From the NCBI RefSeq assembly GCF_036324505.1, contig NC_086354.1:7489295-7553294 (forward strand): a stretch of DNA of 64,000 bases. The letters are read 5' to 3'. The position numbers and the translations under genes are program-made. Source of the DNA: Eleginops maclovinus (taxonomy: Eukaryota; Chordata; Actinopteri; Perciformes; Eleginopidae). Under the pieces are notes generated by a model. That model did not search any database and was not told the DNA's origin. It saw only the letters and a list, made by a program, of their open reading frames with translations. Shown here piece after piece: positions 1 to 64,000 of this stretch (position 1 is the first letter of the stretch; each line of letters begins with the position of its first letter).

Positions 1-871
1 ATAAATCGGCACCAAACAACCTGTGAAACTGGCTCCAGCTCTACTGTGTACTGCAAATGCAAGTGGCTGTTTTATAATCGGCTACAGTATATAAACCGTG
101 AGAGGTGCCATAAAGATCAAATAAATCTTGACAGGAGACAGTCCGGGGAATCACAATGCCAGGAGACGTGCCAGTAGGTCACGACAGGGACAACATTTGT
201 GGCCCATATTTTACTGCCTTGGCACGGCTTCAAGTAGTTCTCAGTCTGATTTGTCTGGTCGTAGAGTAAAGTGCTGGCTAACAGTGTGTGGATATACCAA
301 CATTGACAGCACTGACCCACTGAGAGCCTGTGATTTACCACTAAATCCTGCTTCGTTCAGGCCTTTTAAAATTATAAATAATGTAGCAGGGTATGTGCAT
401 TATGGTCGAAATGCAGAAATTAATACCACACAAAGATTTGGTTTAGCAATGATACAAATTATACACAGAATGACCTATTTCTGTAAATTTTATTTTCACA
501 TATTACCATAGCAGGGTAAACAGTTAAGCTGAAAACAGACTATAGTACTGATTGAAACCTAAAAAGACTAGTTACCTCACAAGTAACAACAAATTCAGCT
601 AAAAGACTAATTAAAAAAGAAATATTTGGAGGGACATAATGCAAAATGTCCTCATAACATAATGGCAATACATTGTTTGACAATGCCTTCTTCTAAAATG
701 ATATACATGGCGGGTGGAGAGTAACAGCTACAGACAGTTGTTCGTAGCACTTAAAATGTGTTTAACGTTGTAAATGGAAACAGAACTAAGTGGTTTAGGT
801 AAAGATCATGGTTCCGGTTCATAAATATATTAGGTATGTGATTTACTAAGAATAAGTAATTTATTAAATAA
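1..871. other. No gene recognised; AT-rich flank
   Basis: I see no coding exon, RNA gene or recognisable repeat here. The open frame at 128-511 has no recognisable domain and no splice context, so I treat it as chance. Base composition is AT-rich with short A/T runs, like most of the window. Confidence 0.6.
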
Positions 872-2005
872 ATCGCAGCTTGGTGGCCTGGATCACTGAC
901 TACCTCACCAGAAGACCTCAGTATGTCAGACTGCAGGGCAGTGTGTCTGATGTGCTGGTGAGCAAGTACCCCCCCCAAGGAACTGTGCGGTCACCATTCC
1001 TGTTCACCCTCTACACCTCTGACTTCAGCTTCAACTCCGGCTCATGCCACCTACAGAAGTTCTCCGATGACTCCTCCATCTTCAACTGCACCACGGGTGA
1101 CAACGAGGAGGAGTACAGGGCCCTGGTGGGGAACTTCGTAGGCTGGTGTGACAACAATCACCTCCAGCTAAACATCAGCAGGACTAAGGAGCTGGTGGTG
1201 GACTTCAGGCGGAGCACGAAGAGGTCTCTAACCGCCATCACCATCAGGGGGGAGGAGGTGGAGATGGTGAACAGCTACAAGTTCCTGGGAGTGCACTTGA
1301 ACAATAAACTGGAAGCTGTTCTTCCTGAGGAGGCTCAGGTCCTTCACCGTGTGCACGAGGCTGCTGCAGACGTTCTACCAGTCTTTGGTGGCCAGTGTGC
1401 TCTTCTTTGCCGTAGTGTGCTGGAGGGGAAACACCAACAAAAGGGATGCTGACAGGCTGAACGAGCTCGTGAGGAAGGCTAGCTCTGTTGTTGGAGTTAA
1501 ACTGGACAATCTGGAGGAGGTGGCCGAGGGGAGGACGAGGAGGGAACCGGACAGTATCCTGGATAACCCCTCCCCCCCTCCATGCAGAGCTAGTGAAGGT
1601 AAGGAGTACGTTCAGCCACAGACTCAACCCCACCTCGGCACAGCACTAAGCGCCTGGGAAACTCCTTTGTGCCTGTAGCCATCAGGCTGCATAACAAGGG
1701 GTTAACCATGTGACTCACTGACAATAACCCGGACTGCACATAAAGCCTGCACTTTTGAACAATAACTTTGACCTGCACTCTCTTTCTGCACACATACATG
1801 TGTATATTTGGAACAATGCTTTGTTACTTATCTGTATATATATTTTTTTTTCATTTTTAAGAATTTTGAATTTTAATTTGTGTTTCATATCTCTGTGTGA
1901 ACCTGTACTGTTTTTCTTCTTCTGCTGCTGCATAAACACTTGAATTTCCCCACAGGGATTAATAAAGGTACATCTTATCGTATCGTAACGTATCATAACG
2001 TATCT
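872..2005 (+). mobile_element. 5'-truncated L2-clade non-LTR retrotransposon (LINE)
   Basis: This is the 3' end of a fish LINE. It starts abruptly inside the reverse transcriptase and carries the C-terminal reverse-transcriptase region. It ends with the 3' untranslated tail typical of fish L2-like elements: a GAATTTCCCC...GGGATTAATAAAGG stem segment (1942-1970), followed by an imperfect TATCG/TAACG-type short repeat to about 2005. The 5' truncation fits incomplete target-primed reverse transcription. Clade assignment (L2 rather than the related Rex1/CR1) rests on remembered similarity of the protein and tail; the LINE identity itself is secure. Confidence 0.85.
877..1713 (+). pseudogene. L2-type reverse transcriptase, C-terminal half, frameshifted
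   Basis: The product would be the LINE reverse transcriptase that copies element RNA at a nicked genomic target. In the first frame (877 to about 1310) I see AWITDYLTRRPQYVRLQG, then PPQGTVRSPFLFTLYTSDF (palm motif B-like) and FSDDSSI, the catalytic Asp-Asp pair at about 1063-1068. The thumb-type segment VVDFRRS...YKFLGVHLNNKLE follows. The frame then shifts near 1311 and continues as KLFFLRRLRSFTVCTRLLQ...ASVLFFAVVCW. The W...YKKGQSR-like block that normally sits at the junction is missing, so there is an internal deletion as well as a frameshift. A second shift lies between about 1560 and 1620, and a third frame carries STPPRHSTKRLGNSFVPVAI up to a TGA at 1711-1713. The endonuclease domain and N-terminal palm are absent, so the copy is dead. 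Confidence 0.85.
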
Positions 2006-5000
2006 AAAAAGGCTGGTGAATCTCAGCATTGCACTGTTTTGATTTGCTTTTGAGGCATGCACCAATCCAACATTTTCTCTCTTAATACCAATTACAAATT
2101 TTAGTCAATCTGAAGATAGGACCGGATACCGTGCTCTTTTTTTCCCAAGGTCAAGTTTCGGGGAAAGATTGTAGTTTTGGTGAAATAACGACTGTTACGA
2201 TGTGTGTTGTGGTGCAAGTCATTGATAACTTTTATGTAATAAACCACAGTATCAATCTTTTCCCAACTATAGCCAATTGCTGAAAGTGCCTTACATAAAG
2301 TTTAATAACGCCTGGAACTCACTGTGCGGAACTCAAGGGATTGTTTTACATCCAAGCTTAATGTGAGGCCAGGGATTTTTGCTGCACTAAAACTTTATTT
2401 AATGTGTATTGGTCGGGATATTGCTGACACCAGTTTTATAATAGGATCTGCATTTTGTAATTTGATTCTAATCAAATGAATCATATTTCCATATTCCCAA
2501 TTCCTCTCTCTACATGGATTAAACTGTTGAAATTAAAGTCATAATCAAATATGTCTAATGTAATCCTAATGAGACTGCTTGGCAGCCACTTCATGAAAAG
2601 GTTACTGTACATAATTCATGAACACCACACTGTAAACTAATAAAACGTTTGAATGACAAATAGCATTAAATGGGGGAAGATGCTTTGTTTTAGCTAGGTA
2701 AAAAATACACATACAATGTCCCTGATGTCCCTAATCTTTAAATTAGATGTGATGATACAATCATAAATGTGAAATATGAGTATGAACACCAGCGCTAAAA
2801 TGAAATCTCATATCCTTTTTGAAATAAGATCAAGAAAAGATGATGTTCTTTTCACGGTGGATGATCATGGTTTTGACTACACTATATGGCCACCAAAAAC
2901 ATAATTATGTTACTGTGCTACAACGTCATCTCTCCACCTATAGGCCCCGATGCACTCTCTCCGCTGAGGAGTTGACGGAGCTGATCAGCTCCAATGATCT
3001 TCATGCACAAAGGTCAGGGGATGTTTTTGTATCGGGCAGCCCGTCTGGTTTAAGTGAATGTCTTTCCGCATTGGTGCTCAGCCTGTGTTTTCTGAACGGT
3101 GAGTCATCAGCTGCCAAAGCAGTTACCAAAATTACACCTGATGCCTATCAAGCCTGTTTCTCTTTCTCTTCCGCCTGACTGCATGAGCAACATCAAAAAG
3201 CTATCTGATCCTTTCAGCACATTCGCTGGCATTTCAGCAAAAGTCCTCGGGAGTTGCTCATGGACTCGTCTACCCATAGAAATGTCCATTGTACGTGTAT
3301 CAAGATGTGTGCGTGAGGAAAAAGAAAAGAATGAAAGCAATTGATGATGCAAGCTGGCAGGGAAATATTCCCCAAAAATAAACATACTAAAAGAACGTTC
3401 CGGCTCAGAGCACGCTCACTTATCATTTCCATAAGCCACAAAGCAACATACTGTAGATCAGGTTAATAGATGGATTTCTTTATTCGAGTGGAAGGCGCTT
3501 TGCTGCACAACACTTGAGGATTTGTTTTTCTTGATTCATGAGGCCCTTCTCCCCCCACCTGTGCTGTTTACCTTTCAAGAGTGTTCCCTTCAAGAGGTTG
3601 GACAAGTGGCAGGTAGAGAGCACACGGGGAGGGGAGAGAGGGTCGTTTCAGAGATGAATACACATCACATCCAAGGTTGCTGGTGGTTATGTGATGAATT
3701 GCCATGGTGGATATGGCACATTGGAGGATAGCATCCAAGGCTATTGGCCAAGAACAAGAGTGAGTAATGACACTCAATTTTCCACCATTATCTTCAATTT
3801 AAATGGAAGGGTTGTTTCCATGTTTATCTCCCATCCAGGAAGGGGCAGAATGAAAATAGGCAAGATTGAGCAGACCCTGCTGTGTGCCAAAAACTTTCTC
3901 TGAATGTGTTCTCCACAGGTTACAGGTTTAGGGTCCTACTACTTTTTCCTGGTGGGGCTGAAACAGGTATATATGTTGATGGTGAAAGGGTGTTCAGTTT
4001 ACAAGTAGCACCAGAGGCATCATTCTGAACCTGAAAGGTGTTTGGTTGCTCCCTAAATCTAGTGGATTTATGTTATTTAAAATAATACATATATATTTGG
4101 TATATACCTCTATACCTCTTATCTGAGATTTTTATAGCTGCAAACATATTTTCACTAAAGTCCCCTATCAATCTTTGTAAAAAAATCCACTTTCCATCAT
4201 CAGAATTGAGATGGGCTGAATCCAACTTTTTTTTTCTTTTACTTCCAGACATCATAAATCAGACAAGGACGTCCTCATCATGCAGCGATTTGCCAGGTGT
4301 GCAGAGGTGAGTAAGTAGACAGGATTTCAAAGTCTATCTAAACTCTTAAGTACAACAACACCATGAATGCCTTAGAGAGAGCATTGTTATTGCCCTTAGT
4401 GGGGTGCTTCATCCTTCTTCTTTGATGACAGACTTTTTCCAATTCTTCAAGGGTGGCCATTCAGAAGAGAAACAAACACTTTTTCAAAAGAATGTGGTCT
4501 GACAGCACTTCCTTTATACTAGTTCGTTTCAAGCATACCAAACCCTTTATGCCAGGAATTCTTTAAGTTAACAGCAGCATTGCAATGTGTTTTAATGACC
4601 ATCTAGCATGGTGATGTTTTAGCAGGTGTAAGGTTTTGACCGATTGATTCTGCAGGATGAAAGTTCAGTTTAGTTATTGTGGTTTAATCCTGTGGGGAGC
4701 ATGCATGTCTGATTACAATTTAAGGGCAGTCTATTTGATACAATTTTCATTCTGAACCATAAATGGCAACATGATTTTTCATTTTATAACAAAAGGTCAG
4801 GAACCCCCAAAGTCATGGATGAATCTTCTGGGAACCAGTGTGTTACATTTAGATGCTAGAAGAAGGGAAATACTGGTAATCGGGCATACTGTATTAACCT
4901 GCGGTGATGCTAGATCAAAAGTCATTGATTCATCCCCTGGGGAACATAAATGTCTACGGAGAGTTCAATGGTTGTCTATCATTACTTGTCCATATATTTT

Positions 5001-7440
5001 GGGTTTTGACCAAATAAATGGATCAACAAGCGACCAACTAAACAACTGACCTGCCTGCGCCCTGCTGCTAGAATAGCTAAAACTAAAACAGAAAGCTTCT
5101 GTTGAAGCACTTCCCCCTTTGAAGCACAACTATTTTACCTTTTACAGATAATCGGAAAACCTCTCACATGTATTAAAACACAATGGACAAAAAGGGGAGA
5201 TCGTCCTTTTATTATATGCTTAAAACCCATAGACAAGCAGCCTGAGATAATAATCGTAATAAGACATTGCGTTGCTGCCAAGTCACCTTCCGACAAAGTT
5301 GTGAAGACCCAATATAATAATCCATATAATTCTTCATTAAAGTATAATTTTTGCTCATGTTGAACCATATTTAATACCAAGGAGGCCTCTGGCCCACTGG
5401 CTGGAAACGCTGCTGTACCAAATTAAAAAAAGGAACAAGAAAATACTCTTGCTTTAACTTTAATCTTTGATTGTTCTTCTGATTTCCAATCTGCGTTTTT
5501 CTAGAACCATCTATCCCAAATGTCGTGCTGTGCTTCTGTAGGTGTATTCACACCTCTGCTGCGCCGGGTAAACGATTTGTGAAAACGAGAGCCTGGAAGC
5601 AAATACTGTCACAACTTTTAATCCCCCTCGTTGAAGTCACTAAATCCCAGCTATATTAGCATATAACCCCCTCCCATCCCGGTATGACTTTCATACCTCC
5701 TAGGACTTCTCCTGCTCCTGCATCATAAATGGCTGTATATTTTTGTAATTCTAATGAGGTGGCACCAATCTCAAATTCATTTTGCTTTTGTCTCTATCTA
5801 TCTGGGTCAGTTTGTTGTTTTGTTTATTTTCAGCGGCTCAAGGAGACTGAGCAGATTGCGACATGTCTAAGTCGCTATCTCTGGCAGGTTTGGGTGCGGG
5901 GCCAACTTGGTTGAGGAACGGATAAGGATGTGGAAATTAAAACGGAGTGCTTTGTGCAACAAGATATTGTCCATTATCCAGTGAAGCATCAACGGTGCAG
6001 CCGGTCTTTACTTTGCAGCAGAGCATTCATCAGCTGAAACGTGGGCAAGCTGTTTTTTATTTGCTTTCCAACCATATTTGTGGCAGCGTTGTTTTTATGA
6101 GGACATTCTTCCATGCAAGTTCAAACAAGTACAACGAGGCTGTGGGTGTATTTTGAAGGAAAATTTCCAAGCTGAGTTTGTCTCTCTCAGTGGTGTTTTG
6201 CCGGGCAGCGAGTGAGATCAAAGTTTGGCAGTGTTGTATTTTCAGGGTGATTTTTTTTTTCTTTCTGCGGGGTGCATCCACGCTGTTTAATGTTTGGGAT
6301 GTTCTGGCTCCGCTCCAGGACTTGGACTATAAATGCTATTTAAGACGTAGGGAGCTGATCGACACACTACAAGACACACAAAGGCAGAAAAATCCTTTCA
6401 ACGACACTTTCCACCAATGCCAGCATCAAAAAGAACCAGAGTCTCTTGTCGCCTTCCAAGGTCACCTTTTCCTCAGCGTAGGTGCAGTAATACTCCCACC
6501 TTCGGCAAGGGAGGGCTACAAGGTAAGAGCGCAGGTTTGCCCTCTAACCTGTCCCCAGGAAACCCCTTTCTTCCTGATTCTGGGATGTAGATAGTAGTGA
6601 TGAGGACCGCAGGGGAGAATCCTCTCCACCCTCCTTCGCCATCTGCCTTTGTCTCTAATATGGAGCAGGGATAGCAGGGGCCGCTGCATTTTAGAAAAGC
6701 CCTGTGTTTCTCCTATAAAAACCACATCTATGGCCGTGCAGAAGCTTACACTGTAATCCTGCATGACGGATTGAGTCTGCCACTGCAGCACTCTTCCTCG
6801 CTTTTTTTCCCCCCGTTTCTTTTTTCCCTCCAACAAAAACTTCTGGTAGCAGGCGCGAGCTCGGGAGTGCGGACGTATATATTTGTCAAAGATATCGTGG
6901 TGTGCGCGTGGGTAAGAATACGTACGCATAATGCGCCGTGTATGTCTGTGCGCTTCTTTTGCATTTTTTTCGTCCTCTTTCTTTATAAAAAAAATATATG
7001 GTAGACTTTAGAATTTGGGTAAAAAAATTGCACCAACAGTCAAGAGAGTGAATAAATAGATGTCAGTGGCAGGGAATGGAAAATAGGCTTCCCCTTTTTT
7101 TGCAAGTGAAAGAACAGAATGTAAAAGATACCGTCAAACAGACTTGCACAGTACAAGAGAATGATTCCCAATGCGAAGTCGCAGTGAATTTGACTGCTGG
7201 AGAGGTATGTAGATGAAGCTGGATTTTGTATCCCGGGCTCATGGCATGGATAACAGCCTGCTTCTAGCAATGGCTTCTAATATAAAGGACATTTATACAC
7301 TCAAGGATCACTTCTATTCGGACAGCTCTGGGGCTGAATTCCCCGTCCTTATCTATCCATCCTCTTGTCACTCAACCCCTTTGTCTCGTTTCTTCTTCCC
7401 TGAACATCCACTCTGTATGTTGTTGTTTTTTTTTTTTACC
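2006..7440. other. No gene recognised (2.0-7.4 kb)
   Basis: AT-rich DNA without convincing exons. Open frames here are under 140 codons and show no domain I recognise. A GC-richer patch at about 6780-6960 contains a CGTGG|GTAAGAAT donor-like site on the plus strand (around 6910-6918), but no paired acceptor or coding signal supports an exon. Fragments such as 4600-4640 resemble common fish interspersed repeats only weakly. Confidence 0.55.
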
Positions 7441-7850
7441 TCTCAGTCTGTTTCTTAATCTCCCCCCTCTGTGTGTGGGTATTCAAACATCTTTCTGTGG
7501 CATGTGGTAGAAGTTATCACCCCATCTCTCTCCCTTCCTCACTCTATCTCTCTAATCTTCCTTAATCTCCCAGCCCAGAGTGAAGTGAGAATTAGTTTCT
7601 CACTCTCCCTCATCAATCTCTTGCACCTCCTTTCCTTCCACCTCCTTCCCTTCTCCACCGTCTCTCACCCCGGCCCCTTCTCCACCGTCTCTCACCCCCC
7701 CCCCCACACACTTCACCCCTCTCTCTGGCTCTCCTCCGGATCATCCTCGCCAGCTGCTTTCTTAATCCTCCGTCTTGCTCAGTTCTTCTCCCCTCTTCTC
7801 CCTCGTCTCTCTTCTCATTCTGCCTCATGTCATCAACAAAACCGCAGAGG
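7441..7850 (+). repeat. Pyrimidine-rich tract with 27-bp tandem duplication
   Basis: The plus strand is almost continuously C/T for about 400 bp. It contains a tandem duplication: the 24-nt unit beginning CCCTTCTCCACCGTC occurs at 7648-7671 and again at 7675-7698, period 27. An 11-C run follows at 7695-7705. The open frames on both strands across it (S/L/P-rich on plus, R/G/E-rich on minus) are low-complexity artefacts. Confidence 0.75.
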
Positions 7851-8654
7851 TCATTTATGATTTGCCCTCGTGTCTCTCTTTCTCTTTCAATTTCAACCTC
7901 TCGCTCTTAGATTTTTTTTTTCTGGCTCTCACTTCAAAAGGCTCAGGGGGTTTCGCATTCAGTTCAGCCTGTTAACCCTGAGCCGTGTCCTTACCTGTTC
8001 ACCGTGTCCGTCGCACACACAAAACTCCAAGGCAAAGCAGATGTTAACACCCGCAAACCAACAGAACACTTGAAAGCGCCTGGAACCAAACAAAAAAAAA
8101 CACGAGTAGTTAAGGTCAAATTCAATTCAGCATAAAATCTGAAATGTTTGCTATTGAAAAAGCACATTTTATTACATGTAAGATTGGGTTCCTGTTTTTT
8201 CAAAAAGCAGCTTTTCATGTTTAACCTTTTCAGGATTCAAGTTATGATGAATTTTGCTGATTGTATTCGATTGCACTCAGACTCCCTCGCTACCCTTCAG
8301 AGCGCAGAAAGCACTTATCACAACCATCAACAGAGGCACCAGGGTACACTGTTGGCAAGCTACAGCACCACAGAGAGGAATTAATAAACTGCAAAGTTAA
8401 AGGCCACGAGAAGAAACTGTCCCCTTCAGTACATCAGCTGAAAAATCCAAAAATGTATATTTGTTCCCTTCTTTAGTCCGATGGGGCCGATCCAAAATCA
8501 TTGTTCCGATAAGAAACACATTCAAATTAATTTTTGTGTCAGAGCTGTGTTGTGGGGGAAAAAAGTTTTTGTCAAATATGCACCTCGTGTGATTTTCAAC
8601 TTCAAACCTCCAGTGGAACATTCTACTTTAAAGCACAGACCGAGCTCAGGAGAA
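7851..8654. other. No gene recognised (7.85-8.65 kb)
   Basis: Unannotated AT-rich sequence with several homopolymer runs. Nothing recognisable. Confidence 0.5.
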
Positions 8655-9340
8655 GCATAGCATCAACTGCAATGCATGAGCAACCACCAATTTAATTAGA
8701 TGCAGTTTATAAAATCCGAATATGTGGCTTTTTTTCCTCATAGTTGTGCCAATAAATGTCATTTGAGGCCCAAAAAAACCCTCTTCCACTTAATTAGTGA
8801 AACGCCTTGGCCACAAGTGCTATGGAGGGAAAATAACATCCTTGTGCATTAAACCCTCCTTGCGCTGAACCCTCTCTGCAGCGCTGTATCATTTCACTTC
8901 TAGATATTACTGATAACTAACGGGTTACATTCAAATAAAGGCCACATTTTTCAAGCTATGCAGTTGACTAACTCACTAAGTTTTAAAGCAGCACCACACA
9001 CTTTCACTATGAATCATGCTTTGATTGCACATAAGCCGCTGTGCCACACCAGAGGACACCCATTTACATTTTAGAATCCCAGTGGATTGAGAGCGACAAA
9101 TGAATATTAATTCCACTCTTTCTCATTATCGGGGCGGCATAATCATGATGAATGCTATCCTGCTTCGAGTAAGCCTTAAGGATTGAAAAAACAAAGAGGC
9201 TGGAAATACTGTGCATCGAAAAATTAGTCAAGGTAGATAAACAGAAAGGAATGCAGGAGAAAAAAGTGCTTTCCAGTCCTGGACTTAATTAAGAGTGCAT
9301 TGAAATTACAATAATTGCCAAATTGTGAGCCGCATTCTAA
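8655..9340. promoter_or_regulatory. Candidate conserved non-coding element cluster
   Basis: No coding potential, but dense in core homeodomain-type motifs: TTTAATTAGA (8691-8700), TTAATTAGTG (about 8789-8797), ATATTAATT (9103-9111) and CTTAATTAAG (9284-9293), plus CATAATCATGATGAATGC near 9138. Simple repeats are absent, unlike the flanks. This texture is typical of developmental enhancers in fish gene deserts. The call is based on sequence texture alone; conservation was not tested. Confidence 0.35.
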
Positions 9341-9364
9341 ACCTTAAGCAGTGCTAGCTGAATT

Positions 9365-9445
9365 ACCAGGCTACAGTGTACTTTAATCTAACTGCTAATG
9401 TCAACATGCTAACATGCTCACAATGTTAACATGCTGATTTTAAGG
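9365..9445. repeat. ATGCTAACATGCT-type fish interspersed repeat fragment
   Basis: The stretch contains repeated ATGCTAACATGCTCACAATG / TTAACATGCTGATTTTAAGG units. I recognise these as a short, degenerate piece of a very common teleost interspersed repeat. Family name not assigned. Confidence 0.5.
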
Positions 9446-9519
9446 AGGGATAGATGTAACTAAGGAATATATTTCCTAAAAGTAGTTATTTAGAAGTGAC
9501 AAAAAGTGTCAACGTAACG

Positions 9520-11488
9520 CAGGGTGGCCATTTCCATAACACCGAAAAGGAGGACACTTCGGGATTATCTTTTAGTTTTGATCCTGGCTTTCGCTGAATT
9601 CTTCAAACTCAAAACACATTAAGACTGTAGTGTACTAACCACATAGTTGAATGTCTATTTTCAAAACTGTTTACCTTTCCTGGATGCTTCCAAGAGTTGT
9701 TTGTTTGTAGGGAGTCTCTGGTACATGTGCACTCAAATGAGAAGTTGAAAAATCTACGCTCTGCCTTGACACTGTCCACATCGAGACGATTTCTCTAATT
9801 TCTCCATGCTGAGGTCATCATTGAAAACACACGTTCTGTATGTGCATTGCTACATGGGATGGAGAAGATGTGCTGACCTTCCTCAGATTCACAAATGGGA
9901 CTTCTGCTTTGGAAAGCAGTTTCAGATACTGCTCTTCACTGAGGCAACCTTCCATTTCTGAAGAGCTGAGAACAGCTTCCACTAGCCATATTCTTCAAAG
10001 AGTCTATCCATATCAATGTCTTTCAGGCTGCAGGCCTGGACTGCATCACTGTGTCCTATGTGAGGCCAAGCTTTGACACTTTACCATGAAAGTTGTTCTC
10101 AGAGAAGTCATACCTTTCACTCACGTATTTGTTGGCTCTTTCATAGAAGAAAATAAATTCAGCCTCATATTTCTTAGCCAGTTCAGAGGCTAGCTGCTTG
10201 AGTTTGTTGTTCACAGCAAAGCCAAAAAATATGTCCTTTAACCTTCTCTCAAGTTTCCCTTTCAGTTCAGTCATTACCTAAAACACAGAGGTTATGCTGA
10301 ATGATTTGGCCTCAAGTGCTTCAATGATGTCTGAGAACACTTTCAGAATGTGACTGAGGAAGAGAAAATACATCTCAGATACTTCCGTGCTATCCTCTCC
10401 AAAGCATTTCCACAAAATCTTGGCGCATTCCTCCTCACCTAGACTCTGAAAGTAGTTGGTCAGGGGTCTCCAACACTTCAGGATTCTGTCAATAGACGGC
10501 AGCAGAGACAACCATCTCGTCACATCTAGTCCAGACATCTCCAGATCCAGACAGTTTAGCTAGCAGCTGATTTGTTATAGCTTCCGACGTTTCGTTGCTA
10601 TCACTGTAAAAATCCAACAGTGCATGTGGCACTCCCTCCTCAAAGTGAAAATATCTCAGTACAATGGGGAAACACTTGATCGTATCTTTGTTTGATGCAT
10701 CAGTTGCCACATAATGCAGTTCATTTTCTTGTATAAAATCCACATGCGTCTGGACAGAGTACGGTGCTAGGACATTTTCGCACAAAGTCATCAGGTCATC
10801 CATTTTGCTATTGATGAGTCGTTGTAGATCGCGCGATCAACTTTCGTTCCATAGTCTACACTCCTCTATGACTGGTGACGATTGACTGCATGATAGACTT
10901 AACAAAGTTCTGCAGCGGAGATTTTGTCATCTTGAGGAGAAGAAGCTTCTCGGAAAAACAATAAAAGTGAAGAGGCACCTGCACTTTGATCGTTGCTTTT
11001 GTGCTTGTCTGTGCTAGCATGTCTGTCGACAGCACCTTTTCCTTTGCTGCCTACGTCCACATCGCAATGACACAACTGCAAAAAGCATGGAAGTCGTCCA
11101 TTCTGCTTTTTGTGAGGAATACATGCTCTTTCGACCATTTCGTTTCGGCATTTCTGCGGTTTAACCTATTCTGTGCCCCAGTGCCAAGGCTAATTGTTTA
11201 CGTTTATTAACCAATAAAATATAAGATATTTATTTGACGTTCGCATTCAGCCAATAAAAAAGACCACAAGTCTTAAGGGGATATATACTTACACATAACT
11301 TATTTTTTGTATTTCTTTGTATTATTGTCTATTTCTTTATTTATTTTATTTTATACCCTTAAAGTATGAAATAGGGATGATCTCAAAAGGAGGACAAATG
11401 AGCGTCCGACTCAAGGCTGCGCCGGCAGACGGACACAGAAATTCAAAACCAGACTGTCCGACCTAAAACCAGATGGATGGCCACCCTA
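9520..11488 (-). mobile_element. Degraded hAT-superfamily DNA transposon
   Basis: An approximately 1.97-kb element. Its terminal inverted repeats read CAGGGTGGCCAT at the left end (9520-9531) and, on the minus strand, TAGGGTGGCCAT at the right end (11477-11488). Subterminal AAAAGGAGGACA blocks lie near both ends (9546 and 11386). It encloses a minus-strand transposase remnant with a hAT C-terminal dimerisation motif. I could not find an 8-bp target-site duplication: the flanks are ACGTAACG and CTTGTGCT. The insertion is therefore old or one end is altered. Confidence 0.8.
9690..11200 (-). pseudogene. hAT-type transposase (DUF4371/dimerisation-domain family), disrupted
   Basis: Reading the minus strand from about 11140, I see in order: a BED/TTF-like zinc-finger remnant (CFLQLCHCDVDVG...DRHASTDKHKSN) followed by ISAAELC; then MDDLMTLCENVLAPYSVQTH; then the DUF4371-like core IKCFPIVLRYFHFEEGVPHA...ETSEAITNQLL (10803 to about 10540). 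The sequence then jumps directly to RWLSLLPSIDRILKCW (about 10520), so the middle of the catalytic region is deleted. Next comes LKQLASELAKKYEAEFIFFY (about 10210-10150) and, near 9830, the hAT dimerisation motif IPCSNAHTERVFSMMTSAW followed by an in-frame stop and RNRLDVDSVKAE. There are several frameshifts and stops, so no functional protein is possible. Relatives of this transposase have been domesticated in vertebrates, but the breaks argue against that here. Confidence 0.8.
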
Positions 11489-11984
11489 CTTGTGCTTGTT
11501 GTAAATAATCTTTATAGCATATTCAAATCTCAGACAATACAAGCACCACTTGAGATAAATATTCTGAATCCTATTTGAGTTACAAGTTGTCTCCAGAGAC
11601 CCTTGATAGTGTCTCTTACTGTAGTTACTGTGCACTCATCTACTCTGTACAGAACATCATTCATGTTTAGTTAAAGAGAAAACATGAGTCAAGGAACATA
11701 TAAGAGTGGAGGATGTCAAGATTCAGATGAAGGCAAAAAAAGGCATTAATGCAAGGGGCAAGGAATGGTAAAAAAGAAAAAAAAAAGATTAGCGAGAGTG
11801 GGATAAACAGATAAGGAGAGAATGCACGCGATTGGAAGCAACAAAGTTAAAAGATAAGGATAAGGGGAGAGATTGGCAGTTGATCTACACTGGTGTTTTC
11901 TACCCTTTTTCGTGGGGGGGAGGTGAGATGAGTTAATGAGAGGGAAAGATGAAGAAGAGATGAGAATCGCACTAAGCTAAAATG
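11489..11984. other. No gene recognised; purine-rich stretch
   Basis: AT-rich, then increasingly A/G-rich (about 11700-11960). Nothing recognisable. Confidence 0.5.
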
Positions 11985-12310
11985 GATAAGGGCTGATTAC
12001 GGCGTACATGAATGCTGGGTCAGGTTGTCGCCTTAATCAGGAGTGGATTTGCCTGCTGCAAGGCGCGTATTAATAAAGTAGGCCTACAGTTTGAGGAGTC
12101 GGGTTAATCTGTGGATAGTGTGTGCCGCTGAAAGGAGAAGGTGCTACTCATTAGCATGCATGAAACAAAGCATGAGAAATCACATTAATCGCAGGGAATG
12201 CTAATGACAGTGATTGGCGTAATCACAGCAACGCGGGCAGGAGGGGTGAGACAACAGGAGGTCAGCCATTTCTCTCGTTATTATTCTTTCCCGTTATTCC
12301 ACCCCTGCTG
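11985..12310. promoter_or_regulatory. Candidate conserved non-coding element
   Basis: Non-coding and non-repetitive, with a string of developmental-type motifs: GGCTGATTACGGCG (about 11991), GCCTTAATCAGG (12031), GTATTAATAAAG, CATTAGCATGCATG (octamer-like, about 12149) and CACATTAATCGCAGGGAATGC (12181). The run of TAAT and GATTA cores without indel-prone repeats resembles a deeply conserved enhancer. No alignment available. Confidence 0.4.
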
Positions 12311-12589
12311 ATGTGGATCCTCGGGAAAAAATAACATCACTTTGTTGCACATCTGACTGCCGCTCGAGGAAGTTCTGCCAACAGCCCATTAATCAGGATG
12401 ACTGGCAAATATCGGGCTCCTGTAATCTGATTTTGACAACTTTGTCACTAGTTTTGGAAATCAAAGTTGACGGTGTAATGAGTCAACACATTAAGGCATC
12501 CCACTTACTACCTTCTGGCAGGTACTACCTTTCAGTATTCAACTATTTATGTAATGACTGAATTGCAAACAAGCTTTTCTACGCACGCG

Positions 12590-12870
12590 TTTGTAGGCGT
12601 GTATGGTGTGCGCGATTGCTAAGAGCAACCACAGTTATAAATGGACCGCAGGTTGCATTCCCGGTGGTACGATGGAGGTTTATCCACAATCAAGGCAATT
12701 AACCTGTATACGTCTGCAGGGATCTCCAGCTGTGGGGGAGACTGCGTTTAACACCGTAACCTACCAAAGTCTAGCTGGTGGAGGGCATCTGTTCGACAAA
12801 TCAGCAGAGCTGGAGTATGTAATCACGTTTCACACCACGCTAATCACTTCAGCCTAATTTACCAGTGCTA
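12590..12870. promoter_or_regulatory. Candidate conserved non-coding element
   Basis: GC-balanced block with CpGs (ACGCACGCGTTTG at about 12579-12591), TATAAATGG, GGCAATTAACC and CTAATCACTT motifs, bounded by AT-rich and G-rich low-complexity DNA. Weak open frames cross it but show no codon bias or domain. Confidence 0.3.
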
Positions 12871-12899
12871 TGAAAACATTCTTATGCTCTATTAAGGGC

Positions 12900-13375
12900 A
12901 AGCAGACAAGGGGGAGGAGGGGGGGGGAAGTCAGAGAGACAGAGGGAGGAGGCCGCAAAGCTGTGCTAGAGGAGAAAAGAGGGAAAATGGAGAAAGGGAA
13001 CATTGTGAACATATCCAAAAAGGGCTCTGATTTGTCTAAAGCTCACTAATTCAATCTTGGAAACCCGATGGAGTGACTGAGCCAACCCCTTGCCCTCCTT
13101 CCTCCTTCCTCCTCCCCCCTCCACCAAGGCCTCTCATCTTCACCATTTCTCTCCGAGCTCTCAAAGTCCCTAATCCGGCTTCTGATAGCAACACCCCTGC
13201 AAGGAGGGAGACATCAACACCATACAGGGGCTGGGAGAGGGAAGCGAGATGCGTGGCATAAAGATGGAAGTCTGCAAAACAGAAGGAAAGGTAGGCAAGT
13301 AGAAAGATGAGGGGTGAGCTAGAATAACGGGGGGTGGATTGTGTGTGCAAAAGAACCCAGTCTGTTGGTCGCATC
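12900..13375. other. Purine/pyrimidine-rich low-complexity block
   Basis: G/A-rich 12900-12990 (including a GGGGGGGG run near 12920), C/T-rich 13085-13130, G/A-rich 13200-13320. The minus-strand open frame at 13051-13377 runs through these biased tracts and has no recognisable product. Confidence 0.5.
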
Positions 13376-13377
13376 AA

Positions 13378-13870
13378 ATTCCTCTTTAATTAAAAGTCTA
13401 AATCCTTCTCACTTTAAAGCCCCTACTTTATAATTAACACTCTGATCTCACCCCTCCTCCCTCCCCTCAATCGAAAAAGAAAAACAAATTAAAAACTTTT
13501 GCGATTTTGACTTCAAAACCCATTAATTAAGAATCGCCAATGAACAATGGTGCAATATTGAGGCAGACCCCCATTTTGCTCATTAGCCGCTGGTTAATTG
13601 ATCCTAACGGCAATGTTTACCAATGGGACGCTAAAGTCGAAAACATTATCATTTTACCACGCCTAATTGCAGTCTTTAAAAGAGGGAGGGAGGGGGGGTG
13701 CCGAAAGGGAATATCTGGATGTTCGAGATCATAAGGAAAGTGGTTTTCAGACGCTCCTCTGTGGTTTTGTCTCAGAGGATTCCCATCCGTTTTATTGCAT
13801 TTATAAAAGGTTATGGGATATTCAATATTACACACCTATACAATTTAGCTAGAGAATTAAATACGCAGGG
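13378..13870. promoter_or_regulatory. Candidate conserved non-coding element, homeodomain-motif rich
   Basis: Carries CTTTAATTAAAAG (13383), CATTAATTAAG (13521), TGGTTAATTGATCC (about 13592), CGCCTAATTGCAG (13659) and CATTAGCCGC (13583) within 280 bp, in otherwise unique sequence. Four or more TAATTA-like cores at this density are unlikely in the surrounding neutral DNA, so this is one of the better enhancer candidates in the window. Confidence 0.4.
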
Positions 13871-14119
13871 TGTAGAGCGCCAGAAGCAGGAGATGCTGTA
13901 ACTTCGAGCGGCCAGATATCAATGTAGTGGAGTCAGTCGTTTTCAGACCCCAGCACTGGCCAGACTAAACTCATCCATCAAAACTCCATAACCCAAGATC
14001 CATCATAATAGCTCCCAGAAGACAGAATGCTTTTATATTTCAGGACCGTATACACTTACAACTTCCTCAATATTAACTCTTTTTTTGGCACGCTTTTGCA
14101 CAACAATTTTGTTCCTCCC

Positions 14120-14340
14120 GACTTCTTCTCTCCCACTTCCGTTCACCTCAGGTCAGGGGGCGGCTAATGAAAGGCTGCTCTCAGAGGAACATGGGAGAGA
14201 AATATTCCGGTGTTTCGCAGCCATCTCACCGTGAAGCCTGCAGTGAAAAATTTAGGGAAGCTGCCACTGTAGCCATCAGTCTCTGATTAAGCCACCTCGG
14301 GTACAGGCCGATGTCGTTTCTTCTCCCATTATTCAGTTCA
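14120..14340. promoter_or_regulatory. Candidate conserved non-coding element
   Basis: A block of balanced composition with CGGCTAATGAAAG, AATATTCCGG, CTGATTAAGCC and CCATTATTCAGTTC, sitting just left of a MITE insertion. No coding potential. The call is from sequence texture only. Confidence 0.3.
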
Positions 14341-14399
14341 AGAATTTTTTTTAAATGAAAATCAACCCCTCTACCTCCAGTCTAATCCCTTCTCCTTTC

Positions 14400-14827
14400 C
14401 AGAGATGGAATAAGTACTCAGATTATTTCTTAAGTAAAAGTACCACAGTGTAGAAATACTCTGTTACAAGTAAGAGTCCTATATATTTAATATGTTACTA
14501 AAGTATTGGCATCAAAATATAGTTAAAGTACCAAAAGTACATTTTAGAATAATATATATGATACGTTTTGATTATAATTATTGATGTTTTGTGCTTATCA
14601 AAGCTGGTAAAAGTGCCGCTAGTTTTAATGACTTAATTTACTGCTGGGTAGCTTGTGAATTTATCCCAGGTGGTTTTTTTTTGGTGCATTATATTGTTCA
14701 TGATTAATCTAAATCTGCATAGTAGTGGAGAAGAAGTACAAAGTAGAAACAATTATAATACTCAAGCGAAGTTCAAGTACTTAAAAATGTTACTTAAGTA
14801 CACTACTTTAGTTACTTTACACCACTG
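14400..14827 (+). mobile_element. hAT-type MITE (copy 1), with 8-bp target-site duplication
   Basis: A 428-bp non-autonomous element beginning CAGAGATGGAATAAGTACTC and ending GTTACTTTACACCACTG. The ends form an imperfect inverted repeat (CAGAGATG... / CAGTGGTG...). It is flanked by a perfect 8-bp duplication CTCCTTTC at 14392-14399 and 14828-14835, the length made by hAT transposases. The interior, rich in AAGTA/TACTT, is the familiar teleost repeat seen again at 44788-45196. It has no coding capacity. Confidence 0.85.
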
Positions 14828-14984
14828 CTCCTTTCATCAGAGCAACATTTTCCTCCTTCTTTACACTACGTTACCTAATTTCCATTTCCTCCTTGCCTAC
14901 ACTCATTCGTGTACTTTTTTTTCATGTGAGACAGAGCGTGGTTTGACCCTGATTAATACATTCCTTCTCCCACAATGGAGCGGA

Positions 14985-15240
14985 ATCAAGGTGCAGATGC
15001 TAAAATGGATTTTTCCACAGTTATGATTTTTTTCAGCCTGTTTAATGCCAGCAGAGAGAGAAAGGGCATCAGAAAAGCCCGTTGCGTTATTAACATGAGT
15101 GATGATGTCGTTAGCGTGATCCCTGGACCTGTCTCATTGCGTTGTAGGCATGTTTGCGGTGCGCCGTGACAATTTGATTAGCAGCTATGGATGTGGAGCC
15201 ATTACACTGCTAAATCAAGTCAAAAGGGCAAGGCGCAGAT
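14985..15240. promoter_or_regulatory. Candidate conserved non-coding element
   Basis: Contains CGTTATTAACATGAGTGATG, CGTTAGCGTGATCC, GCGCCGTGACAATTTGATTA and a CpG density above background. Non-coding, non-repetitive. Possible enhancer; untested. Confidence 0.35.
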
Positions 15241-17370
15241 TTACCACCGTCTTATGTTGACCCACAAATTCACTGAGATAAATAGAGACATATACACACC
15301 TGAGGCGCAGATCCCCACCTGCACAAACACCAAAAAAAGGCTCTCTTATCACATTATGCCGAAGATGTGCCCTCGAAGAAGATATCTTGAAACATTTATC
15401 TGCTTTCTTTAAAGGACCGTCAACTGATATTACAAAAAAATACATATCTTACTGACCTCTAGTTTGTAGATAGCTTTGGTTTTTTGTGGCAGTTTGGAGA
15501 AACCACAAAAGCTATGGTCACAGTAGAAAATGCACAGGTGTAAATAATGAAAATTAACGATAGTTGCATTCCATTTAGCTTCTTTGATTTTAAGGCTCCT
15601 GGTATCTTACATGCTGGCTCACTGTCAATCCCACAGGAAGACATGAACAGAACGGAGGCGTCGTTAGCGTTATCAGTAACACCTGTGCTTTTCCTGATTT
15701 TCTACTGCCAAAAATTAAAAAAACATCACAGCTGAATACAGTTGTGTGTGTGTGTGGTGCTCAGGGCATTAGAAAGCAACGTGTCAGCCACTTGTATGTG
15801 GATAATCACAATGGATTATTAGTAGAAAGCCCTGTTTTAGCATTATTAAAGTCAAGATTCAACTTTAAAAAACGGCCTTTTGACCCTTTGAGATCACACC
15901 CTGGTCATATTCTGCACTCATATAACAATATATGCAAAGAGAAGTAAGCAAAAAACTCATAAACTCATATTTCTGTATCACAATTCAACCACCTCTTAAA
16001 GCAAATTATCACATGTGCTTACTTACCGACCAATTTCAACTAAAAATGTTACAACATGGTAGGTGTGTCCTATTTAGCTCCGTATGGCGCATAGCTAGTA
16101 GACTTAACTCATTTTAACAACCAATAGCTACAATGAGAAATAAAGTAGCTCTCCATTTCCTCTCCGCGAAAAATGTATACAGATTTAAAAGACACTTAGT
16201 TAACAAGCTAAGTGTCTCGTTAGCAACCAAGCTAGAGAGAGAAAATAATTAAGGAGCTAATGTTGCTGATAAGTGCTAGCATCTTCCCAACTTGCTACTG
16301 TTTAGCCATTAGCTTACTACTTTAAGTTGTTTGCAAACCAGCCCTGCTATAAGTCACTACATCACAGAGAGTCAATCATCACATATTCGCTAGGAAGCAC
16401 GGATGAATGCGCTGTGCTACTTTCTGGTGTGACAGGGCCGCAACTGGGTCACTGGTATCTGTTGTTGCATTGTTTTTTCAATGGGATTTTTCTTTTCTTT
16501 CAGAGAAAAATGTAAACAGCATATATTTACACCCACCTTTTTAAAATACCCACCCTGATCTAAGCTAAATAAAGATCCCAAATATGTATTAAATGACATG
16601 AAAGAAAAATAAATAAAAAACAAAGCAACATATATATATTTAAGTGCACAATGCACCACACATAAACAAGCCATTAAACTCCATTGTGTTTGCATTAAAG
16701 CAGAAATATGGAAACATTTCAAAACCTGTGTTTAAAATGAAACCATCTATATGGTAAGTGAGAAAATGAATCTATTTTTCCCTTTCTCTCTTGGCAGTCC
16801 CGGTTTTATAACCCTCATTTCTCCTTTCTTCACCACTCAAACAGAATGTGTTCAATTATTTATTAATCTCTCCACTCAATAATAATGTCCTAATTGTCCA
16901 CGCTTCTCTTGCCTGCCTGGTCACGCTCCTTCCAGAGCACTCACTGGGCCACTGCATTTCACACTTTCCACTTCACCTTTTTTTTTTCCTCCCCTTTCTC
17001 CATCTCCCTCTCTATGCATTTACACTCCCTGTCTCCCTCAAAGGCACTTTCTACTGCACTCTGTGATCCTCTTCTTCCCTTCTACCTCGCCATCACTCCC
17101 ATCCTCTGTCCATCCTTTTTTATTTCCCTCCAACTCCCCTGCCTCCCTCCAGATCGTGAAGGCTGGCAGCCAGCGCCCTTTTTCATTCAATTAAGTCCCG
17201 AGTGTTGCTGTTATTGTTACCACTAATAATGAAGGCCCTACGTCTAGCTTGCTGCCAGGCTGTCAGAGGCATGATCATCAATAGGCACCATACCTCATCT
17301 CCATCTCCGGCAATCACCGGCCTCATTACTATCATCTGAGGATGGGAGGAGGGCACACATGCACTGAGAC
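15241..17370. other. No gene recognised; possible fish interspersed-repeat DNA
   Basis: AT-rich sequence. Parts of 15420-16720 (GCTAGC/GTTAGC-rich, and the stretch near 15455-15520) resemble dispersed teleost repeats, but I cannot define element ends. One perfect short hairpin lies at 16190-16217. The 16960-17130 region is pyrimidine-rich. Confidence 0.4.
16190..16217. repeat. Perfect 10-bp hairpin
   Basis: AGACACTTAG (16190-16199) and CTAAGTGTCT (16208-16217) are exact reverse complements with an 8-nt loop. Function unknown; it lies in repeat-like sequence. Confidence 0.7.
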
Positions 17371-17375
17371 TCACT

Positions 17376-19399
<2,024 letters not shown>

Positions 19400-20060
19400 C
19401 ACTGTTACTTCTACATTCAATTACCTCTGCTTAATACGCCTGTTCAACCTTCCCTGTCAGCGCGGCAGAGGAGCCATTTTCCTCTTAATTCTGTTCGAAG
19501 GAGTGTGTCCTCAAGTAGAGCCAGGTATAAAATGCTCAACATATTTCCGAGACTAGTGAGGCATTAGGAAATTATTTCGTTTCATAAACACATTACGCGC
19601 GGCGGATTCACGCTGATTGGTGTCAGGCTGATTGATGGAGTGGGAGTTAATATACCAAAAGCACGTTTTCGAAGTTGCATAAAGAGCTGAAGCCGTTCAA
19701 ATGTCATGCTCTTGTGGGTGTGCGAAGGCATACACCAGCAGATTAAATTGAATGCCTCTCTTTACGACACATACATCCGGAACTTTAGTACAAATGACTC
19801 GTATGCGAGGTCTTTTCACCCAAATATAATCATGAGAACACACCGCTATGTCTCCCCAGCCACGGCCATGTGTTTGTGTGCTGTACCTCTGGGAAAAGTG
19901 ATAGGCCCTTGTCTAAGCTGGAGAGAACCCAAAGTTATAAATACACTGAAATATATCCCCGAAATAAAGCTCCAATTCAAGAGCAAGTGGCTCTCTGCAA
20001 TGCTTCCATTTTATTGTGTTACTTCCTTTCACGGTTTATAGTGCAAGGCGTAGGGACTTA
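19400..20060. promoter_or_regulatory. Candidate conserved non-coding element cluster
   Basis: Two adjoining blocks. The first (19410-19680) has CAATTACCTCTGCTTAATACGCC, CTCTTAATTCTG, CATTACGCGCGGCGGATTCACG and CGCTGATTGGTG (inverted CCAAT type). The second (19700-20060) includes GATTAAATTGAATGCC and AAAGTTATAAATACAC. They are compositionally balanced and lack simple repeats. Possible enhancers near a developmental gene. Confidence 0.35.
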
Positions 20061-24452
<4,392 letters not shown>

Positions 24453-24589
24453 CAGAGTAGCAGCAGCATCACTTTCGCCTCTCAAACACAGGCTAGTACA
24501 CACACGGCCACAAGCAATGAAGACTGTACTGCATGAACACACACAATATATCTCTAGAGGTAAGGCAGAAACGCAAAGACCTGACAAGA

Positions 24590-25405
24590 CAAGTCAAAGG
24601 GATCCAACACCTCGAGGCAGCGGAGAGGGGAGGACAAGGGGGGGGGGACCAAGGATGAAGGATGAAGGGACGAGAAAAATTCATGGGGGATAGAGAGAGT
24701 GACATCGGACGAGATGAAAAGAGAAGGGGAGGCGGAAACCGGTGAAGGGAGAGGTGGTGTGGGAGGAGAGAAACAGCGAGAGGAGAGAAACAGCGAGACG
24801 TAGAGGTGGAGGTATGAAGAGTGTGGGAGGAGTGGGAAACACAAATTTTGAAAAAAAGGAGAGGAAAGGAGTGAAAGTGGAGCCACTTTTGGAGGTACTA
24901 AGTGACTCTGAGGACATGGGGGAGAAAGAGAGATGTGTTCTCTATGCGTCCCGGATGAGAGCGAATGAGACAAGGAGATAAACTGTCAGGAGAAGCCAGT
25001 GGATCCGGGGCGACAGAGAGAAGGGAGCATGTATGCATTTAGATGTTAGCTTGCATGTGAGGCTAAAATACCCGGCGAGAGACGTCTGAAAGGGAGGCAA
25101 AGAGGGACAAAGTGAGCGCGAGAGAGATGGTTGCGGTGATGCGTTGATGGTATCTGGGCGCGGGGAGATGCGTGTGACACAATCTCAAATTGGAAATCGG
25201 TGTTTCAATCTCGCCTCACTCTGCGTGGCTACCCGCTCCACTGATAACAAGCAGCCTAATTCTATTAAAAATATCCTGTGAGTGCAGAGACGAAGACAGC
25301 GAGAAAGAGAAAGGGGAGAGATGAGAGGAGGAGGAAGAGGAGGAGGAGTGTGAGTGACGGTGGGAGACAGAGGCCAAACAGGGGAGGAGGGGGGGGGGGG
25401 AGACG
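24590..25405 (+). repeat. Purine-rich low-complexity blocks
   Basis: 24590-24985 and 25270-25405 are strongly A/G-rich on the plus strand. They include a tandem 17-bp duplication of AGGAGAGAAACAGCGAG near 24764-24797 and a 12-G run at 25389-25400. Such tracts can form triplex-type DNA in vitro. Open frames here are R/G/E- or S/P-rich artefacts. Confidence 0.7.
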
Positions 25406-25679
25406 GCTGACTGACTGGCGAAACAAAACCCAAAGACAACCGTGGGCTTTAAAGCGCTTGCACTGGGAGAAAGTTTTCGCCTGTCTTCTTTCGTATCTCT
25501 TTACCCCATCTGCCCATCATCTCGCTCAACCTCTCCATCTCTGCGAATCAGCCCTCTCCATCTATCTAACTACCCATCTGTCTATGTATCGCTCACCCCA
25601 TCTGCCAGCTCTTATCGCTCCCCACAGGTGACTGTTCTCATTTAGGAAGGCTCTCTCTGCTCTGCTTTCCGGCTCTTCA

Positions 25680-26300
25680 AATCCATTTGCTCTTCTCTTT
25701 GCCGCGTGATAAGTTAGCTAACCTCACGTCGGAAAGCCTTTTTTTTTTTTCATCTCGCCCTCTTCAAACTCCTGGGCCAACTGGAGTGCTCCGAAAAAGT
25801 ACTCTGTTTTCCAGGTTTGACTAAAGATAGGATTGAGCTGCCGGCTAATCACCAATCAGCCTCGTGGATTGATCTGAATCTCACCGAGGGGCTGCAAAGG
25901 GAGTTGGTTTCTGGTTTATCTTGTCCTACGCCAAATAAGACTTTTAAAAGTCCATAGCGGTTGGCGAGCTGAGACAGAGATTGTACGTAAGTCAAAGGAT
26001 TTGATGGAGATGAAAAAAATAAAGACTCTCAGACCCAGCAAAAGAGCACTCCAAGATAAGACAGTATAAGTATCATCTCGCTTTGGCCGGCTAAAATCAT
26101 CATCTTTTATATTAAGGTTCTAAGGCTGTTGAGATGAAGTGAAAAAGAAGGAGCAAGAGATAAGGCAGTGTGTACATGGGGTCAGTCTGTAATGAAAAAG
26201 TAAACAGAAATGACTCCAGCAGCCCTGCAATGAAGTGTCAGGCTAATGAATTAATCAGACGGTCATTAGTTTCTATCTGTTGAAGTCCGAGACGGCCACT
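25680..26300. promoter_or_regulatory. Candidate conserved non-coding element cluster
   Basis: Unique sequence with GCCGGCTAATCACCAATCAG (25840), GTGGATTGATCTGAATC (about 25864), GGCTAATGAATTAATCAG (26241) and CGGTCATTAGTTTC, flanked by low-complexity DNA. Non-coding. Candidate enhancer on texture alone. Confidence 0.35.
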
Positions 26301-29300
26301 TTTTTTTTTTTTTTCCTTCTCTCTTCCTTCGCAGACACAGAGAAGCAGGCACACAGGGAGTGAATGCTCATTCAGCTGTGAAAGAGACTGTATGTGTGTG
26401 CATGCCTATATGTTGAGCCACGGATGCTAGTGTGTGAGTGCGTGCAAGCAGCCATTACGCTGTGTTGCTTCTGTTGATGATCGCCTGTCATACCAATAAA
26501 CTCAATCTGAGGCCCGAAACGTAAAAAGAGGGAGGGAGACGGGTGGTTTAGAGCACTGAGGCAAAGTCAAGGAAGACGAGGGGAGGAGGGAGGAGGCAGA
26601 CAGAGAGAGGGAAGAATTAGGTGGACAGTTGGGAGACAGTCGAAGCTTAGAGATAAAATACTTGGATTAGTGAGGAGAGATTGAGTGAGAGATGAAGAGG
26701 TTGAGATACGGAGAAGGGCAGTTGTGTAATCTCGGGTTTTAAATGAGTTGGCTACTGCTGTGGTCAAAGGAGGAGCTCTAAATTGAGATTATAATGGAGG
26801 GATTGCTGAAGAAATAGGCAAAGATACGGAGATACTAATAATGACAAAGATAAAGGACACTGCAAGCCGAGGATCAAGACAATAGCTGTTTACGAATCTG
26901 CAAGCCGGCTGATACTTAATCCCCTTTCAAATATCACTTCATTTAACTCAGGCGGTACACAGTGTACACAAACTCACAGAAATACATAAATAAGAATCCC
27001 AGTGTTTGCCTGAGAAAATGTTCCTTCTCTCTGTAGCTGCCTTTCTGCATAAAAATCTCTCCAAGTTGTAACCTCTAATACTTACCTCGGTAAACGACAC
27101 ACACTACACAGACGGTGCCAATGATGTATGCAAATTGAATAGAAATGAGCAAAATAGGCTACAGATCCTAAAATAGCAAAACAAATAAGACAGAATAATG
27201 AATTCAAATTGTTATGGGTCCAACCGGCGCAGAGACGATTATAGCAGCAAGAGGGCGGCCACTTAACACCAAGCTCTCTTCTTCTAACCCATAACGGCCA
27301 GAAGTTTAAGACAGAGCTCTCACTATCAATCGATGGACTAATAACCAGGGATATGGAGCTGGGTAGAGCCTGATAAATTACTTCACTTAAGTATATTAGC
27401 AGGAGAGATCTTAGCCACCTATTAAATCAGGCTTGAGGCAAACTTTCAAACATGATCTTTAAGGGGTATTTTCACACCTAACCAAACGAACATTGGCCCA
27501 TGTGACTGGGTGAATTTAGGCTGATGTGAAAGCTGTCAATCACACTCTGCTTGGGGCTAAATAACAGATTACTTTAACACCTGCAGTCCAATTCGTTTGG
27601 TCAGGACAAGGATAAAAAAAGAAACAAACATTCTCTTTCATCCACGAGACTAGAGTTCATGTCCAATGTGAAACCAAAAGTTATTCGTTATTTTGGGGTT
27701 ATGAACGTAGCCACATCAAGTTATACAACATGCACGTAAATACTTATTTGAACCAAAGACATATTTTCCTGAACCTAATAGTGAGGTGAGTAACAGTCAA
27801 TGCTGCACGCATGCTGTGACTTCTATGCATTGTGAATCTATGCTGTTGTTTTGTCAGAATGTGTTTGTTATTACTCTGGAATAAGCTCACCTAGGAATAA
27901 TGGATTAAAAGCATTATTGGTCTTGACTGCAGCCTGAACACCGTCATAAATACAAACAGTGACAGTGACTATGTGGTCGATCAATTTAATAGGGAGCTGC
28001 TGATTATGGAGGACACAAGCTGAACACACATCTCCTTCCCACTGTCTGACTGATCAGCTAAAATCCTGGTACTGGCTGAAGACTTTTCATGCCTTGTGTT
28101 GAAAGGTGCTACATAAATAACCTTGCCTTGCCTTACTGTAAAAAATAATCTTGTATAGTGACTAGACAGGAAGTTAACAGCTCACAGGACAAGTATTTCA
28201 TAGTATTAAAGCATTTCATTTTCAGTCAGCTTCCAATCTCACTCTGTTTTTGTGTAGTTAAAGAAATAAATCGACCAACCAAAAGTTATAATCATAGCAG
28301 ATATATGAATTCAAACATGAACTCGGTCCAAATTACCTTTACACATAAGACGTGGAATTCCTACAGTTTCCCTCAAATATTTATAACACATAAGTCTCGA
28401 TTAACGGTGCTCATAAGACTTATTTCTTTATGCTCTTTGTCACACCATTATATACAGACATGAGAAGCAATTTAATTTGACACACTTATGTCAAGGAGTT
28501 GACTATTTGTAGCAAATGGTTAAGCAACATCTCTTAGTTACTCCAAGTTATAACAAATGCCCTGTGGTACACCTGGATGAATATAATTCTCAGCTGCGAG
28601 CCAAACAGCTGATGAATAAGCGAGTGATTGTGAAGTTTGTATGTAACAGCTGCTTCCAATCATCTAAAACAAGCAATATTTAAGTGCTCTGACTATGCCA
28701 AGTGCCAGTCCATTTCACTTTATGTTTAAGGCTTTTGGTTTGTTTGTAAAAAGTCGGTGTGAACGCGAAACGGTCTAAAAAACACATAATCTAAACTAGC
28801 ATCTAAAAGCAGACATTGAGTACATGTTGACATTGACAATTAATCGTTGTCCAGATGTTCAGAAAAGGCAAGGATGATTGGCATTAGTTATGGATTTGAT
28901 CTATCTGGTCTTTTCCACATCTGTCCCCTGTCTCCGTCTTGCAAAAGAAAAAAACTACTGATCAATGCGTCAGATCGATGTTCTTCAAAGATTTAGCCTA
29001 AGCTTCTGCTCTGTCGTCAACGGGCTGTCATTTACCCCTGGCTGCCCAAACACATCTTATTCCAACAGGAGACAGCTATTCACTTTCTGGCTTTCACCTG
29101 TCTGTGGAAAGTAAAGCTTTCCCTGTCGCCCATTCTGACGGCTTCTGACAGGAAGCGATGGTGTGTTTTCAGAAGGACTGAGCGAAGAGATTGGAGCATG
29201 TGATAGGGAGGGAAGGAAAGGCAGGGGGGCGCTGTGGAGATGAGTACTTGGGAAACAGGCACCCGCAGAGGCTCCGCCCAGGAAATCATCAAACAGCAGT

Positions 29301-29399
29301 TGGTTAAGGGTCTCTCTTGTTCCACAGCAGTAAAGGGACCCTGATGATGGGACACCAGGCTGAGCAAATGAATGCAACGTTTGGCTCTGGTTATAGATA
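26301..29399. other. No gene recognised; repeat-like fragments
   Basis: 26520-26720 is purine-rich. At 27465-27600 the motifs CACACCTAACCAAACGAAC and CCAATTCGTTTGGTCAGG form a 10-bp inverted repeat (ACCAAACGAA/TTCGTTTGGT), as in degenerate fish MITEs. At 28095-28135, TTGAAAGGTGCTACATAAAT followed by (CCTTG)n resembles the 3' tail of a fish LINE or SINE. None is complete enough to name. Confidence 0.4.
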
Positions 29400-29690
29400 G
29401 TCCCATTTAGTTCGACACGGCCCGCCTTTCTTCCACTGGCAGCGAGCTGAATGAAGGTTTGGCATTTGAAAAGGAAGCTGAGAGATTTGCTGGCGGATTA
29501 ATCCTTTCATTAGGGAAAGTGAGAAGTTAATTGCGGCAACAGCTGCATCTCTCATGTTTACACGACTGACAGTTTATACGCCGTCCCTTTAAACGGAAAA
29601 AAGCAATTATCAATAAATGCAGGGCAATTTTGCCACGATGAATTGAGCTCAAATTGGGCTTTCTTCTTCTGCTCCACACATTCGGGGTGC
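29400..29690. promoter_or_regulatory. Candidate conserved non-coding element
   Basis: Includes GCGGATTAATCCTTTCATTAG (29493; a TAATCC bicoid/Otx-type core), GTTAATTGCGGC (29525), AGCAATTATCAATAAATGC (29600) and GATGAATTGAGCTCAAATTG. Four homeodomain-type cores in about 170 bp of unique sequence. Non-coding. Confidence 0.4.
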
Positions 29691-30792
29691 ATACAGCCGC
29701 GCTGAATTGTCACACAACAAAGATAAAACACTTGACGTTTTTCGTGATGAAGAGTTCCCAGGGTGTGTGATCAAAGGTGAGCCGGAGTCGTGATTTTCTA
29801 GCTGACGACGAAGAGGGGAGATGAGGTTAGAGCACAGAGAGGGAGGGAGGGGGGAGCTCAAACTCACATGTGCAAGCTTAAGAGGGAAGAGTTGTGTTGA
29901 TACACTATGGAACAACAACTTCAACAGAAGAAGAGCTTGCCAGAAAACCAGAAGTCAAATCATGCTGCTAATTGAGAATATGAGACAGTGTGTCTGCCTA
30001 CATCTTGAGGTTCAATTTAAAAATACAACACAAAGAAATTCAAGAGGAGAACACAGTGGAAGGGAGTGGGACAAAGATGGAGGTGGAGAGATGAAAGTGA
30101 AGACAAAAAGTAACCGAGTGACTGGAAACAAGGGCAGTTGGAACCCCGACAGAGAGAAGGGATTGATGGAGGACAAATAACACGATGAGCACAGCGGTAT
30201 AGAGACGACAGAGGAACTTAGGAGCTGAGGAAGGTTGGGTAACATTCACCGTTAGAGCCGATCAATTTCCAGTCCCCTCAATAATAGATGTGACGAGCGC
30301 AGTGGGCTGTTGTCTGTCAGGCTTGACTGACCGAAATACAATCCCCACTGGGAGCCCACACACACAACTACAGACGCACGTACACATGCGCAAGCTCATG
30401 TGTTCAAAACAACATTCAGATTTCAACACATTCTACAAAAAACATAACTTATGAGCTAACCTTGAAGCTCATGGTGGAAAACGAAACAGAGAAATGGGAT
30501 TTAACACAACATGGAAATGGTTTGTGCTCGCCGAGGCCTTCGTTGTCGTCTTCATGGTCACACACTGATGCACTGATGGTGCTGATGCTCTCATTCATCA
30601 TTGGAACTTTCTGTCCATTACACACACACACAGATAAAAAGCAGCTCGCATCACAGCTTCTTTTCTCACGCCCTTGTGTTCTGTCCTTATAAACCTCCAT
30701 CCTTCATGGGACCTAATGTCATGTGACACAAATGCTTTTTTTTTTTCAAGGCCACCGTGCACTATCGCTGGCGCTTTTAACCATCGTATCAA

Positions 30793-30797
<5 letters not shown>
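29691..30797. other. No gene recognised; purine-rich 29.82-30.20 kb
   Basis: 29820-30200 is A/G-rich on the plus strand, giving a stop-poor frame (29821-30180) without domain content. The rest is unremarkable. Confidence 0.5.

Positions 30798-30877
<80 letters not shown>
30798..30877 (+). repeat. (CA)n microsatellite
   Basis: About 80 bp of CA repeat, uninterrupted after the first units. Confidence 0.97.
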
Positions 30878-30880
<3 letters not shown>

Positions 30881-31039
30881 AATCAGGTTACCTAATAGCT
30901 AGCGGGAACGTCAGGGAGACGGTGGAAGGCAGGCATGTGGAAGAAGCCTCTGTGACAGAGCACAACAGAAACAGGCTTTCATTCAGCCCCTATCTGTCAG
31001 GACCCCCTCCTGTCGTTTTACCCAGATGTGTCACACCAG

Positions 31040-32130
<1,091 letters not shown>

Positions 32131-32900
32131 TTAAAGGGGATGTATTGTGAATATTTTTAGGTTCATAATTGTATTTTTGGGTTTATAGTAGAACATTTTA
32201 ACAAGCTTTAGTTTGAATATTTACACTTTCTGAATAACCAGTATTTATCATCTCTCTGAAACTACCCAAAAAGAAACCCAGTTGGTTCTTATTAGCTGGT
32301 GGGAAAACAATTGTGTACTTTTACAAAGAAAGTTCTCAAACAGGAGGCGGTAAATTCTGCACATGAAATAGGACGTGGGGACAAATCTGAAATGGCATTT
32401 TTAAACCCACCTAATGTAAATAAGCTTCCTAGATCTAGTAATTAGTTTGTCTGTTCTGAGCTACCATACAGACATGAAGGTAGTCCATAAGCTGCCTCGG
32501 GAGTAGATATGAAGGGCTCATTTAGAAAGATAAAGAAAACATGATCGTTAGTTAATTTGATCAGACACTAATACAACTAAATTATACAATTATTGTATAC
32601 CATTTCTGCCAATAAATCCTCATACATTTGACACTGGTCCTTGCTGAAGGTATATATCTAATTTGTTTGAACAGTTTCAATGCCAATGAATAAAAAACGG
32701 GAAAACAAACTGATTTATTCCATATCATGATTGTAGTCCAGGTGCCTCATACTAAAATAGCTTAAGAAGTGTAAATTGACTTTTATCCATTTCTAATTAC
32801 GATGGAACTCCATTATGTTCTGGCCCATTATTGTCCCCGGTAAATTTTTCCAATATTCTGTCTGGGACAGGGAGAAATCAATGGTGTACATACCCTTTAA
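32131..32900. mobile_element. Possible TTAA-bounded MITE
   Basis: The left end reads TTAAAGGGGATGTATTGTG (32131-32149) and the right end, on the minus strand, reads TTAAAGGGTATGTACACC (32900 leftward). TTAA is thus present at both ends and the first ten adjoining bases match at nine. TTAA is the target duplication of piggyBac-type transposases. The left end also matches in style a very common teleost repeat whose copies begin TAAAGGGGACATATTATG. There is no coding capacity. Element boundaries and family are provisional. Confidence 0.5.
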
Positions 32901-34175
32901 ATATTCCCAAATGTAAGTTGCATTGTATGACTTTTACAGAATGATTAAATAGTGGGAACTAGTGTTTGGTAATCAAACCTACTTCTACCAGAAATAGATC
33001 AGTCATTGTGTATTAAGTATTAATTCAACTCATAGTGGCACTGAGTAATAACATTGATATTTAGCTTTATTGCACAGCGACATAAGACTCTGCCCTACAC
33101 ACCCACTCAGGTGTTTTCACTTACAATGACCAATTAGATTGGAGTCAGGGGATCTCAACTCCACTAACTAAGGATCTTAAAGGTTTATAACAGGCGTCAT
33201 CAAGAATAACAGTACAGAAATGTCAATAAAAAATGTGTGAAGCTACACGACAAATGGCATATTCATTTTATAGCCACTTCCTTCCGCATAACACATATAC
33301 GTATTTCACAAGTATATGCAAGGATGGTTTTGCTCAAAAGTAGATAGGGATATTTGGCCCGAATTACCATCATGTTTACATATAGATATATTTATTTTTC
33401 GATAAAAAGGAAATGAAGAACATTTGTTTTGTTTTGTTTTAAACCTCCATTTTACTTTTTTTATTAAGTTAGCTGAGGCATAAGGTTAGTCGGTTAGTAT
33501 AAAGGTTAAAACTTAGCGACATGCTAACAGATTTACTGCCGGTAAAACAGCCGCTTTTGTAACAGAACGAATCGTAAAACAGGTCAGTGAATGTACCAAG
33601 CTGAAATTGCCAGCAGCCGTCATCTTTCCCACCAAATATGAGAGCTGTGTAGATTTAGGAGCAAGTTTTTCCCTGATTTATGAATGTAGCTCGGTACTTA
33701 GCTATCTTAAAAGGAGGAAATCCCCTTCCTTATCAAAATGATGGTTGTGTGTTTCTTCAGGTCTAATGTTGCTACAGGAACAAACGTTGATGGAGACAAC
33801 ACCAAGCTCTGGAAAACAGGCTATGCAGATGACTGCAGTCATTCTGTGTGAAACCTGAGGGGAACCCGGTCTAATCAGCTAATTAAGTGGAAACACCTGT
33901 GCAAGTTAACTGTGCATGAATAGGGACTATAATGTAGGTGCACAGTGATTTTTTATTCAAGGCCTTTTTGCCTCTATTCAATCCTCTATTTAGTTATTGT
34001 GTTCACTACAATGCTATGTACTGTATCTGTTTTATGCCCTGCGTGTGAAAATGATTGACTCGTAGTCATAAAACAATAATTGCATTTTTTAGGGAGTCCA
34101 TTGAAAGCACCATGGCTCAAACTCTGACTCCGTTATTAGAGGATTCAAGTGTTTGTAGTGTGTCTATCTGAGGAT
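32901..34175. other. No gene recognised
   Basis: AT-rich. Scattered GTTAGC/GCTAAC motifs (33470-33540) recall dispersed fish repeats but define no element. Confidence 0.45.
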
Positions 34176-34300
34176 GTCTGTCTGTTCTCACCGTGCAATA
34201 CACCTGGCAACCAGCCCAGGTTATTCCCTGCTTTCTGCCCAGTGCATGCTGGGATAGGCTTTGGCAAATTTATGACCCTAGACAGGAATAAGTTGGCATG
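34176..34300 (+). mobile_element. SINE/LINE-derived fragment, teleost type
   Basis: The run ACCTGGCAACCAGCCCAGG...GCTGGGATAGGCTTTGGC...GACAGGAATAAG matches, in order, the fish repeat core with CTGGCGACCTGTCCAGGG, GCTGGGATAGGCTCCAGC and GACCAGGATAAGCGG. It is divergent, so old. I recognise the repeat but do not assign a family name. Confidence 0.6.
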
Positions 34301-36399
34301 TTAAACACATCTTTTTTTATAGATCGGTACAAATATTTGCTGCTGTTTGAAAATGGGATCTGTTATGTATGACTTAACAATACAGTATAAGGTGATATGA
34401 TTTATTTCCACATATTATGGAAATATACTAAAGGATCATGAAAAAAAATCAATTATGCATCATTTACTAGAAGCTCCCCCCTCTTTCATGTATTATACCC
34501 ATTTTTTACAGCAACATTACTCAAACTTTTATTAATAGTCTTGCGGTGTGCATAAAAATAGCTGGAACAATATGCTGGGGGGAAAAGTATTATGATAATA
34601 AAATAAGTATGAAGGCATTTCTAGGCCAAGGGAGGAAAACTGCTTCCGAAGAATCGAGCATGACTCCCCAGTGAGCAGCTCACTGTGTGTAGCAGCCCTC
34701 TGCGTACAGAAAGAAAAAAATGACAGTCCACTTGAAGAGAGACGAGTGACAAGACTGCAAAAGAACAAACAACCTTTTCAGCCTAACAACACCAACAATG
34801 AACAGATTCTCTCTCTGTCGAGTGCTAAACATGATTCCGGGCATTGAAGTCCCTGCCTTGTAGGCCGTGCCAAACGAATGTGATGTCAATGCTGTAATAA
34901 ACGAGCTTTGTGTTTGAGTGCGACCGTGATAATTAGTCTCAAGACGGTATGTTGGTAGAGAGAAGGCTCATAAAATATAGAGGCCATTTGGCCTGCACTC
35001 AAGAACAAATCTGTATTCTAGGAGCGTGGGCTGTTACACTAATGTTCGACATAGTTTAAATCTGGCAGAGGCACAGTCAGAAAACTTTGCTCGGAGGAAA
35101 GATGCTGACGGTTCCAGGCAGCAAGCTTGAAATATTACTGAGTCAGCGCATGTACGTAGATGTGCGCACCCGCCTTCAGACACACATAACAAACATGCCG
35201 TACGCTCCACTCACTGAAGGAACATCCTTTTTGTTGACAGGACTACCCATGTGCCCGAGAGGCCGCACGCATCAACCATTCAAGGTTTTTTCCGACAAAA
35301 TTGGGGTTGTCGCTGAACGGCGCAGCAACTCAAGGTCGGGGAGATGATAATGATGTTTATAAAGTCTAAATCCACAAATAAGATTCTCTCTGTATCTTCC
35401 CAAGTGCCTACCTGCGAGCACGCCTCCATTGTGAAGAAGTGTGAAAGGTCTGCTTGCAATTTCTGCTGGAAGCTGCATCACATTGTGTGGTGGAGCTGAA
35501 GACGGCGGCTGAGGAAAGCACACATAAACCGGAAAATCCGAGGGCTTGCAGTGTATGTGCCATTTTCAGGCGGGCAGGTACAAGAGTCACATTGCTACAG
35601 TTTCATGTTGTGAATTATGAGATTATTGTCCCAAGCCTCTAGCATCAACAGGGGACGCAGTGGCATTTTGACAACACTAATCACCTCATTCTGAACCTGT
35701 TCCGTTTGCTTAGGGAAGGGAAGAAGTCTCCAGTGGCTGAGCCCCAGGGAAACATTGCTGCCAAAAATAAAAAGGGGAAGCAGCGATTTTCTCTGCCCAT
35801 TGGGTGGTCCAAAAGACCCTGATGGGATGTTTAGTTCAAGATGCTAGCTGTTTGCTCAAATTGTTGCATGGTGAGTTTTCAAAGCTTCAGTTCAAACAAC
35901 ACCCTCCCCTGCCATGACACACCCCCAGAGAGAAAAGGCAAATACATCTTGGCCATTTCTCTCAGGAGTTGGCAAATTAAAAAGAGACTTTGTATTTTCT
36001 TTGAAAGTTTAAGGCTGTTTTTCCACTCAAGTCTTTTTCATTTCTGTGGCCTTAATTATGCATATGAAATGAAACTTTTTGATTAAGGCATCAAAACACA
36101 CCAGAGCAGTTTAAACATGGATTTTCAGAAGGAAAACTTTGCTAATTGAAGTGTGCTTTAATAGCAATCAAACACACAAAAAAATCAGTGACAACGAGTC
36201 TGGGCACAGCTGGGCCGATGACACAGACAATGAAATGAACACTTAGCAGATCAAGATAGGAATAAAAATGAACGAACATAACCAGGGAATTATATATAAT
36301 GTTTCGGAAAAGCAACCATGCGCATCAGAGTATGACTCGGCCTGACCACCATTACCACAAAAGTGCTCTCACACACTCTTACATGTACACACAGGGACA
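34301..36399. other. No gene recognised
   Basis: Unique, mostly AT-rich sequence. No open frame above 90 codons and no recognisable motif. 35150-35540 is somewhat GC-richer without splice or coding support. Confidence 0.5.
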
Positions 36400-36700
36400 G
36401 CCTCCAACCCAAAGTGCTGCTTCACACCCAATTACAATTCTGTAATTCTGTGCCGGGCGCTCCTCGGGGCCAGGGTATCGATGATTCATTTTGCGTTTTA
36501 TCAAAGAAACAGGAGTGCCATTAAAAAGAGATCAGTCAGCCACCAGGCTTGAGGAGTGTGCTTCTAATTGGCCATTCATCAAAAAGCCTTCTTGAGTAGA
36601 TCACAGCGCTGAAATATCACACATGATAACTGAACCGCACTACATTAATTACACTACTGATGAACTTCGTGCTCCATAGCTCGCCCCCTTGTGGCATTGG
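36400..36700. promoter_or_regulatory. Candidate conserved non-coding element
   Basis: Contains CCCAATTACAATTCTGTAATTC, CGATGATTCATTTTGCG, CTAATTGGCCATTCATC and CATTAATTACAC within 230 bp of unique sequence. Enhancer-like texture; not tested by alignment. Confidence 0.4.
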
Positions 36701-42791
<6,091 letters not shown>

Positions 42792-42842
42792 GTGTGTGTG
42801 TTTGTGTGTGTTTGTGTGTGTGTGTGTGGGGGGGGGGGGGGG
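42792..42842 (+). repeat. (GT)n tract ending in a 15-G run
   Basis: GT repeats with TTT interruptions (42792-42827) pass directly into 15 consecutive G (42828-42842). Both motifs favour non-B DNA. Confidence 0.95.
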
Positions 42843-43139
42843 CTATAAGAGCACAGATTTTCCACTTAAGGATTGACCCAGCTGCACAGATCACATATCA
42901 AAAGCTTGCAGTGCTCTCTACAACCCCAGTAAATTATATATATAGATATGGCAGACCCACTTTTCTTTTTTTCTTTTCTTTTTACAAAGATATAGTACAC
43001 AGCTGGCTGCAGTAATCGATATAACCTGGGAATGCAGGTCGTAAATCTAAGCAAATGTATTTCCAGAAGGGAATGGATGCAAAGGGTTTCACACAAACAT
43101 TATGACAATATGTGCACAGAGATAAGGGAATACAAATTG

Positions 43140-44340
43140 ATAAATCGCATCACCAACACCCCTGCGTATAATGCCAAATACTTATTATCACCGACTTATA
43201 GGGTCGCGTAATAAATGGACGCAATTAAGCCGGCTTTTTGGAGCGACTCGGAGCGGATAAACCTCATTAGAGACGCGCTGAACCAGGGAGAAATTGCGCA
43301 TACGGACCGCGAACAGGTAAAATATTTGCCCCGGGGAGTGTGTGCTCAGTGTGTGACAGTCTGGCTGTCGGTTCCCCAAACCGTTCTTCGTTAACGGATG
43401 CGCCCAGAGAGACAGACGGACAGGGGGTAGAGCGCACACGCATGCCGTCTGTTAGGAATCAGCTCGGACGCGTAAAAATATTGCGCTGGTCCAGTTTGCA
43501 CCTAAAGTGTCAGCCCTTTCTCCTCACCTTGTAGTCGGAATAAAACATTCACTACAAATCTTGTAGGGTCGATAAAGAGATCAATAAGAGAATCAATCAG
43601 TGTATACAACAGTTATTATGGCGAGGAAATTCCCCCACAAGCACACGAGTGAATGCCAGCGGACAGGTCCTCAATCTCTTTGACCAACAGCTCCCTATTA
43701 GGACTATAGTCTGTGATCAATGTCGTCCACTGTTTTAAAAAGTCCCGCTGTAATATCTTTCCAACCATCTTATTTCACATGAGGGATATACTTTTATGAC
43801 GGCAAAATCCTGCGGGGTCTCGCAAAAATACGCACAGAGTCGGTCCACCGGTAGCATCAAACCAATGCATTTCACTGACACTACTAAAGAAAGACACACA
43901 TCGACATCCAAGTATTTGAACTGCCACGTACCGTAATTGAAAATGTTAGCCCTGGTAAATGTCAAGCAGAGGTGCCAAAGAGCAGAGGGAAACGCAGTCC
44001 CCAAATACCAAGCGAGAGGAAACTAGGTCTGATCTCCAGTCAGACCGACCGCCGTTAAACAAATAATACAAGCTCACAATCACAGGGTTACGGTCACAGA
44101 CATATTGGTGGTGAATTTACCTCTAAATGTCGGATCTCGCTGTGATTGTCTCAAGTTTCTTCGTCCGTTGCCCGTTCAGCCCGTCAGCCGGTCACACAAC
44201 TGAGTCCAAGAAGGACACACGCAGTTATCGCGCCTCTCTCCCTCCCTCTCTCCCTCTCTCTCTCCCCCCCTACTCTCTCTCTCTCCCCCGTCTCTCTCTT
44301 CTATTAAAACGTGACTCTTGAAAAATCTCTCGGCACGTTT
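43140..44340 (-). promoter_or_regulatory. CpG-rich, promoter-like block with minus-strand donor-like sites
   Basis: This is the only place in the window where CpGs cluster: I count about 27 between 43203 and 43490. On the minus strand, two consensus splice-donor-like sites occur: TACAAG|GTGAGGAG near 43527 and TTTAGAG|GTAAATTC near 44121. The latter lies downstream of a pyrimidine/purine tract at 44233-44300. A third, AATTACG|GTACGTGG, lies near 43932. On the plus strand GAACAG|GTAAAATA occurs at about 43314. The layout would suit alternative first exons of a minus-strand gene whose body lies to the left, perhaps outside the window. The open frame 44004-43735 (minus; begins MGTAFPSALWHLCLTFTRAN) has a hydrophobic start but no domain I recognise. 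All of this is inference from composition and splice-like words. Confidence 0.35.
44233..44300 (+). repeat. (CT)n-rich low-complexity tract
   Basis: C/T-only sequence dominated by CTCTCT and CCCTC units. On the minus strand this is a GA-rich tract of the kind found upstream of many fish transcription starts. Confidence 0.9.
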
Positions 44341-44787
44341 TTAATATCGTCTCTTTTTTTCCTCTCGATGTATTCATCACTGCTCTCACTCGTAAGTGAT
44401 TATTACTGCTATGATGTCCATCATCACTCAGAGTCACCACGTCCTCCACCAACACCACCACCATCATCATAAGCATCATAAGCATCAAGACATCCAAAAA
44501 TCAATACAGCATACGCGCTTACATAATATTAAGTATGCTGTAGGTATCTCTGTCATTTCCCAATAGCTTCCCTCTCTTGCTCGACTTAAATGGTCAAAGT
44601 TTAGTACCACTTTGTATTTATTAAAAAAAGGTTTATATGTTGTATCTAGCAACGTAAACAACTGATAATGAATAATAGGATGCTTTTCAGATTGACTTTA
44701 TGGACATAACTAAGATTACAAAAATTGACAGCTTTGTGATTCCAAGCTATTTATAAATTAAGAGACATATGATTAAGGTATTAATAC
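44341..44787. other. No gene recognised
   Basis: Contains an imperfect ACC/ATC trinucleotide stretch (44447-44490). Otherwise AT-rich and featureless. Confidence 0.5.
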
Positions 44788-45196
44788 CAGAGATGGAAAA
44801 ACTACTCAGATCTTGTTCTTGAGTAAAAGTAGAAGTACCAGAGTGTAGGAAAACTCTGTTTTGTCAGTAAAAGTATTCATTATGCAGATTGGCTCATTTC
44901 AGAATTCTATATGACATGTTTTGATTATAATTATTGATGCATTAAAGTGTAATCAAAGCTGGTAAAGGTGCAGATAGCTATTAAAGGGTTGATTATATTT
45001 CCCATCATTAATCCAAATCTGCAAAGTAACTAAAGGTATTTTAAATACATGTAATGGATTAAAAGTACATGATTTACCTCTGAATTGTAGGTTCAAAGTA
45101 GCATAAAATGGAAATACACAAGCAAGTACAAGTACCTCAAAATTGTACTTAATTACACTACTTGAGTAAATGAACTTAGTTACTTTACACCTGTGG
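44788..45196 (+). mobile_element. hAT-type MITE (copy 2)
   Basis: Same family and orientation as the element at 14400-14827. It starts CAGAGATGGAAAAACTACTC, shares TTTTGATTATAATTATTGATG and AATCAAAGCTGGTAAA.GTGC, and ends AGTTACTTTACACCTGTG. The flanks GTATTAAT and GTATTAAA are possible 8-bp duplications with one mismatch if the element ends are placed two bases outwards. It is more diverged at its 3' end than copy 1. Non-coding. Confidence 0.8.
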
Positions 45197-47467
45197 TGTA
45201 TTAAATCTGTTCATATACAGTTAGTTACTCTCTGAGGTCATAGAGAGTGCAGAGAGTGATGTGGTACAACAGGATGTTGTATAACAAACCTCTGGAATAT
45301 GTCAGAAGGCCTCCAGGTATGAGTAAGAAAAAGACCAACGTATATCTCACCTTATTTGGGTACGCGCAAGACATGGTGTACGAACGTATAGATCACCTTT
45401 TTTGGGTACACATTCTTATAGAACATCGCATTTTGTCACACACCCACATTTCTCCTATAAATTGCATGAAAAATGAGATTTTGGGGGGACTTCCACAATT
45501 GGCACTGGGAACCCCGTATCGCCCGTGTTGGTGTATGATATGCTGTTGTAATAAACCTTATTATATACAAGCTGGTGTCTCCGGGGACTTCTTCATCATC
45601 TTCACAAACATCGCTACAAGATATACCTCACACCTCTGATTAATACTAAGCACTGGGACCATGCAGTGTACTTTCAGCTGCTATTAGAAGTTGCAAAAAA
45701 AAGTTTGGGTACAAATATTTAACAAAATAAGGGCAAAAACTAAGGTTTTATCATTAATAATTTACTAATAGTGAATGGTTTTTAAAAATCTAGCAGTATG
45801 ATGAGGAGAAAGTTATTACTTATATAATAAATATTAATAAATACAAGTATCAATGGCCAATGACTAAAATAGTAAATGATTCATTCCCATTACTTGAGGC
45901 ATAGTTTACAAATTATAAATCATATTCTAAAGGGGGTTGACTACAAGTTGGTGCCAATTGTATATTTATGTTTATAGACTTATCTCTGTCCAACATGAGT
46001 ATTTACATGAATAGTAAAGCTGTGCGATCTAAAGACGAATGTTTTAAATTGGCTTGATGTAGGAGGAAGATTGATGAAACATCATTATGCCTCTAGAATA
46101 CACATCACATTTAATGAACTTTGTTTGTTTTGTAACAAAACTCCACAGGGCACCTTGTGTGCACATTCCTCTAATATTCTTCTTTTTTTTTTGCAGTTCA
46201 GTTGCTGCATACTAATCTTTTTTAAAAAGTGTGCCTTTAGAATAATTGCAGATCTATTTCAATGGGGATACCATCATCTTCATTAACATCATTATCATCA
46301 CTAAGCTATCTCGTGATTACAGGCCAACGATAACATTATTATACTCGTGTTAATCAGGCCACCTTTATCATCGTCCAGGACCTATTTCAAAAAGCCATTA
46401 CCTCCATCCTTACCACTTAAGAGCAAATTATACCTTCCCATCTTCCCACACGTACCTCCCCCAACCCACACACGCACACACACACACAGACACATTTCAT
46501 TACCGTTGATATATCCAGCTCAGTCATTGCACAAGCTGCAAGTCCCTTATCATTGGTCTATGCTGTACTTGTAGATTGACTCCACTACTAGGAGCCCTTT
46601 GAAGTTTAGAGAAAGGGAGGGGAGAGGAAGATGTATGTGTGAATAGTAAAAAAAAAGAGGGACTGCTCCTTCTCTATTACAGAAACACAGTAGAACAGGG
46701 CCAGCTAGATGACAGAGCATGAAAGGGCTGATTTATCCACCAGGGAGAGACTCTGTGTATGTGCATGAGTAAGGAAGAGAGGGAGAAAGAAAGAGATTTT
46801 GCTCTCTTTATTATTGATACTGTGTGCATTATTAAACTGAACGTATACATTTGTATGTGAGCTAAAAATGCTTCTTCCTCATTTCTTCCCAGGGCCAGGG
46901 ATCACTTCTGCCTGGATGTGCCACTCTTTGCTGCAGCCCCGGGACTTGATTCTGCCATACATGTGTTTGGCAGGAGAAGTCAGTTGGCTAAGCAGCAGAA
47001 TCCGGATGGATGTACAGTACACAACACCAGAAAATACAGTTTTAGGCAGTGTGTACAGAGACATCTGGTGCCACAACAAGCTAGAGGGTGTATTGTGTCC
47101 TCTTAACATCATAGAACCTAAATTCAGCTTTGCAGGCCAGTTCTTTCTTTGCTTTCCTATTTATGATCTTGTAAACAATGTGTTCGTCTAACTAAAAGGG
47201 TGAGTTATCCTAAAGCACAAACACACTTTTTTTCCTCACTGACCCTTTGTGGTATCTAGTAGTGGTTGTTTTTTTTTGCTCTGGTTTTGAGATACTCAAG
47301 TTTGTTTCTACCACCACAAGACAATGGACGTGAATGGAATTTAGTTTTAGGCACTTATGTGACCCAACCATTATTTTCAGAAACAGTACTAGAGCACATT
47401 ATGCTCTAGATAATCAACAGGTCACATTGGACAATTTTTAAAAGCCACGCATGCCAAGCCATGTATT
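45197..47467. other. No gene recognised
   Basis: AT-rich. A short CA/CG microsatellite lies at 46467-46488 and a purine-rich stretch at 46600-46800. The open frames at 45247-45639 and 46868-47191 have no recognisable domain or splice support. Confidence 0.5.
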
Positions 47468-47664
47468 CAGTAGGGAGAACAAGTATTTGATACACTGTCG
47501 ATTTTGCAGGTTTTCCCACTTGCAAAGCATGTAGAGGTCTGTAATGTTTATCATAGGTACACTTCAAATGTGAGAGATGGAATCTAAAACAAAAATCCAG
47601 AAGATCACATTGTATGATTTTTAAGTAATTAATTTGCATTTTATTGCATGACATAAGTATTTGA
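47468..47664 (+). repeat. Left terminal inverted repeat of the Tc1-like element
   Basis: About 197 bp, pairing with 48712-48908. AAGTATTTGAT occurs at both the outer and inner end of this arm (outer at about 47479, inner at about 47655). This is the inverted-repeat/direct-repeat layout of Tc1 transposase binding sites. Confidence 0.9.
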
Positions 47665-47673
47665 TCACCTACA

Positions 47674-48690
47674 ATGGCCAAGACCAGAGAGCTGTGTAAG
47701 GACATCAGGGATAAAATTGTAGACCTGCACAAGGCTGGGATGGGCTACAGGACAATAGGCAAGCAGCTTGGTGAGAAGGCAACAAGTGCTGGCGCAATCA
47801 TTAGAAAATGGAAGAAGTTCAAGATGACGGTCAATCTCCCTCGGTCTGGGGCTCCATGCAAGATCTCACCTCGTGGGGCATCAATGATCATGAGGAAGGT
47901 GAGGGATCAGCCCAGAACTACACGGCAGGACCTGGTCAATGACCTGAAGAGAGCTGGGACCACAGTCTCAAAGAAAACAAGTAACACACTACGCCATCAT
48001 GGATTAAAATCCTGCAGCGCACGCAAGGTCCCCCTGCTCAAGCCAGCGCATGTCCTGGCTCGTCTGAAGTTTGCCAATGACTATCTGGTTGATCCAGAGG
48101 AGGAATGGGAGAAGGTCATGTGGTTTGATGAGACAAAAATAGAGCTTTTTGGTCTAAACTCCACTCGCCGTGTTTGGAGGAAGACAAAGGATGAGTACAA
48201 CCCTAAGAACATCATCCCAACCGTGAAGCATGGAGGGTGGAAACATCATTCTTTGGGGATGCTTTTCTGCAAAGGGGACAGGACGACTGCACCGTATTGA
48301 GGGGAGGATGGATGGGGCCATGTATCGCGAGATCTTGGCCAACAACCTCCTTCCCTCAGTAAGAGCATTGAAGATGGGTCGTGGCTGGGTCTTCCAGCAT
48401 GACAACGACCCGAAACACACAGCCAGGGCAGCTAAGGAGTGGCTCCGTAAGAAGCTTCTCAAGGTCCTGGAGTGGCCTAGCCAGTCTCCAGACCTGAACC
48501 CAATAGAAAATCTTTGGAGGGAGCTGAAAGTCTGTATTGCCCAGTGACAGCCCCGAAACCTGAAGGATCTGGAGAAGATCTGTATGGAGGAGTTGGCCAA
48601 AATCCCTGCTGCAGTGTGTGCAAACCTGGTCAAGAACTACAGGAAACGTCTGATCTCTGTAATTGCAAACAAAGGTTTCTGTACCAAATA
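47674..48690 (+). pseudogene. Tc1-like DDE transposase, one frameshift and one stop
   Basis: Transposase that cuts and pastes the element at TA sites. It starts at ATG 47674 ([20 protein letters not shown]). A paired-type helix-turn-helix region spans roughly residues 11-50 and a second DNA-binding half roughly 55-115. The DDE catalytic domain follows. The first Asp is residue 152 in [12 protein letters not shown] (codon 48127-48129), the second lies in [11 protein letters not shown] (48401-48403) and the Glu in [10 protein letters not shown] (48506-48508). The last two have 34 residues between them, so this is a DD34E transposase. The frame breaks at a G run near 48234-48236, between TVKHGG and [16 protein letters not shown]. 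An in-frame TGA occurs at 48545-48547 after [26 protein letters not shown] and the rest of the C-terminus continue to about 48690. With just two lesions the copy looks recently silenced. Confidence 0.93.
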
Positions 48691-48711
48691 AAGTTCTGTT
48701 TTTCTGATGTG

Positions 48712-48908
48712 TCAAATACTTATGCCATGCAATAAAATGCAAATGAATTACTTAAAAATCATACAATGGGATTTTCTGGATTTTTGTTTTAGATTCCGTC
48801 TCTCACAGTTGAAGAGTGCTTATAATAAAAATTACAGACTTCTACATGCTTTGTAAGTGGGAAAACCTGCAAAATCGGCAGTGTATCAAATACTTGTTCT
48901 CCCCACTG
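48712..48908 (-). repeat. Right terminal inverted repeat of the Tc1-like element
   Basis: Mirror of 47468-47664 with scattered substitutions. On the minus strand its outer end reads CAGTGGGGAGAACAAGTATT and its inner end ATAAGTATTTGA. Confidence 0.9.
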
Positions 48909-49272
48909 TATGTCGTGGGTCCCAAAGTAGGCACCACAGCAACAATAAAGAAACCAGTAAAAAACAGATAGCTTGCAGCAGTTGACGAAACTGTGCATTC
49001 AATTTGTCATCCAGAATGCTTCTTATTCGCTATAAAATTGACACAGTATAACATCGCATTCTTTTGTCGGGTACTGTTTCAGTCCTTAAATGTCATATAA
49101 GCGGAAAACATCCAGACATATAATTTACATGATATCTTAAAGAATGTCTTCACAGGCATAACTCTCACATTTTACACATTAGCATCTGTATGAGTGTTAT
49201 ACTACTGTTTTTACATCATGTTCAATTACAACTCCTGAGCTCTGTGAATGTCTACTCACATCTGTTTATAGT

Positions 49273-49316
<44 letters not shown>

Positions 49317-50010
49317 CACATCTGCCATATATATCTGTTTATATATCTATATATTATACATATCTGCCATATACATCTGTTTATACGTAATATATCCATT
49401 TGTCTATACCTCCTCATTCAACAGTGTAAAGTATTTAAATATTTTCAATGTATTCCACATATGTATATATTTCACATCCTTAAATCTTTATTGTTTTTAT
49501 TGTAAATATTCTTCTCTCTTTTTGCACTATTTTATTTATCTTATTTGCACCATGTATGTTGAGTTGTTGGAGGAGCATGGGATATAAGATTTTCATTGCC
49601 AACATATACGCTGTATATGCTGTGCATATGACCAATAATACCTTGAAAACCTTGATTAACCCAAAAGGCTATATCTAAACACCTCACATTAATATGGCCT
49701 ACAGCTTTTAACTACAAAACAAAATTACACTTACAAGTACACCTATGTAACGTAACAGTTGTTTTATTCAGAACTTAATATGTTATCTATTTCCTTAGAC
49801 TATTTATACATGTAGTATCAAAGTAACCCTAAACCTTGGCGACCTGCCTTTAAGACCTTACTCAGGGGTTGAAAACCATTCCAGCGGGGGACCAACATGC
49901 CTGCCAGACTGTACTCAGGTAAATCAAACCCTACACCTGGCGTCATCTAAAGTGTCGGAATATCATAATGTCTGACATTCAGTCAGACATTTTAAAATCA
50001 AATGTTCCTT
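48909..50010. other. No gene; AT microsatellite and short tandem repeats
   Basis: 49272-49312 is (CA)n passing into (TA)n. Just downstream, TCTGCCATATATATCTGTTTATA (49321-49343) recurs as a near copy TCTGCCATATACATCTGTTTATA (49363-49385), a period-42 tandem repeat; a shorter CATCTGTTTATA also occurs at 49259-49270. No coding sequence recognised. Confidence 0.6.
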
Positions 50011-50015
50011 ATAAC

Positions 50016-50604
50016 TGTAGGGTATTTAAGGTTCAGACTGGAGCCACACAGACCACACAGGAAACAAGGTTGCACTCAAGTTTAAGTTTATTCTCTCTTA
50101 GTCCAAAAATGGTGAATTGGAGACAGGACTGGATGAGTGCCAATGATGAGTACCAATGGTTCTACAAAGACAGAAAACAACATTACAATGCTTTGTCCAA
50201 AGTAAAATACAAACAGAAATGTTGCCTTACAATCGCAACACATGCCACATCAAACGTAGACAATTCAAACGATATCTAGTCAAGCTTCACATTAACTTCA
50301 TAATCAACAAGTTAGATCTAATGAACTATTAAACTTACTATTAACATATTAGCAGTTAATACCTAAACATGATCCTCATCAATAAATGAAACTGGACTTA
50401 CATTGAAATAACTCCAAAAGACACATGGCACACTTCACCAAACAATTTCCAGACGTGTTTAGGGACAAAGAGAGGAAGTCCCGCCCTTACAGGTCTGTAT
50501 TTAAAGGGTAGGCAATGATTGACAGGTAGATTGTTCACTTGTACCACCTTGTGGAGCGGAGGGGAAATGCACTTGTAGTTCTTTGGAACTTGTAGTTTCT
50601 AACA
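50016..50604 (-). repeat. LTR A (3' LTR of the minus-strand element)
   Basis: 589-bp LTR, TGTTAG...CCCTACA on the minus strand. It carries a TATA-like TTTAAATA and a downstream AATAAA signal. A purine-rich CCGGGGGCGGC (50605-50615) directly precedes it in the sense direction, in the position of the polypurine tract that primes plus-strand DNA. A stop-poor frame through the LTR is not a gene. Confidence 0.93.
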
Positions 50605-50633
50605 GCCGCCCCCGGAGTTGTGCAGCAAATACG

Positions 50634-51134
50634 TTACGTGGTTTCTTCTTCAGTGATTTCAGGGAGTGGGATTAATCTGGAGACAGGGCGTATGTATTCT
50701 CGACCTTGAATGGTGATTTTAGCACTGCGAACCTTTCCATCTTTTCCAGGGTAGGTTTCGGTTATCCTTCCGATAGGCCAGGATGCTCGAGGTAGCTGGG
50801 GGTCAACCAACATCACAACCTGGCCTGAATCCAAATTCTCCTTGTCAGTTTTCCATTTCTGTCTGACTTGAAGGTTTGGAAGGTAGGATCGGATGAAAGC
50901 TGACCAGAATTTGTCAGCCAAGATTTGACTGTGACGCCATCTTCTCTTACCAAGAAGTTCACTGGGACAGTAGATTGCTTGGGGAAGAGAAGAATCAGGC
51001 CGCCCCATCAATAACATATTTGGTGTAACTGGATCAAGGTCAGCAGGGTCAGAGGAAATGTATGCAAGGGGTTTCGAATTCAGAAGGCCCTCTACTTCAA
51101 TAAGGGTTGTATGTAGGACTGTCTCAGTGAACTT
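50634..51134 (-). pseudogene. BEL/Pao integrase C-terminal fragment, sense copy
   Basis: The C-terminal end of a Pao-type pol polyprotein, ending at the TAA at 50634-50636. From the fold-back junction it reads KFTETVLHTTLIEVEGLLNS, DLDPVTPNMLLMG and SELLGKRRWRHSQILADKFW, the end of the integrase catalytic region. It continues into the DUF5641 domain typical of BEL/Pao: QVRQKWKTDKENLDSGQVVM, PRASWPIGRITETYPGKDGK and YIRPVSRLIPLPE. The ORF appears to extend upstream to 51164 only because it reads through the junction into antisense DNA. The rest of pol is absent, so this fragment cannot act alone. Confidence 0.9.
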
Positions 51135-51455
51135 CTTGGTAAGAGAAGATGGCGTCACAGTCAAATCTTGGCTGACAAATTCTGGTCAGCTTTCATCCGA
51201 TCCTACCTTCCAAACCTTCAAGTCAGACAGAAATGGAAAACTGACAAGGAGAATTTGGATTCAGGCCAGGTTGTGATGTTGGTTGACCCCCAGCTACCTC
51301 GAGCATCCTGGCCTATCGGAAGGATAACCGAAACCTACCCTGGAAAAGATGGAAAGGTTCGCAGTGCTAAAATCACCATTCAAGGTCGAGAATACATACG
51401 CCCTGTCTCCAGATTAATCCCACTCCCTGAAATCACTGAAGAAGAAACCACGTAA
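51128..51455 (+). pseudogene. BEL/Pao integrase C-terminal fragment, inverted copy
   Basis: Identical in translation to the minus-strand fragment from SELLGKRRWRHSQ to the terminal EITEEETT and stop (51453-51455). It begins at the fold-back junction, so about 150 bp of integrase sequence present in the other arm is missing here. A start at 51168 (TTG) would be artificial. It leads directly into a polypurine-like tract (51471-51484) and LTR B. Confidence 0.9.
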
Positions 51456-51484
51456 CGTATTTGCTGCACAACTCCGGGGGCGGC

Positions 51485-52073
51485 TGTTAGAAACTACAAG
51501 TTCCAAAGAACTACAAGTGCATTTCCCCTCCGCTCCACAAGGTGGTACAAGTGAACAATCTACCTGTCAATCATTGCCTACCCTTTAAATACAGACCTGT
51601 AAGGGCGGGACTTCCTCTCTTTGTCCCTAAACACGTCTGGAAATTGTTTGGTGAAGTGTGCCATGTGTCTTTTGGAGTTATTTCAATGTAAGTCCAGTTT
51701 CATTTATTGATGAGGATCATGTTTAGGTATTAACTGCTAATATGTTAATAGTAAGTTTAATAGTTCATTAGATCTAACTTGTTGATTATGAAGTTAATGT
51801 GAAGCTTGACTAGATATCGTTTGAATTGTCTACGTTTGATGTGGCATGTGTTGCGATTGTAAGGCAACATTTCTGTTTGTATTTTACTTTGGACAAAGCA
51901 TTGTAATGTTGTTTTCTGTCTTTGTAGAACCATTGGTACTCATCATTGGCACTCATCCAGTCCTGTCTCCAATTCACCATTTTTGGACTAAGAGAGAATA
52001 AACTTAAACTTGAGTGCAACCTTGTTTCCTGTGTGGTCTGTGTGGCTCCAGTCTGAACCTTAAATACCCTACA
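51485..52073 (+). repeat. LTR B (internal, inverted LTR)
   Basis: 589-bp LTR in plus orientation. TATA-like TTTAAATA is at 51584-51591 and AATAAA at 51997-52002. It lacks a flanking target-site duplication of its own: its inner end joins the integrase tail as a normal 3' LTR does, and its outer end abuts the primer-binding site of LTR C. That argues against a separate nested insertion. Confidence 0.93.
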
Positions 52074-52097
52074 GTTGCTCCGGCTCGAAGGACCAAC
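52074..52097 (-). promoter_or_regulatory. tRNA-Tyr primer-binding site between LTR B and LTR C
   Basis: On the minus strand, two bases after the end of LTR C, TGGTCCTTCGAGCCGGA is complementary over 17 nt to the 3' end of vertebrate tRNA-Tyr (…TCCGGCTCGAAGGA plus CCA). This is where the tRNA would prime minus-strand cDNA. It is followed by GCAAC and then, unexpectedly, by the antisense end of LTR B. Confidence 0.85.
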
Positions 52098-52686
52098 TGT
52101 AGGGTATTTAAGGTTCAGACTGGAGCCACACAGACCACACAGGAAACAAGGTTGCACTCAAGTTTAAGTTTATTCTCTCTTAGTCCAAAAATGGTGAATT
52201 GGAGACAGGACTGGATGAGTGCCAATGATGAGTACCAATGGTTCTACAAAGACAGAAAACAACATTACAATGCTTTGTCCAAAGTAAAATACAAACAGAA
52301 ATGTTGCCTTACAATCGCAACACATGCCACATCAAACGTAGACAATTCAAACGATATCTAGTCAAGCTTCACATTAACTTCATAATCAACAAGTTAGATC
52401 TAATGAACTATTAAACTTACTATTAACATATTAGCAGTTAATACCTAAACATGATCCTCATCAATAAATGAAACTGGACTTACATTGAAATAACTCCAAA
52501 AGACACATGGCACACTTCACCAAACAATTTCCAGACGTGTTTAGGGACAAAGAGAGGAAGTCCCGCCCTTACAGGTCTGTATTTAAAGGGTAGGCAATGA
52601 TTGACAGGTAGATTGTTCACTTGTACCACCTTGTGGAGCGGAGGGGAAATGCACTTGTAGTTCTTTGGAACTTGTAGTTTCTAACA
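52098..52686 (-). repeat. LTR C (5' LTR of the minus-strand element)
   Basis: 589-bp LTR in minus orientation, identical by eye to LTR A over its length, followed on the plus strand by the right ATAAC duplication (52687-52691). It is the natural 5' LTR because the primer-binding site lies next to its U5 end. Confidence 0.93.
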
Positions 52687-52691
52687 ATAAC

Positions 52692-55168
<2,477 letters not shown>

Positions 55169-55285
55169 TTGTAGTGATAATTTTATGAGATCAAAATTGC
55201 ACCTAATGTTTAATTTGCACATTCATTTTTAATATGTAGTTTTATATCTGATTTATTGTTTTTTTTTCGTTTTATTATTCAGTTG

Positions 55286-55352
55286 GACAATTTATTTCTT
55301 ACTTAATTATCATTTAGTTCAAGTGTTAAAAACAACACTTTGTTCTGACTAT
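55286..55352 (+). repeat. 67-bp inverted repeat, left copy
   Basis: GACAATTTATTTCTTACTTA...GTTCTGACTAT. The reverse complement occurs at 58962-59028 with one difference in 67. Similarity stops sharply on both sides. The repeat contains AAGTGTT...AACACTT, a small internal hairpin. The two copies could be the ends of a 3.74-kb element or two insertions of a short repeat in opposite orientation; no target-site duplication was found. Confidence 0.9.
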
Positions 55353-57250
55353 TTTTCCTTGTAATAGTATTGTATATCAAGATGACTTCAAATTGCTGTG
55401 AGTCAATTAAACAAGACCCCGGTGAGATTAGTGCAAACTCTCAACCCATAGGTGACTACCAGTACACAGCAAATGTAAAAGTATTCTGGGAATGCTTGCT
55501 CAGAAGATTTTAGTATTTTAGTGAACATCTGTCAAGACAGAACTTAAGCGACCCCTTTTTCGTCTGAGCTGCAAAAAGCATATAGGCATGTTTTTTTTTT
55601 TTGCTTCACACACGAAGTGCAAAACAGTGCATTTCTTTTTTATAGATATCTCAAGAAACCATGCAATGTATAAAACCAAAAGACACTGACAAAGAAATGA
55701 TGATATACCAATTTAAGACCGTTTTTCATAGGTGTGTTAAGATAAATGTACAACTTTTTGCACTAAAGATGCCCTATTTTACATTTTTGCACATGTGAAT
55801 TGTCTGCAAAATCTAAAATCCTAAAGTTCCCTGCAGAGGAACTTTAGGATTTTTACTTCTTTAACATAGTGACATCCCTATGTAACGCTTGCGCTTCTGT
55901 TGGCTAGCGCTGCAACACATAGTCTGTAATGGCTAATTGGCTATACCTTGTTTGCTCAGCAAAATGTCATCATCTTCATCACAGAACACACACACACAAA
56001 GACACAGAAACACACACACCTCTCTGAATCATACAGTATAAAAAGTGCCAGAATGAATCATAACTAGTCACTGTAATACCTTTATGTTGACATTAAAACA
56101 GCACAACAACCATTTACCCAGTCAATAAGTTACATGGATAATTGCTTGATGAATATTAGCAGTGTCAGTGAGCATATTAAATTGCACTGTGCATGCTGGA
56201 GAGCTAATATGCCCATGCAGCCAGATGCTAGCTGCCTACCAGCTGGATCTTAAATGCAAAAATAACCAACAGAAATCTAACCGAGCACACAAGCAGAAGA
56301 TGCTGTCAACATCAGCAGCAGCTCCAACAGAGCACAGAAAGCAGGTAAAGCAGCCAAGCCGCCGGCCAAATCAACCTAATTTAAGCCACTGCAGCAAGCG
56401 TAACATTTTCCAACACCTTAAGGGCTACAGTGAGCTCTCTAAATTCGCCTTGTAAGTTGATTTTATGGCAGGTTAAATAGCCTTTTTCATCGATCATGCA
56501 TGAAATGAAACTAATCCATCAAAATCCGTCTTTAATCTTAATCTTATGAGTTGAAATGTGGCAATAATTTATTGTGTGCCGCCTGGACTAAAATTGAATG
56601 AGAAAAAGTGCACAGTCGCTGCAGGGGACTCGATGTACCCGAGAACCTGCTGGGAAATGTCATGATTTTTTCTGACTCTTTTCATTCCTTATTATTGCCT
56701 CTGATCAATTTTAGATTGAATCAGATCATGATCACCGGTTCACACAGGCTATGTTACGAGGTTGTTACATTCTCAATCCAAACAAACTGAGAAAACGACT
56801 TTTTTTAAGTACGAGTGCGAAACAACTGTTTGCATTATGTATGCATCATTTCTGACTACTGTCGTGCGGCAGATTTCATGCACATCACGGTGAGATGAAG
56901 CCTCATAACTTATTAAATGTCATTGAATTGTGAACAGCAATGGTTATAATAAACAGCTTTATTCAGTCCTGCAGTGTTTCCAGGAGGCGCATATACTGAA
57001 GAATCTGCTCAGTGTGAAGGAAAGCTCACTTTTCTTTACTCCAAGGTCCCTCATTGATTATCATTCACTTTATCAACTGTTACTTTAAAGCATTTATTTC
57101 AAGTGGATGGGTTGCTGGAAACATGTGCCTTCTGAATCTCCCTTTTGGCAACAGTTGGTGAATTAAATACTATAACAGATAATTATTGTACATTGAAGAC
57201 CCTCCTTTTCAAACGGCCTTGTCCATTGTCATCTCATGGGTCACCGCAAC
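55353..57250. other. No gene recognised; hairpin and possible regulatory islands
   Basis: A perfect hairpin lies at 55815-55853. 56440-56600 and 56820-56940 have unique, balanced sequence with GAAACTAATCC and AACTTATTAAATGTCATTG motifs, weakly enhancer-like. AATAAA-type signals on the minus strand (plus-strand TTTATT near 57091 and 56959) could serve the candidate exon to the right. Confidence 0.4.
55815..55853. repeat. Perfect 16-bp hairpin
   Basis: AAAATCCTAAAGTTCC (55815-55830) and GGAACTTTAGGATTTT (55838-55853) are exact reverse complements around a 7-nt loop CTGCAGA. Could be a MITE remnant or form a stem in RNA; function unknown. Confidence 0.9.
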
Positions 57251-57566
57251 TTAGTTTTTATACATTGAATAGACTCTTCTGGTTTCATTCTCTGCTATTA
57301 AATTTCCACTGACTTTGATTCTCGGTCCCTGTGCTTTTAAGGCAACCAGTCCTGCGTCTTCCAGCAGCTCCAGGCCAGTGGCTGTGCTGGAGTCATGCCA
57401 GCCTCCCATTGCCTCTGTCCTGGCAAAGCTCACAGCCAGCTCCCATGGTGGGGAAGGCTTCACAGCCTGGACCTCAAAGACTGCTGTCCAAACAACAGGA
57501 GAGGTTCCCTGTCAGACGAGCATTAGCCTGTAGAGATGCTGCTGCAGTTTTTGTAGCCTAGTGGAG
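57251..57566 (-). pseudogene. Candidate exon or processed fragment of unknown gene
   Basis: A GC-rich island in AT-rich DNA with an exon-like left boundary on the minus strand: a pyrimidine tract and CACTCTTTCAG|CTCCACTAGG (acceptor at 57566). One frame reads RLQKLQQHLYRLMLV, an in-frame TGA (57514-57512), then QGTSPVVWTAVFEVQAVKPS, PPWELAVSFARTEAMGGWHD, SSTATGLELLEDAGLVALKA and on to a TAA at 57253-57251. The composition looks protein-like, but I recognise no family. The opposite strand is also open over part of it, so chance coding is possible. With the TGA, it would be a pseudogene fragment, or an exon starting after the stop. It lies between the two 67-bp inverted repeats. Confidence 0.3.
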
Positions 57567-58961
57567 CTGAAAGAGTGAAGAGGGTCAACTTGGTTCACTT
57601 TGTTTAAAGGTGCACATGCAACAATAAATCTGAGACGTAAATAAAGAGTACCCTGTGTTTTAAGTGGGAATAAACAAGTGGCCACTACTGCCAGTACATC
57701 TCACTTGATCGATATGTATCTAAGTAAATGAGGTACTTGTCATTTTTACGTAGGGGTTTTATTGGTAAGCTACATTTCTATTGTATTTGTACTTGAATGG
57801 ATATTTACCTAATGCACATAAAAGATTAATAATTGTTCCTCTCAATAAGGAGATTTGTGAGGAAAAGGACGTCCCCTCGACATTGAAGATGAGGATTTGC
57901 CTAAAATGAGTATTTTTTAAAAGAATCCATTGTTTTGTTTTTTTTAGGTAAATCGAAAAATCCAACAGTATACAATTGATAAGATTAGCTCCTGGAGATC
58001 CTGCAGAATCTGTTACATGGTGACATTAAGTCAGTCAACAAAAGTAAGATGTAATGTAGAAAAACATTTAATTATATATTCTAGTTCCCTCTGAAAACTA
58101 GCCTGGTTTTGAGAGATAGAAGAAAAAGGGAAATCTCCAAACCTCTTTTCCATTAAATAATATTAATCCCCTTTAAATCCTCACAGTCCATCTAAAACCA
58201 TACTCCCTGCATGATCTTTTAGATCTTTATTAAAAGGCTGGGTTGTATTTGTATTATAAACCCAATTCATTGAATCACGGATTGCACATTGGTGGATTTC
58301 TTGGACTAAATGTATCAATTCTAAGGAGTGTGTCTGTCTTAACTACATCTACATCTGAAGGCAAAAGAGTGAATAGCGGTTTCAAATGGGAACACTAAAA
58401 GTGGTCTAAAGGTCTGCTGTCATAGACACACAGGAAACAGAAACCTCTAAATTGGAGTAAAAGCAAGCACACTTTCATAGTCTTTTCTCTAAGGCATTGA
58501 TGGTGTTGCACTCATTGGTACAAAGTGACAGGTATTTGTGTAAAGAATGAAAAAAAGCTTTTTGCCCTACTTCCTCACACCAAGTGCTGCATAAAGTGGC
58601 TGTGCTTGTCGGTTTCGGAAAGCCACAGAAAATGGTCGAACTCAGCTCTTCTTATTTGGAAGTCAGAAAGGTGAACGGGGAGAGTTTTGTAGATGCTGTC
58701 GTGTGTTCCCACAAGCACTTCGCCAGAAGCTTTCTGACACCTTAACAGCTATCATGTGATGGGACAAAAGCGGTACATCATTCCAATCTCGTCTCCTAGA
58801 GCCCTCCAAAAAAACAAAAATAATGACGTTTCAAACATGTGTTTTGACACTGCACATTCACAGACTACCTTCATCTGTTTGAGAGGGCAATTGCTGACCA
58901 TAAGGAATCCAATCTTCTGTGCTTCAGTGTCAATACCACATGTTCAATTTCACCATTCCAC
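57567..58961. other. No gene recognised
   Basis: AT-rich sequence with no recognised exon or repeat up to the right copy of the 67-bp inverted repeat. Confidence 0.5.
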
Positions 58962-59028
58962 ATAGTCAGAACAAAGTGTTGTTTTTAACACTTGGACTAA
59001 ATGATAATTAAGTAAGAAATAAATTGTC
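58962..59028 (-). repeat. 67-bp inverted repeat, right copy
   Basis: Reverse complement of 55286-55352, 66 of 67 identical. The mismatch is TTTAGTCCAAG here versus TTTAGTTCAAG on the left. Flanking bases do not match those of the left copy. Confidence 0.9.
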
Positions 59029-61024
59029 ACGCAGCAATTGTGTTGTTCTGATCACGCTTTTGTCGATTCCGATGTATTGTAGCCTACTAGTTTATGTGTT
59101 TACTCCAGCATTTGTTTATGTTGCACTGCTTTATGTACCAATAAAAAAGACAAAAATGAGGAATGAAACACAAAAATCAGTAGGCTTTGAAAGTCTTCCT
59201 TAAGATCACAAAGAAAATCCTCAATGTGTGTGATTAAATGAAAGAGAAGCACAGTATTCTGCACTATTTTACAGATTTTCACACTTTCTCTGAGTCTGAA
59301 AATAATACATTCCTTAAATTGCATTCACATAATGCGCTATTTGCTCTTTGCTCACCGCGAGGTTGGGCGCAGAGTCGTGCTGGGAAAACAGCCAGTGTGT
59401 TTCAAATCTACGGTTACCGCCTATGCTCGCCTGCGCCGCTACATACAGCTCTTATCAGATTGGTTGTGCATCAAAAGGTCATTGGTAACAAGGTCAAAGC
59501 TAAAAATGATTTGAACTTTGAGCACAGATTTCTGCGGTGCACCACGCTGAGGAAAGCACTTACTGCCTTGCGACACCGCTCTCTCCATAGAAACACAACA
59601 GCGACGCCAGCGGAGAGCCGTTTTACCGCGTATCATGTGAACGCAACTTCAGCCTTAGTGAACAGGAAAGTTGTTGAGTGTATAACAGAGAATTTTAAAG
59701 TTGAGGCAGGCCTCCCAAGAAGGGCTCCAACCTGTTTTCATGGAGGATCAGTTCATAGAAGTGAAAAAATATGACATTAGTTTATTACATTCGGAATCGA
59801 AGGAAGATCACATAGAATAGCCTAATTGTGTGTGTTTTAAAGAAAGAGAAGCACACAACTTCAAAGTTTAAAAAGTAACAAAGTTGTTAATGCCTAAAAC
59901 TTGCGTTCTCTGTACTCAGAGTGACTTGTTAAAAATAGTCTCGTTGTATAGAAGTCTATGAGAAAATTCCTCTAATTCTCACTTGATTTATTGCTTCAAT
60001 TTGGGCACAATTTTTACATCGAGGTCTTCTCCATGATATTATTTGTTTATAAGGATCCTATTTAGATTAAAATAGACAATAAAGCTGCATATGCTTCGAG
60101 GCGGGATGATGACCATGATGTTTCCTGTCTGGGTGTTGTTAACTTCTTTGTTGTAGATCTTAAACCCTTCAGCGTGCTTTCAGTTCATGTTGGTGAGTTG
60201 AAAGTTAGTTGTTATGTTTTTGGTATAGTCTAAAGCAACGGCAATATAAGGGATTGTTGAGTGTCTATGGGATCATAATCATGATCTCATAGACATCCAT
60301 GGATTGATAGTAACTTAGCATGTAAATAAGAACGTTGAGGGAGCCCGTTCTTCTTCCATTCTCCGAGGGAAAACCCACAGTCAAGTTTGAGAAACCTTTG
60401 TATGTTTGACATTTCCATTTCCATCATTGAAACATATAAAAATGTATTTTACCTTTTCTGCATGAGGATCTGATAAATACATCATAAACTTTTAGAAAAA
60501 CACGTCAAGCGAAAACCTTTACAGAGACTCTTTGATCCGCAATAAATAAATGAACAGTTTGTCTGAATTTCAAACTGAATTTTTTGTGGAATTGTCTCAC
60601 GGCACATTGTTAATGTGTGAACTGTCTGGAAATGTATTCACCATCTGAAGATGTGTGATTTGAATATGAGTGTGTGGGTGCGTGTGGTGTCATCTTTCAT
60701 CTTCAAGAATACAGGCTCAATGTCAAGCTGCCAACTGATAGATGGCTTTTGTGCTTTCCCCCCTTTCTAGGCTTCGTTCCCCGAGTAAAGACTCAGAATC
60801 TGCCTGTCCCTTGAGGTAAACGACCACACTGGAATACCAAGACAACAAAGAGTCCACACACCTGCATTACAACCTGAGAATTATAATAGGGAGAAAAAGA
60901 AAGAAAAAGAAGCAATACATCCGCACAGTCGCATGGGACGAGCATGCAAGAAACAATGTGCCTGTGAACAACAAACACAACAAGAGCCCAGTGAGTGATA
61001 ATCACAATAATGACGATAATCACT
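59029..61024. other. No gene recognised; GC-rich patch at 59.3-59.66 kb
   Basis: 59330-59660 is CpG-richer, with CACCGCGAGGTTGGGCG, TTTGAACTTTGAGCAC and GCGACGCCAGCGGAGAGCCG. It resembles the ends of Harbinger-like fish repeats but is too degenerate to delimit. The 178-codon frame starting at 59238 crosses it and has no domain. A 15-bp imperfect hairpin lies at 60262-60295. Confidence 0.4.
60262..60295. repeat. Imperfect 15-bp hairpin
   Basis: TGTCTATGGGATCAT (60262-60276) faces ATGATCTCATAGACA (60281-60295) with one G.T position and a 4-nt loop AATC. Confidence 0.8.
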
Positions 61025-61195
61025 GACTATTCAAGCAGAGAGAAAATAAAGTTTGAACAAATTACATGCTGGTTAATTTTTCTTCCACCAAGCGCACAAA
61101 GAGAAACAAGCTGGCAGTGGCTGAGCAGCTAACAATGATAAATTGTCCATACCTGCGATCATATTAACAATAATTATTGCGTTAGTGTATTCCAC
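61025..61195. promoter_or_regulatory. Candidate conserved non-coding element
   Basis: Short unique block with GCTGGTTAATTTTTC, GCTAACAATGATAAATTG and TATTAACAATAATTATTGCG (two abutting ATTGTT/AATAAT-type cores). Enhancer-like texture; small and untested. Confidence 0.3.
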
Positions 61196-62695
61196 ACAGT
61201 GATGAAAGTGTGCTCCGTGAGACGCATACGAAGTCGTCTCGCCGAAGGTGGAATGTAAAAGTGGAATCTTTGTGCTTCCTCCGTGTAAAGTCGTTTCCCA
61301 TCATGTTCCCTTTCTCTTTCATCAGGGGCAGGTATTGTTTCGGTACTGCTCCATCTGATGGAGTATAAATCACAGGTGGAGCCAGGCTTTCCTGCCATCC
61401 ACGATAAATTGGTCTCCATTTTCTGACATCCAGGCTTTTGGAAGCATGATTTCTTTGATCTTTTCAGCCCTACTCGACGTTTTCTGGTATTCCATTTTAC
61501 ATCATCACCCTTTCTGCCACGGTCGCTCTCTTTTTTTTTCTTGTCCTGTCTATCTCTCTGTCTCATCAAACTATATGCCTCTCCTTTTCTTTTTTTCCCC
61601 TCCAATCCTGTCACTGTTTCTTTATCGCTTGTCTTACTTATCTCCTCGTTTCATCTTCTTTAACTTTTCCCTCTTGCTATGTCGCTGTCATTAGCTGTAA
61701 CATACCATGTCATGCCTTTGGTTGTATCTTAGTAACCACCAAAAGCTTTGTGCATCTTGCTACTCACTGCATATGTGTGTATTCATTCTCCACCCACTTT
61801 TACAAACTTTATAAAGGCATGTTTGGTCGCAACCTGTGAAAACTGTTTCTCAAACTGTTAAATTATACACTTATGTGTGTACACCCATTTCTAAAAGTGC
61901 ATGTGTGTTAGATTTGTTGAAGCACTAAAGAGTGAGAAAATATGTACTCCAACTATATGTAACTGCCTCAAGTATAGATCTTCATTTCATTTTTTTAACA
62001 TGCAATTTGTCTGTTTCTTGAGCAGGAGGTAAGTGTGTGTCGAATAATAAACATCAAAGCGAGAAGAAATCTGCACACCATGCTCCAACAACATAATCCC
62101 TGAATCATTTAGAGCCTAGTTCTATGTTAATGTCCCAAAGGCAGCACGTCTTTGAACTTTATACTGTATAGCTTTGTATATGGTTTCACAATATAATGAA
62201 ACATTATCACTAAAATGCTGCTTCAACACTCTCTCAGTGGCTCTAAGTTTGTTTTGGACTATAGTGAAAGCGCAACGAACAGCTGCTTTGGCTGAGCTTA
62301 ACATCATATGATAGAGTAATGAGCTGCTTGTTCAGTTTTCGTTTTGGATGCTTTTCTCGATTGCTTTCTAGCTAGTCATTAGAAACAGTGTTTCTAATTG
62401 ATGGGCCAAGCTACTGTAGCTGTCGATCAGTAAATGGTTTTAAACCCAGAATAAGGACAGCTGTATCTAAGCTTTTGAATACATTTCAATTATTGTAAAA
62501 TTGTGTAAATGTCTAAAATCCTGATTTCCCCTTTCACAGTTAGCCATGAATGAACACTTTCAATCATCTGCTTGAATAGGAATCCCCCTGTCAGCTACAC
62601 AATTCTTTAGACCTGACATTTAAAACAATGGTAAAGAGGAATGATTATTTTTTGCCATATGACTAAGGCCCTCCAACAATGCCAGAAGAGCCATC
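61196..62695. other. No gene recognised; pyrimidine-rich 61.49-61.68 kb
   Basis: The minus-strand frame 61614-61174 is K/R/D/E-rich because the plus strand is pyrimidine-rich; no domain is visible. The rest is AT-rich. Confidence 0.5.
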
Positions 62696-62830
62696 TTTAC
62701 GCACGGCTGTAGCTTTTAATAGCGCCCGATTAGTGATTAACTCATCATACATGCAACCAACAATTATGTTGGTGTTAGAGAATGTCATGTAATTAGTCAT
62801 TAAATGGAAGCCTTTTTAATAAGTGTAAGA
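62696..62830. promoter_or_regulatory. Candidate conserved non-coding element
   Basis: CTTTTAATAGCGCCCGATTAG (62714), GTGATTAACTCATCATACATG and CATGTAATTAGTCATTAAATGG (about 62787) are packed into 110 bp: several homeodomain-type cores with balanced flanks. One of the denser motif clusters in the window. Confidence 0.4.
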
Positions 62831-64000
62831 AGGATGTACAAAAATAACTGTGGTATGACTAATTTATTTGGAACCGAATAATGTGGGCCCAAGTGTAGTA
62901 GAGCAGCCGTGGCCTGAGTCAATATATATCCAATGTGTGTATTTTCCTGGGCAGAAGGTCTGGGCCGCTGCTCCGATGTCTTCAATCTGCAGGTTGCCAT
63001 AGCTCTGAGGATTGGGCAGACTTGATGGCCAGATGGAGTAGCAATTATTTTCACTTCTGCTGGTCAGTTCCATTTAATATTACACAAGTCAAAATGTAAA
63101 TTGGGGGCTGCAATACCCATAAAAAATACTTCTACTGGGGAAGTGAGGGAAGGTATGAGTGTTGCTGTTGAGCAGAAAGCATACCTGAGTGTTATTACAC
63201 CCTGTGTGTCTGCCTCTATCTGCTGTCCTTCAACATTCACTATCTCAAAATTCATGTTTCTCTTTCCTCTCAGACATTCATAAGACTTATTTGATTAGTT
63301 TTGACTTCCAGATGTTTGCTGATTCAGATACATTTTAAGTTACACAGAGTTCACAAATGGGAATAGGTTGAACGTTTTTTTGTAAATCACACTCTCTGCC
63401 TAATCTGAGCTTCTCTTTGATTTGTTAGCTTAATTGTTGTGTTTGCGCATGTAAATCCCTGTGTGTTACCCACAGAATCTTAAAACCCACCCTCCGGCTC
63501 CCCCTCAAGTTGAAACTGTTAGCCCTGCTTGCACTGTTTTTGTTGTTTCTCTTGTAAGGGCTGTTAGCAAATTTAGCCACTAGCAGCCAACTCCACCGTC
63601 ACCGTGTTAAGAAACGTGTGGAGGCAATTCCACAATCATATGTCTATATCTGCTCTAGATTTGAAGAAAAACATTGTATAATATAGATGTATTTTGGATT
63701 TGCTCCCAAATGTAATAGGTTCTTCCTTGGCCATTAATGGATCCTCTTCTAAGTTTTATGTGGCCAATAGTTTTTTCCATAATCCACAAGACATACAGAT
63801 AAACAGAGACATTGAAAAAAGCATGATTTTCTTGGCAGAGAATTTATTTAATATTAGTATTAGTATTATTAAACAATACCATTACGAAAAAGCTAACAAC
63901 CCACAGCCAACAGCTGTTAGCCTATGGAACTTTTGAAATTAAAACTAACCAAATCTGATTTAAAGGATAGAATTGTGTGGCTTTATTTGTGATCCTGGTA
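62831..64000. other. No gene recognised
   Basis: AT-rich sequence to the end of the window. Open frames here are under 90 codons and lack recognisable domains. Confidence 0.5.

Follow-up and report, generated by a model that had tools for sequence, protein, structure and literature searches.

A BEL/Pao retrotransposon insertion that probably integrated as an already palindromic cDNA

Insertions with three LTRs and a single target duplication have been described in Triticeae, rice and maize as 'template-switching complexes' (Sabot and Schulman 2007, PMC1950507). In the model proposed for them, these are heterodimers of two complete cores that arise when the first strand transfer goes wrong and links two RNAs. 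The insertion studied here resembles the plant complexes in its third inner LTR, its near-identical outer LTRs and the one 5-bp duplication around the outer pair, and both are attributed to faulty reverse transcription ahead of a single integration. It differs from them in that the middle LTR (B) is inverted relative to the outer LTRs (A and C), in that the mirror comprises the pol tail only, and in the proposed fault, which would be a DNA strand primed on DNA.

Integrated inversions are also known among HIV-1 proviruses, where they made up 1.3% (n = 1) with a deletion and 1.3% (n = 1) without, and for which the available part of the source gives no mechanism (PMC9278108). Proviruses with inversions or asymmetric LTRs from that study are comparable to the present insertion as integrated inversions, or as strong-stop transfer onto an unexpected partner; unlike the palindrome, none is described in the same part of the source as having a mirror or a third LTR. 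Fold-back inversions of yeast, as far as covered by the available portion of their description (PMC7467729), follow a similar course, in which a 3' single-stranded end forms a short stem with an inverted partner and primed synthesis yields a mirror and a loop. These arise at chromosomal breaks through host polymerases, whereas the palindrome would involve a retrotransposon cDNA and integrase. Two reviews on how retroviruses recombine and replicate (PMC3187697, PMC12789967) do not treat self-primed palindromes in their available parts. Among the titles and abstracts covered by our literature searches, which took in few subscription journals, none describes an integrated LTR cDNA that is palindromic and carries a third LTR in inverted orientation.

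The locus, known from one assembly, lies in a window of 64 kb, by which we mean the whole stretch of DNA that was analysed. Read on the plus strand, it runs from ATAAC through LTR A (minus), the polypurine tract and pol tail (minus), a 146-nt loop, the pol tail and polypurine tract again (plus), LTR B (plus), 24 nt and LTR C (minus) to a second ATAAC (Table 1). The preliminary description of this DNA had placed three 589-bp LTRs and a single ATAAC duplication outside the outer two at coordinates that proved right, and had noted, in agreement with the sequence, that LTR B lacks a duplication of its own. The three LTRs are identical, with zero differences in any pair. It had further described mirror-image tails around the loop. 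Mirror and loop are real, but the arms are imperfect, with a single mismatch in 956 bp (50965 versus 51124, six bases inside the inner edge), and the loop belongs to a minus strand that continues unbroken from the left arm. No inverted repeat listed in the window is longer than the two mirrors, which measure 959 and 597 nt with short extensions; the 200-nt ends of a Tc1-like transposon come next.

Table 1. Positions of the features of the palindromic insertion within the window
Feature	Position	Strand	Basis or remark
Left target-site duplication, ATAAC	50011..50015	.	Sequence
LTR A	50016..50604	-	U5 (CA) end forms the element's integrated 3' end; equals ordinary minus strand
Polypurine tract ACTCCGGGGGCGGC adjoining LTR A	50605..50618	-	Same 14 nt in 10/10 ordinary copies
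Pol tail (DUF5641 region), left arm	50605..50971	-	Plus strand here is minus-strand DNA, read as laid down first
Coding part of pol tail (161 aa + stop), end of BEL/Pao-type polyprotein	50634..51119	-	Pfam DUF5641, E 6.3e-27; relatives
Putative fold-back stem, template half, ACTGGGACAGT	50961..50971	+	Pairing with 51118..51128
146-nt loop	50972..51117	-	Minus strand continuous with left arm
Putative 3' end of nascent minus strand, stem primer half, ACTGTCTCAGT	51118..51128	+	T at 51124 is the wobble base
Sense mirror copy of pol tail	51118..51484	+	1 difference from ordinary copy over 51118-52073 (at 51124)
Polypurine tract adjoining LTR B	51471..51484	+	Sequence; ordinary copies for comparison
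LTR B, inner	51485..52073	+	No duplication of its own
GTTG, then a single C fitting neither side	52074..52078	+	GTTG as after the LTR in 5/10 ordinary copies with GT spacer (GT + first two primer-site bases)
Primer binding site, 17 nt, TGGTCCTTCGAGCCGGA	52079..52095	-	Ordinary copies continue with T as 18th
LTR C	52098..52686	-	U3 (TG) end forms the element's integrated 5' end
Right target-site duplication, ATAAC	52687..52691	.	Sequence

Both pol-tail arms match Pfam DUF5641 (E 6.3e-27 and 2.1e-27), which we take to be a marker of the C-terminal end of the BEL/Pao integrase or polyprotein; the palindromic copy retains the pol tail only, without reverse transcriptase and integrase cores. The tail has 202 protein relatives, and the 13 species named among the 120 listed are presumably all teleosts, which suggests that the host is a fish. 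LTRs bounded by TG and CA, a primer site behind the 5' LTR, a polypurine tract ahead of the 3' LTR and a short target duplication are all present, both in the palindrome and in the ordinary copies described below, and to judge from these LTR features and the polyprotein C-terminus the element is a BEL/Pao LTR retrotransposon. Such LTR ends, primer sites, polypurine tracts and target duplications are common to other LTR retrotransposons too. Neither ARAGORN nor Rfam (at the gathering threshold) placed an RNA gene in the window. In viral contigs we found no relative of the pol tail, and of 11 stretches there that fit a pattern none was confirmed; at a 17-nt match to the primer site in these contigs (L001) ARAGORN detected no tRNA gene.

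We then searched the genome, an assembly of 606 Mb in 27 contigs, with all match counts being lower bounds. The LTR gave at least 31 matches and the pol tail at least 26, of which 17 were near-identical (the one on C12 partial), the next one 78% and a further eight 67% identical. The pol-tail search thereby extended well beyond the family's near-identical members. The 17 near-identical tails fall in at least 15 loci, and the LTR search gives the same 15: the palindrome, the loci C10, C20:7.93 Mb, C18 and C26, and ten ordinary two-LTR copies. Paired LTRs show no differences in 9/10 ordinary copies, the tenth (C23) having LTRs of 667 bp with 3 differences, and the target duplication is 5 bp in nine copies and 4 bp in one. 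No solo LTR is evident among the 31 LTR matches; the C26 locus is interrupted by a contig end, but its pol tail adjoins its LTR. At C18 the 5' LTR is cut down to its last 59 nt and no duplication was seen. The family is young. After the 5' LTR, ordinary copies have a spacer of GT (5/10), AT (4/10) or GTT (1/10), then TGGTCCTTCGAGCCGGAT ACTGAGCC, and all ten have GGATACTGAGCC as their leader. We take the primer tRNA of the family to be tRNA-Tyr, and the olive-fly element Achilles to be another member of BEL/Pao. Achilles carries a tRNA-Tyr primer site and, unlike the present copy, is not described as palindromic in the available part of its report (PMC4580426).

The ordinary copies allow the inner joint to be read base by base. 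From 50016 to 51117 the window matches the ordinary minus strand with 0/1102 differences, and the match ends exactly after 51128: following ACTGTCTCAGT, the ordinary minus strand continues with TGTTTG, while the window turns into GAACTTC of the sense pol tail. The last 11 bases of the minus strand (51118-51128) can pair with 50961-50971 through 10 Watson-Crick pairs and one T.G wobble. Across the sense arm and LTR B (51118-52073) the sole change from an ordinary copy is T for C at 51124, which is the primer strand's own base, opposite the template G at the wobble position of the stem; the only mismatch between the arms thus coincides with that wobble. The mirror joint lies at a terminal stem that is present in the parent strand, and the loop too is from the parent strand. 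Both parental sites were present in each of the five fetched loci that cover the region (L002, L004, L006, L008 and L009, one of which is C10).

We conclude that this is probably a recent BEL/Pao insertion of a cDNA that had already become palindromic through self-primed fold-back of the nascent minus strand. Minus-strand DNA synthesis would have paused or stopped in the integrase region, at 51128, and the nascent strand would have folded back through the 11-bp stem with its one T.G wobble. Reverse transcriptase could then have copied the folded strand all the way to its own tRNA-primed 5' end, crossing the LTR and reading two or more bases of the tRNA primer.

A template switch between two different minus strands or co-packaged genomes, with opposite-sense copying guided by short homology, would give an identical sequence, and the bases strictly shared by both templates at the joint are only CAGT (51125-51128). 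Against such an intermolecular jump, the other seven bases of the stem, upstream of the joint, can pair as well, and a single ordinary sequence matches the loop and both arms, without trace of a second variant. The jump needs one more molecule, and identical molecules would leave identical letters; on this evidence we regard it as rather unlikely.

How unusual the stem is was judged with tests devised after the joint was seen. The fair one scored 1489 possible minus-strand 3' ends over the LTR and last 1.5 kb of an ordinary copy. Seven had at least 10 terminal Watson-Crick pairs, and six, the observed end included, were equal to or better than the observed stem, two of these six being one stem at neighbouring bases. 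Tests on the window's own letters are weaker, because the last four (CAGT) could be a copy of the template. In those tests the observed end ranked first of 429 and 0/300 shuffled strands attained 10 pairs; among 2347 terminal matches of four bases on the window strand, with a separation of 100 nt or more, one, the observed joint, extends by a wobble or pair plus six pairs, compared with 2/42,712 in 20 mononucleotide shuffles. When the 189 nt ending at 51128 were folded as DNA, the minimum-energy structure preferred other hairpins and did not contain the 11-bp stem. The fold energy of these 189 nt was ordinary (z -1.21; 22/200 shuffles fold as well), and the 3' end at 51128 can alternatively make a 4-bp hairpin of its own.

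At the outer joint, the 24 nt between LTRs B and C are not a plain spacer; they consist of GTTG, one odd base, the complement of 17 nt of primer site, and AC. Read inward from LTR C, the order is GT, TGGTCCTTCGAGCCGGA, G, CAAC and the complement of LTR B. LTR C thus adjoins 17 nt of primer site but lacks the leader, and the GTTG after LTR B equals the first four bases of the GT-spacer copies. We considered whether the primer site might be a complete tRNA copy of 18 nt, with C at position 59, and rejected this, as the ordinary copies and the tRNA copy at L003 have T as the 18th base, leaving 17 nt. The plus-strand strong-stop DNA of HIV-1 extends over 18 nt of the primer tRNA and halts at m1A58, according to the part of the source available (PMC13191261); the 17 nt found here come close, one short. 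Other copies with the same U5-U5 joint, for which the preliminary description had proposed to search, did not turn up: a pattern with 12 exact bases on each side of a 2-32 gap has a single occurrence in the 606 Mb, the palindrome itself (control pattern, 0).

The joint has the sequence that would be expected if strong-stop DNA, made of the LTR and a copy of the tRNA end, were joined to the open end of the self-copied minus strand. Plus-strand strong-stop DNA (LTR C, GT and 17 nt of primer site) would then have been joined to that end, where normally a full-length minus strand would be its partner. As an account of this step, a clean jump from one strand end to another is weakened, because GTTG-C-TCC is in register with the ordinary GTTGGTCC. 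It is possible that the 3' GGA of the strong-stop DNA mis-paired with TCC in the GTTGGTCC of the mirror copy and was extended past one mismatch; the alternative is end joining with one filler base. A 3-bp mis-pairing is weak, and base 52078 is accounted for only by a mismatch or a filler.

Autointegration is expected to yield an additional LTR in the wrong orientation. Papers on inverted circles and autointegration were reportedly published by Shoemaker in 1980 and by Lee and Coffin in 1990. An LTR end inserted into the same cDNA, or into the leader of another cDNA before chromosomal integration, might explain LTR B. Integrase would, however, strip the GT and join CA directly, and GTTG persists after LTR B; the sequence beside it also differs from the leader found in 10/10 ordinary copies. 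The absence of the ordinary leader together with the unprocessed LTR end disfavours a joint made by integrase, and autointegration would leave the joint in pol unexplained. We consider it extremely unlikely.

Under the fold-back reading, strand-displacement synthesis would have finished a 2671-bp duplex ending in LTR C U3 and LTR A U5, which integrase would have inserted in the usual way. Whether by fold-back or by a template switch to another molecule, the palindrome very probably formed before integration, as had been claimed at the outset: the single duplication lies outside the U3 end of LTR C and the U5 end of LTR A, the joints fall on reverse-transcription landmarks, and the rest matches ordinary copies. 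The order first proposed for the cDNA (5' LTR, primer site, antisense 3' end, sense 3' end) holds provided that LTR B is counted as belonging to the antisense part. That description offered no mechanism and overlooked the wobble mismatch, the primer site's 17-nt end and the related loci discussed below.

By contrast, gene conversion, fold-back repair or replication-fork template switching within a normal, already integrated element would have had to spare the outer LTR ends and the target duplication, which are intact, and LTRs that are identical. The joint at LTR C, moreover, falls within the primer site for the tRNA. This is a landmark of reverse transcription, and repair of a chromosome would have no cause to stop there. 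Yeast does provide examples of chromosomal inversions by fold-back, with short stems and, in some strains, large loops (PMC7467729, as far as available), and we still think such a later rearrangement very improbable.

Long-read data contain palindromic chimeras, and the assembly, in which the U5-U5 joint occurs at one place, was taken on trust. A fold-back chimera read or other assembly or sequencing artefact is nonetheless highly unlikely in our judgement. The two flanks differ (their best match, 14 nt with E 0.35, is chance) and are bounded by a proper target duplication, the window has no N, the mismatch falls exactly at the wobble base, and a like joint exists at a second locus, C10, in a different place.

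At C10, an LTR runs one way together with 987 nt of pol tail (99.9% like an ordinary copy); near 14876566 the sequence turns, and LTR bases 493-589, primer site and leader follow in the opposite direction. At this joint the ordinary minus strand has CCATTTTTGGA, which can pair with TCCAAAAATGG in its own LTR complement through 11 Watson-Crick pairs and one wobble, with a loop of 1466; the stem is the single best of the 1489 minus-strand ends scored. The letters are equally given by the LTR complement as primer and pol as template, and we took the direction with a minus-strand end as the simpler one. Further along lie a second, oppositely directed pol tail, an LTR without about bases 502-569, and another primer site and leader. 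The far end of the C10 complex was looked for and not found.

Opposite-facing pol tails therefore occur in 2/15 loci, the palindrome and C10, both joined at top-ranked fold-back sites. Two fold-back joints in 15 loci is a small number. It is a tentative and doubtful extension that minus-strand self-priming at the most self-complementary sites might be a regular side-path of reverse transcription in this young family, that integrase might accept any product with two LTR ends, and that RNA from the palindrome could feed double-stranded-RNA silencing. If so, a transcript from LTR C to LTR A would form a 956-bp stem with one mismatch, and such stem RNA could supply silencing against the element's own family. 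The palindrome itself suggests that integrase needs two LTR ends and little else, and the neat chromosomal insertion of a mirror-image molecule is a legible record of a copying error. Scans of other active families for these signatures could show how often such errors occur in nature.

Counting C20:7.93 Mb, aberrant reverse-transcription joints are preserved at three loci of this young family. Because the ordinary copies are nearly identical to them, each mis-step can be resolved to within a few bases, including the minus-strand stop, the possible pairing and the length of tRNA copied by strong-stop DNA. Behind the 5' LTR of C20:7.93 Mb come GT and then 36 nt (40 with a shared GATC) that read, when complemented, as the 3' part of a tRNA, which we take to be tRNA-Tyr from about base 37 or 41 to its end. 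This tRNA copy enters the element about 3.3 kb inside, at GATC, by eye near the start of reverse transcriptase. The ordinary copy reads CCCAGCGACCAGGTA GATC there, with those four bases common to both; CCAGCGACC is also shared just before the joint, with the spacing off by one base. The locus looks like strong-stop DNA that went past m1A58 and afterwards mis-paired. Bases 570-589 are missing from its 3' LTR, and AGGAA is common to both of its flanks, at a distance of one base from where that LTR ends.

A second fold-back-like joint was found in the BEL/Pao family of the palindromic copy, at a locus on contig C10 of the host assembly (G000), where the family's minus strand is turned onto its own LTR and the normal primer site and leader come after the joint. 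Among 1489 possible minus-strand 3' ends scored in the LTR and the last 1.5 kb of an ordinary copy, the end at the C10 joint gave the best self-pairing.

The copy on C20 carries a 36-40-nt tRNA copy, probably of tRNA-Tyr, between its 5' LTR and the element interior, and its 3' LTR lacks the last 20 nt. It looks like the product of a misdirected second strand transfer. In the 10 ordinary two-LTR copies, a spacer of GT (5/10), AT (4/10) or GTT (1/10) separates the LTR from the primer site, the GTT copy being also the one with a 4-bp target duplication.

Only the last 59 nt of the 5' LTR remain in the C18 copy, at which no target duplication was seen, and the LTRs of the C23 copy were apparently enlarged through tandem repeats of about ATTGGTACTCATC.

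Features of the window and of other family copies (L numbers, fetched sequences)
Feature	Location	Details
Fold-back-like joint, family minus strand	G000:C10:14873501-14877089	L009
Copy with tRNA-derived stretch	G000:C20:7929251-7933463	L003, L024, L037
Copy with shortened 5' LTR	G000:C18:27207109	L026
Copy with 667-bp LTRs	G000:C23:27221011-27228689	L027, L028
Tc1-like transposon	window 47465-48911	inverted ends 200 nt, 92%
Long CA/GT microsatellites	window 17300-18050, 24350-24450, 30790-31155, 37220-37430, 55040-55170	

Within the window, the Tc1-like transposon retains transposase pieces split over two frames, with a Sleeping Beauty-type HTH and DDE_3. A reverse transcriptase fragment lies at 868-1452 (match under the Pfam cut-off), and a 67-nt sequence is present as two inverted copies (55286-55352 and 58962-59028) that are 99% alike and 3.6 kb apart.
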